A stretch of DNA of 53,648 bases, from contig JAIRXU010000066.1 in assembly GCA_031268095.1 (NCBI GenBank), positions 1-53,648 of the forward strand. The letters are read 5' to 3'. The first letter of the stretch is position 1. Each line of letters starts with the position of its first letter. Shown in pieces: positions 1 to 53,648 of this stretch. The position numbers and the translations under genes were made by a program. The DNA comes from Oscillospiraceae bacterium (GTDB lineage: Bacteria; Bacillota; Clostridia; Oscillospirales; Acutalibacteraceae). The notes under the pieces are model-generated. The model did not search any database and had not been told where the DNA came from. It worked only from the letters and a program-made list of their open reading frames with translations.

Positions 1-40
1 AAATGTCATGCCGATGATACTCCGCCAAACGCTCTTCCAT
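1..40 (-). CDS. 5' end of a minus-strand gene (partial)
   Basis: Only the first 13 codons are inside the window, reading MEERLAEYHRHDI from an ATG at 40-38. The start is supported by a GGAGG ribosome site (about 55-51 on the plus-strand numbering) at good spacing and by a near-perfect promoter just upstream at 66-94. Too little protein is present to name a family; the charged N-terminus looks cytoplasmic. Confidence 0.6.
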   Translation of the reverse strand, partial: MEERLAEYHRHDI

Positions 41-65
41 CAAAGAAAACCTCCGTTTTCTTTAT

Positions 66-94
66 AGTATAGCATATCTCAACCGACTTGTCAA
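66..94 (-). promoter_or_regulatory. Sigma-A promoter for the partial minus-strand gene
   Basis: On the minus strand: TTGACA (94-89), a 17-base spacer, TATACT (71-66). It lies about 25 bases upstream of the gene's ribosome site and points out of the window. Confidence 0.75.
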
Positions 95-229
95 TCTCGT
101 GACTACACAATCTAGCATAGGCGTCTCTCCTTCCTGGATTTATTATACAGCGGCTGCCCCAAAAGTCAAGATATTTGCCGCATCATCGGCCAAAATTTTT
201 GCGATCGATCATGGAAATCCCAAAATCCC

Positions 230-258
230 TTGCGTTTTTCTGGGAAAAGCGGTATACT
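230..258 (+). promoter_or_regulatory. Sigma-A promoter for the SDR gene
   Basis: TTGCGT (230-235), 17-base spacer, TATACT (253-258); transcription would begin about 25 bases before the ATG at 290. The same TTGCxT/TATACT form recurs at several other genes in this window. Confidence 0.7.
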
Positions 259-289
259 GTTCTTAATATTGCAGGAATGAGGTGTCCCC

Positions 290-1102
290 ATGTCCTCCCC
301 CACCCCCCCGACTGTTGTCGTCACTGGCGCGTCCTCTGGGATCGGTCTGGCCTGCGCGGCAGGCTTTGCCCGGCAGGGCTACACCGTCTGGGCGCTGGCG
401 CGCCGCCCGGTTCCTGTTCCGGCGGGGCTGGAAGATCGGATCCGCTGCCGCCGCGTGGACGTGACGGACGAAGCCGCGGTCCAGGCCGTTTTTGCGGAAG
501 TTGCTTCCGCCGGCCCCCTGGGCATTGTGCTGCACTGCGCGGGGATGGGCATTGCCGGAGCGGCGGAAGATACCTTGGAAGACGCTGTCCGCGCTCAGTT
601 TGAGGTCAATTATTTCGGTGTGCTCCGGGTCAACCGCTGCGCTCTGCCTTTGCTGCGGGCGCAGGGGAATGGGCTGGTCATTGTGATGGGCAGCGTGGCG
701 GGGCGGGTGGCAATTCCGTTCCAGAGCCACTACAGTTCTACCAAGCATGCCCTGGACGCCTACGTCGAGGCTCTGCGGCTGGAACTGCGTCCTTTCGGGG
801 TCCAGGCCGTGATTGTGGAGCCGGGCGACATCCGCACGGGATTCACCGCCGCGCGGCAAATGGCGCTGCCGGAAGGATCCCCCTACGAAGCCAGCTGCCG
901 CTCTGCCGTGGACCGGATGGCGCGCGACGAGGAGAACGGCGGCACACCGGAGAGCATTGCGCGGGCGGTTTTGCGTCTCGCCGGCCGCCGCCGTTTGCCC
1001 GTCCGCATGACAGTGGGGCTCCCTTATCAGGGCGTCATCTTCCTGCGGCGGGTGATGCCGGAGAAATTTTTCGCCTATGTCTTAGGAAAGCTGTACTCGT
1101 AA
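290..1102 (+). CDS. Short-chain dehydrogenase/reductase (SDR family)
   Basis: A 270-residue classical SDR oxidoreductase, expected to be a soluble NAD(P)(H)-dependent enzyme; the substrate cannot be told from sequence. The Rossmann nucleotide-binding motif TGASSGIG is at residues 12-19, and the catalytic Tyr-x3-Lys is YSSTK at 148-152, with a Ser in the preceding MGS segment. The NYFG-type segment before the catalytic Ser also fits the family. Start: ATG at 290, preceded by GAGGTG. The C-terminal tail after residue 230 is hydrophobic and longer than in the smallest SDRs, as in SDRs acting on lipid or sterol-like substrates, but that is only suggestive. The gene is monocistronic, with its own promoter and a terminator 50 bases downstream. 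Confidence 0.9.
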   Translation: MSSPTPPTVVVTGASSGIGLACAAGFARQGYTVWALARRPVPVPAGLEDRIRCRRVDVTDEAAVQAVFAEVASAGPLGIVLHCAGMGIAGAAEDTLEDAVRAQFEVNYFGVLRVNRCALPLLRAQGNGLVIVMGSVAGRVAIPFQSHYSSTKHALDAYVEALRLELRPFGVQAVIVEPGDIRTGFTAARQMALPEGSPYEASCRSAVDRMARDEENGGTPESIARAVLRLAGRRRLPVRMTVGLPYQGVIFLRRVMPEKFFAYVLGKLYS

Positions 1103-1150
1103 AAGAAATCTGCCGCATCGCATACGAGGGGAATGAGCCGCATACAATGG

Positions 1151-1178
1151 GAGAAACAGCCTTGCTGTTTCTCTTTTT
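1151..1178 (+). terminator. Rho-independent terminator after the SDR gene
   Basis: A perfect 10-bp stem (GAGAAACAGC with GCTGTTTCTC, 3-base loop) followed by TTTTT. It also argues against any translation start at 1147 for the next gene, because that start lies within the terminator. Confidence 0.85.
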
Positions 1179-1197
1179 GCGCACTGAGACGGAAAGG

Positions 1198-2109
1198 ATG
1201 ATCCGTGTGTTCGCTTGCCTCCAGCCGCAGCTCCCGCCCTCGTCCCCTGCCGCGTGGTTGCGGAATTGGCGGCATCCCCCGGTTCCGCGGCTTGTCCGCG
1301 TCGATGTACCGGGCGGGGCGCCATTTTTTCGCCTGGAGGCTGTCGAGGGCAAGAGCGGTCTGCCTTGGGCCGAGATTGAGCACGCGGCGGGGCGCTGCCG
1401 AACGCGGATGCTATTTCCGGCGGGCCTGCGCCCGCCTTGCCCCCTGAGCCAGGAAGAAGGGGGGGCAGACACTTCGGCGGGGCGGAACGGAGGCTTGCAA
1501 GCGTTCGTTCCCCGGCGGTTGCCGCTGCTGCTCTGCCTGCGCGCGGCCACCCAAGCCCTGCGGCGATGCAAAACCAAGGCGCAGGATCTCAGCGTCGCTG
1601 TCGCGGACCGGAAAGGTGTTCTCACGCGCTCGCTGGAGCCGCTGGTAATGCTGGCAGGCAGCCTGCGGGTCTTCACGCCGGACATTGCCCAATACCGCGC
1701 CACTGCGGCCGGGTTGCAGGAACGCTATGGCGCGACGCTACTGCTGGGGGACTCCCCCGCTTGCCTGGCCAACAGCAGCGTGGTGATTGCCGACGACCTG
1801 ACGCTGTTCACGGGCCGGGAACGGGGGCTGATCTTTACGCAGGATAGGCGGACCGATTTGCCCGGCTGCCGGATCGCCTGCGGACGGCTGCCTTCGCTGC
1901 GCCCCGCGACAGAGGCGCTTCGGCCGGAAGGGATCGATCCGCTGCTGTTTGCCGCAGCACTCTATGAACTATGCGGTGCGGGAGAGCTGGAACAGCAGGG
2001 CTTCGAACAGATGTCACTGCGCTTCGCGGGTCAGGAGGAAACGATGTCGGTCCAGGCCTTGGCGGCCTTGATTGACTTGGACGTGATTCCCAAATATAGC
2101 AGAATATAA
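1198..2109 (+). CDS. Conserved-looking hypothetical protein
   Basis: A protein of 303 residues that I do not recognise. It lacks a signal peptide and clear membrane segments. A middle region (roughly residues 130-200) alternates hydrophobic strands and small residues, with segments such as LAGSLRVFT and ATLLLGDSP, like a nucleotide- or phosphate-binding alpha/beta fold, but no diagnostic motif is present. The N-terminal 100 residues are rich in Pro and Arg. Start is uncertain: the ATG at 1198 sits directly after GGAAAGG, which is too close for an ideal ribosome site, while the GTG at 1207 has ideal spacing from the same AAAGGA. Upstream starts fall inside the SDR terminator. DUF1540 follows 74 bases downstream and may be cotranscribed. 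Confidence 0.6.
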   Translation: MIRVFACLQPQLPPSSPAAWLRNWRHPPVPRLVRVDVPGGAPFFRLEAVEGKSGLPWAEIEHAAGRCRTRMLFPAGLRPPCPLSQEEGGADTSAGRNGGLQAFVPRRLPLLLCLRAATQALRRCKTKAQDLSVAVADRKGVLTRSLEPLVMLAGSLRVFTPDIAQYRATAAGLQERYGATLLLGDSPACLANSSVVIADDLTLFTGRERGLIFTQDRRTDLPGCRIACGRLPSLRPATEALRPEGIDPLLFAAALYELCGAGELEQQGFEQMSLRFAGQEETMSVQALAALIDLDVIPKYSRI

Positions 2110-2183
2110 CCTGCCTGCGTCGGGCATCCTATCTTTGACCGAACGAGGTCATCGATTTTCAGAATGGAAAGGATGTTATCACT

Positions 2184-2354
2184 ATGGCGCAGACGCAGAA
2201 CAAGAACACCAACATTGGCTGTAACGTCGCCCAGTGCCGTTACAATTGCAAGGCGGATCAGTGCTGCTCCCTCAACCAGATTGACGTCGTCCAAGAAGCC
2301 AAGAACGCCAATTCCGAACACGCGACGTGCTGCCACTCGTTCGAGTGCCGCTAA
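2184..2354 (+). CDS. DUF1540 domain small Cys-rich protein
   Basis: A 56-residue cysteine-rich protein starting at ATG 2184 with GGAAAGG 11 bases upstream and ending at TAA 2352. It has eight cysteines: Cys13 and Cys18 in GCNVAQCRYNC, Cys22, the Cys27-Cys28 pair, the Cys49-Cys50 pair and Cys55. The pattern of a short NIGCNVAQCRYN-type opening, a central IDV segment and a terminal Thr-Cys-Cys-x-Ser-Phe matches DUF1540 (a small family common in Clostridia, sometimes linked to sporulation; function unknown). The cysteines could bind a metal or form disulphides; that is inference. A strong terminator follows within 20 bases. Confidence 0.85.
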   Translation: MAQTQNKNTNIGCNVAQCRYNCKADQCCSLNQIDVVQEAKNANSEHATCCHSFECR

Positions 2355-2366
2355 CGACGCGGAAAC

Positions 2367-2399
2367 AAAAAAGCCCACCCAAACGGGTGGGCCTTTTTT
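2367..2399. terminator. Bidirectional terminator between convergent genes
   Basis: An 8-bp stem, GCCCACCC paired with GGGTGGGC around an AAAC loop, flanked by six A on the left and six T on the right. It can therefore terminate both the DUF1540 transcript (plus) and the isomerase transcript (minus), whose stop is at 2417. Confidence 0.9.
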
Positions 2400-2416
2400 C
2401 TGGCAGTGATTTCCGT

Positions 2417-3250
2417 TCAGTCCCCTGGCATATATTGTTTGTCGCCGTCGTCGCCGTCCTCTTCAAGGATGTACTTTTCAAAATATGCTTTTGTGAAGCG
2501 GACGCCAAAGTCCCCGCGGGTGCCCTTCGTCCAAGCGGAGGAATGCGGTTCAATGCTGCACACGCCCTGGTAATCGTTGTCATAGAGGATCGCCATCACG
2601 GCGCCCCAAGCGATGTCATCAAAACCGGCGGGCGGATCGGAAATATTGCGGCCGTGGATGCGAACGGTTCCTTTAATATGGAAATGATAGATGTATTTTC
2701 CGTACTCCAGCATCTCTTGGAGATAATCGCCGTCGCGGTTGATGCAGTGGGATGTGTCGTACTTAATTCCCAGCCCCGGTACCAGCGGCAAGACGGCGTC
2801 CCATCCGGCTTTATTATAGATCGCGTTGCCCCAGTCGCAATTGTAAACGGCGATTTTGACGCCCTTGCCCGCAGCGTGATCTGTCAGTGAACGGAAATAG
2901 TCTGCTGCCCGCAGCGCGTTTTGGATGAAGGACATTCCCTTGACCTCATTGCAACCACAGACAAACACCGGACAACCGAGTGCTGCGGCAAAATCGATCA
3001 GCGCAAGGTCCGCTTCGTATTCCGGCTGGTCGAAGCTGCCGTCGTCCGCCAGGCGCTTGGTGCCCCAGCGGCCGATGGAGGCTACCTGTACGTCATAGGC
3101 CTGCTGGTAGCCCTGGATTTCCTCCAGATGGTCCGTGTACTCCCGTACGTCACAGCCGACGTTGACGCAGAATTCCGCATAATGCAGCCCGTATTGGCGC
3201 ACCTTTGCAAATTCCGCCTCGCTCGCGCCGGAGATGATACCTAAATGCAT
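2417..3250 (-). CDS. Sugar phosphate isomerase/epimerase-like TIM barrel
   Basis: A 277-residue protein of the xylose-isomerase-like/AP-endonuclease-2 TIM-barrel family, cytoplasmic, expected to bind one or two divalent metals and isomerise or epimerise a sugar or cyclitol; the substrate is not predictable. Family signs are the opening MHLGIIS, the strand YAEFCVNV, the metal-ligand region YDTSHCINRDGD, the HFHIKGTVR segment and the late SIEPHSS segment, in the usual order. Length is typical. The ATG at 3250 is the first residue of the fold. It has its own promoter at 3285-3313 and a shared terminator. The gene ends with a short acidic tail (EEDGDDGDK). Confidence 0.8.
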   Translation of the reverse strand: MHLGIISGASEAEFAKVRQYGLHYAEFCVNVGCDVREYTDHLEEIQGYQQAYDVQVASIGRWGTKRLADDGSFDQPEYEADLALIDFAAALGCPVFVCGCNEVKGMSFIQNALRAADYFRSLTDHAAGKGVKIAVYNCDWGNAIYNKAGWDAVLPLVPGLGIKYDTSHCINRDGDYLQEMLEYGKYIYHFHIKGTVRIHGRNISDPPAGFDDIAWGAVMAILYDNDYQGVCSIEPHSSAWTKGTRGDFGVRFTKAYFEKYILEEDGDDGDKQYMPGD

Positions 3251-3284
3251 GTGATCAGCCCTTTCTTATGTTTTGTCGGCTATC

Positions 3285-3313
3285 ATCATAGCACAATCGC
3301 GGCGAAAACGCAA
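3285..3313 (-). promoter_or_regulatory. Promoter for the isomerase-like gene
   Basis: Minus strand: TTGCGT (3313-3308), 17-base spacer, TATGAT (3290-3285), 35 bases upstream of the ATG. Confidence 0.65.
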
Positions 3314-3394
3314 GCATTTTTCGATGAAAAAAGGCCAAAATCCTGCCGTCCTTTTCGTTTCGGGGGGGCATCGGATTTTGTCGTTGAAAACCCC

Positions 3395-3423
3395 TTGCTT
3401 TTCTGGCCAAAATTTGCTATACT
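3395..3423 (+). promoter_or_regulatory. Promoter for murC
   Basis: TTGCTT (3395-3400), 17-base spacer, TATACT (3418-3423), 65 bases upstream of the murC ATG. The short 5' region between the two contains no obvious regulatory hairpin. Confidence 0.7.
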
Positions 3424-3488
3424 AAGAAGAAGCAATGGCCAAAGGAGATCTAAAGTCGAGCAACACGGACGGAAAGAGGAATTGATGT

Positions 3489-4892
3489 ATGATGCAAGAG
3501 CAACCCATTGATCAGGCCTTATCAGCGGCCCGCCGCGTTCACTTCATCGGTATCGGGGGATCGGGGATGTGCCCACTGGCAGAGATTCTGCGTCACCAGG
3601 GGTACACCATTACCGGGTCCGACAATAACGAAAGTGAGACCCTTAGCCGCGTCCGCGCGCTGGGGATTGAAGTGCAAATGGGGCAGCGGGCGGAAAATAT
3701 TCAAGGCGCGGATATGATTGTCTTCACGGCGGCGCTGCTGCCGGACAACCCCGAACTGGTTGCGGCGAAGGCCTCCGGCATCCCGACCTTTGAACGGGCA
3801 AAACTGCTGGGCGCGGTAACGCGGCGCTACCAAAACTGTATTTGCGTCTGCGGCACCCACGGCAAAACAACCACCACCGCCATGCTCACCCAAATGATGG
3901 TGACCGCTGGCCTGTCCCCTTCGGCTGTTATCGGCGGCCGGCTGCCCATGACCAACAGCAACGGGCTGGTTGGCGAAAGCGAACACATGGTTTGCGAGGC
4001 TTGCGAGTTTCAGGACACCTTTTTGGAACTGGATCCAGATGTTGCGGTGATTCTCAATATTGATGAGGATCACTTGGAATATTTCAAAAATTTGGATAAC
4101 ATCATTCAATCTTTCAGAAAATTTTCTCAAATGGCCCAAAAAGCCATTATCTATAACGGTGACGACCTCAATACCCGGCGGGCACTAGAGGGTATCCAAG
4201 ATAAACGGCTCATTTCCTTCGGACGCGGCGAAGAGAATTTTTTCCGGGCAATCAATGTTATCATGGAAGGAGCTTTTGCCCGTTACGATTTACTGTATCA
4301 CGGTGAATATCTAACCACCATCCGGTTGCAAGTTCCCGGGGAACACAATATCTCGAATTCTCTGGCAGCCATTGCCGCTGTGATGTTTTCGGGCGGCAGC
4401 GTAATGAACTGTGAGCAAGGCATTGCCTCTTTTCGGGGGGCGGGGCGCCGCTTCGAAATCTTAGGAAACTACCATGGTGTCACATTGGCGGACGACTACG
4501 CCCACCATCCGAAGGAACTGGAGGTGACGCTCACCGCGGCCAAACAGATGCCTTTCCGGCGGGTTTGGGCAGTGTTTCAGCCGTTCACTTTTTCCCGCAC
4601 GGCGCTGCTGCTGGACGATTTTGCCGCCGCCCTCTCCTTGGCCGATCGGGTGGTCCTGACGAAGATCATGGGCGCAAGGGAAGTCAATACCTATGGGATT
4701 TCCACGGCGCAACTGGCTGAAAAAATTCCCGGCAGCGTTTGGTTCGAAGAATTTCAGGAGACGGCGGAATACGTTGCCGCGCATACACAGGACGGGGATT
4801 TGGTTCTGACCTTGGGATGCGGAGATATCTACAAAGCTGGCAAGATGATGACGGAGTGTTGGAAAGCACAAAAAACAACAGGCGGCCAATAA
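3489..4892 (+). CDS. murC: UDP-N-acetylmuramate--L-alanine ligase
   Basis: A 467-residue Mur ligase that joins L-Ala to UDP-MurNAc using ATP, the first peptide-adding step of peptidoglycan synthesis in the cytoplasm. The N-terminal Rossmann domain carries FIGIGGSGM (about residues 19-27), typical of MurC. The ATP P-loop is GTHGKTTT starting at Gly122. The central domain has NIDEDHLEYF and the C-terminal domain begins near GAGRRFE, followed by the DDYAHHP motif characteristic of MurC. Full length. The ATG at 3489 has GAGGA 8 bases upstream; an adjacent second ATG is possible. It is monocistronic with its own promoter and terminator, away from any dcw cluster. Confidence 0.95.
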   Translation: MMQEQPIDQALSAARRVHFIGIGGSGMCPLAEILRHQGYTITGSDNNESETLSRVRALGIEVQMGQRAENIQGADMIVFTAALLPDNPELVAAKASGIPTFERAKLLGAVTRRYQNCICVCGTHGKTTTTAMLTQMMVTAGLSPSAVIGGRLPMTNSNGLVGESEHMVCEACEFQDTFLELDPDVAVILNIDEDHLEYFKNLDNIIQSFRKFSQMAQKAIIYNGDDLNTRRALEGIQDKRLISFGRGEENFFRAINVIMEGAFARYDLLYHGEYLTTIRLQVPGEHNISNSLAAIAAVMFSGGSVMNCEQGIASFRGAGRRFEILGNYHGVTLADDYAHHPKELEVTLTAAKQMPFRRVWAVFQPFTFSRTALLLDDFAAALSLADRVVLTKIMGAREVNTYGISTAQLAEKIPGSVWFEEFQETAEYVAAHTQDGDLVLTLGCGDIYKAGKMMTECWKAQKTTGGQ

Positions 4893-4906
4893 AAACAACA
4901 TCACCA

Positions 4907-4950
4907 ACAAAAAACAACACCGCACAAGCAGGCAAGGTGTTGTTTTTTGT
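4907..4950. terminator. Terminator after murC
   Basis: A perfect 15-bp inverted repeat (4907-4921 with 4936-4950) ending in TGTTTTTTGT, 14-base loop. The preceding 45 bases are a low-complexity AACAACA/AAAACAAC run. Confidence 0.85.
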
Positions 4951-4991
4951 CGTTGCTTTGCAGATTCTCCCCAAAAACAACAATTTTTACC

Positions 4992-5020
4992 TTGACTTTT
5001 CTTTCTCCGTCGCATATAAT
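4992..5020 (+). promoter_or_regulatory. Strong promoter for the mgtA leader
   Basis: TTGACT (4992-4997), 17-base spacer, TATAAT (5015-5020). The predicted transcript starts near 5027, giving a leader of about 205 bases before mgtA, unusually long for this window. Confidence 0.8.
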
Positions 5021-5040
5021 ATTATGTAACAAATATTGTA

Positions 5041-5147
5041 GGAGGTGAGAAGCCGTGACCGCTCGAAGTAATGGGGACAGGCGCGAAAAACATGCCTGTT
5101 CCGATCCTGCCGAGGTTCCACCTTTATGGTGGGGCTTCTCCTCCTCT
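5041..5147 (+). promoter_or_regulatory. Structured 5' leader RNA of mgtA (candidate cis-regulator)
   Basis: Three helices can be drawn by eye. P1 pairs 5047-5054 (GAGAAGCC) with 5133-5140 (GGCTTCTC) and continues across an internal loop as 5041-5045 with 5143-5147. Inside it are P2, GGGGACAGGC at 5073-5082 with GCCTGTTCC, and P3, CCACC (5118-5122) with GGTGG around TTTAT. The outer 5' strand contains a ribosome site (GGAGGTGAG) for a small reading frame, so P1 formation would hide it. The layout (promoter, folded leader, Mg2+ pump) suggests control of mgtA, as M-box RNAs or mgtL do in other bacteria. I could not match the sequence to the M-box, yybP-ykoY or any other family from memory. Confidence 0.55.
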
Positions 5148-5159
5148 GGAATAGGCTAA
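5055..5159 (+). CDS. Candidate 34-residue leader peptide upstream of mgtA
   Basis: A GTG start at 5055 lies a short distance after GGAGGTGAG (5041-5049) and opens 34 codons ending at TAA 5157. The peptide begins MTARSNGDRREKHAC and later reads DPAEVPPLWWGF before ending SSSGIG. The acidic Asp-Pro-x-Glu segment, the Pro-Pro pair (codons 5118-5123) and the adjacent Trp-Trp are the kind of residues that slow ribosomes; the enterobacterial mgtL leader of mgtA is also a short acidic, proline-rich peptide. The pausing region lies in helix P3 and just before the 3' arm of P1. The peptide could alternatively be fortuitous coding within a structured RNA. The mgtA start is 74 bases downstream. Confidence 0.45.
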   Translation: MTARSNGDRREKHACSDPAEVPPLWWGFSSSGIG

Positions 5160-5233
5160 TATTCTTTGCGTCCTGTTCACACATTACTGTATTCCCAGAC
5201 CAAATACTGTAATTGTATGAAAGGATGAATCCC

Positions 5234-7876
5234 ATGAAGTTTCGTAACAAGAAGAATGATGCTGTTGCTCTGAAGCAAAACGCCTGCGAGGCGCTGCTGC
5301 GCGAATACGCCTTTTGCCGAGAAGATACGTTGTTGGACCTGCTGGGCTCTACCCGGCGGGGCGTTTCTGTTAACCTGGCGGAAGAAAAGTTGGAAGATAT
5401 TGGGCCAAACATTATCGTTGCCGGACACCAGGTCGGTCCGTTTGGCCGGCTGCTGAAGGCGCTGATCAATCCCTTCAACCTCGTGTTATTCCTCATTGCG
5501 GCAATTACCTTTGTGACCGACGTGATCATTCAGCCGTCCAGCGATTACACGACTTGCGCCATCATCCTTGCGCTGATTCTGGTTTCCAGCGCTGTGGCAT
5601 TCATTCAGGGAGAGCGTTCCAACGCCGCCGCCGCAAAACTGTCCGACATGATTACGAACAAAGCGGATGTTTGGCGGGACGGAAAACTAGTGGAAATCCC
5701 CATTGACGAGATTGTCCCGGGAGATTTGGTGAAACTGTCGGCGGGCGACATGATCCCGGGAGATGTGCGTTTTCTCAGCGCGAAGGATGCTTTTGTTGCT
5801 CAGGCGGCACTGACGGGAGAATCTGCGCCTGTGGAAAAATTCAGCGAAGTCCGCAGCTCCGCGGCTGAGACCCTGACGGATGTCTGCAACATTGGCTTCA
5901 TGGGGTCCAACATGGTCAGCGGCAGCGCGGAAGCCATGGTGCTCACCACAGGGAACGACACTTATTTTGGCAGCATGGCCAAGACACTTTCGGGAGACAA
6001 AGCAAAAAACAGTTTTGAACGTGGCGTGGATGCCGTGAGCAAGCTGCTGCTTCGCTTTATGATGGTCATGGTTCCCGTGATTTTTGTGGTCAATATCGTC
6101 ACAAAAGGTGAGCTCATGGACTCGTTGCTGTTCGCTGTCACCATGGCGGTAGGCCTAACGCCAGAAATGCTGCCGATGATCATGACTTCTACCCTGGCCA
6201 AAGGCGCAGTGTCGATGTCCAAGCATAAGGTGATCGTCAAGACACTCAGCGCCATCCAAACGTTCGGTGAGATGGACATTCTCTGCACCGACAAAACCGG
6301 TACGTTAACCGAGGACAAAATTGTTTTGGAGAAATACATGGACGTCCACGGCAAGGATGACATGCGAATTCTCCGCCATGCTTACCTCAACAGCTACTAT
6401 CAGACGGGGCTGAAAAATCTGATTGACCTGGCCATCATCAACCGCGCCAGGGAAAATGATCTGGAGCAGATTCTGGATCGTTACGGACGCATCGACGAGA
6501 TTCCATTTGACTTCACCCGCCGCCGAATGAGCGTCGTGCTGGAAAGTAAGGATGGAAAGCGGCAGCTAATCACCAAGGGCGCGGTCGATGAAGTGTTGGC
6601 GATTTGTAAATATGTGGAATATGGCGGGGATATCTTGCCGCTGCAAGGCGAATTGTTGCAGGAAGCCCGCCGGGTTTATGAAGAAAACAACCGAGACGGC
6701 CTGCGGGTTATCGCTGTCGCTCAGAAAAATGACGTAGCCGATGCGACTACTTTCGGGGTGGCCGACGAAAGCGACATGGTTCTGCTTGGCTTCGTCGGTT
6801 TCCTGGATCCCCCGAAAGAGAGCGCGAAGATTGCCATTGCCGCGCTGCAAGGACACGGAGTACGCACCGTCGTCCTCACGGGAGACAGCGAGGGTGTGGC
6901 AGTGAAAGTCTGCAAAAAGGTCGGCGTAGCGACCGAGCATATTCTGAGCGGCAAAGATGTAGAGGCCATGAGCGACGAGCAATTGGCCGAGGCAATCCAG
7001 CGCTGTGACCTTTTCTCGAAACTTTCCCCGTCCCAGAAGCAGCGGCTGGTCGAGGCCCTCCAAAAAGCGGGCCATACCGTCGGCTACATGGGCGACGGTA
7101 TTAACGACGCGCCCGCCCTGCGGCAGGCTGATGTCGGAATCTCCGTAGACAGCGGCGTAGACATTGCGAAAGAAACAGCAGACCTGATTTTGCTCCAAAA
7201 AGACCTGATGGTGCTGGAAGAAGGTGTTGTGGAGGGGCGCCGCACCTTTGGAAATATCATGAAATATATTAAAATGGCGGCCAGCGGCAACTTCGGCAAT
7301 ATGATTTCCGTCATGTTCGCGAGTCTGTTTATCCGCCCGTTCCTGCCGATGATGCCAGTGCATATTCTAGTCCAAAATTTGCTTTGCGACTTTTCCCAAA
7401 TCGGGATTCCTTTCGACCGGGTGGACCGGGCGTACCTTGAGCAGCCACGCCGCTGGGAAACCAAAAGCATCCGGCGCTTCATGTTGCTGATGGGGCCGCT
7501 GAGTTCTATCTTCGATGTTGCCTGCTACGCGGTGCTTTGGTGGGCCTTCGGTTTCCGCAGCGCAGAGTATTCCACTTTTTTTCAGACAGGCTGGTTCATC
7601 TTCGGGACGCTTTCGCAGATTGTCGTAGTGCATATGATTCGCACCCAGCGAATTCCTTTGCTGCAAAGCCGGGCTTCGCTCCCGCTGACACTTTCCACCT
7701 TGGGCGTTGGCATCCTCGCCGTGGTTGCCGCATTCACCGGAATCGCCGCAACGCTGGACTTTGTCGCTTTGCCGTTGCTTTTTGCGCCATGGATGGCGCT
7801 TCTGCTGGTCGGCTACTGCGCTGCAGTGCAGCTGTTTAAATTCTTCTATGTCCGCCGCTTCAAGGAGTGGCTCTGA
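5234..7876 (+). CDS. mgtA: Magnesium-translocating P-type ATPase
   Basis: An 880-residue P3B-type ATPase expected to import Mg2+ across the cytoplasmic membrane, driven by ATP. The actuator loop carries LTGESAPVEK; the phosphorylation site is CTDKTGTL with Asp353; the hinge is MGDGINDAPALRQADVGI; and the segment from KETADLILL through GNFGNMISVMFASLF and QNLLCDFSQIGIPFD is typical of MgtA/MgtB. About ten membrane segments are visible (two before the actuator loop, two before the P domain and six at the C-terminus). Start: ATG 5234 with GAAAGGA 8 bases upstream, rather than the ATG at 5225 that overlaps this site. Probably regulated by the structured leader at 5041-5159. A second Mg transporter, mgtE, is at 50968. 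Confidence 0.93.
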   Translation: MKFRNKKNDAVALKQNACEALLREYAFCREDTLLDLLGSTRRGVSVNLAEEKLEDIGPNIIVAGHQVGPFGRLLKALINPFNLVLFLIAAITFVTDVIIQPSSDYTTCAIILALILVSSAVAFIQGERSNAAAAKLSDMITNKADVWRDGKLVEIPIDEIVPGDLVKLSAGDMIPGDVRFLSAKDAFVAQAALTGESAPVEKFSEVRSSAAETLTDVCNIGFMGSNMVSGSAEAMVLTTGNDTYFGSMAKTLSGDKAKNSFERGVDAVSKLLLRFMMVMVPVIFVVNIVTKGELMDSLLFAVTMAVGLTPEMLPMIMTSTLAKGAVSMSKHKVIVKTLSAIQTFGEMDILCTDKTGTLTEDKIVLEKYMDVHGKDDMRILRHAYLNSYYQTGLKNLIDLAIINRARENDLEQILDRYGRIDEIPFDFTRRRMSVVLESKDGKRQLITKGAVDEVLAICKYVEYGGDILPLQGELLQEARRVYEENNRDGLRVIAVAQKNDVADATTFGVADESDMVLLGFVGFLDPPKESAKIAIAALQGHGVRTVVLTGDSEGVAVKVCKKVGVATEHILSGKDVEAMSDEQLAEAIQRCDLFSKLSPSQKQRLVEALQKAGHTVGYMGDGINDAPALRQADVGISVDSGVDIAKETADLILLQKDLMVLEEGVVEGRRTFGNIMKYIKMAASGNFGNMISVMFASLFIRPFLPMMPVHILVQNLLCDFSQIGIPFDRVDRAYLEQPRRWETKSIRRFMLLMGPLSSIFDVACYAVLWWAFGFRSAEYSTFFQTGWFIFGTLSQIVVVHMIRTQRIPLLQSRASLPLTLSTLGVGILAVVAAFTGIAATLDFVALPLLFAPWMALLLVGYCAAVQLFKFFYVRRFKEWL

Positions 7877-7896
7877 ACGGCGCGTCAGAAAACGAC

Positions 7897-7929
7897 AAGC
7901 TCCCTTATTTTTGACAAGGGAGCTTTTTT
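7897..7929 (+). terminator. Terminator after mgtA
   Basis: Perfect 10-bp stem AAGCTCCCTT / AAGGGAGCTT with a 9-base loop, followed by a T run. The smr gene converges on it from the other side (stop at 7931). Confidence 0.85.
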
Positions 7930-7930
7930 G

Positions 7931-8287
7931 TTACAGAAGAATGATCGTAATACCATTGTTATGCTGATCCAAATCGCTGTCTCGCCGGAGCGCGGGGCAA
8001 CGTTCGAATGCCCGCAGGGTAGCTGCATGAAAGATGGAAAATTCTTCGCCGGGGAGGAAATCCCGGATCTTCCCCTTCCGGCGTAAATCCTCCAGGAGTC
8101 GGCGGGACTCTGTGCGGATTTTTCCGCCCTTGCCAGTAGAGCCATAGCCGTGCACGATCTTCACCGCCGTTGCTCCGGTCAATCTGCCGGTATCAATTGC
8201 CGCCACCAATCGGCGCAGCGCCTGGTCTGCCGTAGGCAGGTCGGCCTTCACATCTACGGTCTTGACAGATCCTTCGGGTTTGTTCAT
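7931..8287 (-). CDS. Smr domain protein
   Basis: A 118-residue stand-alone Smr (MutS2 C-terminal-like) domain, a family of DNA or RNA nicking endonucleases. The opening VDVKADLPTADQALRRLV and the VKIVHGYGSTGKGGKIR core (the conserved H-G-x-G motif) are diagnostic. Residues after position 80 are less conserved. The ATG at 8287 has a GAGGT ribosome site. It lies 59 bases downstream of uvrA on the same strand with no terminator visible between them, so it is likely the last gene of the flavin reductase-uvrA-smr transcript. A DNA repair or ribosome-rescue role is possible from the family; the context with uvrA is only suggestive. Confidence 0.85.
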   Translation of the reverse strand: MNKPEGSVKTVDVKADLPTADQALRRLVAAIDTGRLTGATAVKIVHGYGSTGKGGKIRTESRRLLEDLRRKGKIRDFLPGEEFSIFHAATLRAFERCPALRRDSDLDQHNNGITIILL

Positions 8288-8346
8288 CGTGCTACCTCGT
8301 CAACAGAGATTCCCTCGTTTAAAACGGGGGACGTTGTCTTGCATAT

Positions 8347-11190
8347 TTAGGGCGATTTCTCTTCCGTTTTTTCCAACATATTTCTTAAATATTGCCCCGT
8401 GTAAGAGTTCGGATTGGATGAAATTTCCTCCGGCGTCCCCTGCGCGACGATTTCTCCACCGCCGTCGCCACCCTCAGGGCCCAGATCAAGAATGAAATCA
8501 GCCGTCTTGATTACGTCCAGGTTGTGTTCGATAACCAGCACGGAATTGCCCACTTCTACCAACCGCTGCAGCACTTCAATGAGACGGTGCACATCAGCGG
8601 CATGGAGGCCTGTCGTCGGCTCGTCGAGGATATAAATGGTCTTTCCAGTAGAACGGCGGGAAAGTTCCGTTGCCAGTTTGACGCGCTGCGCTTCACCACC
8701 GGAAAGCGTCGTCGCGGGCTGCCCTATTTTCACGTACCCCAGGCCGACTTCATAGATGGTCCGCAGCCGCCGTGCGATCTTCGGGACATTCTCAAAAAAC
8801 TGCATGCCCTCTTCAACGGTCATTTCCAGCACGTCGTAAATCGACTTGTCCTTATACTTGACCTCCAGGGTCTCGCGGTTGTAGCGTGCGCCCTTACAGA
8901 CTTCGCAAGGCACATAGACGTCTGCCAGAAAGTGCATCTCAATTTTCACGATCCCGTCGCCCTGGCAGGCCTCGCAGCGCCCTCCTTTGACATTGAAGGA
9001 AAACCGGTTGGCCTTGTAGCCCCGCTGTTTCGCGTCAGTGGTGGAAGCATATAATTCTCGAATATCATTAAAAACGCCGGTATACGTCGCCGGGTTAGAG
9101 CGCGGCGTTCGTCCGATGGGGGACTGGTCGATGTTGATCACTTTATCCAAGTGCTCTAGGCCTTCTAACAGGTCATAATCTCCAGGGAAAGTGTGTGCTC
9201 CGTTGAGTTTCGCGGCAAGGGTTTTGTAAAGAATTTCATTGACTAAGGAAGATTTTCCCGAGCCGGAAACGCCCGTTACGCAGACAAAACAGCCGAGCGG
9301 AATCCGGACGGTGAGATTTTTGAGGTTGTGTTCCCGCGCGCCGCATACCGTTAATTCCCGTCCGTCGCCCGGTCGCCGGGCCGCAGGTACAGGGATTCGC
9401 TTTCGTCCGCTGAGGTATTGCCCAGTCAGCGAACGTTCGCAGGCAATGAGGTCCTCTGCCGTGCCCTGACAGACCAATTCTCCGCCATGAATTCCTGCCC
9501 CCGGTCCGATATCGACGATATGGTCCGCCGCGCGCATGGTGTCCTCGTCGTGTTCCACCACGATCAGCGTGTTTCCAAGGTCCCGCAGGCGTTTGAGCGT
9601 CTCAATCAGTTTGTCGTTGTCCCGCTGGTGCAGTCCGATGCTGGGTTCGTCAAGGATGTAGAGCACCCCCATCAATGACGAACCGATCTGTGTTGCCAGC
9701 CGGATCCGCTGACTTTCCCCGCCGGAAAGCGTTCCTGCCCCGCGCGAAAGATTGAGGTAATCGAGGCCGACGCTCGATAAAAATTGTAGTCTCGCGCGAA
9801 TTTCCCGTAAAATTTGGTGTGCGATGCGTTGATCTCGGTCACGAAGATGCAGCTGATCCAAAAAATCCAGTGCCCGCAAAATAGAAAATCTTGTATATTC
9901 GCTGATGTTCAATCCGCCGACCGTAACACAAAGCGACTCTTTTTTCAGCCGCATCCCATGGCATTCCGGGCATGGCTGTTCGCTCATATACTGTTCGATT
10001 TCCGTCCGCGCCCAATCGCTGCCAGTCTCCTTGTAGCGCCGGGTCAGATTATTTGCTACCCCCTCGAACTCCGTCAGATACGTGCCGCTGCCGTAGCTGC
10101 CGCTGCGGTGAACCGTGATTTTTTTCCCTTTTGTTCCATAAAGGATCAAATCGATTGCTGCCGGGGACAGCTTCTCCACAGGCATCTCCAGTGAAAATTT
10201 CCCGTATGCTGCCAAGCCTTCAAAGTACATCTGCGCAATGGTGCCGCCTTCGGCCACTGTCCAGCCAGAGGCCTTAACCGCGCCGCCTCGGATCGACAGA
10301 GACTTGTCCGGCAGGATCAGGTCCGGATCTGGGGTCAGAAATACCCCCAACCCGCTGCACTTGGGGCAGGATCCGAAGGGATTGTTGAATGAAAACATTC
10401 TCGGCGCCAGTTCTTCCATGCTGAAGCCATGGTCCGGGCAGGCGTAGTTTTGCGAAAACAGCAGTTCTTCTTTTTCGACGACGTCCACCAGCAGCAGACC
10501 TTCCGAAAGTCGGGTTGCCGTCTCCACCGAATCCGTCAGGCGACTGCGCAGCCCCGGTTTCATCACCAGACGATCGACGATGACCTCAATATTGTGTTTT
10601 TTATTTTTGTCCATTGGGATGGGTTCCGACAGCTCATAAACGCTGCCGTCTACCCGCACCCGCACAAAGCCGCTCTTGCGCGCCTGCTCGAGTTCTTTCT
10701 GATATTCCCCTTTGCGCCCCCGGACAATGGGAGCCAGCAACTGGAATTTTGTCCCTTCCGGCAGTTCTTCCAGCTTGCCGACGATGTCGTCCACCGTCTG
10801 ACGGCTGATTTCCCGCCCGCATTCCGGGCAATGCGGCACACCGACCCGCGCGTAAAGCAGCCGCAGGTAATCGTAAATTTCCGTGACGGTCCCGACGGTA
10901 GATCGGGGGTTCCGCGACGTGGTTTTCTGGTCGATGGAGATCGCCGGAGAGAGCCCGTCGATGCTGTCAACATCAGGCTTCTCCATTTGTCCCAAAAATT
11001 GCCGCGCATAAGACGACAGCGACTCCACATAACGCCGCTGTCCTTCGGCGTAAATGGTATCAAAAGCCAGGGAGGTTTTTCCTGATCCGGAAAGCCCCGT
11101 GAAGACAATCAATTTGTCCCGGGGAATGGTGAGATTCAGGTTTTTTAGGTTATGTTCCCGCGCGCCTTGGATGGTTAGATCTTTCTGCAT
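8347..11190 (-). CDS. uvrA: Excinuclease ABC subunit A
   Basis: The 947-residue damage-recognition ATPase of nucleotide excision repair; it works with UvrB and UvrC, neither of which is in the window. The first ABC module has Walker [15 protein letters not shown] near the N-terminus, with the first zinc-finger region CPECGRE and the CPDHG...CPKCSGLG element; signature [11 protein letters not shown] and Walker [13 protein letters not shown] follow. The second module has [13 protein letters not shown], the CEACQGDG...CEVCKG zinc module, [11 protein letters not shown] and [11 protein letters not shown]. Full length. The start is ATG 11190 ([12 protein letters not shown]) with GGGAGG upstream; the open frame extends 70 codons further 5' but that part overlaps the upstream gene. 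Confidence 0.97.
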
Positions 11191-11209
11191 AAATCCTCCC
11201 GCTTTTTTG

Positions 11210-11797
11210 TCATTTCCCCAATTTCTCCGATGTTCCCCATTGTCCCCAGCGGCCGAGCGGAGTCGGTGCGATGGAATAATAGGTCTCCGTTGTCGTGACC
11301 ACCGGCGCGGCCCGGTGTAGCCGCGCTTCCAGAGGGATGGATTCGTCCGCCAGCCGCTCGTCTGCGCGTACATTGACAATGTCACAAATGTAAATTTCAC
11401 TGCTGCCCCGTTCGTCCAGGTGCAAGGTTTTGTCTACCCGCAACTCAAAACTCACAGGACTCAGTTCCGGAATCGGTACCTCCAGTACGCTGCCTTTTTC
11501 AGATGCAATGGTTCTCGATTTGTCAACAGTATAGCCTGCGTTGTTGCCGCAGTAATCGGCCAGTGGCAGCAGGCGTTCTGAAACAAGCGACGCGGAAAAG
11601 ATCCCGGCGGCGCGGATCCGGTCGCGGGTCAGTTTGTCCTCGCCAATGCAGGCCACGAATCGGAACCCTTCGTTCCAGCAATAGGTTGCCCAGCAAAACA
11701 GGCCGTAGTTAGGCTCGCCGTTTTCTTTATATGTTCCATACAGGAATAAACTTTGTGGGCAGAATGCATTGGATATGGGAAAATTTACTTTCTCCAT
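11210..11797 (-). CDS. Flavin reductase-like FMN-binding protein
   Basis: A 195-residue protein of the flavin reductase/FMN-binding split-barrel family, cytoplasmic. Signs are the opening [12 protein letters not shown] followed by [19 protein letters not shown], the FCWATYCW and FRFVACIG segments and the [14 protein letters not shown] segment, as in flavin reductase-domain proteins in Clostridia. A redox partner is unknown. The ATG at 11797 has AAAGGAG about 10 bases upstream. Promoter at 11862-11889. It is 19 bases upstream of uvrA and would be cotranscribed with it; there is no obvious functional reason for this link. Confidence 0.8.
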
Positions 11798-11861
11798 AAA
11801 GATGTTTCTCCTTTTGCGCTTTCCATCGGGAAAGAAGTTGCCCCGGCTAATTTCCGCAAAT

Positions 11862-11889
11862 AGTATAGCACAAATTTTCGGTTTGTCAA
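11862..11889 (-). promoter_or_regulatory. Promoter for flavin reductase-uvrA-smr
   Basis: Minus strand: TTGACA (11889-11884), 16-base spacer, TATACT (11867-11862). The -35 box overlaps the stop codon of the upstream minus-strand gene. No LexA-type box was recognised beside it. Confidence 0.7.
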
Positions 11890-12620
11890 TGCATTTGTTC
11901 TCTGCTTTTGAAAAAAATTTCGTTGGCCGCTGTCGTGAAGATGGCAGGCATCCAGCTTGCCGCGCCGGATGGAAGCGTCACGTTTTCCGCGCGGATCACT
12001 TTCAGCAGGTATCCCGCCAGGGGCAGCAGATCCCGGACCTTTAGTGTGTGGACTCCGTCACGCACAGCCAGTCCGTCAGTGATGATTTTCCGCGCATCAA
12101 AGTAGAGCCGCGCCTGCGGCCGGTAGGGGGCGTCGGGGTCGAAGCAGGCCTCTCCGCGCAAGCGGGAGTTGATGACAATTTCGCTTCCTGCGCCCCCGTT
12201 CTCTACCGGGGCGAACATGATGTATTCCAGGTAGTCTTCCGGCTCGCCCAGCGGCGCAAAGCCAATGGCCGCACAGGGGGTTCCTTCCCTCCGTAGCCGC
12301 GCACAGGATTTCAGCGCTCCGTCCCGCCGAATGAGATCATAGGCGGCTAGGGTAGTACTGTGCACGACGAAAGCGGGATCTCCCCGTCGGAGGATCCTCC
12401 CCGTTTCCGGAAAGTCCCGCGAGACCCCTGCCAAGTCAAAGTCCGGCGGGTCCGTGCGGACGGTCCTCCCCTGCGCTGTTTCGTAGCGGGCGAAATCGAC
12501 GCAGCGCCAGGCAAAATCCTCGGCGTCAGGAGGCAGCGCGAGGCAATACCGCCCGTCCGCGCCTTGTCCCATGCGATATCCTTGGATGGATCTGTCAATT
12601 TTCAGGATGGATTCTTCCAA
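11886..12620 (-). CDS. Unknown protein, possible ADP-ribosyltransferase-like fold
   Basis: A 244-residue protein that I do not firmly recognise. A TTG start at 12620 is preferred because AGGAGG lies 6 bases upstream, within the last codons of mutY; the two genes overlap by 26 bases. The middle of the protein reads AFVVHSTTLAAYDLIRRDG followed by ALKSCARL, which resembles the H-x-T/S plus 'I..G.L' opening of ADP-ribosyltransferase-fold proteins (KptA/DarT-like). The last third has RLYFDARKII and DGVHTLKVRDLLPLAGYLL. No signal peptide or membrane segment. The match to that fold is weak, so the function is unassigned. It is translationally coupled to mutY. Confidence 0.65.
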   Translation of the reverse strand: MEESILKIDRSIQGYRMGQGADGRYCLALPPDAEDFAWRCVDFARYETAQGRTVRTDPPDFDLAGVSRDFPETGRILRRGDPAFVVHSTTLAAYDLIRRDGALKSCARLRREGTPCAAIGFAPLGEPEDYLEYIMFAPVENGGAGSEIVINSRLRGEACFDPDAPYRPQARLYFDARKIITDGLAVRDGVHTLKVRDLLPLAGYLLKVIRAENVTLPSGAASWMPAIFTTAANEIFFKSREQMH

Positions 12621-13671
12621 GATTCTCCTCCTCGAAGAGCTTGTTCCGGAATGGCTTAAAGGCTGATGGAAGGGCATAGTGTTCCCGCAGTTCTGTTTCC
12701 GTGACCCAGGTCAGGCCCTCCCCCGGCGGCGGGGCGGAAAGGCGCAGCCGCCAGGCGCTCATGTGCCATTCCAGGTGCGTGAAAATATGTTTTCCGTCGC
12801 CAAGAGATTCTGTCGTCAGCACCGTCTTCTGTGCAATCCCCAGCTCTAGCGCCAGCGCTCCCAGGTCACCGAGGCTGTTCGGCAGTTCCCAGAGGCCAGC
12901 CAGCAGTCTCTTGCTCTCCCTCCGCCGCAGGGCCAGCCGTTCCCCCCAGCGCAGGATCAGCACCGTCCGCTGCTCAGTCCGCCGGGGTTTCTTCGCCGTC
13001 CGAACCGGCAGCTCCGCAGTCCTCCCCTGCTGAAAGGCCAGGCATTCTTCCGCCAGAGGGCATCGGTCGCAGAGCGGCGTCCCGTTCGGCAGACAAACCA
13101 TTGCGCCCAGGTCCATCAGCGCCTGGTTGGCGTCGCCGGGGCGCAATGGGGGAAGAAGAGGCTGGAGCCGCGCCGCGGCGGAGCGTTTCGCCCCGTCGGT
13201 GGTGATGTCTTCCTGCCTGGCTTCCAGCCGTGCCAGGATCCGCAGGACATTGCCGTCCACCGCCGGGACCGCCAGGCCGTAGGCTATGGAGGCGATGGCC
13301 CCGGCTGTATACGCGCCGACGCCCGGCAGGGTCAGCAAGGTTTCCGGGTCCCGGGGGAGCGCGCCGCCGCAGCGTTCCATCACGAGCCGCGCGGCCTTTT
13401 GAAGGTTGCGCGCCCGGCTGTAATACCCCAGCCCTTCCCAGAGCTTCAGCAGTCGACCCTCGTCGGCCTCCGCCAGCGCGGCAACATCTGGCAGCGCCGC
13501 CAAGAACCGGGTATAGTACCCCAGCACGGCCTCGACGCGGGTCTGCTGGAGCATGATTTCGGATATCCAAGTGTGATAGGCGTTCGGTGTGCCGCGCCAG
13601 GGCAAGTCACGCCGGTTTTGGTCATACCAGGTCAGCAGACGGTCCATGGTTTGGAAATTAATGGAGAACAT
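12595..13671 (-). CDS. mutY: A/G-specific adenine glycosylase
   Basis: A 358-residue base-excision repair glycosylase removing adenine opposite 8-oxoguanine. The N-terminal HhH-GPD domain shows DLPWRGTPNAYHTWISEIML, QQTR and the hairpin LPGVGAYTAGAIASIAYG followed by the catalytic-Asp region VDGNV. The iron-sulphur loop has Cys spacing x7-x2-x5 (in CLPNGTPLCDRCPLAEEC) and is followed by a C-terminal NUDIX-like domain (LLAGLWELPN, then FTHLEWHMSAW). Start is ambiguous: ATG 13671 sits right after GGGAAAGG, which is closer than ideal; an ATG at 13647 lacks a ribosome site. Its promoter (13752-13780) is back to back with that of carA. Confidence 0.92.
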   Translation of the reverse strand: MFSINFQTMDRLLTWYDQNRRDLPWRGTPNAYHTWISEIMLQQTRVEAVLGYYTRFLAALPDVAALAEADEGRLLKLWEGLGYYSRARNLQKAARLVMERCGGALPRDPETLLTLPGVGAYTAGAIASIAYGLAVPAVDGNVLRILARLEARQEDITTDGAKRSAAARLQPLLPPLRPGDANQALMDLGAMVCLPNGTPLCDRCPLAEECLAFQQGRTAELPVRTAKKPRRTEQRTVLILRWGERLALRRRESKRLLAGLWELPNSLGDLGALALELGIAQKTVLTTESLGDGKHIFTHLEWHMSAWRLRLSAPPPGEGLTWVTETELREHYALPSAFKPFRNKLFEEENLGRIHPEN

Positions 13672-13751
13672 CCTTTCCCGCCGCGGCATGCAAACTGCGG
13701 GATTGCCGCGCGGCAAACCGCAGATGAAGTCCAGGCAAAATAATATTTTTC

Positions 13752-13780
13752 ATTATACCCCTAAACTCGTCAGAAGTCAA
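13752..13780 (-). promoter_or_regulatory. Promoter for mutY, divergent from carA
   Basis: Minus strand: TTGACT (13780-13775), 17-base spacer, TATAAT (13757-13752). Its -35 box is 2 bases from the -35 box of the carA promoter. Confidence 0.75.
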
Positions 13781-13782
13781 CA

Positions 13783-13812
13783 TTGACAGCGGCCCCCTTT
13801 TTGTTATATAAT
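13783..13812 (+). promoter_or_regulatory. Promoter for carA-carB/dapF
   Basis: TTGACA (13783-13788), 18-base spacer, TATAAT (13807-13812). About 65 bases separate it from the carA start; this leader is GC-rich with a possible GCCGGGCG/CGCCGGGCGGC-type fold but no T-run attenuator or PyrR-like site was recognised. Confidence 0.75.
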
Positions 13813-13878
13813 AGAGGGAAGAACACCGCCGGGCGCGTTTGCTGGCCGCCGGGCGGCGAAAAGAGGGGGAGTTTCATT

Positions 13879-15003
13879 TTGGCCAACATGACCAAGCCGC
13901 GTTTTTTGGTGCTGGAAAACGGCCGCGTCTTTGAGGGACAAGCCTTCGGGGCGGACGCGGACGCCATCGGGGAAGTGGTGTTCACCACCAACATGACCGG
14001 CTATCTCGAGACGCTGACGGATCCCAGCTATGAAGGGCAGATTGTTCTGCAAACCTTCCCGCTGATCGGCAATTACGGCGTCAACCCCAAGGATCAGGAA
14101 AGCCGGAAATCGTTCGTACAAGGGTATATCGTCAGCCAGTGGTGTCAATCGCCCTCCCATTTTTGCTGCGAGGGGGCGCTTGACGCCTTTTTGAAAGCCC
14201 AGGGAATTCCCGGCCTTTGCGGGATCGACACCCGGGCACTGACCAAACTGATCCGGACCGCCGGGGTGCTGCGCGGCGCATTGGCGGACGATCCGGCGCA
14301 AATTTCTCAGGACATGCTGCGCACGTTCCGGATTGGCGACGCTGTTTCACGCGTGACGCTGAACGAGCCAGCGCGCACCCCTGCCCACCCGGATCCCGCG
14401 CGGCAGACGGCCTCCCGGCTCCTGCGGGTGGTGCTGTGGGATTTCGGCGTGAAAGACAGCTCTGTTCACCGTCTGGCCGACCGGGGCTGTGACGTCACCG
14501 TTGTCCCCTCGTCCTGGACGGCGGCGCAGATCCTGGCGGAACAGCCGGACGGTGTGCTGCTTTCCAACGGCCCCGGCGATCCGGAAGAAAATACCGCTGT
14601 GATCGCGGAAATCCGCAAGCTCGTCGAAAGCGGGACGCCGATTTTTGGCATCTGCCTCGGGCATCAGCTGCTGGCCCTGGCCAACGGCGGCGCGACGGAG
14701 AAACTTAAGTACGGTCACCGGGGTGGGAACCACCCTGTCCGGGACCTGGTCACCGGACGGACTTACATCACCAGCCAGAACCACGGCTACGCCGTCCGGC
14801 TGCAGGAAGATCAGCTGCCCCAGAACGCCCGGCCCCGCTACCTCAACGCCAACGACGGCACCTGCGAGGGGCTGGACTACGAGGGATTCCCCGGCTTTTC
14901 CGTGCAGTTCCATCCGGAGGCCCGCGGCGGTCCCCGGGATACGGAATTCTTGTTTGACCGCTTCGTCGCGTTAATGGAAGGGAGGAAATTCGTATGCCGC
15001 TGA
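13879..15003 (+). CDS. carA: Carbamoyl-phosphate synthase small subunit
   Basis: The glutaminase subunit (374 residues) that supplies ammonia to CarB for carbamoyl phosphate, a precursor of arginine and pyrimidines. N-terminal CPSase small-chain domain: FLVLENGRVFEG, then TTNMTGYLETLTDPSYEGQI (around 30-50) and YGVN. The C-terminal class I amidotransferase domain has GVLLSNGPGDP, the nucleophile in FGICLGHQLL, and the His-Glu pair in SVQFHPEA. A TTG start at 13879 fits the GAGGGGGAG ribosome site by spacing; the ATG three codons later (13888) is the alternative. It overlaps carB by 10 bases, so translation is probably coupled. Confidence 0.95.
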   Translation: MANMTKPRFLVLENGRVFEGQAFGADADAIGEVVFTTNMTGYLETLTDPSYEGQIVLQTFPLIGNYGVNPKDQESRKSFVQGYIVSQWCQSPSHFCCEGALDAFLKAQGIPGLCGIDTRALTKLIRTAGVLRGALADDPAQISQDMLRTFRIGDAVSRVTLNEPARTPAHPDPARQTASRLLRVVLWDFGVKDSSVHRLADRGCDVTVVPSSWTAAQILAEQPDGVLLSNGPGDPEENTAVIAEIRKLVESGTPIFGICLGHQLLALANGGATEKLKYGHRGGNHPVRDLVTGRTYITSQNHGYAVRLQEDQLPQNARPRYLNANDGTCEGLDYEGFPGFSVQFHPEARGGPRDTEFLFDRFVALMEGRKFVCR

Positions 15004-18000
15004 ACTCCGGAATCCGGAAAGTATTGGTGATCGGCTCCGGCCCCATTGTCATTGGCCAAGCCGCCGAATTCGACTACGCCGGGACCCAGGCCTGCCGTGC
15101 CCTGCGGGAAGAAGGCCTTGAAATCGTCCTGATCAATTCAAACCCCGCCACCATCATGACCGACCAGCACATGGCGGACAAAATCTACATCGAGCCCCTG
15201 ACGGTGGAAACCGTCAAGCGTGTCATTCTCAAGGAATCCCCGGACTCTGTTCTGCCGACCCTCGGCGGGCAGACAGGGTTGACGCTGGCAATGCAATTGG
15301 CCAAAGAAGGCTTTCTCCGCCGTCACGGCGTCCGGCTCCTCGGCGCCCGGCCGGAGACCATCGACAAGGCCGAGGACCGGCAGATGTTCAAAGACACCAT
15401 GCTGGAGATCGGCCAGCCTGTCATTCCCTCGAAGGTCGTAACGGATATAGAGGACGCGGTGTCCTTCGCCGGGGAGATCGGCTACCCCGTCATCGTCCGT
15501 CCGGCCTTCACCCTCGGCGGCGCGGGGGGCGGCTTTTGCGCCAACGATGCGGAGCTGCGGGAGATTGCCGCCGGCGGTTTGCGTCTGAGTCCCATTACCC
15601 AGGTTCTGATCGAAAAGAGCGTCGCCGGCTGGAAGGAAATTGAATATGAGGTTATGCGCGACAGCGCCGGCAACGTCATTACTGTCTGCTCGATGGAGAA
15701 CTTTGACCCCGTCGGGATCCATACCGGAGACAGCATCGTCGTCGCCCCGACGCTGACGCTGGCGGACAAGGAATACCAGATGCTGCGTTCCGCCGCGTTG
15801 GATATCATCACGGCCCTGGGCGTTGAAGGCGGCTGCAACGTCCAGTTTGCGCTGCATCCCGAACGTTACGAGTATGCTGTCATCGAGGTCAATCCCCGCG
15901 TCTCGCGTTCCTCCGCCCTGGCCTCGAAGGCTACGGGATACCCCATCGCCAAAGTCGCGGCGAAGATCGCCATTGGGTATACCCTCGACGAGATCCCCAA
16001 TGCTGTCACAGGGAAAACCATGGCCTGCTTTGAGCCGGTGCTGGATTACATCGCCCTGAAATTCCCGAAATGGCCCTTTGATAAGTTCATCTATGCCTCC
16101 CGGAAGCTGGGTACCCAGATGAAGGCCACCGGCGAGGTCATGAGCCTGGGAGGCAGCTTCGAGAATGCGCTGATGAAAGCTGTCCGGGGAGTGGAAATTT
16201 CCCGCAACACCTTGCGGATTCCCCGCTGGGCCCTGTGCAGCGAGGCGGAACTGCTGGACTTCATCGCCGAGGGCACGGACGAGCGGCTGTTTCAGATTTT
16301 TGAGCTGTTCTGGCGCGGCGTTTCCCCTGCCGTTGTCCATGCCCGCACGAAGATCGACCGCTATTTCCTCGATAAATTGGCCGCGCTGGCCGCCTTTGAG
16401 CATACGCTGGAGAACGCTGCTCTCACCAGCGCGCAGTACCGCCAGGCCAAGTGGTACGGCTACCCGGACGCCGCCCTGCGCAAGCTTTCCGGCAACGCGC
16501 TTCCCGGCGAGCCCAGCCCCGCGTTCCGGATGGTGGATACTTGCGCGGGTGAATTTGACGCCGCGACACCCTACTTCTATTCCGTCCCGGAAGGCGAGGA
16601 CGAGAGCGCTCCGGCCAAACGCAGCGGCAAGCCTCGTGTCGTCGTCCTGGGCTCCGGCCCGATCCGTATCGGCCAGGGCATCGAGTTCGATTACGCCAGC
16701 GTTCATTGTGTCCGGTCCCTGCAAAAGCTCGGTTACGAGGCCGTCATCATCAACAACAATCCGGAGACCGTCTCCACCGATTTTGATACTGCAGACCGGC
16801 TCTATTTCGAACCCCTGACCCCCGAGGACGTAGACGCGATCCTGAAGATCGAACAGCCCGTCGGCGTGGTTGCGGCTTTCGGCGGTCAGACGGCCATCAA
16901 ATTGGCCAAGTTCCTCAATGACCGCCGGTACCCCATCCTGGGAACCTCTTTCGAAGGCATTGACCGGGCAGAGGATCGGGAGCGTTTCGACGAGCTGCTG
17001 GAAAAGGTGCAGGTGAAGCGTCCGGCGGGCACGACGGTCATGACCACCGACGAGGCCGTCCGGGCCGCGAATATCCTGGGATATCCGGTGCTGGTTCGCC
17101 CCTCCTATGTTTTGGGCGGACAGAATATGTCGATCGCCAACAGTGACGAAGAGATGCAGGAGTTCATGGCGGTCATTTTGGCCGACGGGGTCGAGAACCC
17201 CGTGCTGGTGGACAAATACCTTATGGGAACAGAGATTGAGGTGGACGCGATCTGTGATGGCACGGACATCCTCATCCCCGGCATCATGGAGCACATTGAA
17301 CGCACCGGCGTCCACTCCGGCGACTCCATCGCCGTTTATCCCGCCGTCCATGTGGATGACGCTATGGTAGAAAAGATCCTCAGCGCCACCAAGCGAATTT
17401 CCCTGGAACTGGATATCAAGGGCATCGTCAACATCCAATACATTATATATCACGGGGAACTCTATGTCATTGAGGTCAATCCCCGTGCCTCGCGGACGGT
17501 TCCTTATATCAGCAAGGTCACCGGCGTTCCGGTGGTTGAACTGTGCACACGCGCCATGACGGGTGAGGCCCTGTCTCAGATGGGCTACGGTACCGGCCTC
17601 TACGCTTCCTCTCCTTACATGGCGGTGAAGGTTCCGGTATTTTCTTTCGAGAAATTGCACGGCGTCGATACCCAGCTGGGGCCGGAAATGAAATCCACCG
17701 GCGAGGCCCTAGGCATTGGCAAGACACTGGAAGAAGCGCTCTTCAAGGGCCTGACGGCAGCGGGCTTCCGGATGGAACGCGGCGGCGGGGTGCTGATCAC
17801 TGTCCGCAAACAGGACAAACCGGAAATCCCGGACCTGGCCAAAAAATTCGCCGCCTTGGGATTCCGGCTGTACGCCACCGACGGCAATGCGGAGGTCCTC
17901 CGCGCGGCAGGCCTGGAGGTGACCGCCGTCGCCAAGATTCACGAAGCCGCCGAAAATACGGCTTCTCTTATCGAGAGCGGCGCGGTCCAATATGTGATTT

Positions 18001-19031
18001 CCACCTCCGCCAAAGGCCGCGACCCCCTGCGGGACAGCGTCAAGATTCGCACCCTCTCCACCCGCTTGGGCATCCCCTGCCTGACGAGCATCGACACCGC
18101 CAACGCCGTGGCCGACAGCCTACGCAGCCGCTACAGTGAGATCAACACCGAACTGGTCAATATCACCAAAATGCGCGGCAAGAAGCAACGCCTGGCCTTT
18201 ACCAAAATGCAGTCCTGCGGCAATGATTATATTTATTTCAATTGCTTCAGCCAGACGGTCGATTCTCCGGAATCTCTCTCCATTGCTCTGTCCGACCGTC
18301 ATTACGGTGTCGGCGGGGACGGCGTGATCCTCATCGAACCTTCCGACACAGCAGACGCAAAAATGCGGATGTTCAATCTCGACGGCAGCGAAGGCGCCAT
18401 GTGCGGCAACGGCATCCGCTGCGTGGCGAAGTACCTCTACGACAACGGCCTGATCCCCCATCACAAAATGACCGTTGAAACCCTCGGCGGAATCAAGAAG
18501 CTCCAGGTGAGCACCAAGGAGGGCAAGGCTTACAACATCACGGTAGATATGGGTTCCGCCAGCCTGGACCCCGCCAGCCTCCCGGTTCAGCTGGAGGGCG
18601 CGGCCATTTTGGATTATCCTGTCTGCGCCGGCGGCCGAAACTTCCGAATCACCTGCGTTTCGATGGGCAATCCCCACTGTGTGCTGTTTGTGGACGAGCA
18701 CACCGACACGATGGACGTGGCGGGGATCGGCTCTTTGCTGGAGCACTGCGCCGAACTTTTTCCGGAACGGGTCAACGTGGAGTTTGCCCACATGGCGGAT
18801 GACCGGACAATCAAGCTGCGGGTCTGGGAGCGCGGCAGCGGGGAAACCATGGCCTGCGGAACCGGCGCTTGCGCGGCGGTGGTCGCGGCGGCGGAAAACG
18901 GCTTTTGCCCGAAAGGAGAGGACATCCGCGTCCAGCTCCCCGGCGGGGATCTCTTCGTGCGCTATACGGACGAGGCGGTGTATCTCACCGGCAGCGCCGT
19001 CAAGGTCTTCGACGGAACGCTGGAAATCTAG
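14994..19031 (+). CDS. carB-dapF: Carbamoyl-phosphate synthase large subunit fused to diaminopimelate epimerase
   Basis: One uninterrupted 1345-codon frame. Residues 1 to about 1059 are a full CarB: first ATP-grasp half ([20 protein letters not shown] start), oligomerisation region about 400-550, second half starting [19 protein letters not shown], and a C-terminal MGS-like allosteric domain (about 935-1059). Met1060 begins a full-length DapF of 286 residues: [22 protein letters not shown] with catalytic Cys1137, and ACGTGAC with catalytic Cys1288. CarB makes carbamoyl phosphate; DapF converts LL- to meso-diaminopimelate for lysine and peptidoglycan. No stop or ribosome site is seen at the join, only a linker of about 10 residues. 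The ATG at 14994 has GGGAGG upstream. A lost stop codon or an assembly error are the alternatives to a genuine fusion. Confidence 0.93.
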   Translation: [1345 protein letters not shown]

Positions 19032-19066
19032 AGACGGAATATTTACCGCAGAGCAAGGGGGACAAG

Positions 19067-19396
19067 ATGGGTGCTTTGATTTGGGTCTTCCTGATTATTT
19101 TTGTCATTATATTTTTGGTCAACGTCATCCGAAACATCGCCCGATGGAGCAAAAACAACGAATCTCCGGTGCTCACGGTGCAGGCCTTCGTGCTTGAGAC
19201 GAGCAGACACACTTCCCATGACGCGAACGGCGGCAGCCACACGACGTATTACGCCACCTTCCAGGTGCCCAGCGGCAGCCGGATGGAATTCCGTATCCAC
19301 CGGCAAGATTATGATGCACTGCTGGAAGGCAGCCAAGGGGAACTGACGTTCCAGGGCACACGGTATTTGGGCTTCCGCCCGCTAGCCGCAGAATAA
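19067..19396 (+). CDS. DUF2500 family protein (copy 1)
   Basis: A 109-residue protein with one N-terminal membrane segment (about residues 4-21, LIWVFLIIFVIIFLVNV) and a small beta-rich soluble domain. The sequence SPVLTVQAFVLETS, followed by TTYYATFQVPSGSRMEFRI and GELTFQGTRYLGF, matches DUF2500, a membrane-linked family of unknown function in Firmicutes. Start: ATG 19067 with AAGGGGG upstream. It lies 35 bases after carB-dapF and may be on that transcript. A paralogue follows directly. Confidence 0.85.
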   Translation: MGALIWVFLIIFVIIFLVNVIRNIARWSKNNESPVLTVQAFVLETSRHTSHDANGGSHTTYYATFQVPSGSRMEFRIHRQDYDALLEGSQGELTFQGTRYLGFRPLAAE

Positions 19397-19418
19397 AAAA
19401 ATAGAGGAGGCGCTGGCG

Positions 19419-19775
19419 GTGTTTGAAATTCTTCCCTTTCTTGTTATTTCCATATTCGTCGTTGCCGGCGTTATCGTGGCGATTGCCCTCATCTGCACCC
19501 TTGGCCAATGGCGGAAGAACAACCAGGCGCCGGTCCTGACGGTGCAAGCCTTTGTATCCGGCAAGCGGACGGAGGACAGCTCTTTCATGATGATGAGCGG
19601 CGATGTACCGATGTGGATAGAAGATACGACGCATTACGCCGCCTTTCAGGTTCCTTCCGGGGACTGCCTGGAATTTCACATCAGCGGCAGCGAATACGCG
19701 CAGTTCCGGGAGGGTGACCGGGGAGACCTGACCTTCCAAGGCAAGCGGTATTTGGGCTTCCGGCGGCGGATGTGA
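19419..19775 (+). CDS. DUF2500 family protein (copy 2)
   Basis: A 118-residue paralogue of the preceding gene, 22 bases downstream. It starts at GTG 19419, with GAGGAGG upstream, carries a membrane segment (about residues 4-28) and shares APVLTVQAFVSGK, HYAAFQVPSGDCLEFHISG and LTFQGKRYLGFRRR with copy 1. The two differ strongly in the region between the first and second beta elements, so the duplication is not recent. Function unknown. A terminator follows at 19824. Confidence 0.8.
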   Translation: MFEILPFLVISIFVVAGVIVAIALICTLGQWRKNNQAPVLTVQAFVSGKRTEDSSFMMMSGDVPMWIEDTTHYAAFQVPSGDCLEFHISGSEYAQFREGDRGDLTFQGKRYLGFRRRM

Positions 19776-19823
19776 TGCCCCGGACCGGCGCCGTGCAATT
19801 TTCTCCGTTCGCATCATCCCATT

Positions 19824-19851
19824 TCCCCCACTTTCCGTGGGGGATTTTTTT
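19824..19851 (+). terminator. Terminator after the DUF2500 pair
   Basis: Perfect 8-bp stem TCCCCCAC / GTGGGGGA with a 5-base loop, followed by seven T. It would end the carA-carB/dapF-DUF2500 transcript. Confidence 0.85.
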
Positions 19852-19980
19852 GTCCCGTTTTCGCCCGGTCGTACATATAGTAGTAGCGTAGGCGCGGGTC
19901 TCGGCGGCGGCGTTCCAGCCTACGGGAAGGTATCCGGCTCTCCAACTTTTTTGGCCTTCCTGATTATTTCCAAGGTAAAG

Positions 19981-20000
19981 TGGCAAAAATAGTTTTGCCA
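19981..20000. repeat. Perfect palindrome upstream of the mazF-like gene
   Basis: TGGCAAAA-ATAG-TTTTGCCA, an exact 8-bp inverted repeat ending 10 bases before the GGAG ribosome site of the toxin-like gene. It could be an operator or a 5' RNA hairpin; it lacks a T run, so a terminator is less likely. Confidence 0.5.
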
Positions 20001-20024
20001 TTAAAATGACGGAGAGTGATAAGC

Positions 20025-20408
20025 GTGACAGTGAAACGCGGAGACATTTTTTATGCTGACCTTAGTCCGGTCGTCGGATCGGAACAAGGCGGCATCCGGC
20101 CGGTGCTGATCGTGCAGAACGACGTGGGGAACAAATTCAGCCCTACCATCATCGCGGCGGCCATCACCAGCCAAAAATATAAAACGGACCTGCCGACCCA
20201 TATCAAAGTCAACGCGGACGGCTGCGGACTGGCCCGAGATTCCATCGTACTTCTCGAACAGGTGAGAACGCTGGATAAGCGTCGGCTGAAAGAGCGCATG
20301 GGCAACCTGGAACCCCGCGATATGAGCCGGGTAGACCGGGCGCTTTCGGTCAGTTTGGGCATTTCCACCTCTGCTGCCGGCGTCGCGCAGCAGGGAAACA
20401 CGGCGTGA
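20025..20408 (+). CDS. MazF/NdoA (EndoA) family mRNA interferase
   Basis: A 127-residue type II toxin of the MazF/PemK family, very close in pattern to B. subtilis NdoA: VKRGDIFYADLSPVVGSEQG, IRPVLIVQNDVGN, FSPTIIAAAIT and RDSIVLLEQVRTLDKRRL. It would cleave RNA at short sequences. The GTG at 20025 has GGAG 10 bases upstream; GTG codons at 20016 and 20031 are alternatives. Unlike the usual ndoAI-ndoA arrangement, no antitoxin-like frame is found in the 249 bases upstream or downstream. The C-terminal tail after residue 115 (TSAAGVAQQG) is an addition to the family core. Regulation may involve the palindrome at 19981. Confidence 0.88.
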   Translation: MTVKRGDIFYADLSPVVGSEQGGIRPVLIVQNDVGNKFSPTIIAAAITSQKYKTDLPTHIKVNADGCGLARDSIVLLEQVRTLDKRRLKERMGNLEPRDMSRVDRALSVSLGISTSAAGVAQQGNTA

Positions 20409-20448
20409 AAATCCCTGTCCGAAAAGTATGGCCTATATAATTGAAAAA

Positions 20449-20475
20449 GAAAAACCGCCGGTTGGGCGGTTTTTC
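20449..20475. terminator. Bidirectional terminator between mazF and the metallophosphoesterase
   Basis: Perfect 11-bp stem GAAAAACCGCC / GGCGGTTTTTC with a 5-base loop; A run and T run within the stem let it act on both strands. Confidence 0.85.
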
Positions 20476-20492
20476 TGCTGAAATTCTGCTGA

Positions 20493-21641
20493 TTATTTGC
20501 GCAGCCGGAACAGGGAAATCACACCATTGATCACCCACTGGAATCCATAAGAAAACCAGGTCCAGCCCTCGTTCTTCATGTGCGCGGTGCCGATCTGTGA
20601 GTCCGGGAGCTTCACCAGCTGCCGGTAGGTGACCGTCTCTTTTTCGTAACTCCAGGGGTTATTCTCGCGCAGGGTGAAGACCGTCGCGCCTCGGTAAACG
20701 TCGGTTCCGTAAGAGCCGCCGAACGTCGTGCCCGGGATCTGTACCAGGTCGATCCCCCGCATAGGGGCGACGAAATTGTTGACATGATCATGCCCGAATA
20801 CGGCGGCAATCACGTCACCCCGGTCCGCCAGCGCCGCCAGTTCCCCGGTGTCATGGCTGGGCGGGCAAGGTTTCTCCATTACGTAGCCGTCGATTTTCCG
20901 CAGATCAGGGATGCTTGTCCGCTCGACGCCCAGAATGGTCTGGGTCAGCCCCTCCATCTTAAACGGCGCCTTGTAGAAATAATCGTAAATTTCCGGAAGG
21001 ATGATGTGCTGGAACACAAGGGAAGGCACCTTCGCCCCGCCGTTTGCCGCCTGGAGCGCTTCGCTTTCGCGGGTATACCAGGCCAGCTGATCCCGCTCCA
21101 CCGCACCCTGGCCGGAATCGAAGAACCAGAGATTCTGGACAACCTTATTCGGGTCAGATGCGCTATAGATTGGCAGATTGCAGGTTCCCGCGTTGGAGAG
21201 CGCGGGGTCCGCGTCCGTGATCAGGCAGCCGGGGAAGCTCTGATAGATTTCCAGCAGCGTATCCCGGTCTACATTGCCTTCCGCGTCATGGTTGCCGAAA
21301 ACGAAGGCAAAAGGATATCCCCGCGAAACCACCGGGGTGAGGATCTTCGTGATGGCCGTCCGTTCCGTCTCGACGCTCTCGCAGGCGGTCTGATAGGCGT
21401 TGTCCCCAAGGAAAACCACCAAATCCGGCTTGACATGGTCCAGCGCTTCGCCGAGGAAAGCGATCATCTGGGGCTGCTCGGCAGCGGTTTGGTGTGTGTC
21501 GGTGAAAACCAGGATCTGGAAACTGCCGTCTGCCCGGTATTGCAGTTTGTCCGCCGGCGCCGCCTGGGCGGAAAGCCCCGCCCAGCCCAGCAGCAAGCAG
21601 GCGGACAGCGCCGCCGCCAGAATTTTCTTCGCGTGTTTCAT
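20493..21641 (-). CDS. Secreted metallophosphoesterase
   Basis: A 382-residue calcineurin-like phosphoesterase. Residues 1-27 are a typical signal peptide (MKHAKKILAAALSACLLLGWAGLSAQA, written here only as far as needed to show K-rich start and hydrophobic core), so the enzyme acts outside the membrane. Metal-binding motifs come in order: VFTDTHQ, VVFLGDNA, FVFGNHD, then VFQHIILPE, and finally VFGHDHVNNF. The C-terminal 25 residues include a hydrophobic stretch (GFQWVINGVISLF) and end in basic residues, which may anchor the protein. Substrate unknown. The ATG at 21641 has GGGAGG upstream; it is 30 bases downstream of the trigger-factor-like gene, in the same transcript. Confidence 0.88.
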   Translation of the reverse strand: MKHAKKILAAALSACLLLGWAGLSAQAAPADKLQYRADGSFQILVFTDTHQTAAEQPQMIAFLGEALDHVKPDLVVFLGDNAYQTACESVETERTAITKILTPVVSRGYPFAFVFGNHDAEGNVDRDTLLEIYQSFPGCLITDADPALSNAGTCNLPIYSASDPNKVVQNLWFFDSGQGAVERDQLAWYTRESEALQAANGGAKVPSLVFQHIILPEIYDYFYKAPFKMEGLTQTILGVERTSIPDLRKIDGYVMEKPCPPSHDTGELAALADRGDVIAAVFGHDHVNNFVAPMRGIDLVQIPGTTFGGSYGTDVYRGATVFTLRENNPWSYEKETVTYRQLVKLPDSQIGTAHMKNEGWTWFSYGFQWVINGVISLFRLRK

Positions 21642-21671
21642 AAACCAACCTCCCTCTCTTCTTCTGAAATC

Positions 21672-22877
21672 TTAGGCTGCTGTCGAATTTTCTCCGGCTG
21701 GTGTGGACTCTGCTTCGGCTTCCGATGCCGCTTCGGCGACTTCTGCCTGGCTGGGCATCTTCCCGGAGGCAACGGCCTTCCCCGCGATGAATTCGGAAAC
21801 CTTAGTGAACATCATGTTGCGCTCCAGCGTCCCTTCATCGGAAAACGCCGTTTCGATCAGTGCCGTGTCATCAAGATTGGCCAGGTCGGTATAATTCTGC
21901 CGCAGCTGTTCGATATACGTCTTCTTTTCGTCGGCGGTGATCGTCAGCTTCTCTTTCTGCGCAATCGCATAACAAAACAGTTCCCGGCTGATCTGGTCCT
22001 TGCTGTCCTGGAGCCATTCGTCTTCGGTCTGACCGATTTCCTTCAGGTAGGCATCGAAGGTCTCCTCGCTGGATTCCAGCATCTTTTTGATCCGCTCACG
22101 GTAATATTCGACCTCCCGCTCGGGGACCTCCTTGATGGTGGCGTTTTTGAACGCCGCCTCAAACGCCAGGTTTGGATTGAGGGTCCCGGTGCGGTATTCG
22201 AGCAGCCGCGTCTTGACTTCGGCAAAGAAGTCGTTGACGGTTGTAATCTGACCCGAAGTGAGGGTCGAGACCGAAGTGTCCGTAATCACCATTGTACCGA
22301 TTTTCTGGACCGTGCACTTGAATGTAACCGGCTTGCCGGCCAGCTCATTGCTGTAGTCTTCCGGGAACGTCACGCTGACGGTGAATTCCTTTTTGGGTTC
22401 TTTGCCGACGACCTGCGCCTCGAACCCCGGGATGAAGCTGTTGCTGCCGATGACCAGGGCCGCCTGGCCCTTCAAGCCGGTTTGCGTTTGTTCGGATACC
22501 GTAACGCCTTCCGCCGTGCCGTCATAATCCAGCAACACCGCGTCGCCTTCCGCGACCTTGGTCTTGGCTTTGTCTTCCTGGACCTCCATCAGTTCCTGGC
22601 CGTAGTTCTGCTGCTTGTAATTATCGAAATACGCTTTGGCCTGCTTAATGACCTCCGACTGCGGAATGGTGTCATTCTCGCTGTAAAGGTCTACCGTGAT
22701 GCCGCTGTAATCGCCCAGCTCAATGTAATTGGCCAATTTGTAGCTGGCGTAGGGCCGGAGGGCATCCCATTTGGATTTGGACAGCTTGTCCTTGATCTGG
22801 GAGCAGCCGGTGCAGAGCGCCGCAAGCGCCGTGAGGGCGAGCAAGAGCGCGACAGTTTTCTTCGCCGTCAATTTCAT
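21672..22877 (-). CDS. Trigger factor-like peptidyl-prolyl isomerase lipoprotein
   Basis: A 401-residue protein that looks like the FKBP and C-terminal parts of trigger factor placed on a lipoprotein signal. The N-terminus MKLTAKKTVALLLALTALAA leads to the lipobox LCTGC. An FKBP-type domain follows (about residues 110-210: GDAVLLDYDG, then SFIPGFEAQVVG, then VTFPEDY and PVTFKCTVQKI), then a helical region (about 220-380) like the trigger-factor C-terminal chaperone arms. The ribosome-binding N-domain of trigger factor is missing. Expected role: folding of secreted proteins on the outer face of the membrane, similar to PrsA. Acidic, Ala-rich C-terminal tail. It precedes a secreted phosphoesterase in one transcript. 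Confidence 0.85.
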   Translation of the reverse strand: MKLTAKKTVALLLALTALAALCTGCSQIKDKLSKSKWDALRPYASYKLANYIELGDYSGITVDLYSENDTIPQSEVIKQAKAYFDNYKQQNYGQELMEVQEDKAKTKVAEGDAVLLDYDGTAEGVTVSEQTQTGLKGQAALVIGSNSFIPGFEAQVVGKEPKKEFTVSVTFPEDYSNELAGKPVTFKCTVQKIGTMVITDTSVSTLTSGQITTVNDFFAEVKTRLLEYRTGTLNPNLAFEAAFKNATIKEVPEREVEYYRERIKKMLESSEETFDAYLKEIGQTEDEWLQDSKDQISRELFCYAIAQKEKLTITADEKKTYIEQLRQNYTDLANLDDTALIETAFSDEGTLERNMMFTKVSEFIAGKAVASGKMPSQAEVAEAASEAEAESTPAGENSTAA

Positions 22878-22933
22878 GAGGGAACCATCTTCTTTCTTTG
22901 CGAATTGAACCTTTTCTCGATCAGACCACCATA

Positions 22934-22962
22934 AGTATATCATCTTTTTCCGATAATAGCAA
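22934..22962 (-). promoter_or_regulatory. Promoter for the trigger factor-like lipoprotein
   Basis: Minus strand: TTGCTA (22962-22957), 17-base spacer, TATACT (22939-22934), 57 bases upstream of the ATG. Confidence 0.7.
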
Positions 22963-23075
22963 GCCGATATCAGGAACTTTCATGAAATTTTCATCCGGAA
23001 GCATACTTTCCCTTTCCCCGGGTCAACCTAAGGTTACCAGAAATTGCGATATTCAGAAAGGATGTTGGATCCAAC

Positions 23076-24491
23076 ATGAAGACAAATGCAAAAACAAATG
23101 CAGGAAAAGTCAAAAAGGGTGTGCCCCTGCTCGCGTTGCTGCTATGCGCCGCGCTGCTGACGGGCGTCTTCGCTGCCTGCAACCGGAAAAAGTCCGAGGA
23201 ATCCAAGCCCCCGGCAGAATCCAAGCCCGCCACTGACGCGCTGGTCATCCGCCTTATCCATCCCAATGCTGCGCAGGAGAGCCTGTGGGAGTCCCTCGCC
23301 GCCGACTACAAGGCCCAGACCGGTGTGACGATTCTGCCGGAGTACCGCTCGGATTACACTGAGCGCCTAAAGGAACGCCTCGGCGCGGCGGAGCCGCCCA
23401 CCATTTTTCTTCTTAGCAGCCACCGGGACTATAGCCTCTATAAAGATCACCTGGCTGACCTAAGCGAAAGCAATCTGGCCGCCCATCTATTGGACCGCGA
23501 TCTTGCCCTGACCGCCGAAAGTAAGATAATTGGTCTGCCAGCGGGGATAGAGGCTTTCGGTATCATCTATAACAAAGCGGTTCTCGATCAGTATTTTGCC
23601 TTGACGGACAAGGCTTCTGACGCCGCCAAAGCCGAGGACGTCACTTCTTTCGCCAAGCTTGAGACTCTCGCCAAGGACCTCACAGCCAAGAAGGTCGCCC
23701 TGGGGATCGACGGCGCGTTCGCTCCGGTTTCCCTGAAAGAAGGCGAAGCCGACCGCTGGAGCGGCCAGTTGCTGAGCGTCCCGCTGGCATATGAATACCG
23801 CAACGGCAACGTGGACCTGACCGGCAGCGCCGTCAACGAGATTACCTTCCGCTATGCCGACAATTACCGCAAGCTCTTTGACCTCTATACCGCCAACAGC
23901 ACCCTGGCGGCGGATAAACTGGAGACCGTCTCCTATCAAGACGCCGCAGACGCCTTCGCGGCGGGCAAATGCGCGATGGTTCAGGGTGACACCGCGCTTT
24001 GGGGCCGCGTCAGTACAGCCGCCGCCCTCAAGCGCGACGACCTCGGCTTCCTGCCGCTTTATATGGGCTTTGACGACGAAGCGACCCAGGGCCTGACCGT
24101 CAGCGTAACCCAGTATTTTGCCGTCAATGCCAAGGCCCCGGAAGATGAGCAGGCCGCCGCCGCCGCATTCCTGACCTGGCTCTATAGTTCCGAAAAGGGC
24201 AAGGACTTCGTCTCGAACCAGCTCGGCGCAATCGCGCCTTATGACACCTTTACGCAGGCGGAACTGCCCGACAATCCGCTGGCCCGCGCCGCCGTCGCCT
24301 GGCTGACCCGCGAGGGCGTGACTGCCGTCGTTGCCCCCGTCGCGCTGATCCCTGGCGAAGAGTTCCGGAACACGGTTGTCGCCGCCGGGCTGAAAGGGTA
24401 CGCCGCCGGAACCACCGCCTGGGATAAGTTCAAGGCCGACGTCATCTCCGGCTGGAAATCTTTCTCCGAAAAAATCAAAGACGCGGCATGA
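23076..24491 (+). CDS. Extracellular solute-binding lipoprotein (sugar-type)
   Basis: A 471-residue substrate-binding protein of ABC transporters, carbohydrate-type family. The signal ends in a lipobox, TGVFAAC (Cys at about residue 35), followed by a Lys/Glu/Ser/Pro linker. The mature part has the usual two-lobed pattern: LVIRLIHPNAAQESLWESLA, VTILPEYRSDYTERL, a G(I)PAGIEAFGIIYNKAVLDQY segment, GKCAMVQGDTALWG, and ETATQGLTVSV-type late lobe. The ATG at 23076 has GAAAGGA 13 bases upstream, a little distant. There are no permease or ATPase genes next to it, so it is an orphan. A GAAAGG leader and a small AACCTAAGGTT palindrome (23025-23035) precede it. Confidence 0.87.
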   Translation: MKTNAKTNAGKVKKGVPLLALLLCAALLTGVFAACNRKKSEESKPPAESKPATDALVIRLIHPNAAQESLWESLAADYKAQTGVTILPEYRSDYTERLKERLGAAEPPTIFLLSSHRDYSLYKDHLADLSESNLAAHLLDRDLALTAESKIIGLPAGIEAFGIIYNKAVLDQYFALTDKASDAAKAEDVTSFAKLETLAKDLTAKKVALGIDGAFAPVSLKEGEADRWSGQLLSVPLAYEYRNGNVDLTGSAVNEITFRYADNYRKLFDLYTANSTLAADKLETVSYQDAADAFAAGKCAMVQGDTALWGRVSTAAALKRDDLGFLPLYMGFDDEATQGLTVSVTQYFAVNAKAPEDEQAAAAAFLTWLYSSEKGKDFVSNQLGAIAPYDTFTQAELPDNPLARAAVAWLTREGVTAVVAPVALIPGEEFRNTVVAAGLKGYAAGTTAWDKFKADVISGWKSFSEKIKDAA

Positions 24492-24509
24492 TACCGGGCC
24501 ATCCCCAAA

Positions 24510-24548
24510 AACCCCTCAAGAGATTCCTCTTGGGGGGGTTCCGCTTTT
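24510..24548 (+). terminator. Terminator after the solute-binding protein
   Basis: Stem of about 13 bp (AACCCCTCAAGAG with CTCTTGGGGGGGTT, one wobble, 4-base loop), followed by CCGCTTTT rather than a clean T run. Confidence 0.7.
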
Positions 24549-24582
24549 CGGTCTCCCATCCCTCAAAATTTCCCTGCCCCCA

Positions 24583-24611
24583 TTGCAAAGCGCGCATGCT
24601 TGTGGTATACT
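24583..24611 (+). promoter_or_regulatory. Promoter for the exonuclease gene
   Basis: TTGCAA (24583-24588), 17-base spacer, TATACT (24606-24611), 70 bases before the ATG at 24681. Confidence 0.7.
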
Positions 24612-24680
24612 TTTCTTTAAGGAAGAAAAGTTGAAGAAAAGAACAAACTATGGATGAAGAGGCAAGGGTTTGAAGGGAAC

Positions 24681-25595
24681 ATGATTTATATTGTGATGGA
24701 TCTGGAGTGGAACTCCGCTTACGGCTGGAAGATCAAAGGGTTCATGAACGAGATCATTGAAATCGGCGCGGTCATGCTCGACGAAAATCTGCGGCAAATC
24801 AGCACGTTCAGCGCCCTGGTCCGCTCCCAGCTGGGCGGCGGGCGGCTGCGCTCTTTCGTCAAGGAATTGACCAACATTACCCGGGAAGAGCTGGAAGACT
24901 ACGGCATCCCTTTTACGCAGGCGGCCGCGCGCCTGCGGCAATGGATCGGCGGCCTGGATCGTGTCCTGCTGACCTGGGGGGATGGGGACATTCGCGTCCT
25001 CCTGTCGAATACCCGGTATTTCACCGGCTCGCGCCAAGTCCCCTATCTGCGCAGTTATATGGACCTCCAGCAGTATTTTATGCACCGCTTTCAGCTGCCC
25101 GCCGCCCAACAGGTGGGCCTGGCCGCGGCGGCGGAGCGGCTGGGAATCGACTGCACCCCATTCGACCACCACCGTGCCCTGGACGACAGCCGCCTGGGAG
25201 CCGAGTGTCTGCGCCAGCTCTTTCGCGCGGCGGATTTTTCGGATTTTGTCCGCCCCTGCAACGTCTCCTTTTTCGCCCGGCTGGAGTATAAACCCCGCAT
25301 GATTACCGACCTCCGGAACCCCCTGGTGGACCAGGCCCAACTGATCCATACCTGCCAGACCTGCGGCGTCCCCACCGAACGGCTGAACGACTGGCGGTAC
25401 ATGGGTCGTGGGTTCCAGGCTCTGTTCCGCTGCCCCGTCTGCGGCGCCACCGGCAAAGCGACGGTGGGCTTCAAGAAGCTCTATGATTCCGTATCGGTCA
25501 AGCGCAGCTTCCGTCTTCTGCGGCCCGAGGAGATGGAGACCCTTGCGGCCCGGGCGGAAGACGGCAAGCCCCCCGCGGAGGAACCGGAGGCCTGA
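24681..25595 (+). CDS. DEDDh 3'-5' exonuclease (KapD/ERI-1-like) with zinc ribbon
   Basis: A 304-residue RNase T/DNA polymerase III epsilon-like exonuclease. The DEDDh residues are visible: Asp-Leu-Glu in VMDLEWN (near the start), Asp in LLTWGDGDIRVL (about residue 103) and His...Asp in DHHRALDDSRLG (about residue 166). The C-terminal third contains four cysteines in two pairs, CQTCG and CPVCG, that likely form a zinc ribbon, which the plain KapD-type enzymes lack. Related enzymes trim RNA ends. The ATG at 24681 begins MIYIVMDLEWN; an ATG at 24654 is in frame but lacks a ribosome site. An acidic, Pro-rich tail ends the protein. Confidence 0.85.
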   Translation: MIYIVMDLEWNSAYGWKIKGFMNEIIEIGAVMLDENLRQISTFSALVRSQLGGGRLRSFVKELTNITREELEDYGIPFTQAAARLRQWIGGLDRVLLTWGDGDIRVLLSNTRYFTGSRQVPYLRSYMDLQQYFMHRFQLPAAQQVGLAAAAERLGIDCTPFDHHRALDDSRLGAECLRQLFRAADFSDFVRPCNVSFFARLEYKPRMITDLRNPLVDQAQLIHTCQTCGVPTERLNDWRYMGRGFQALFRCPVCGATGKATVGFKKLYDSVSVKRSFRLLRPEEMETLAARAEDGKPPAEEPEA

Positions 25596-25604
25596 GCGGC
25601 CGGA

Positions 25605-26843
25605 TCATTCATACAGCCCCAGGGTCCCCTGTTCGTCCACCCGCGCAATGGCATACCCGTATCCACTTCGGCTGTCCCGCGCGGCGAATATCTCGCTGCG
25701 AACCAATTCCCCCGCCGTGTCATAGCGGTGATATATCAGGTCCATCTTGGGCTGGACGCTGTTTATATACAGCGCACCGGACGGCTGCCCAGGGGAAAGC
25801 CGACTTCCGATGAGCGCGAATCCTCCGTCGTCCAGCGCGGTCACTTCCGTAAAACCGATTTCGTCTATGCTGCGGATCTGGTTCCATGCTGCGTCGTAGA
25901 TCCGAACGCAGTCCCGGATGCCCTCGCTGCTGCGCCGGAAAAATGTCACAACCCAGCGTCCGTCCCGCAGCCGCGCAACGCTGGAAGGCACGTCGTCCGG
26001 GAATTCCAAGTACGCCAGTTGGTTCAGTTGTGTGTCCAGTGCATAGATCGCGCCATATTCCTCACCGTAATGGTAGCATTGGCAGTAAAGCACAATCCGG
26101 TCTGCTTCCGGGAGGAAGCAAACCCAGGGGTATTGGCTTTCCTGGAGCGCGAACGTCCCGATCACCTGAAGATTCTTATCCAGGTGCGCCAGGTAGCGGT
26201 ACGCGTCCGCATGCCCGTCGTTGGCGCTCCCAATCACCCAGTAATCTTCTTCGGTTCCCGGCCAGCCCTCCAGCAGCAGACTGTCCGGCACAGGGGCGAA
26301 CGGCTCGAACCCCAGAACCTGTCCGTTCGCCGCCACACGGCAGAGCGTCCCGACCAACGGAACCGCTTTCTCTGTGTCGTAGCTGTGCCCCAGCAAAAGT
26401 AGTCCGCCGCGATGGTCCGAAGCGATTGCACTCACCGAGAAGTTCGAGAAGCCGTTGATCGCCGCCAGGTCTTCCCTCCGCCAAAGCCAAAGCAGGTCCC
26501 CCGCCGCGTTCAGGACGTCATAGTGATAACTGTCGATGCGCACAACAATTCTGCCGTCGCCAGGCAGGAAGCACGTTTCAATATGACCGTCTGTTTTGTA
26601 CCGCCAAATCTCCCCGCCCGATTCGCTTTACAGCGCAATATAACATTCTGAGTCGTCACTTTCCAGGGTGTAGTACTGCACCAATTCCCCGCCGTCGAAC
26701 GGCTGCACATTGTAGACAGTACTGGAAGGCGGTGTCAGCGGCGCCGGAACTTCCGCCGCTGGAATCCGGACAGAGAAACATCCTGTCAGTGTCAGCAAAA
26801 CGGCCAAGAAGATGTATCCCATCCTGCCGATTCCGTTTTTCAT
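25605..26843 (-). pseudogene. Lipoprotein gene interrupted by an in-frame TAA
   Basis: A single 412-codon frame split by one ochre stop. The start (ATG 26843) has AAAAGGAGGA upstream, and the N-terminus ends in a lipobox, LLTLTGC. After about 70 codons a TAA occurs at 26630-26628, and the same frame continues without a break, VRIDSYHYDVLNAAG, for another 340 codons to 25605. The downstream part is a beta-propeller-like repeat protein with Trp/Gly/Asp-rich strands (for example DYWVIGSANDG, LDDGGFALIGS), as in secreted surface lipoproteins; no enzyme motif is seen. Either the gene is inactivated or the stop is a sequence error. It has a good promoter, so it was recently functional. Confidence 0.75.
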
Positions 26844-26934
26844 CTGAATCCTCCTTTTCGCCGCCATTGCGCGGCGGCACAGGTGTTTGGTGGAATTGGG
26901 GTGTTTTTATACTGTCGCCGTCCGTCTGTTCTCT

Positions 26935-26963
26935 ATTATATCACACCATTTTTTGCTATGCAA
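26935..26963 (-). promoter_or_regulatory. Promoter for the interrupted lipoprotein gene
   Basis: Minus strand: TTGCAT (26963-26958), 17-base spacer, TATAAT (26940-26935), about 90 bases upstream of the ATG at 26843. Its presence shows the broken gene still has an intact promoter. Confidence 0.7.
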
Positions 26964-27050
26964 GCTGTCCGCCGCCTATATTTGCGTGTGCGAATAACTT
27001 TGATTCCCTCCACATATATTTTTTCATCAATTGATGTTGGGGGCGGGGAC

Positions 27051-28100
27051 ATGCAAGCGACTTCCCAAAAATTCGTTTACGGCGAGGCGGCGCTGGCGAC
27101 AGTGGAAGAGGCGATGGAAAGACAGTTCGGCCCGGCGGCGAACGTCTTCCATGAACTGATTTCGCCGGACATCCATGTGGATCTTTGCGTCATCCCGCCG
27201 GGGCCGGGTCGGGCGTACGTTACATTCATCACCCTGGGCATGGGCGCGCGGCCCATGCGGCTGCCGCCAGAGTTGCAGGAAACCTGCCCCAGCCGGGCGG
27301 AACTGGTGATGATGCTCCCCGCCGGCTGGGACCTGCAATCCCGGGAAGAGCGCTGGTACTGGCCGCAGCGCTGGCTGAAGATCCTGGCCCGTCTGCCGCT
27401 GGAGGAAGATTCCTGGCTTGGCTGGGGACACAGCGTTCCGGCCGGGGAACCTTTTGAGGAGAATACGACATTCTCCGGCCTGCTCCTGCTGGACGCTTAC
27501 CAGCCCGGCGGGAGCGCGGCGGCGGACGTCCTCCTGCCCGGCGGGGAAGCGGTTCGCTTCTATCAGCTGTTCCCGCTCTATGAAGAGGAACTGGCATTCA
27601 AAATCCAGTTCGGGACCCAGGCCCTGCTGCGCCGCTTGGGGGAACGGACAACGCCGGTGCTGGACCTGACGCGGGAAAATGTCTGCGCGCCGCCGGGCGC
27701 TGTTGCGGAAGACGCATTTCCTGACGCAGCGCCGGACGGCGCGGCAGGGAAACGCCTGCGGCACCGGATCCGCCCTCTGCTGCGGGACTGGGAGGGCGCG
27801 GCGGGCTGCCTGGCGACGGACCGGATCATTGCGGACGGCGCGCCGGTGGGCTACTGCTACCGCGAGGCGCCGGACGGAGACTGGGACAGCGGCTGGCGTT
27901 TCACGGCCGGGGACGAGAGCGAGGACTATATGGCCCGCCCGGGCAATTGCGGCGTGTATCCCCTCAACACCCTCGTCAATTACGACGCCGAAATTCTTCC
28001 TCTGCTGGAGATTCCCCCGCCTTGCGCCTTTCTCCGGCGGAAGAACGGCTTCGAGAAACTGGAAAGAATGCGGGGACGGGATTCTTTGCGCGAAAATTAA
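27051..28100 (+). CDS. SUFU domain plus DUF2185 (Imm33-like) protein
   Basis: A 349-residue cytoplasmic protein with two domains. Residues about 20-200 match the suppressor-of-fused (SUFU) family: a conserved start with FHELISPDIHVDL, then VTFITLGMGARPMRLP, WLKILARLPL and FYQLFPLYEEELAFKI. Residues about 245-340 match DUF2185: ATDRIIADGAPVGYCYREAP, DSGWRFTAGDESEDYM and YPLNTLVNYDAEILPLLE. Both domains are known as immunity modules in bacterial polymorphic toxin systems; no toxin gene is adjacent here. Start: ATG 27051 after a G-rich site (GGGGGCGGGG). The frame extends 56 codons further upstream, but that part overlaps the divergent promoter region. The next gene is a metallophosphoesterase 17 bases downstream. 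Confidence 0.8.
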   Translation: MQATSQKFVYGEAALATVEEAMERQFGPAANVFHELISPDIHVDLCVIPPGPGRAYVTFITLGMGARPMRLPPELQETCPSRAELVMMLPAGWDLQSREERWYWPQRWLKILARLPLEEDSWLGWGHSVPAGEPFEENTTFSGLLLLDAYQPGGSAAADVLLPGGEAVRFYQLFPLYEEELAFKIQFGTQALLRRLGERTTPVLDLTRENVCAPPGAVAEDAFPDAAPDGAAGKRLRHRIRPLLRDWEGAAGCLATDRIIADGAPVGYCYREAPDGDWDSGWRFTAGDESEDYMARPGNCGVYPLNTLVNYDAEILPLLEIPPPCAFLRRKNGFEKLERMRGRDSLREN

Positions 28101-28117
28101 AATTTCGGGAGGTTTTT

Positions 28118-29440
28118 ATGTTCCGGTTTTATCTTTTCACCGATACCCATATTGCTGCGCGGGCGGGCGACGTCTGCCCCAGCGCCAGCGCGCAGGCCCT
28201 CGACGCGTCTATTGACATTTTCCTGGCGGATCCGGACTGCGGCACCCTGCTGATTTCCGGCGACCTGACAGAGAACGGACACGCCGACGAACACCGGGCA
28301 ATGCTCGAACGCCTGCGCCGGATCCACGCGGCGGGGAAACGCGTCTACGTTATCACCGCAACGCATGACTACGGCCTGGGCTATCTGGAGACTTGCCCCG
28401 ACGACGGCGCCGCCCCCTTGGACCGCCCGGACGGAAAAGTCTATCAGAGCGACCTGCGGGGCCTCTACGACACGTTTGGCTTCCGGGGCAATATTGCCGA
28501 ATACGGCGGATTGTCGTATGTGGCTCAACTGGAGGACGGCGTCCGTCTGCTGGCCCTCAACGACGACGGGGACGGCCGGGATTTCTGCGGCTTCGATGAA
28601 CCCCAGATGCAGTGGGCCCTGGAGCAGATCGCGGCGGCGCGGCGGGACGGACAAGTCCTGCTCGCCATGACCCACCATCCGTCTCTTCCCCCGTCGCCCA
28701 TCTACCCCCTGATCTCCCGCCGGGACATGCTGGGGAATTACGAGGAGACGACCCGGCGGTTTGCCGACGCGGGCCTGCGCTGCCTCTTCACCGGGCACAG
28801 CCACATGCACAACATCGCCCCCATGACGACCCCCGCAGGCAACCCCTATTGGGATATCAATACTGCCTGCATGGGCTTCTTCCCCGGATTTTACCGCGTC
28901 TGCTCCCTGGAAGGCCGCCGCCTGCGCGCCGAGACCCGCCAGGTTCCCGACTTCCCCACCCTGCCGGACGGAATCTCTCTCCTGGAGCGCTACACCAAGG
29001 AGTTCGATTTCACCATGCGGGACATCATCGAAAGCGCCGACAAAGACTATGATCATTTTGCCCGCAGCGTCGGCGGCATGAGCGTCACGCCGGAACAGGC
29101 TTACAGTCTCAAATTCCCGCTGCACCTGGGCGGGATGGTGGTCAACCGCATTACCCTCGGGGGACTGGGCCGGCTGCTGCTCTGCGGCGGCAAGATCCCG
29201 AAATCCATCCGCAAAGCGTCCTTCAAGGAATTGTTTCTGGAACTGGTGCGCAACATATTCGCGGGAAGAGAAATCTACGGCCCCGATACCGATGTAGGGG
29301 AGGCCATTCTGGCCATCGCCGCGCAGGCGGACAAGCTGATCGGCGAGCGCCTTCCGGAAAACCTCCGTCCCCTCCCCGCCTTCCTCGGCTCGCTGATTTA
29401 TGACCCCATCCCGGATGACCGGATCGAGATTGACGTATGA
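28118..29440 (+). CDS. Metallophosphoesterase (calcineurin-like), intracellular
   Basis: A 440-residue calcineurin-like phosphoesterase. The metal motifs come in order: LFTDTHI at the N-terminus, LISGDLTENG, TATHDYG (in place of the usual GNHD), LLAMTHHPSL, and FTGHSHMHN. There is no signal peptide, so it is probably cytoplasmic, unlike the secreted homologue at 20493. The last 130 residues are helical and specific to this group, possibly a lid or dimerisation segment. The ATG at 28118 has GGGAGG upstream. Following SUFU by 17 bases and preceding ligA by 30, it is likely in one transcript with both. Confidence 0.88.
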   Translation: MFRFYLFTDTHIAARAGDVCPSASAQALDASIDIFLADPDCGTLLISGDLTENGHADEHRAMLERLRRIHAAGKRVYVITATHDYGLGYLETCPDDGAAPLDRPDGKVYQSDLRGLYDTFGFRGNIAEYGGLSYVAQLEDGVRLLALNDDGDGRDFCGFDEPQMQWALEQIAAARRDGQVLLAMTHHPSLPPSPIYPLISRRDMLGNYEETTRRFADAGLRCLFTGHSHMHNIAPMTTPAGNPYWDINTACMGFFPGFYRVCSLEGRRLRAETRQVPDFPTLPDGISLLERYTKEFDFTMRDIIESADKDYDHFARSVGGMSVTPEQAYSLKFPLHLGGMVVNRITLGGLGRLLLCGGKIPKSIRKASFKELFLELVRNIFAGREIYGPDTDVGEAILAIAAQADKLIGERLPENLRPLPAFLGSLIYDPIPDDRIEIDV

Positions 29441-29466
29441 CGCCGCCGCATGCGGCACGGAGGTGA

Positions 29467-31464
<1,998 letters not shown>

Positions 31465-31525
31465 GCGAGGAACGCTGTTTTCTCCGGGTTCAGGCTCCAT
31501 TTCAACATGTGAAGGAGGCTTCCTC

Positions 31526-32353
31526 ATGTTCCACAGACTGTTCTCTTGGCTGCTTTCTCTCCTCTACCTTGCGGGGGCCGGGCTTTTCGGCTGGCCAAAG
31601 CCCGCCCGGGGGTCCGCGCTGGACATATCCAAGTTCACGTTAGTTTGGTCCGATGAGTTCGGCGGCGACGCCCTCGACCGCACGAAATGGGCGGGACATG
31701 GCGGAGACGCGGGCCCCCGGCGGGACGGCTGGTGGGATATCCGTTTAGCGGCGGTTGGCGGCGGGCTGCTGCGCATCCCTTCTGTGTATCTTGCGGAAGG
31801 TCTGGGCGGCGCGCCGGCGGGCTACTATAGCTGCGGAATCGATACGCGGGACCGCTATGAACAGCGCTACGGCTATTTTGAAATCCGTTGCCAGCTTCCG
31901 AAAGGGCAGGGCCTCTGGAGCGCCTTCTGGCTGCTGAACGACGGCATGCGGAACGTTGACGGCTCCGGACGGGACGGCGCGGAAATTGATGTCTATGAAA
32001 GCCCCTACTTCCAGGAGTCCTGCCGCTTCCGGCGGGACGCCGTTTCCTCCGCCATCCATTACGACGGCTACGGAGAGGGCCTGCGCAGCGCCGCCGTCGG
32101 GACGTACCGCGTCTCTCAGCCCTACGATAGCTTCCATACCTACGGCCTGGAGTGGAATGCCGACGGCTATATTTTTTATGTTGACGGCCGGGAATCCGGG
32201 CGCTCGGATTTCGGCGGCGCTTCTCAGGAGCCGGAATACCTCATCCTCAGCGTAGAGCACCAGACGGGCGGCTGGGCTGGAGATATCCGCCAGAATACAG
32301 AACCGGCAACGGATTTTATAGTGGACTACGTCCGCGCGTATCAGTACAAGTAG
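31526..32353 (+). CDS. Glycoside hydrolase family 16 (beta-glucanase-like)
   Basis: A 275-residue secreted GH16 enzyme, expected to cleave beta-1,3- or mixed-linkage glucans or a related polymer. The signal peptide is about 30 residues (MFHRLFSWLLSLLYLAGAGL and on). The mature domain has FTLVWSDEFGGDALD, then WWDIRLAAV, YGYFEIRCQLP and the GH16 active-site motif EIDVYE with Glu153, Asp155 and Glu158, followed by FHTYGLEWNADGYIFYVDG. Exact specificity depends on loops that I cannot judge. ATG at 31526 with a GGAGG ribosome site. No carbohydrate-binding domain is present. Confidence 0.9.
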   Translation: MFHRLFSWLLSLLYLAGAGLFGWPKPARGSALDISKFTLVWSDEFGGDALDRTKWAGHGGDAGPRRDGWWDIRLAAVGGGLLRIPSVYLAEGLGGAPAGYYSCGIDTRDRYEQRYGYFEIRCQLPKGQGLWSAFWLLNDGMRNVDGSGRDGAEIDVYESPYFQESCRFRRDAVSSAIHYDGYGEGLRSAAVGTYRVSQPYDSFHTYGLEWNADGYIFYVDGRESGRSDFGGASQEPEYLILSVEHQTGGWAGDIRQNTEPATDFIVDYVRAYQYK

Positions 32354-32380
32354 TCTGCGGAAATCCAGGCAAGGAGGGGC

Positions 32381-32409
32381 TTGACAACCCTTTCCTTTTG
32401 TGGTACTAT
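32381..32409 (+). promoter_or_regulatory. Promoter ahead of the methyltransferase leader
   Basis: TTGACA (32381-32386), 17-base spacer, TACTAT (32404-32409). Transcription would start at about 32416 and meet a terminator-like hairpin after about 50 bases. Confidence 0.7.
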
Positions 32410-32439
32410 TAATGGTAACATAGGATACTGTTTCTTTTA

Positions 32440-32468
32440 GGGGAGTTCCTACCGGGACTCCTCTTTTT
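32440..32468 (+). terminator. Terminator-like hairpin in the methyltransferase leader
   Basis: A 10-bp stem, GGGGAGTTCC with GGGACTCCTC (two G-T wobbles), 4-base loop, followed by TTTTT (32464-32468). It lies 32 bases before the TTG start of the methyltransferase, so it acts either as an attenuator of the downstream genes or as the end of a short RNA of about 50 bases. Confidence 0.7.
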
Positions 32469-32500
32469 GATCATCAGTCCCAAGGGAGGGAGGCGTCCGT

Positions 32501-33187
32501 TTGAAAAAATTGAAAAATCGGGTTTTCGCGGTGTGGCATACTGACATGCCCGAACCTATGGGCGCCTTCTTCAACGCCCGCGCCGCACGGTACGATGAAG
32601 TCCACACCGGACACATCGCCGGCGGCCGTGCCAGCAAGGACCTTGTCGCGGCGCACTTGCCCGAAGGAACGCGGGACGTGCTCGACCTCGGCTGCGGCAC
32701 CGGCCTGGAGCTGGAGGCCCTCTTTGCCCGGTTCCCGGACGCCCGGGTGCTGGGCATCGACTTGGCGGAAGACATGCTGGCCCTGCTCCGGACGCGCTGC
32801 GCGGGGTTCGATGTATCGACCCGCTGCATGAGCTACTTTGACTACGATTTTCCTTTCGCCCAATTCGACGCCGTCATCTCCGTTATGTCCCTGCACCACT
32901 TCAGCCCGGCGCAGAAATTAGCGCTGTACCAAAAGGTCGGAAGGACCCTCCGCCCCGGCGGCGTATTTCTCAACTGCGACTATATCATTGGATCCCCGTT
33001 CCGCGAGCGCCGGAATTTCTGCCGCCTGCGCCGTCTGCGCGTTCCGCCCGGGGAAGTGCACTTCGATACCCCACTGACCCTCCGCCATGAACTGTCCGTC
33101 CTCCGTCAAGCCGGGTTTGCCTGCGGGATGGTGCTGTGGTCTCAGGGCAGTACGCAGCTGCTGCGGGCGGAGGCGTTTCGGCGGTAA
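32501..33187 (+). CDS. Class I SAM-dependent methyltransferase
   Basis: A 228-residue SAM-dependent methyltransferase; the substrate is unknown. The core shows motif I VLDLGCGTGLELEAL, motif II GIDLAEDML, a motif II/III area FDYDFPFAQFDAV with VMSLHHF, and a strand GGVFLNCDYI (residues 145-165). The TTG start at 32501 is preferred since GGGAGGGAGG lies 7-8 bases upstream. The first 45 residues, before the core, are basic and mention a short alpha-beta lead-in. The gene has a promoter and an attenuator-like hairpin in its leader. leuC follows 36 bases downstream. Confidence 0.85.
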   Translation: MKKLKNRVFAVWHTDMPEPMGAFFNARAARYDEVHTGHIAGGRASKDLVAAHLPEGTRDVLDLGCGTGLELEALFARFPDARVLGIDLAEDMLALLRTRCAGFDVSTRCMSYFDYDFPFAQFDAVISVMSLHHFSPAQKLALYQKVGRTLRPGGVFLNCDYIIGSPFRERRNFCRLRRLRVPPGEVHFDTPLTLRHELSVLRQAGFACGMVLWSQGSTQLLRAEAFRR

Positions 33188-33223
33188 GATAAACCGTATT
33201 TTATTTCAAAGGAGATACCTGCC

Positions 33224-34489
33224 ATGTCCATGACCATGACCCAAAAAATCCTGGCGGCCCGCGCAGGGCTGCCGGACGTCCGTGCGGGGCAGCTGATCGA
33301 AGCCGAGCTGGATATTATGCTGGGCAACGACGTCACCACCCCTGTAGCCATCCACGAGTTCGAGAAAGCGGGGATCCCCTCCCTGCGCGACCCGGACCGC
33401 GCCGTCTTCGTCCTCGACCACTTCACCCCCAACAAGGACATCAAGTCTGCCGAGCACTGCAAGCAGATCCGCGTCTTCGCCCGGAAACACGGGGTGCGGA
33501 ACTTCTTCGATGTCGGCCGCATGGGGGTGGAGCATGCCGTGTTGCCCGAACAGGGCATCGTCGTTCCGGGGGACTGCGTTATCGGCGCGGACTCCCATAC
33601 CTGCACCTATGGCGCGCTGGGGGCTTTCTCTACCGGCGTTGGAAGCACGGACTTGGCCGCCGGGCTGGCCACGGGCAAGGCCTGGTTCAAGGTCCCCTCG
33701 GCCATCCAGATCGTGCTGACCGGCGCCTTCCAGCCCAACGTCAGCGGCAAAGATCTGATTCTTCACCTGATCGGCCGGATCGGGGTGGACGGCGCGCTTT
33801 ACCGTTCGCTGGAGTTCACCGGCCCGGGTGTGCGCAATATCACCATGGATTCCCGCCTGGCGATTGCAAACATGGCCATTGAGTGCGGCGCGAAGAATGG
33901 GATCTTCCCGGTGGACAGCGTCACGCTGGACTATGTCCGGGGCCGGGCGAAGCGGGACTGGCGGGTTTTTGCGGCGGATGCCGACGCCCCTTATGACGAA
34001 GTGATCCAGATTGATCTGTCCGCCCTGCGCCCAACCGTCGCGTTTCCCCATCTGCCTTCCAACACCCGGACGGTGGACGAACTGGAAGCCGCGCGCGAGC
34101 GCGTCGCGGTGGATCAGGTGGTCATCGGTTCCTGCACCAACGGGCGGATCGAGGACCTGCGGATTGTGGCGGAGCTCCTGCGGGGCAAGCATGTTGCCGA
34201 GGGTGTGCGTTGCATCGTCATCCCCGCCACGCAGCAGATCTGGCTGGACGCGCTGCGGGAAGGCCTGCTGGAAGTCTTCATGGAAGCCGGCGCGGCGGTG
34301 AGTACGCCCACCTGCGGCCCCTGCCTGGGCGGGCACATGGGAATCCTCGCGGCGGGGGAACGCGCCGTTGCCACCACCAACCGCAACTTTGTCGGCCGCA
34401 TGGGTCACCCGGAAAGCGAAGTGTATCTGGCCTCCCCCGCCGTCGCCGCCCAAACGGCGCTGCTGGGGTATATCGCGCAGCCGCAGTGA
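33224..34489 (+). CDS. leuC: 3-isopropylmalate dehydratase large subunit
   Basis: A 421-residue aconitase-superfamily protein acting with LeuD in leucine synthesis: isomerisation of 2- to 3-isopropylmalate using a 4Fe-4S cluster. It has MTQKILA at the N-terminus, [21 protein letters not shown], then [14 protein letters not shown] and [13 protein letters not shown] containing the three cluster cysteines. This length and layout match the short LeuC subfamily (HacA/AksD-like), with the small subunit separate. The ATG at 33224 has AAAGGAG upstream. leuD is separated by two unrelated genes but lies on the same strand (36812). Confidence 0.95.
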
Positions 34490-34557
34490 GCCGGCGGGGC
34501 GGAACAGATGTTGTTATCATTGATAGCCTAACAGCCATATGAGAAAGGAAGATTTCC

Positions 34558-35790
34558 ATGGAAGCCTTCATCAAAGATCAGGTTATTGCGACGCTGAAGT
34601 ATGCCCCGGTTCATATCGCCGCCTCCTATCTTAAAAAGAAAGCTTGTCCCGAAGCGGCGCGGCTCCGCGGACAGCTGGGCGGCTTCATCAAGGGCATCTG
34701 TCATCCGTCGGATCAGTACGGTCAGATTCGGGGCGCGGGCATCGAATGGAACCGCGCGGATATTCCTGTGCCATTCGACCGGGACGGGAACCTCCGCCAA
34801 GCCTATGCGGACTGGAAGGAACGTATGCGCGGCTACCGCCGGGGCGGGATCCGTATCCTTGCCGTCACGCCGTACCCGCATGAATTCATCGAGCACGGCG
34901 TCGATCCCCGCACCCCCGAGGGCGAACGGCGGCTGAAAGAAATTGCCGTCTTCCTGATCCGGGATCTCCGGGAGATCATCGAAGCCGTGCAGATCACCAA
35001 TGAGCAGGGCCTGCCGCGCTTCACCCTGCCCCTGACCATGGCGGAGGCCGTGCGTTTCATCGGCGTTCAGCTCAAGGCCATGGCACCGTATAAAGAAAAT
35101 ATTCTCCTTGGGTACAATTCCGCTGGCCCCCAAGCCGACCTCCATAGCCAAATGCGCCCCTGGCACCAGTATTGCGACTGGATTGGGATCGATATTTACA
35201 TCGGCTGCTTCCTGGAGCAGGGCAACTTCCTCTATATGTATGACATTCTTCTGCGCTATCTTTGGAGCCTGACGGGCAAGCCGATCCTCCTGTGCGAATT
35301 CGGATACATCAGCGGCGGCGCGCCGAAAACGGCGGCGGAGAAGCGGGCGGTCCTCGAGCGCTACGGCGTTTCGTCCGAAGCGGAACTGCGCCGGGACGTC
35401 GACCGCGTCATGGCGTCCATGAAAGCCCAGAACGAGCGGATGTACCGTTACATCATGGACAACGCCTCAGGCGGCTACGCGGATTTCATCCTGAACAATA
35501 TAGAATTCACCAACCATTTTTACAGCCAGCTCCCGGCGAAGACCGTTCTCCCCGGCTGCCCCCATACGCCCCGGGGCCAGGCCGCCTTTTACCGGGACAT
35601 CCTCCCGAAACTGGCGAAACTGCCTTTCCTGCTGGGCTGTTTCATTTACTGCTGGCAGGACAGCGGGATGTGCTACGTCTGCGGCCAGGCCGACTGCCCC
35701 CATGAGACACGCTGGGGCCTGCTGACGGTGGATGGCAAAGAAAAGCCCGCGTACTATGCCGTCAAGGACGCCTTCTCGAAAATTTCGTAA
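34558..35790 (+). CDS. Glycoside hydrolase clan A-like TIM barrel protein
   Basis: A 410-residue protein without signal peptide. The features are those of a clan GH-A glycosidase: an acid/base motif VQITNEQ (Asn-Glu; Glu149) and a later strand-7 motif LLCEFGY with the candidate nucleophile Glu247. The lead strands HIAASYLKKKACPEAARLRG, IRILAVTPYPHEFIE and the DWIGIDIYIGC strand fit a barrel. Family within the clan is not recognised; related proteins from Clostridia are annotated simply as glycosyl hydrolases. The cytoplasmic location suggests intracellular oligosaccharide processing. ATG 34558 has GAAAGGAAG upstream. It sits between leuC and leuD, unexpected. Confidence 0.7.
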   Translation: MEAFIKDQVIATLKYAPVHIAASYLKKKACPEAARLRGQLGGFIKGICHPSDQYGQIRGAGIEWNRADIPVPFDRDGNLRQAYADWKERMRGYRRGGIRILAVTPYPHEFIEHGVDPRTPEGERRLKEIAVFLIRDLREIIEAVQITNEQGLPRFTLPLTMAEAVRFIGVQLKAMAPYKENILLGYNSAGPQADLHSQMRPWHQYCDWIGIDIYIGCFLEQGNFLYMYDILLRYLWSLTGKPILLCEFGYISGGAPKTAAEKRAVLERYGVSSEAELRRDVDRVMASMKAQNERMYRYIMDNASGGYADFILNNIEFTNHFYSQLPAKTVLPGCPHTPRGQAAFYRDILPKLAKLPFLLGCFIYCWQDSGMCYVCGQADCPHETRWGLLTVDGKEKPAYYAVKDAFSKIS

Positions 35791-35820
35791 GCTGCGCAAT
35801 CTACTGGGAGGGTCAACACG

Positions 35821-36792
35821 ATGACTGAACGTGAAATTTACCATGCCGCCATGCACGGAACCAACCGGCAGGCGGCGCCTCGACTGCCTCGGATTGAGTG
35901 GGCTCCCTGGTGGGATAAAACCATCACCCGCTGGGAAACCGAGGGACTGCCCCGCATGGGCGGGGAAGAAACCTGCCGCGCGTTTGGGCTGGACAGCATG
36001 CGGACCTGCGCCTTCGAGCCCCGGGCGGAACAAATCGGCGGCGAAGCAGACTACGACCGCGTCCGGGACAGCCTTTTTTCAGAAGACATCTTGGACGCCG
36101 CCGTCCGGGAGGCTGAACGTCTTGCGCCCGGCCACGAACGGGGCGAATTCACCGTCCGCTTCGTCGTCAACGGCTTTTTCTGGTATCCCCGGCGGCTGTT
36201 CGGGATCGAACCGCATCTGTTGGCGTTCTACGACCATCCGGAGCTGATGCACCGGATCAACCGCGACCTGCTGGCGTTCACCTTGCGGGGGCTCGGGCGC
36301 GTCTTCGCGGTTCTGCGGCCGGACTTGCTCTCCCTGATGGAGGACATGTCCTATAATCACGGGCCGATGCTCTCCCGCGCCAGCTTCAACGAATTCCTGC
36401 GGCCCTATTATTTGGCGCTGGCCGACTGTCTGCGGACGCATGCGATTCCTTTCTTTGTCGATACCGACGGCCTGGTGGACCAGCTGGTTCCTTGGCTGCT
36501 GGAGAGCGGCGCGCAAGGGCTGCTGCCGCTGGAGCGCCAGTCCGGTGTAGACGTCGCCGCTCTGCGTACGCAGTATCCGGACCTGCTGATGCTGGGCGGG
36601 TTCGACAAACGGGTTCTTCACCGGGGGGAAGCGGCCGTCCGCGCGGAGTTTGAGCGCCTGCGGGAACTGATGCGCGGCAGCGGTTTCGTCGCCTCGGTGG
36701 ACCACCAGACCCCGCCGGACGTGAGCCTGGAAGACTACCGAACGTACCTTCGGGTATTCTATGAATACACGGACCTATCAACGCTACATTGA
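35821..36792 (+). CDS. Uroporphyrinogen decarboxylase (URO-D) superfamily protein
   Basis: A 323-residue URO-D superfamily protein. The opening [13 protein letters not shown], the segment [20 protein letters not shown], the central [26 protein letters not shown] and the late [20 protein letters not shown] fit the family, which includes heme synthesis enzymes and many corrinoid or methyl-transfer proteins. It lacks the N-terminal Arg-rich signature of real HemE, so a heme role is unlikely; a methyltransferase-type role is more probable. The ATG at 35821 has GGGAGGG upstream. It sits between the GH-A-like gene and leuD. Confidence 0.78.
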
Positions 36793-36811
36793 AAGAAGGA
36801 GCTGCGCCATC

Positions 36812-37294
36812 ATGACCATCCAAGGCACTGTTCACAAATACCTCGACAACGTTGACACCGACGTCATCATTCCCGCGCGTTACCTCAATTCCTCCGACCC
36901 GGCGGAGCTGGCCAAGCACTGCATGGAGGACATCGACGCGGACTTTGTTCAGAAAGTTCAGCCGGGAGATATCATCGTCGCGCGGCAGAATTTTGGCTGC
37001 GGATCCTCGCGGGAACACGCGCCTCTGGCGATCAAGGCCGCCGGGGTGTCGCTGGTGATTGCCAGAAGCTTCGCGCGGATCTTCTTCCGCAACGCCATCA
37101 ACATCGGCCTGCCGATCCTCGAATGCCCCGCTGCCGATGAAATTGCGGCCGGGGACGCGCTGCGGGTCAATCTGGATGAGGGGATCATTGAAAACCTCAC
37201 CCAGGGCACGGTGTACCAAGCCGAGGGCTTCCCCCCTTTCCTGCGCAATGTCATCGAGAAGGGCGGCCTGCTGGCCTCCATCGCCCGTTCGTAA
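36812..37294 (+). CDS. leuD: 3-isopropylmalate dehydratase small subunit
   Basis: A 160-residue LeuD of the short type (about 160-170 residues), partner of LeuC. Signs are [21 protein letters not shown], then [19 protein letters not shown] (the substrate-binding swivel domain) and a C-terminal [10 protein letters not shown]. The ATG at 36812 lies 19 bases after the URO-D gene, with GAAGGAG upstream, so translation likely follows that gene. leuA, leuB and ilv genes are not in this window. Confidence 0.94.
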
Positions 37295-37341
37295 TATGCC
37301 GCATCGACGGAACGAAACATCCCCAAAAGGAGAGTGAGCCT

Positions 37342-38052
37342 ATGTCCCAAAAAATCCTGGTGGTTGACGACGACAGCAATATCTGTGAACTGTTGCGCCT
37401 GTATCTCGAAAAAGAAAACTTCCGCGTCACCCTGGCCGGGGACGGCAACGCCGCCCTGCGGGCATTCGCGGAGCAGCAGCCCGATTTGGTGCTGCTGGAC
37501 ATCATGCTGCCCCAGCTCGACGGCTGGCAGGTTTGCCGCGAGATCCGTAAAACCTCCGCTGTGCCGATCATTATGATCACCGCCAAGGGCGAGGTCTTTG
37601 ACAAAGTCCTGGGACTGGAGCTGGGCGCGGACGATTATATCGCCAAACCCTTCGACACCAAAGAGGTGCTGGCCCGGGTCAAGGCCGTGCTGCGCCGGGT
37701 TGGGCATGGCGAAGCCATCGAACCCGCCATCAAAGAAGTCCGCTTTGATAAACTGCTGGTCAACCTAACCAATTACGAGTTGCGCGTGGCGGGCAAAAAG
37801 GTTGATACGCCGCCCAAGGAACTGGAACTGCTCTATCACCTCGCCAGCAATCCCAACCGGGTCTATACCCGCAACCAGTTGCTGGACGAGGTCTGGGGGT
37901 TCGATTATTACGGCGACTCCCGCACCATTGATGTGCACGTCAAGCGCCTGCGGGAGAAACTGGAGGGAGTGTCCGACCGCTGGAGCCTCCAAACTGTCTG
38001 GTCGGTGGGTTACAAATTCGAAACCCGCGAAGAAGGGGCGGAGGATGCTTGA
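37342..38052 (+). CDS. OmpR-family response regulator
   Basis: A 236-residue response regulator. The receiver domain (residues 1-120) has Asp9/Asp10 in VVDDD, the phosphorylated Asp53 in LLDIMLP, and the conserved Thr-Ala and Lys in ITAKGE and AKPFD. The winged-helix DNA-binding domain (about 135-230) has ELELLYHLASNPNRVYTRNQLLDEVWG, RTIDVHVKRLREKL. It is cognate to the adjacent kinase. ATG 37342 is preceded by AAAAGGAGAGTG; it follows leuD by 47 bases, probably on the same transcript. It acts on an unknown regulon. Confidence 0.95.
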   Translation: MSQKILVVDDDSNICELLRLYLEKENFRVTLAGDGNAALRAFAEQQPDLVLLDIMLPQLDGWQVCREIRKTSAVPIIMITAKGEVFDKVLGLELGADDYIAKPFDTKEVLARVKAVLRRVGHGEAIEPAIKEVRFDKLLVNLTNYELRVAGKKVDTPPKELELLYHLASNPNRVYTRNQLLDEVWGFDYYGDSRTIDVHVKRLREKLEGVSDRWSLQTVWSVGYKFETREEGAEDA

Positions 38053-38129
38053 TTGGCCATTGAATGGCGCGCAGCAACGGGATCGTTTCATTCTGTAAAA
38101 TTACCCCAAACCGAAAGGAGATTGTCCGG

Positions 38130-39653
38130 ATGACCCGCCGCCCCTTTCGCCTCCGGCTGGGGTCCCGCCTCTTCCGGAAATATTTTGCCTCCATTGCCGC
38201 CATCCTTTCCATCAGCTTCGTTTTCCTTGTGTCGGCCTTTCTGGTGTTTTCGGCCCGGTACTGGGCCCAGGACAAGCAGCGGCTGCTGGCGGAGAATACA
38301 GCCAATGTCGCTTCCGCGGTAGAGATGACTTACCGTCAAAGCGGGCACGTCAACGGCGCGCCGGTGGTACGGAATCTGCTGCGCAGCACCTCCTTGACGC
38401 TAGAAGCGGATTTCTTCCTCTGCGACGCGCGGGGCGAGGTTGTTGGCTGCCCGGATTCTGTCCCCAATACGACGCTGCCTTCTCGCGTCAATTGCGACAG
38501 ACACGATACCCTCATTTTCCCTCCTGCTGTTGTCCGGCGGGCGATGGCAGAGGCTTTTACGGATTCCGGAACGCTCCAGGGTGTTTTTCCCGAGCAGATG
38601 TTCCTTTCCGCGCACCCGCTCTCGGAGGAGGGCCAGGTCGTCGGCTTCGTCCTTGCGGCGCAGCCTGTGAACCCGGGGATTGTCACGTATTTGGGCGGGA
38701 TTACGCGCATCTTCCTGCTTTCCGGCCTTTGGGTGCTGGCGCTGACCTTCCTGGTGATTTATTACATCACGTACCGCCTGGTCCGTCCGCTGCACGACAT
38801 GGCCCGGGCTACGCGGGAATTTTCCCAAGGAGATTTCAGCCGCAGGGTCATCGTCAGGGAAAACGATGAACTGGGAACCCTGGCGAAGGCATTCAACTCC
38901 ATGGCAATCAGTCTCGCGACGCTGGAAAGTACCCGCCGCTCCTTTGTCGCCAACGTTTCCCATGAGCTGAAAACGCCCATGACCACCATCGGCGGCTTCA
39001 TCGACGGCATGCGGGACGGGACCATTCCCCCGGAGCGGCACAAATATTATCTGGATCTGGTATCCGGGGAGGTGCAGCGTCTGTCCCGGCTGGTGACGGG
39101 GATGCTGAATCTCTCGAAGATTGAGGACGGGGAGCTTTCCCTGAATCCTGTGCCCTTCGACATCAGCGAGCTACTTTTTCAGACCATCCTTTCCTTTGAG
39201 CAGCTCATTGCCAAAAAGCACATTGAGATCGCCGGGCTGGAGTCCCTTGAGCCGACAGAACTGACCGGCGACAAGGATATGCTCCACCAGGTGTTCTATA
39301 ACCTCATCGACAATGCCGTCAAATTCACGCCCGAAGGCGGGCGGATCGAATTCTATGTTCAGATCCACCAGCCGCGCCCAGCGGACCGCCCGGATGCCCG
39401 GAGCAAGGAACAAATTTTTTGCTTTGGTTTGCGCAATACCGGCGTTGGGATTTCGTCGGAGGAACTGGGCCGCGTCTTTGAGCGCTTCTATAAGGCGGAC
39501 CGCTCCCGCAGTTACGATGTCAAGGGGGCTGGGCTGGGCCTTTACCTGGTCAAAACCATCGTCGAGCTTCACGGCGGCCAGATTAAGGCCGATTCAGACG
39601 GAGCCAGTTACGTCGAGTTCGCGGTTCTCCTGCCCATCAAAGCGGGAGAGTAA
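38130..39653 (+). CDS. Sensor histidine kinase
   Basis: A 507-residue membrane sensor kinase, partner of the adjacent response regulator. TM1 is near residues 15-45 (SIAAILSISFVFLVSAFLVF region), an extracellular domain covers about 50-190, and TM2 lies near 195-220. A HAMP domain follows (YRLVRPLHDMARATREFSQGD), then the H-box FVANVSHELKTPMT with phospho-acceptor His278, an N-box DNAVKFTPEGG, and a G1/G2 region GVGISSEELGRVFERFY and GAGLGLYLVKTI. The ATG at 38130 has AAAGGAG 9 bases upstream. The stimulus is unknown. A terminator follows. Confidence 0.93.
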   Translation: MTRRPFRLRLGSRLFRKYFASIAAILSISFVFLVSAFLVFSARYWAQDKQRLLAENTANVASAVEMTYRQSGHVNGAPVVRNLLRSTSLTLEADFFLCDARGEVVGCPDSVPNTTLPSRVNCDRHDTLIFPPAVVRRAMAEAFTDSGTLQGVFPEQMFLSAHPLSEEGQVVGFVLAAQPVNPGIVTYLGGITRIFLLSGLWVLALTFLVIYYITYRLVRPLHDMARATREFSQGDFSRRVIVRENDELGTLAKAFNSMAISLATLESTRRSFVANVSHELKTPMTTIGGFIDGMRDGTIPPERHKYYLDLVSGEVQRLSRLVTGMLNLSKIEDGELSLNPVPFDISELLFQTILSFEQLIAKKHIEIAGLESLEPTELTGDKDMLHQVFYNLIDNAVKFTPEGGRIEFYVQIHQPRPADRPDARSKEQIFCFGLRNTGVGISSEELGRVFERFYKADRSRSYDVKGAGLGLYLVKTIVELHGGQIKADSDGASYVEFAVLLPIKAGE

Positions 39654-39676
39654 GCCGGAAAACAATTCAAAAAAAC

Positions 39677-39710
39677 CGGCGGGCACATACTGCTGCCCGC
39701 CGACTTTTTT
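39677..39710 (+). terminator. Terminator after the two-component system
   Basis: Perfect 9-bp stem CGGCGGGCA / TGCCCGCCG with an 8-base loop and six T. It likely ends the transcript that begins at the methyltransferase or leuC. Confidence 0.85.
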
Positions 39711-39721
39711 ATGATAGAAGT

Positions 39722-40921
39722 TTAGCCCATCAGTTCCCGGATCACGCCGACGCAGTCTTCACGGTTCATTAGCTTTGGCACCGGATAAAGGGGATTCCCC
39801 TCCCGCAACGCGCGGGACGCGATGGTGTCGATGTCTTGTTCCTGAATTTGCGGGATGTTGTCTGGGATGGCCATCCGAGCGTTCATGGCGCGGATCTCCG
39901 CAATGAATGCCTTGGCTTTGGCTTCGTCGCTGTCCCCGGCGATTCCCACCGCTTCCGCCAGCCGGGCCAGCCTCGGCCAAGCTGCCGCGCCGTAATAATC
40001 CAGCACATAGGGCAGGATGATCGCGTTGGCCAGTCCATGCGGGATGTTGTACAGTCCGCCGAGGTTGTGGGCAATGGCGTGAACATATCCCACATAGGCC
40101 CGCGTGAAGGCGATCCCCGCATAGTGCGACGCCAAAAGCATCCCTTCCCGGGCGGCAAGGTTCTTGCCGTCGGCGTAGGCTGTCTCGAGGTGCCGGAAGA
40201 TCATTTTTGTGGCCTCAACGGCTTTTTCCGCCGTATCTTTGGTGTTGCTCCGGCCGATGTACGCTTCCACAGCGTGGGTCAGGGCGTCCATGCCAGTGGT
40301 GGAGGTGATCTGCGGCGGCAGACCCACCGTCAGCTCCGGATCCAGCACGGCGCAGCGCGGGCGCAGGTGCGGGTCGTTGATTGGGTACTTCTCATGCGTC
40401 GCCGGGTCAGAAACAACGGCGGCAATCGTCACTTCGGAGCCGGTGCCCGCCGTGGTGGGAATTGCGTAAAATGGCGGCAGTTTCTTCGTGACCTTCAACT
40501 GGCCGCGCATCTTCTGAACCGTCTTTCCCGGCAGCACGACCCGCGCCGCAGTGATTTTCGCACAGTCCATCGGCGAGCCGCCGCCGAAAGCGATGATCCC
40601 CGCGCAGCCCTCCTTGAGATAAAGCGTTCGGGCCGCCTCGATGTTATCAATGCTGGGGTTGGGTTTCGTTTCGTCATAAAGAACGTAGGACACCCCGGCG
40701 GCTTCCAGCCCCTGGAGCAGCGGTTCCGGAAGATGCAGTCCCATCAGGACTTTATCCGTGACCACCAGCACTTTACTGATTCCCTGGGACTTGATCCGCT
40801 GCGGCAGCTCGCGGACGCAGCCGGGCCCCGTCAGCAACTGCGGCCCGTTCCAGTTCAAGAACCGCACCGCCAGCCGCATGACTGCCTGGTAGGTCCGGCA
40901 GTAAGCAGAATAGAGAGACAT
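39722..40921 (-). CDS. Iron-containing alcohol dehydrogenase
   Basis: A 399-residue iron-containing (group III) alcohol dehydrogenase. It has the Rossmann-like GIIAFGGGSPMDCAKI motif, a TTAGTGSEVTIAAVV segment, and the metal-ligand region MDALTHAVEAYIG, followed by GLYNIPHGLANAIILPYVL. The cofactor would be NAD(P)H and the substrate a small alcohol or aldehyde; which one is unknown. The ATG at 40921 has AAGGAATTTTA upstream. The gene is alone, with no obvious partner or promoter that I can support. Confidence 0.92.
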   Translation of the reverse strand: MSLYSAYCRTYQAVMRLAVRFLNWNGPQLLTGPGCVRELPQRIKSQGISKVLVVTDKVLMGLHLPEPLLQGLEAAGVSYVLYDETKPNPSIDNIEAARTLYLKEGCAGIIAFGGGSPMDCAKITAARVVLPGKTVQKMRGQLKVTKKLPPFYAIPTTAGTGSEVTIAAVVSDPATHEKYPINDPHLRPRCAVLDPELTVGLPPQITSTTGMDALTHAVEAYIGRSNTKDTAEKAVEATKMIFRHLETAYADGKNLAAREGMLLASHYAGIAFTRAYVGYVHAIAHNLGGLYNIPHGLANAIILPYVLDYYGAAAWPRLARLAEAVGIAGDSDEAKAKAFIAEIRAMNARMAIPDNIPQIQEQDIDTIASRALREGNPLYPVPKLMNREDCVGVIRELMG

Positions 40922-40968
40922 TAAAATTCCTTCTTTCCCAATTTTCCGAATGGCAGCGCCGTTCAGCG

Positions 40969-41718
40969 TTATCGCAGCACCATTGCCAGGACCGCAGCTC
41001 CGTACCAGAGCAGCACCGGCAGACCCGTCCGCTCCATCCCGGCGCCGATGACGAACGCCAAGTGGAAGGGGGCCAGCAGAATTTTCGCGGCGAGGGAGAC
41101 CGGGGCAACGGGCAGAAGTTCTTCCCCGTCCGGCGCGGCGCCGGCAATTTCCTCGTCCACAGGTTCGGCCGAGGGGCTCAGCAGCGCGCCGTCGCCCAAG
41201 TACGTCTCGTACGCGGCTTCATCTTCCCCGGTGGTCAGCTTTTCGCCGTCCGTATAAGGAATCGGGCCGGGCCGGGCGTCCCGCGCGGCGCTTTCCGCGG
41301 TGAAGGTCCCGTCCTCGCCGTGATAGACTCGGCGCCAGAGCTCTTTTGCGTCTTCCCATTCCGGGTAGGCGTTGCTCAGGCAGCTCAGCCCCAGAAACAG
41401 GCAGAGCAGGTTGAAAAAGAACGCGGAGGTTTCCGTCGCGCTGCGCAGCCCGAAGAGGATCAGCGGAATCGCCGAAGCGCAGAGGAAGATCAGCGCGGTG
41501 AGTTTTTGCGCCAGCCAAGGCAGGAACGCCAGCAGGAAGAGCGTTGACGTCTTACGGACCGGGCCGTGCCACGTGTGGCCGCAGTGATAGTTCGCCAGCA
41601 GGTACACCCGGTCGTAGACCGGCACCTTCAGAACGCGGCAAGTCAGGTGCTCCCAGAATCCTTTCAGAAAGGCCCCGGGGTAACTGAAGAGTTTCGAAAT
41701 CAGATAGACGATTTTCAT
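40969..41718 (-). CDS. Membrane protein of unknown function
   Basis: A 249-residue protein. The N-terminal half has a conserved-looking SKLFSYPGAFLKGFWEHLTC segment and two or three hydrophobic segments (about residues 62-80, 82-105 and 108-120). The centre is acidic and Pro-rich (YTDGEKLTTGEDEAAYETY). One more hydrophobic helix pair is near the C-terminus (LAAKILLAPFHLAFVIGAG). It has no recognisable enzyme motif. ATG 41718 overlaps the TGA of the upstream TPR gene in an ATGA junction, so the two are translationally coupled and probably work together. Confidence 0.8.
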   Translation of the reverse strand: MKIVYLISKLFSYPGAFLKGFWEHLTCRVLKVPVYDRVYLLANYHCGHTWHGPVRKTSTLFLLAFLPWLAQKLTALIFLCASAIPLILFGLRSATETSAFFFNLLCLFLGLSCLSNAYPEWEDAKELWRRVYHGEDGTFTAESAARDARPGPIPYTDGEKLTTGEDEAAYETYLGDGALLSPSAEPVDEEIAGAAPDGEELLPVAPVSLAAKILLAPFHLAFVIGAGMERTGLPVLLWYGAAVLAMVLR

Positions 41719-43319
41719 GTGATATCTCCCCATCCTTTCCCGTAAAGATCCTGGACCGTCACTTTCCCCTTCTCCAGCTGCGTGATCTGCGTGGGAATGG
41801 CCATGTCATAGCTTTCCAGCATTTCGGCAAGCTCCGCGTAAACCTCCGTGTTCTGGGCCCGGATCGAGGCGGCCATCATGGTATACACAAATTCTTGCGT
41901 AATTTGCTGCTGCCAGTTCGGGTCGTCGTAAAGCTTTTGCAGCGTGTCCAGCGCCGTCTGGTTGTCTCCCTTGAGCAGCAGCGCCTTCGCTTTGAGGATG
42001 GAGGCCGTGAGGACGGACTGGGTTGGCTCGTCGGCAGCGATGATTTTATCGCAGATCGCCAAGGCCTCGTCGTATTTCCCGCCGCGGGAAAGCAATTCCG
42101 CTTGCATCAGTTTCCCGGCTTCCGCCAGCTGGCTGTTGTGCAGAGCGGCGAGAGACTTCGCTTTCGCGCTGGCTTCGTCGGTCTTCCCCTGGAGATAAAG
42201 CGCCCGGATTTCGGATTCCAGCGCAACGGGATCTTCTTTGTTGGTCTTCAGCCGCTCCTTGCAAGCCTCCAGAATGGCGCCGTAGTCCGCCGACGCCTGC
42301 GCCAGCTGAAGCTGCGTATCGAGATACATCCAGGGCTTCACGCCCGGAGTTTTCTTGAGCTCCTCCAGCACCTTGGCTGCCGTTTCCTTCTGATCCGGGT
42401 CGTTGGCCGTGATTAAAAGCAAATAGTAATCATAGAAGATGGCGTGGCTCGCATCCTTGTCGCCCTCCTTGGTCTTCCGGAGCAGGTCAACCACGGCTTC
42501 GTAGGGCGGCGCTTCTTCCAGCTCAGGATGCGCCTCATAATATGCCTGATACGCCGTACTGAAGCTCTCTTCCACTTTCAGCAGCGGCGCGACCTGCGCG
42601 GCCAGACGGCGGACGGCCCGGGGCCGGTATGCGTCTTCCGGGAACCAGCTGTCGAGGTAGGACTGGCCGTAGCTATTCTGGCGGATCACGTCCAGCGGAT
42701 TGATCTTCGCCGCCGCCAGCAGTGTGCGTTCGTAATAGAAACGGTCGGCGCTATAAATGGTGGAGCTGTCCTGCTGCTCAGTCAGCAGCTGTCCGCTGCT
42801 GCCGCCGCCCAGCCGGAATTTCTCCTTCCGCCATTGCTCGACCTCCTGCGCGCGCACCCGCAGCGTCTCGTAGCAGTCCACGGCGGAATACATCCGCTTG
42901 CCGCTTTCGTACCACATCCCCCGCAGTGCGGGAAGAGCAAGCGAGACATAGCCGCCTTTGATCCCTACGTCGAAGAGCAGGGCGACCAGACACAGCACAC
43001 CCATCAGCGCGGCAATCAGCCACGCCACGACCGAAGGCCCTTTATGGATCTCCTTCGGCGTACCGGTCTCTTCCGGCGCCAGTGCCCCGTCCAGATCTTC
43101 CTGGGTCTGTTCTGCCTCCTCCACCAACTCCCGCAGCGAACCTCCGCCGCTCAGTTCGTCCGCAGAAGTTTCCGCCGCCGGGCATTGGTCTGCGGCCTCC
43201 GCCTCCGGATCCAGCGGCGTCCCGTCCATGATGCAAACCCGCACTTCCGGGTCGTTCTCGTATCCACAGGACGGGCAGATCTTTTTTTCATTTTTCTCTA
43301 CATTGTCCAAGTCGTCCAA
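41715..43319 (-). CDS. Zinc-ribbon, membrane-anchored TPR-like protein
   Basis: A 534-residue protein. The first 30 residues contain a zinc-ribbon-like motif (CPSCGYENDPEVRVC), then an acidic linker (about 40-90), a membrane segment (about 96-118, VVAWLIAALMGVLCLVALLF) and a large soluble C-terminal region built of TPR-like helical repeats (about 150-525, with QGKTDEASAKAKSLAALH and GGKYDEALAICDKIIAAD). The TTG start at 43319 is supported by GGAGG 7 bases upstream. The stop overlaps the next gene. It could be a scaffold at the membrane; no function is assigned. Confidence 0.82.
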   Translation of the reverse strand: MDDLDNVEKNEKKICPSCGYENDPEVRVCIMDGTPLDPEAEAADQCPAAETSADELSGGGSLRELVEEAEQTQEDLDGALAPEETGTPKEIHKGPSVVAWLIAALMGVLCLVALLFDVGIKGGYVSLALPALRGMWYESGKRMYSAVDCYETLRVRAQEVEQWRKEKFRLGGGSSGQLLTEQQDSSTIYSADRFYYERTLLAAAKINPLDVIRQNSYGQSYLDSWFPEDAYRPRAVRRLAAQVAPLLKVEESFSTAYQAYYEAHPELEEAPPYEAVVDLLRKTKEGDKDASHAIFYDYYLLLITANDPDQKETAAKVLEELKKTPGVKPWMYLDTQLQLAQASADYGAILEACKERLKTNKEDPVALESEIRALYLQGKTDEASAKAKSLAALHNSQLAEAGKLMQAELLSRGGKYDEALAICDKIIAADEPTQSVLTASILKAKALLLKGDNQTALDTLQKLYDDPNWQQQITQEFVYTMMAASIRAQNTEVYAELAEMLESYDMAIPTQITQLEKGKVTVQDLYGKGWGDIT

Positions 43320-43361
43320 GGGGGTTCCTCCTTTTACCAGTCATTCAAACAAGATATGTTT

Positions 43362-43390
43362 ATTATACAGAAATCCGCCGGAAAAAGCAA
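43362..43390 (-). promoter_or_regulatory. Promoter for the zinc-ribbon/TPR gene
   Basis: Minus strand: TTGCTT (43390-43385), 17-base spacer, TATAAT (43367-43362), 43 bases upstream of the TTG start. It lies in the short gap after trmD. Confidence 0.7.
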
Positions 43391-43418
43391 TACCCGGCGG
43401 GAAGTATTTTCAGTCATT

Positions 43419-44114
43419 TCACAATTCATTGCTGCGTTCCGTCAGCAGATCCGGGCGCTTTTCGATGGTCCGGCGCAGGGATTGCTCCTGCCGCCAGGCC
43501 TCCTGCTTGGCGTGGTGCCCGTTCAGCAGGATCTCCGGGACGGCGCGGCCCTCCCAGACGGCGGGGCGGGTGTACTGCGGGTGTTCCAGCAGCCCGGCGT
43601 AGTGGCTCTCGCGTTCGAAGGCTTCGTCCGCCGCCAGCACCCCAGGCAGCAGCCGGACCACACAGTCCGCCAGGACCAGCGCCGGCAGCTCTCCGCCGGT
43701 CAGGACATAATTCCCGATGGAAATTTCCTCATCAACGATGGCTTCCAGCACCCGTTCGTCCACCCCTTCGTAATGCCCGCACAGCAGCGCGATTTCCGGC
43801 AGCGCGGCCAGCGCGCGGGCCTTTTGCTGGGTGAGGGTCGGCCCTTGGGGAGAAAGGTAGATCAGCCGCGGGCGGGAACCCCATTCGGCGCAGAGAGCCT
43901 GGAAACAGTCGTAGATCGGCTGGGCCTGCATCACCATGCCGTACCCGCCGCCGTAGGGAGCGTCATCGACCCGCTTCTGCTTGCTGACGGTGTAGTCCCG
44001 GATATTGCGCGCATGGAGTTCCACCAACCCCTGGGCCCGCGCCCGCCCGACGATGCTTTCCCCCAGCACGGCTTCGCACATTTCCGGGAACAGCGTCAAA
44101 ATTTCGATCCGCAA
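43419..44114 (-). CDS. trmD: tRNA (guanine37-N1)-methyltransferase
   Basis: A 231-residue SPOUT-class methyltransferase that methylates G37 of tRNAs with SAM, which prevents frameshifting. Features: RIEILTLFPEM at the start, VDDAPYGGGYGMVMQ, YLSPQGPTLTQ, LLCGHYEGVDERVLE, DEEISIGNYVLTGGELPAL and the C-terminal YTRPAVWEGRAVPEILLNGHH. The TTG at 44114 matches the family's typical N-terminus and has GGAAGG about 10 bases upstream; an ATG at 44141 is in frame. It is not next to rimM, rpsP or rplS as in the usual operon. It lies 88 bases downstream of an unknown acidic protein and may share its transcript. Confidence 0.93.
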   Translation of the reverse strand: MRIEILTLFPEMCEAVLGESIVGRARAQGLVELHARNIRDYTVSKQKRVDDAPYGGGYGMVMQAQPIYDCFQALCAEWGSRPRLIYLSPQGPTLTQQKARALAALPEIALLCGHYEGVDERVLEAIVDEEISIGNYVLTGGELPALVLADCVVRLLPGVLAADEAFERESHYAGLLEHPQYTRPAVWEGRAVPEILLNGHHAKQEAWRQEQSLRRTIEKRPDLLTERSNEL

Positions 44115-44202
44115 GTGCGCACCGCCTTCCTGTCGTTTCATAACCAAAGCAACCCGGCAGAATCCCTTCCGCCAGGTTGATCATTGATTCGGGTCTGGGA
44201 AC

Positions 44203-44838
44203 TCAGCCCAGCAGCAACTGCTGCACCTGCGCCAGTTTCTCCGCCGCGCCGCAGATGCCCGCGCTCGCCCGGATCACCAATGCTTGCAGCAACACCACCA
44301 GATCGTCTTCCACGAGGGTAATCGCCGCCAGATCCGCTTCGTCCGCAAAATCCTCTTCTGCCGCCAAATCCGCTTCTGCGGCGGGCGCCGCCAGATCTTC
44401 CGGCTCTGCGAACGCGTCGATTTCCTCGGGTTCCTCAACTTCTTCGGCTTCTACTGCCTTCTGCCGCCGCGCCAGCCCGCGCTGAACCCGCTTCTCGGCC
44501 TGTTCCAGCTCAGCGAGGAGCTTTTTGTATCCACACTTTTGCAGCAGTGCCACAATGGTTGCGCCGGTGCATTCGCCGGGTTCGTCCACCTCGCCGATCA
44601 GATAGAACGGATCGACGTTGAAGACCTGCCCCAGAGAAACCGCCAACTTTGCCGAAATGCTGCCGGTGTTGTACACCCGGTAAACCGTCTGCGCAACGAT
44701 ATCCGCCAGGGCCTTGACCGCCTGCTTCTGCTGGCTGTTCGCGCCCTTCCAGAGGGTTTCAACGCGCTCTCTGACTTTGTCGCTGTCCACGCTGATGTTA
44801 CTCTGTTTCAGTTGCTGGATATGGGTCTCATTTAACAT
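44203..44838 (-). CDS. Unknown protein, acidic C-terminal tail
   Basis: A 211-residue cytoplasmic protein. The N-terminal 110 residues look helical, with SVDSDKVRERVETLWKG, QAVKALADIVAQTVYRVYNT and SISAKLAVSLGQVFNVDPFYLIGE, resembling a helix-turn-helix-type domain of unknown-function Clostridia proteins. The C-terminal part is low complexity, with alternating Ala/Asp/Glu (EEVEEPEEIDAFAEPEDLAA), followed by a hydrophobic helix (VVLLQALVIRASAGI). The ATG at 44838 has GAGGTG upstream; promoter at 44868-44896. I do not recognise a named family. It precedes trmD. Confidence 0.75.
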   Translation of the reverse strand: MLNETHIQQLKQSNISVDSDKVRERVETLWKGANSQQKQAVKALADIVAQTVYRVYNTGSISAKLAVSLGQVFNVDPFYLIGEVDEPGECTGATIVALLQKCGYKKLLAELEQAEKRVQRGLARRQKAVEAEEVEEPEEIDAFAEPEDLAAPAAEADLAAEEDFADEADLAAITLVEDDLVVLLQALVIRASAGICGAAEKLAQVQQLLLG

Positions 44839-44867
44839 AATAAAGCACCTCACCACTCATTTTTCTT

Positions 44868-44896
44868 ATTTTATCACATCCCTACGGCAAAAGCAA
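44868..44896 (-). promoter_or_regulatory. Promoter for the unknown acidic protein
   Basis: Minus strand: TTGCTT (44896-44891), 17-base spacer, TAAAAT (44873-44868), 30 bases upstream of the ATG. Confidence 0.65.
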
Positions 44897-44949
44897 TAGT
44901 TATTTCAAAAAAACATTGATTTTTTTTCGTTTTTTTATGCTTTGCTGCC

Positions 44950-44969
44950 CCGCCGCTGCTCTGCGGCGG
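44950..44969. other. Intergenic hairpin with no assigned role
   Basis: CCGCCGC / GCGGCGG with a 6-base loop, in the 240-base space between two minus-strand genes (44839-45094). It lacks a T run on either strand. The rest of the gap holds a poly-A/T stretch at 44905-44938 and nothing else I can support. Confidence 0.3.
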
Positions 44970-45094
44970 AAAATTGTATACTTTTTGGAGTAAAACTGAA
45001 GTAAAGAACCTGGAAGGCAATGCCGGAAACGGCGGTCAAACGACGCCGGCGGATGAAAAATGCCGCCATTTACAGTACGCTGTCTTGGACCGGC

Positions 45095-45880
45095 TCAGTC
45101 CACCGTTAATTCTCCGCGCAGGTAGAGCACCGCCCGCCCGGCGATCCTGACCCGCGCGCCGCTATTTTTACAGTAAAGTGTTCCGCCCCGGCGGGAAAGC
45201 TGCCTTGCCGTCATGGTTTCGTTCTCCGTTTTCCCCAGCCGCGCGGCCCAAAAGGGAATCAGTGTGCAGTGGGACGAACCCGTGACATGGTCCTCCGGAA
45301 CTCCCATGTTCGGAGCGAAAAAACGCGAGACGAAGTCGGCATTTTCCCCCCTGGCCGTGACAATCACGCCGTGACCGGATAGCTGGCGGATCTGTTCCAT
45401 GTCCGGCGCAAGCGCCTGCACGGCGGCTTCATCCGTAACCAGCAGCAGAACGTCCCGGGAGAGGTGCGCTTCCAGCACTTCGCAGCCGACCGCCGCGCGC
45501 ATCCCCTCCGTTACGGCGATGGGATCCGGCGCCCGGGCGGGAAAATCCATTTCATACAGATCATCCCGGCGGGTGACAGACAGTTTCCCGCTCTTCGAGA
45601 AAAAATCGATCCGGTCCGCGCCGGGCTCTGAAAATTGGCTGATCACGAAAGCGCTGGCCAATGTCGCGTGGCCGCAAAGGTCGATTTCTCTTGTTGGGGT
45701 GAACCAGCGCAGCGCGTAACCCTCTTCCGCCGGCAAGACAAAAGCCGTCTCGGCCAGGTTATTTTCGGCGGCGATGGCCTGCATCAGCGGATCGCCCAGC
45801 GGATGTTCCGGCAGGCAGACCCCTGCCGGGTTACCGCGAAAGCGTTGGTCTGTAAAAGCATCGACGACAAAATAGCGCAT
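45095..45880 (-). CDS. PhzF family isomerase-like protein
   Basis: A 261-residue member of the PhzF/diaminopimelate-epimerase fold family of cofactor-free isomerases. The catalytic Glu44 lies in AAENNLAETAFV, as in PhzF; other marks are VVDAFTDQRFRGNPAGVC, RWFTPTREIDLCGHATLASAFV and GVPEDHVTGSSHCTLIPFWA. The substrate is unknown; stand-alone PhzF proteins are widespread and most are unassigned. The ATG at 45880 has AAAGAAGG upstream; it starts 21 bases after the DHHW gene and is likely the last gene of the DUF4358/MBOAT/DHHW transcript. Confidence 0.9.
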   Translation of the reverse strand: MRYFVVDAFTDQRFRGNPAGVCLPEHPLGDPLMQAIAAENNLAETAFVLPAEEGYALRWFTPTREIDLCGHATLASAFVISQFSEPGADRIDFFSKSGKLSVTRRDDLYEMDFPARAPDPIAVTEGMRAAVGCEVLEAHLSRDVLLLVTDEAAVQALAPDMEQIRQLSGHGVIVTARGENADFVSRFFAPNMGVPEDHVTGSSHCTLIPFWAARLGKTENETMTARQLSRRGGTLYCKNSGARVRIAGRAVLYLRGELTVD

Positions 45881-45901
45881 GGCGGATCCTTCTTTCTTTT
45901 G

Positions 45902-47005
45902 TTATGTCATCAGAGTTCCGGCGTGGTTGATGATTTGCGTACTATAGAGGAACAGGACGTCCGCGCCGTCGGGGTACTTGAAAAATTCCGGCAGGGCGCG
46001 GGCATTTATCAGGCGCAGATCAATCAGCGTCACCCGCCGGTAGCCTGAAAGCAGCAGCGGCGCCAGGTTGGAGCCGAAGGAGTCCCGGAACAGGAAAAGT
46101 TCCCGTTCCGTCACAGCGGAGGGATTTTCCAGCACCACCAAAGGCTGCGCGCCGCAAAGGAACAGGTCGTAGGGGTCCCGCCCGACGAATTTCTCCAAAT
46201 CATAAACAACCCCTGGGACCAGCTGCGCCGTTCGGGGGTCGAGGTACTGCGCCAGCGCGTCCTCCGCGGCTCCGCCGCCCCAGTACGTCATCGTGTCCGG
46301 CGGGAGAGGCAGCGCCAGCTGACCGGGATAGACGCCAAGGAACGCGCCGGCCTCGCGCCAGCTTCCTTCCTCGGGGCTGGCAAACGAAATGCCCATGGCC
46401 TCCCCCAGCGTCTGCACCACCGATCCCAGCTGCCGTTGATCCCAGTGCAGGTCCGTGCGGTAGTAGCTCCGCAGCGTCAGCGCGCCGGTCAGGTCGATCT
46501 CCGTCAGTCCGGATAATTTCGGCACGAGGATTTCCCGCAGCCGCGCCGGGTCATACCCCGGATAGCGCCGTGCGGCGTACCAGCTTTTGTCCGGCACGAC
46601 GGCATAGTACACCCGCTGTTCCGGCATCCCGGCGGCCAGGCGTGCGATGGTTTCCGCAAACTGCGCGGCGGAAGAGCTGTCGATTGCCTCAAACTTTCCG
46701 GCGCTGCCGCTTGCCGGGTCGAGGTATAGTCCGTCTTTGTCCGTCATAGCGAACAGGCCCAGCACCGCCCCTGCCCGCAGGCGGCGCGCCGGTTCCCGCA
46801 GAAAAAAGCGGTCGGCGGCGTACCGTTCGAACCTGTCCATCCAGTCGGCGGATCCGATGGATTGCGGTTTCGGCGGGTCGGCTGGCTGGCGGCGCTCACT
46901 GGTCAGGACAGAAGGCGGCGGGGAGATCACCTGCGCCAAGAAACAGCCGCCCAGGCCCAGGCAGAACACCAGGGCCGTCAGCAGGGCGCGAAGAGAGACT
47001 TTCAT
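45902..47005 (-). CDS. DHHW family exported protein (AlgJ/X-like)
   Basis: A 367-residue secreted or membrane-anchored protein with an N-terminal hydrophobic segment (residues 5-25, ALLTALVFCLGLGGC). It contains the family motif RTDLHWDQRQ (Asp-Leu-His-Trp) and the strand segment FLFRDSFGSNLAPLLLSGYRRV, typical of DHHW/SGNH-like proteins that pair with MBOAT acyltransferases to O-acetylate extracellular glycans (AlgI/AlgJ type). The His of the DHHW motif is present. ATG at 47005 has AAGGAG 11 bases upstream, which is rather far. It is 17 bases after the MBOAT gene. Confidence 0.88.
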   Translation of the reverse strand: MKVSLRALLTALVFCLGLGGCFLAQVISPPPSVLTSERRQPADPPKPQSIGSADWMDRFERYAADRFFLREPARRLRAGAVLGLFAMTDKDGLYLDPASGSAGKFEAIDSSSAAQFAETIARLAAGMPEQRVYYAVVPDKSWYAARRYPGYDPARLREILVPKLSGLTEIDLTGALTLRSYYRTDLHWDQRQLGSVVQTLGEAMGISFASPEEGSWREAGAFLGVYPGQLALPLPPDTMTYWGGGAAEDALAQYLDPRTAQLVPGVVYDLEKFVGRDPYDLFLCGAQPLVVLENPSAVTERELFLFRDSFGSNLAPLLLSGYRRVTLIDLRLINARALPEFFKYPDGADVLFLYSTQIINHAGTLMT

Positions 47006-47022
47006 CAAAAAACAGGCTCCTT

Positions 47023-48408
47023 CTAGAACCGGAAATAGATAAAGGGGTTGAACGAGCCGTCCACCAGGAAGGCGGCGCACAGCGCCAGCAGCGCCAGGAC
47101 GCCAAGGGGCTCGAGGACAGTCCAAAGCCGGGGATGGTTCTGTTCCAAGGTGTGGGCGGCTTTGGCCGGGAGGGGGGTCGCGCCGACGGCGGCAGCCAGC
47201 AGCGGGACAGCGTAGCTGCGCAGATAATACAGGACTGCCGGCGCGGCACGGAATCCCGCGGCGCCAAACAGGGCCGCGAACATGTGCAGCGCGGCGGGAA
47301 CGCTGGGAGCGTCGAAGAAGACCCAGCCCAGCAGTACAAACAGTAGAGCGTAGCAGTGGGCCAGACCCTTCGGCCAGCGGGGCAGCCAGCGCCGCAGCAG
47401 GAATTTTTCCGCCAGCAGCAGCACGGCGTAATAAAGCCCCCAAAGGCAGAACGTCCATTCCGCCCCATGCCAGAATCCCGTCAGACTCCAGACAATCAGA
47501 ATGTTCAGACAAAAGCGCAGAGGCTTGACCCGGTTGCCCCCGAGGGGGATATAGACATAGTCCCGGAACCAGGTCGACAGGGAAATATGCCAGCGCCACC
47601 AGAATTCCGAGATGCTCTTCGCGGTGTAGGGATACTCAAAATTTTCGAGAAAGCGAAAACCGACCATGTGACCCATACCAATGGCCATGTCGCTGTATCC
47701 GGAAAAATCGAAATAAATGTGCGGGGCATAGGCGGCCAGATAGAGCCAGGCGGCGGGAGCGCCGGACTGTCCCCGGTCCAGTGCTTCCACCAGGCTGTCC
47801 AGGGTATTAGCCAGCAATACCTTTTTCCCCAGGCCGACGGCGAAGCGCCGCACTCCCCGGGAGAACCGGTCGAGGCTGTGATCCCGCCGCCGGAGCTCCC
47901 TGGCGACGTCGGCATAGCGCACAATGGGACCGGCGATCAGCTGCGGGAAGAGGGTGACGTAGGCCGCAAAGGTAAAAAAATTTCGCTGGAGTTCCGTATC
48001 CCCGCGATGCAGATCGAAGGTGTAGCTGGTGATCTGAAAGGTATAAAAACTAATCCCGACGGGCAGCGCCAGGTGGAGCAAAGGGATGTCCGCACCGGAC
48101 AAACGGCTGAGGTTTTCCAGGGCAAAGTCGGCGTACTTGAAAAAAAGCAGACTCCCGAAGCTCACGCCGCAAGACAGCGCGAAAGCCAACCGGCCCAGCC
48201 AGCGCCCCCGCCAGCGGGCAATCGCCAGCCCCAGCGCCGCCATCAGCAGGAGATAGCGGGGGCCGCTCCAGGCGTAAAAAACGAAACTCGCCGTCAGCAG
48301 CACAAGATTGCGCCACCGGGGGGAACCTTGGGGCATGGGGGTCAGGAAATAAAGCGCCAGCGTGAGCGGCAGGAAATAGAACAGGAACGTAACACTCGAA
48401 AACAGCAT
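47023..48408 (-). CDS. MBOAT family membrane O-acyltransferase (AlgI-like)
   Basis: A 461-residue polytopic membrane protein of the MBOAT superfamily, expected to pass acyl groups across the membrane for extracellular glycan O-acetylation. The marks are FSSVTFLFYFLPLTLALY at the start, DFSGYSDMAIGMGHMVGF, SISEFWWRWHISLSTWFRDYVYIPLGG and the active-site region VWSLTGFWHGAEWTFCLWG with its conserved histidine. About ten membrane segments can be seen. The ATG at 48408 has AAAGGAG upstream. It is followed closely by the DHHW gene and preceded by the broken DUF4358 gene, which together form the typical acyl-transfer cluster of Clostridia. Confidence 0.93.
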   Translation of the reverse strand: MLFSSVTFLFYFLPLTLALYFLTPMPQGSPRWRNLVLLTASFVFYAWSGPRYLLLMAALGLAIARWRGRWLGRLAFALSCGVSFGSLLFFKYADFALENLSRLSGADIPLLHLALPVGISFYTFQITSYTFDLHRGDTELQRNFFTFAAYVTLFPQLIAGPIVRYADVARELRRRDHSLDRFSRGVRRFAVGLGKKVLLANTLDSLVEALDRGQSGAPAAWLYLAAYAPHIYFDFSGYSDMAIGMGHMVGFRFLENFEYPYTAKSISEFWWRWHISLSTWFRDYVYIPLGGNRVKPLRFCLNILIVWSLTGFWHGAEWTFCLWGLYYAVLLLAEKFLLRRWLPRWPKGLAHCYALLFVLLGWVFFDAPSVPAALHMFAALFGAAGFRAAPAVLYYLRSYAVPLLAAAVGATPLPAKAAHTLEQNHPRLWTVLEPLGVLALLALCAAFLVDGSFNPFIYFRF

Positions 48409-48424
48409 GCCGCGGCTCCTTTAA

Positions 48425-49070
48425 TCAGCGCATGATGAACGCGTCTCCGCCCGCGCCGCTTTCCGGTTCCAAGGCGTCCTCCTGGAAGAAGATATTGGCT
48501 TCCCCGGCGGTTCCTCCCGCCAGCGCGCGGAAGCTCTCCAGCAATGCTTCAACACTCTCCGCTCCGCCGACGGCCAGCAAGACGTAATTGCCGCTCTCCA
48601 GCACGGCGCTCCGCTCCGGCCGCACACAAATCCACTTGCCGGAGTCGAAACCCGCAGCGATCAGCCGCTTCACCTCGGCGGCGGCGCTGGCGTCTTTGCA
48701 CTAGACCAGAACGGTCGTCTGCGCCTGGATTGTGATCATCGCCTTGGCTTCGAAGGCGGCGGTCACGTACTGGGTGAACTGTTCCTCCGTCAGGCCCAGG
48801 GAATCCTTTGCCTTGTCGACGGTCACGGCCTCGTCAAAACTGCCGGGCAGTTCCTTGCCCTCCCCCAGCTTTTCGCCGGCGGCTTGCTTGAGCTGCGCCA
48901 TCAGTGTTTCCGGCGTACCGCTGAGGGCGGATTCGCCCGTGACGGACACGGAAGAGGGTTCCTTCGTTTTGTCTCGCCGGGATGGGACGTTTTCGGCTCG
49001 CAGGCGGCGAGCGGCAACAGCAGGCAGCAAAGTACGGCGGAAATCGCAGGGACAAAACGTTTTCTCATGG
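48425..49070 (-). pseudogene. DUF4358 lipoprotein, broken by a frameshift and an in-frame stop
   Basis: The start (ATG 49070, AAGAAGG upstream) opens an N-terminus MRKRFVPAIS with a lipobox LLPLAAC. Shortly after the cysteine the coding frame shifts, around 48965-49005: from there the family sequence continues in another frame (TKEPSSVSVTGESALSG, then LTEEQFTQYVTAAF). That frame ends at TAG 48703-48701 and resumes without a break for 81 more codons (CKDASAAAEVKRLIAAGFD, then GKWICVRPERSAVLESGNYVLL) to 48428. The combined sequence matches DUF4358, which occurs next to MBOAT and DHHW genes in Clostridia. Two independent lesions make a real pseudogene likely; sequencing error remains possible. 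Confidence 0.8.
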
Positions 49071-49113
49071 TCGGGCCTTCTTTCCATAAAATTGCAATTG
49101 CTTTTTGAAAAAC

Positions 49114-49142
49114 ATTCTACTCTAAAATATAAAAAAAGTCAA
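49114..49142 (-). promoter_or_regulatory. Promoter for the DUF4358/MBOAT/DHHW/PhzF cluster
   Basis: Minus strand: TTGACT (49142-49137), 17-base spacer, TAGAAT (49119-49114), 44 bases before the ATG at 49070. Confidence 0.65.
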
Positions 49143-49160
49143 GACAGCGGCTTGTCGTTC

Positions 49161-49190
49161 TTGTCTCAACCTATTCTTTATGTGTATATT
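49161..49190 (+). promoter_or_regulatory. Possible promoter for the DUF4491 gene
   Basis: TTGTCT (49161-49166), 18-base spacer ending in TGTG, TATATT (49185-49190), 57 bases before the ATG. Weaker than the other promoters in the window. Confidence 0.4.
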
Positions 49191-49246
49191 TTTCTCCGTT
49201 CCATTCAAAATAAACGTATCCGTATTTTTTAGGGAGGGATTTTCTC

Positions 49247-49561
49247 ATGCACCTTACGGGGATTCTTGTTGGACTGGCGTCCTTCGCAATCATCGGCTTA
49301 TTTCATCCCGTCGTGGTCAAAACGGAATATTATGCCGGCAAGAAGGCATGGCCGGTGTTCCTTGTGGTTGGCCTGCTCGCCTGCGGCGCTTCCCTGCTGA
49401 CGGGGAACGGCACCGCTTCCGCCTTGCTGGCCGTGTTCGGCTTCACCTCGTTTTGGACGATCAAGGAACTCTTTGAACAGGAAGAACGCGTCCGGAAAGG
49501 ATGGTTCCCCGCGAACCCCAAGCGCGGTCAGTCAGACCGGGAGACGGCGAAGCCGGGCTGA
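49247..49561 (+). CDS. DUF4491 family small membrane protein
   Basis: A 104-residue membrane protein with three hydrophobic segments (about residues 3-20, 33-50 and 52-67) and a basic C-terminus. The pattern, GILVGLASFAIIGLFHPVVV, then KTEYYAGKKAWPVFLVVGL, then SFWTIKELFEQEERVRKG with the tail GWFPANPKR, fits DUF4491, a small family of unknown function. The ATG at 49247 has AGGGAGGGA upstream. A promoter for the next gene lies in the gap right after its stop. Confidence 0.88.
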   Translation: MHLTGILVGLASFAIIGLFHPVVVKTEYYAGKKAWPVFLVVGLLACGASLLTGNGTASALLAVFGFTSFWTIKELFEQEERVRKGWFPANPKRGQSDRETAKPG

Positions 49562-49568
49562 ATTTCTT

Positions 49569-49597
49569 TTGACTTTTCCCGCCGGTCCTGTTATAAT
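49569..49597 (+). promoter_or_regulatory. Promoter for the ITPase-Nudix gene
   Basis: TTGACT (49569-49574), 17-base spacer, extended TGTTATAAT with -10 at 49592-49597. It resembles the mgtE promoter at 50874 over 38 bases (30 identical, including an identical GAATTTCTTTTGAC). Confidence 0.8.
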
Positions 49598-49632
49598 AAA
49601 AGGAAGGAAGATGGAATGGAGAACGCAGGCGT

Positions 49633-50835
49633 ATGATCTTCAGCGTCCTTTACGGCACCGGCAACCCGGCCAAGCTGGCCGCCATGCGGGAATGGCTCGC
49701 GCCGGAGAAAACAGCACCGCTGCGCGTGAGCATGCTAGGGCTGGAGGACTTTCCCGGCGTCTCCTGGCCCGGTGTTGACGAAAGCGGAAACGATCCCCTG
49801 GAGAATGCCCGAATCAAAGCCCTGGCTTACTTCCGCGCGCTGCGGGAGCAAACGGGGCAGACCGTTCCGGTGTTCTCCTGTGATTCCGGGCTGTATTTTG
49901 ACGGCGTTCCGGACGAACTCCAGCCGGGGGTCCATATCCGCAGAGTCGGCGGAAAACCCTTGAACGACGAAGAAATGATCGTCTATTATGCCGCTTTGGC
50001 GCGGCGCTTCGGCGGCCGGCTGACTGCCCGCTACCGGAACGCCATTTGCCTGGTCCTGGACGAGGACCGCCTGTTGGAACATATGGATGACGACATTGCC
50101 AGCGACACGTTCTGCCTTGCCGGAACGCCCCATCCCAAGCGGGAACCGGGCTTCCCTCTCAACAGCCTGTCGGTTTACCTCCCGACGGGAGAATATTATT
50201 ACAACCTGCCGGAGGCGCGCCGGCCCCGCTCCCAAGGCGCGCCGGGTTTCCGGACGTTTTTCCGCCGGGCCTGGACGGCTTGGGAGGAGACGCAAAACTG
50301 GCGGAACCGGCAAAGCGCGCCGGAAGAAATTTGGGACGTTTATGACGCCAAGCGCCGCCCGTCCGGCCGCACCCATCGGCGGGGCGATCCTCTGCCGCCG
50401 GGAGAGTATCATCTGGTCGTTCATGTCTGGGTCAGGAATTCCCGGGGGGAACTGCTGACAACCCAGCGCGCGCCGACGAAGGGATATCCGCTGTTTTGGG
50501 AGTGCACGGCCGGATCCGCCGCCGCGGGCGAAGACAGTCTGGCCGCCGCCGTCCGGGAAGTGAAGGAGGAAACAGGGCTGCTCCTCCGGCCGGAAAACGG
50601 CGCCAACGTCCTGACCCTCTGCCGTGGCGACAACTTCGCGGATATATGGCTGTTTCGGCAGGACTTCCGCTTGGAAGATGTGAGGTTCCAGCCGGGAGAG
50701 ACCGTGGACGCCAAAACCGCAGCCCCGGCGGAGATCCGCCGAATGGCCGCCGAGGGATTGTTCGTCGAATACAGCTATTTGGAAGAATTGCTGCAAAACG
50801 CAGAGAAAGCGGAAGCGGCCTTAGAAAAGTTTTAA
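49633..50835 (+). CDS. Ham1/ITPase-like and Nudix hydrolase fusion protein
   Basis: A 400-residue protein with two enzymatic halves. Residues 1 to about 200 resemble the RdgB/HAM1 family, which hydrolyses non-canonical purine NTPs (ITP, XTP): the start YGTGNPAKLAAMREWL, then VFSCDSGLYFDG. From about residue 234 a Nudix domain starts (EIWDVYDAKRRPSGRTHRRGD and YHLVVHVWVRN), with the Nudix box from Gly294 to Leu316 complete: G, five residues, E, seven residues, REVKEETGL. The half-and-half layout suggests a combined nucleotide-pool cleaner. ATG at 49633; the ribosome site is weak, AGGAAGG 21 bases upstream. Promoter at 49569-49597. The N-terminal half is divergent and its catalytic status is uncertain. 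Confidence 0.85.
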   Translation: MIFSVLYGTGNPAKLAAMREWLAPEKTAPLRVSMLGLEDFPGVSWPGVDESGNDPLENARIKALAYFRALREQTGQTVPVFSCDSGLYFDGVPDELQPGVHIRRVGGKPLNDEEMIVYYAALARRFGGRLTARYRNAICLVLDEDRLLEHMDDDIASDTFCLAGTPHPKREPGFPLNSLSVYLPTGEYYYNLPEARRPRSQGAPGFRTFFRRAWTAWEETQNWRNRQSAPEEIWDVYDAKRRPSGRTHRRGDPLPPGEYHLVVHVWVRNSRGELLTTQRAPTKGYPLFWECTAGSAAAGEDSLAAAVREVKEETGLLLRPENGANVLTLCRGDNFADIWLFRQDFRLEDVRFQPGETVDAKTAAPAEIRRMAAEGLFVEYSYLEELLQNAEKAEAALEKF

Positions 50836-50873
50836 TCAAAAGCGGCCGCCGCCGGTGTTTGGGGGAATTTCTT

Positions 50874-50902
50874 TTGACATATGCCGCAAATTTTGTTATA
50901 AT
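50874..50902 (+). promoter_or_regulatory. Consensus promoter for mgtE
   Basis: TTGACA (50874-50879), 17-base spacer, extended TGTTATAAT with -10 at 50897-50902. One of the best promoters in the window. The leader of about 60 bases that follows is too short for an M-box. Confidence 0.85.
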
Positions 50903-50967
50903 GAAAAATAGAAGGATCGCACAGCGTTCCGGATGCACGACGGACGCGGCTGAAAGGTGGGTATCGG

Positions 50968-52344
50968 TTGGAAGAGACGACGGTGCATTTGCATCAATTA
51001 TTGGAAAACAACGGGATTTCTGCGGTGCGCGCGGAACTTCGCGGCAAGAGTGTCGTGGACATTGCCCAGGCGCTGGAGGAACTGGAGGGGGAAGAACTGC
51101 TGCTGGTTTTCCGGATTTTGCCCAAAGATATTTCCGCGGACGTCTTCTCCTACTTGGAGCCGGAATCCCAGGGCCGGGTAGTGGAGCGCATCACGGACCG
51201 GGAGCTCAGCGCGCTGGTCAATGACCTGTTCATCGACGACGCGGTGGATTTTCTGGAGGAGGTCCCGGCCAATGTGGTTACCCGTGTGCTGGCCCAGGCC
51301 TCGCCGGACACACGTTCCCTGCTGAACGCCTTCCTGTCCTATCCGGATTCCTCCGCCGGGAGCATCATGACGGCGGAATTCATGGCGCTGCACGACGACA
51401 TTACCGCCGGACAGGCCATTGACCAGATCCGCCGCACCGGAGTGGACAAGGAAACACTGGACACCTGTTACTGCATCGATCCCCAGCGGCACTTGCTGGG
51501 GGTGGTGACGCTGCGGCGGCTGCTGTTTTGTGACGCGGAAACCCCGGTGCGCAGTATCATGCTGCAAAACGACGGCCTGATTTACGCGCGCACGCTGGAC
51601 GACCAGGAGCAGGTTGCCCAGCTGGCCCGGCGATACGACCTGCTGAGCATCCCGGTGGTGGACAACGAACAGCGGCTGGTGGGGATCGTCACCATCGACG
51701 ACATCATTGACGTTATGGACGAGGAAGCGACCGAAGACTTTGAACTGATGGCGAAGGTCCTTCCGTCCGAAAAAGAATACCTCAAAACCGGCGTCCTCGA
51801 ATCCTCCAAGAACCGCATTGTCTGGCTGCTGGTGCTGATGATTTCCGCCACATTCACGGGCCTTATCATTGAAAATTTTGAGCATAAGCTGGCACTGATC
51901 ACGGGACTGGCCGCGTCCATTCCCATGCTGATGGACACCGGCGGCAACGCGGGCAGCCAAAGCTCAACGCTGATCATCCGGGGCCTCGCCCTGGGGGAAA
52001 TCCGGAGCAAGGATTTTGCCTGGGTGCTCTGGAAAGAAGTGCGGATCGCGCTGCTCTGCGGCCTCGCGCTGGCGGTGGTGAACTTCGGCCGCATGGCGGT
52101 CCTCCGGTTCGTGACCCATTCCCCCATTTCGACGACGGTGTTCTTTGTCACGTGTCTGGCAATGATCTGCGCGGTTCTGGTGTCGAAGACCATCGGATGC
52201 GGACTGCCGATCCTCGCGAAGGCGCTGCGCTTGGACCCGGCGCTGATGGCAGGTCCGCTGATCACCACCATTGTGGATGCCATCACACTGATGATCTATT
52301 TCGGCTTCGCCAACCTCTTCCTGAAGTTTCCGGCGGGAGTGTAG
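50968..52344 (+). CDS. mgtE: Magnesium transporter MgtE
   Basis: A 458-residue Mg2+ channel of the MgtE family. The cytoplasmic N-domain (about 1-130) has LEELEGEELLLVFRILPKD, ISADVFSYLE and DDAVDFLEEVPANVV; two CBS domains (about 131-255) include SAGSIMTAEFMALHDD and VVDNEQRLVGIVTIDDIIDV; five membrane helices follow (about 285-455), with the pore region containing SIPMLMDTGGNAGSQSSTL and PLITTIVDAITLMIYF. CBS-domain Mg binding closes the channel when Mg is high. The TTG at 50968 follows GGTGGG; no ATG is available at a plausible position. Consensus promoter upstream and a terminator downstream make it monocistronic. Confidence 0.95.
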   Translation: MEETTVHLHQLLENNGISAVRAELRGKSVVDIAQALEELEGEELLLVFRILPKDISADVFSYLEPESQGRVVERITDRELSALVNDLFIDDAVDFLEEVPANVVTRVLAQASPDTRSLLNAFLSYPDSSAGSIMTAEFMALHDDITAGQAIDQIRRTGVDKETLDTCYCIDPQRHLLGVVTLRRLLFCDAETPVRSIMLQNDGLIYARTLDDQEQVAQLARRYDLLSIPVVDNEQRLVGIVTIDDIIDVMDEEATEDFELMAKVLPSEKEYLKTGVLESSKNRIVWLLVLMISATFTGLIIENFEHKLALITGLAASIPMLMDTGGNAGSQSSTLIIRGLALGEIRSKDFAWVLWKEVRIALLCGLALAVVNFGRMAVLRFVTHSPISTTVFFVTCLAMICAVLVSKTIGCGLPILAKALRLDPALMAGPLITTIVDAITLMIYFGFANLFLKFPAGV

Positions 52345-52381
52345 GCGCGGCCAGCCATGCGGGCCGCCATCCAAAAAACAA

Positions 52382-52424
52382 AACGGCGCCGCGCGGGATT
52401 CCGCCGCCGGCGCCGTTGCTTTTT
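52382..52424. terminator. Terminator between mgtE and the alpha/beta hydrolase
   Basis: 9-bp stem AACGGCGCC / GGCGCCGTT with an 18-base loop, preceded by an A-rich run and followed by GCTTTTTC. The two genes converge here, so it probably serves both. Confidence 0.8.
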
Positions 52425-52463
52425 CATGTCTCACCGACCGGACAAGCCAGCCGGGCCTGTTCG

Positions 52464-53429
52464 TCAGGACCGCTCCGGAACCCGGTCCAATTGCGCCCCG
52501 ACGAACGCAAATACCTGCGCCCAGTACGTATCGTCCTTTTGGACGGCTTCTCCGTGTCCCGCGCCGGGCACGACCAGCATGCGCACGTCGCCGCCTGCCG
52601 CTTCGTGCAGCGGATAGATCATCTTCGTCGGCACAAAATTGTCGCTGCCGCCGTGAATCAGAAACAGCGGGCGCGTGTTTTTCCGGACCTGCTCCAGCGC
52701 CGAGGCTTCCCAGAAATCGAATCCTGCCAGCAGGCGCGAGAACAGATTGGCGGGCGGCAGCACGAACCATGCGGGCAAGTGCAGAATGACCTTGGCGTTG
52801 TGGGCGAATACGTCCGCCGCGCTGGTGTAACCGCAGTCGGCGACGATGGACTTCACTGCCGCCGGAAGCTGCTCGCCGGAAGTCATCATCACCGTCGCCG
52901 CGCCCATGGAGATACCGAACAGTGTGATGTCGCAGCCGGGATTCTGCGCCGCAAGCCATTCGGTCCACCGCGTCAAATCCAGACGGTCCAGCCAGCCCAT
53001 GCTGATGGTTTTTCCTTCGCTTTCCCCGTGACCGCGCAGGTCAACAGCCAGCACATTCCAGCCCATTTCGTCATAAAATTTCTGCGCGGCGTAAGCCATG
53101 GTCTCTTTGTTGCAGGTATAGCCGTGCACCAAAATCACCCAGGGGCTTCCCGGCTGTGACTGGCGGAACATCGTGCCAATCAGCTTCAGCCCGTCGCGCG
53201 ACTGCATACTGACCGGTTCGGTATGGTGCGCCAGCGCCCAATCAATCAAAAACCGTTCGTCCGGACTGTTCGGATCCGTTGCCTCGCCTGCCGTCCATTT
53301 TTTTGCCATCTCGCGGCAGGGATCGGCGGCCTTGCGCGAAAGGAATTTTTGAAACACCAAAAAGCCAAATACCAGCCAAAGCAGCAGCACCCCGCCCGCA
53401 GACCCTGCCAGCGCAATCAAAATCCGCAT
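52464..53429 (-). CDS. Membrane-anchored alpha/beta hydrolase
   Basis: A 321-residue alpha/beta hydrolase with an N-terminal membrane anchor (about residues 2-24, ILIALAGSAGGVLLLWLVFG). The oxyanion region VILVHGYTCNKETMAY, the strand LAVDLRGHGESEGK, the nucleophile elbow GISMGAATV (Ser near 175) and a late His in GAGHGEA with Asp in IHGGSDNFVP fit the fold; the layout resembles BAAT/BD-FAE-type esterases and the YqkD-like hydrolases of Bacilli. Substrate unknown. ATG 53429 has AAAGGAG 9 bases upstream; the frame also contains an upstream ATG at 53453 without a ribosome site. Confidence 0.87.
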   Translation of the reverse strand: MRILIALAGSAGGVLLLWLVFGFLVFQKFLSRKAADPCREMAKKWTAGEATDPNSPDERFLIDWALAHHTEPVSMQSRDGLKLIGTMFRQSQPGSPWVILVHGYTCNKETMAYAAQKFYDEMGWNVLAVDLRGHGESEGKTISMGWLDRLDLTRWTEWLAAQNPGCDITLFGISMGAATVMMTSGEQLPAAVKSIVADCGYTSAADVFAHNAKVILHLPAWFVLPPANLFSRLLAGFDFWEASALEQVRKNTRPLFLIHGGSDNFVPTKMIYPLHEAAGGDVRMLVVPGAGHGEAVQKDDTYWAQVFAFVGAQLDRVPERS

Positions 53430-53463
53430 GTTAAAACGCTCCTTTACCATCATGTTTGTTTAT

Positions 53464-53492
53464 ATTATAATAGTTGAAACCAAAATTGTCAA
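53464..53492 (-). promoter_or_regulatory. Promoter for the alpha/beta hydrolase
   Basis: Minus strand: TTGACA (53492-53487), 17-base spacer, TATAAT (53469-53464), 35 bases before the ATG. Confidence 0.8.
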
Positions 53493-53540
53493 ATGTTTTT
53501 AGGTGAGGACAAATAGCGTTTAGTATGAGATAATAGGGAC

Positions 53541-53648
53541 ATGGAAAAGAACGAACTGAAATGCCCCGGCTGCGGCGCAGCGGACGGGCAAATGAAAAGC
53601 GGAAAAAACCGGTCGGGAACACAGCGCATGAAGTGCCGCCACTGCCAA
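53541..53648 (+). CDS. N-terminus of an insertion-sequence-type zinc-ribbon protein (partial)
   Basis: ATG at 53541, preceded by ATAGGGAC, opens a frame that runs off the window end after 36 codons. It reads KCPGCGAADGQMKSGKNR, then QRMKCRHCQ, with two Cys-x2-Cys pairs around a basic loop. This is the pattern of the zinc-ribbon start of IS1/IS1595-type transposases (CPxCGS, basic, K/RCxxC). The intergenic sequence before it (about 53503-53540) may hold the left end of an element, but no inverted repeat can be confirmed without the other end. Confidence 0.6.
   Translation, partial: MEKNELKCPGCGAADGQMKSGKNRSGTQRMKCRHCQ

Follow-up and report, generated by a model that had tools for sequence, protein, structure and literature searches.

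The window, by which we mean the whole 53,648-nucleotide stretch of Oscillospiraceae DNA analyzed here, carries a fused carB::dapF gene at positions 14994..19031 of the forward strand, on which the other window features given below also lie. The gene is a single stop-free ATG frame of 1345 amino acids, preceded by the Shine-Dalgarno sequence GGGAGG (14980..14985). Upstream lies the carA frame (13888..15003), encoding the glutaminase subunit of carbamoyl-phosphate synthase (CPS); the last 10 bases of this frame, its stop included, are also the first 10 of carB. Using NCBIfam and Pfam profiles, we assigned residues 1–1046 (14994..18131) to CarB, with both synthetase halves, the oligomerisation domain, and the MGS-like allosteric domain (residues 946–1031; 17829..18086), the last placed by Pfam and by alignment to E. 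coli CarB (1bxr). A linker (residues 1047–1068; 18132..18197), consisting of the CarB tail NTELVNIT and [10 protein letters not shown], leads into a DapF domain (residues 1069–1345; 18198..19028) identified by profiles and structure matches. The CarB part scored 1439.3 bits with NF003671 (curated cut-off 599) and, over full length, 1409.3 bits with TIGR01369 (curated cut-off 1027). Residues 1068–1343 matched the DapF profile TIGR00652 over its full length at 273.7 bits (curated cut-off 114.65), and the Pfam families CPSase_L_D1, D2, D3, MGS, and DAP_epimerase all exceeded their cut-offs. Frame and profile matches thus bear out the original prediction of a complete CarB and a complete DapF in one stop-free frame. 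Compared with E. coli CarB (1bxr/1a9x), all domains are common and the equivalog cut-off is exceeded, the difference being the added C-terminal DapF.

Both catalytic cysteines that had been claimed are present. The codons of Cys1137 (18402..18404) and Cys1288 (18855..18857), located by alignment, are intact and coincide with two cysteines that are invariant among stand-alone DapFs, which we take to be C73 of the E. coli and H. influenzae enzymes and the equivalent of C217. All ten DAP-binding residues are also kept, a set that we take, in DapF numbering, to be N11, N64, G74, N75, N157, N190, E208, R209, G218, and T219. With every catalytic and binding residue examined being kept, the DapF half of the window protein is probably an active epimerase.

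We then considered whether the frame yields one chain or two. Met1060 (18171..18173) lies in frame within the linker, which is predicted to be ordered in the window protein (pLDDT 74–90 in blocks of ten), and no Shine-Dalgarno sequence was seen before this Met in the window. Two proteins could be made if Met1060 served as an internal start or if proteolysis freed DapF, and an in-frame ATG, GTG, or TTG does occur somewhere in each of 118 distinct linkers. However, the Shine-Dalgarno core is not enriched there: it precedes 19 of 322 start-like linker codons (5.9%), compared with 7.4% of start-like codons inside CarB and 84 of 92 CarB starts. Moreover, the Met1060 position is Leu in several relatives, and both the length and the sequence of the linker are conserved among fused proteins, which typically read TELVDIN-MR-EK--L-FTKM here. 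We therefore consider two separate products very improbable. The conserved linker, the background level of Shine-Dalgarno cores, and the fusion in the best 80 relatives described below all support the expectation of a single protein of about 146 kDa, and the window appears to encode a true bifunctional enzyme, CarB with a C-terminal DapF.

To see how widespread the fusion is, we scanned genome contigs with the whole fused protein and took the best 80 matches, ranked by similarity to this query. CarB and DapF share one open frame in all 80 loci, which is no estimate of frequency because the loci were ranked by their match to a fused query; 74 of them keep both catalytic cysteines. Among them are Sporotomaculum syntrophicum (Desulfallaceae) and two records from Ruminococcus that carry no metagenome-assembly label. 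When the phylum was sampled evenly, at least 16 of 398 genomes matched the fused query from end to end; the sample includes two more fusions, in G346 and G347, whose CarB match is gapped. A DapF profile search found a frame of more than 1300 amino acids in 5 of 119 phylum genomes (G000, G264, G308, G346, and G347). Within the window's own family, DapF lies in a frame longer than 800 amino acids in 23 of 60 genomes, counting three frames of 861–997 amino acids (G652, G667, and G683) and a broken one (G664); 12 of these 23 also have a stand-alone frame, 27 of the remaining genomes have stand-alone matches only, and 10 have no DapF match. No other DapF match was found in 35 of 45 fused genomes drawn from the best 80 loci, the completeness of these genomes being unstated. 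An assembly or sequencing error joining two genes has a negligible chance of explaining the frame: the window contig does come from a genome in 78 contigs, but the identical join recurs in all 80 best loci, including three not labelled as metagenome assemblies (L029, L043, and L054), and the fusion is also found in the single-contig genomes G421 and G446.

Phylogenies of both halves point to one origin. The 76 fused rows of a 164-domain DapF tree all belong to a single branch, which has 78 rows (SH-aLRT 96); L251 and L254, which complete it, are stand-alone proteins that likely split off later. A CarB tree of 68 rows unites its 46 fused proteins in a branch of 47 (support 100), where the odd row, L161, is an unfused CarB from a genome (G332) without a DapF match. 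Enlarging the set of unfused CarBs gave 30 fused proteins in a branch of 32 (support 100), the second odd row, L320, reaching into the start of DapF before its contig ends; the very divergent fused CarB of G077 was left out of this tree, as it was from the cysteine-change tree and the dN/dS comparison below. Both halves thus group the fused proteins into one clade, from which we conclude that the fusion is old and happened once. The nearest unfused CarBs (L160 and L162) end in ELVDIT-I or DLVDIT-I followed by a stop, and in the fused proteins the same tail runs on into the linker, which fits loss of the carB stop with addition of about ten residues. Stop loss in an ancestral carB-dapF pair, as originally suggested, is thus plausible from these tails and from the adjacent but separate carB2-dapF2 genes of related genomes, although the latter belong to another clade; it was, however, not a recent event. 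Nor is the fusion the oddity it was taken for, since it goes back to one ancient event and has been retained in several families. Related genomes in which carB and dapF are apart, named earlier as evidence against the fusion, were found, but they do not refute it, since the trees show it to be ancient. Six CarB positions are specific to fused proteins; none of the six lies in the MGS domain, so they reveal no interface with DapF.

A second, unfused carB2-dapF2-dapL2 cluster occurs in nine related genomes and falls in separate clades of both trees. It includes carA2 in eight cases, the ninth (L203) beginning inside carB2, and in L204 purF and pyrG lie upstream of it. CarB and DapF have therefore been brought together in two arrangements. 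We rejected this cluster as a direct precursor of the fusion: carB2 and dapF2 are separate, adjacent genes, but their products sit in other clades of both trees.

The source genome (2.56 Mb in 78 contigs, 94% complete) also answers the question of further copies. A separate dapF is present, as a 283-amino-acid frame (G000:C37:7998-8834) adjoining dapL; no match to another carB was found in the 94% of the genome represented. Recent duplication of the two dapFs was rejected, the fused copy (L002) grouping with fused domains and the other (L001) with stand-alones in a different clade. Because the genome encodes a separate DapF, detection of a 30 kDa DapF by proteomics, proposed earlier as evidence against the fusion, would not contradict it.

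Among its relatives, the fused domain has often lost a catalytic cysteine. We call a fused DapF dead when its sequence lacks a catalytic cysteine and live when both are kept; Ruminococcus sp. FC2018 has a live fusion and S. syntrophicum a dead one. A first alignment had Cys at position 1137 in all 80 stand-alones but in 88 of the 116 fused domains. In a later, larger set, both cysteines are kept in 90 of 129 distinct fused domains, which rules out that the fusion always carries a pseudo-enzyme, and in 90 of 90 stand-alone or carB2-adjacent DapFs. The window protein shares sequence, fold, both cysteines, and the ten binding residues with known DapFs (2otn, 9mro, and 1gqz), but its DapF is not free-standing, and fused domains as a class have a cysteine missing in 39 of 129 cases. 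Residues 1137/1288 of the dead domains read A/C (14), G/C (12), S/A (5), F/C (2), S/C (2), A/N (2), G/S (1), and C/S (1), so that Cys1137 is lost in 38 of 39 and Cys1288 in 9. Another 25 stand-alone matches were typed, most of them from the very genomes that carry dead domains and some counted before; 24 keep both cysteines. The remaining one, L353, is a divergent second dapF match in G158 that lacks the second cysteine; G158 also has ddh, so its place among the meso-DAP routes tabulated below is unchanged. On a CarB tree of 77 fused proteins and three outgroups (G077 omitted), cysteine state changes nine times on the best tree, with six changes forced by well-supported branches and 8–10 over bootstraps, and nine clades are all dead, one of them poorly supported. 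The nucleotide-site residues of the MGS domain are unchanged in 39 live proteins but for one K954 change and T977N in six, the window protein among them. We rejected an altered MGS nucleotide site as a general rule of dead domains, as among these it was seen only in a large clade of 15 and, at a single site, in G605.

We then looked at the genes around the fusion. With the window carA as query, carA was found directly upstream in 119 of 121 distinct fused genes, counting those whose room exceeds 1.3 kb. LL-DAP aminotransferase, the product of dapL, makes the substrate of DapF. With every fused frame typed and only loci with more than 3.3 kb of room counted, dapL follows within 3 kb at 34 of the 62 distinct live loci but at 0 of 23 dead ones (Fisher p = 6.6e-7, uncorrected for kinship; the probe was from L204 and matches TIGR03542). 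In the dead loci L302 and L303, however, dapL sits immediately before carA, so live domains do not have this link entirely to themselves. The pathways of the two enzymes had been described as unconnected, and this gene order argues against that in part. The same order, together with the separate carB2-dapF2-dapL2 clusters, would also suit a plain bifunctional enzyme that arose by stop loss in a carA-carB-dapF-dapL operon and was kept for co-expression, leaving CPS unaffected. Such an account has to treat the dead domains as slowly decaying leftovers whose truncation would harm CarB folding.

Meso-DAP can also come from other sources, among them Ddh, which does not need DapF. We tabulated cysteine state, a second dapF, and Ddh over cut-off for 78 fused genomes; two of the 80 genomes searched for Ddh (G032 and G050) were excluded, as their fused domain is absent from the cysteine table. 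Another route is present in 36 of 39 dead vs. 23 of 39 live genomes (Fisher p = 0.001, uncorrected for kinship; a kinship-corrected comparison has only four independent pairs on supported branches, with low power and a sign test p = 1). In the remaining 16 live genomes, neither another dapF nor ddh over cut-off was found. Sixteen of the 19 fused genomes without another route found thus keep both cysteines; in these 16 the fused domain probably works as an epimerase, and they seem to depend on it for meso-DAP. No alternative route was found in the dead genomes G235, G170, and G028. Eight of the nine dead clades belong to lineages in which another route is present in most or all genomes. The ninth, G170, does not, and G235 and G028 depart from the rest of their own clades. 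In many dead genomes, the fused CarB is the sole CarB match, as in six of the seven f126 genomes and in G006, G030, G049, G116, G151, G036, G009, G605, G380, and G119. Dead domains are therefore often part of an enzyme that is probably required by the cell.

We next asked how well the dead domains are preserved. Across four dead groups, median dN/dS is 0.057, 0.106, 0.066, and 0.062; a fifth, consisting of one pair, gives 0.137, and a mixed dead set 0.231 (CarB there 0.151). The two live groups have 0.114 and 0.179. Synonymous sites are near saturation in the more diverged groups. Most dead domains thus appear to remain under purifying selection. DapF dN relative to CarB is 1.86 in dead pairs (n = 250) vs. 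1.48 in live ones (n = 454), which indicates some, modest relaxation. All ten ligand residues are kept in 33 of 39 dead domains; the pocket is altered in L158, L159, L302, L303, L304, and L308, with many changes in L302 and L303 (from G151 and G036), so ligand binding is not universal among dead domains. Retention in dead domains is 0.946 at ligand positions vs. 0.906 at 40 other invariant positions, a small difference. Predicted models of the MGS-linker-DapF region are confident both for the window protein (pLDDT 91.5, pTM 0.77) and for the dead S. syntrophicum protein (pLDDT 91.1, pTM 0.79), and both match solved DapFs, the dead one with a TM score of 0.92 to 9mro; the dead fold is thus predicted to be intact. 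The trees contain one clean loss of the DapF domain, at L161 (G332).

These results bear directly on the co-expression account. Degenerate cases such as G170 and G151/G036 and the slightly relaxed dN are what decaying leftovers would show. However, cysteine state has changed at least six times independently with the domain kept, dN/dS is below 0.25 in every group, and the pocket persists in most dead domains; furthermore, the unfused L161 is nested in the fused clade, so the domain can be shed. We consider it unlikely that co-expression is the whole explanation. A second alternative is a structural role only, in which the DapF domain, a dimer in known enzymes, would act as an oligomerisation or stability module of CPS, its ligand being irrelevant. 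Retention of the domain despite lost pocket residues in L302 and L303 and the predicted order of the linker would fit this role, but the full set of ligand residues in 33 of 39 dead domains argues against it, if by a small difference from other invariant positions. We hold a purely structural role to be distinctly unlikely.

Our preferred reading, to which we give a probability of roughly two in three, is that a bifunctional CarB-DapF arose by one ancient fusion in Clostridia and that its DapF has an added non-catalytic role in CPS. In the original and still common form, the DapF half would be a working epimerase, converting LL-DAP supplied by DapL to meso-DAP; in the window, it would work alongside the separate dapL-linked dapF. 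Lineages that mostly have another source of meso-DAP would have repeatedly lost a cysteine while keeping a folded domain and, mostly, its pocket. Such repeated loss with the domain retained suggests a second, non-catalytic job in the synthase, regulatory or structural. The window DapF, being live, offers no direct evidence of this second role. Most likely, the job would be to control CPS activity by way of the neighboring allosteric domain, possibly as a DAP binder. Provision of carbamoyl-phosphate, from which come UMP (hence the UDP-sugars of the wall) and arginine, would then be linked to how much of the wall amino acid is available. Of the earlier guesses, that an extra domain could alter CarB regulation is the one the relatives make most interesting. 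A more specific version, in which the fused DapF is a DAP sensor that several times independently turned allosteric and sets CPS activity by DAP level, is possible, but we put it forward tentatively and would not bet on it: the pocket, slightly better conserved than other invariant positions, favors sensing, whereas G151/G036 favor structure.

CPS is a textbook allosteric enzyme, and fusions of it to other enzyme domains occur in CAD, yeast Ura2, and human CPS1. Some of these have kept inactive domains, as in the dead dihydroorotase of Ura2 and the cysteine-less glutaminase domain of CPS1. The fusion described here resembles Ura2 and CPS1 in that CPS retains an inactive fused domain, but it differs from CAD, Ura2, and CPS1, whose partners share a pathway or reaction, in that DapF belongs to lysine and peptidoglycan synthesis. 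Among the open-licence papers listed, no title or abstract opening described a CarB-DapF fusion. There is a precedent for DapF as a regulator: the epimerase-inactive E. coli DapF(C73&217A) still activates RppH (PMC4227774). The precedent shares with our proposal the regulation of another enzyme without the catalytic cysteines, but there DapF is a separate protein and its target an RNA pyrophosphohydrolase, unlike the CarB fusion.

For the annotation of these genomes, the findings carry a warning, as a DapF match may be a dead domain. DapF is also a proposed antibacterial target. The pairing of live and dead natural variants makes the regulatory hypothesis directly testable. A widespread tie of DapF to CPS, in which the epimerase has repeatedly been switched off yet retained, points to a control link between nucleotide and arginine synthesis and the cell wall. 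If DAP sensing proves true, it would couple the supply of pyrimidine (for UDP-MurNAc) and arginine to that of the wall-peptide precursor.

CarA-like sequence opens the fused frame at four loci of genus g47 (L185, L260, L262 and L263), where the frame is 1503–1514 aa long. A Pfam search of the L185 frame placed CPSase_sm_chain, the CarA N-terminal domain, first, followed by CarB and then by a "dead" DapF (our sequence-based label for a fused domain lacking at least one of the catalytic cysteines, Cys1137 and Cys1288 in the window protein); no glutaminase domain was found in this frame by the same search. At L047 (L047:1720-6849), CarA, CarB, and DapF are all complete within a single 1710-aa open frame; this arrangement, found in one assembly, may represent an enzyme of three parts.

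Unfused arrangements were also found. At L194, L195, L197–L200, and L202–L204, dapF2 and dapL2 directly follow a second, unfused carB2, and the region upstream of carA2 at L204 contains purF and pyrG. In the window, the fused gene is followed by two small tandem proteins that look alike by eye (19101-19775 and 20016-20408); the next frame, also judged by eye, is MazF/PemK-like.

Some DapF matches were unusual. In genome G664 (L257 and L258), the DapF matches of the fused gene are spread across several frames, and the match of a stand-alone dapF copy is split as well. The divergent stand-alone DapF-like protein at L353 (genome G158; 127.6 bits) has neither the second cysteine nor most of the binding residues and is possibly another racemase-fold protein.

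Some fused proteins have an unusual CarB part. At L184, L252, L254, L261, L265, and L313, the alignment to the window's CarB is interrupted at about residues 466–510, in the oligomerisation region, which suggests a deletion or strong divergence there. The fused CarB with a dead DapF in genome G077 (L308:5386-9414) scores 878 bits against a family cut-off of 1027; this genome carries two further CarBs, and the fused copy has perhaps acquired a new function or is decaying. In one large clade of 15 fused proteins with dead DapF (L158, L185, L211, L212, L260, L262, L263, L266, L269, L302, L303, L309, L310, L312, and L321), some or most residues aligned with the nucleotide site of the E. coli CarB allosteric (MGS) domain are altered, for example to YTTNYG in place of KTTKSS, so nucleotide control may differ in this clade too.
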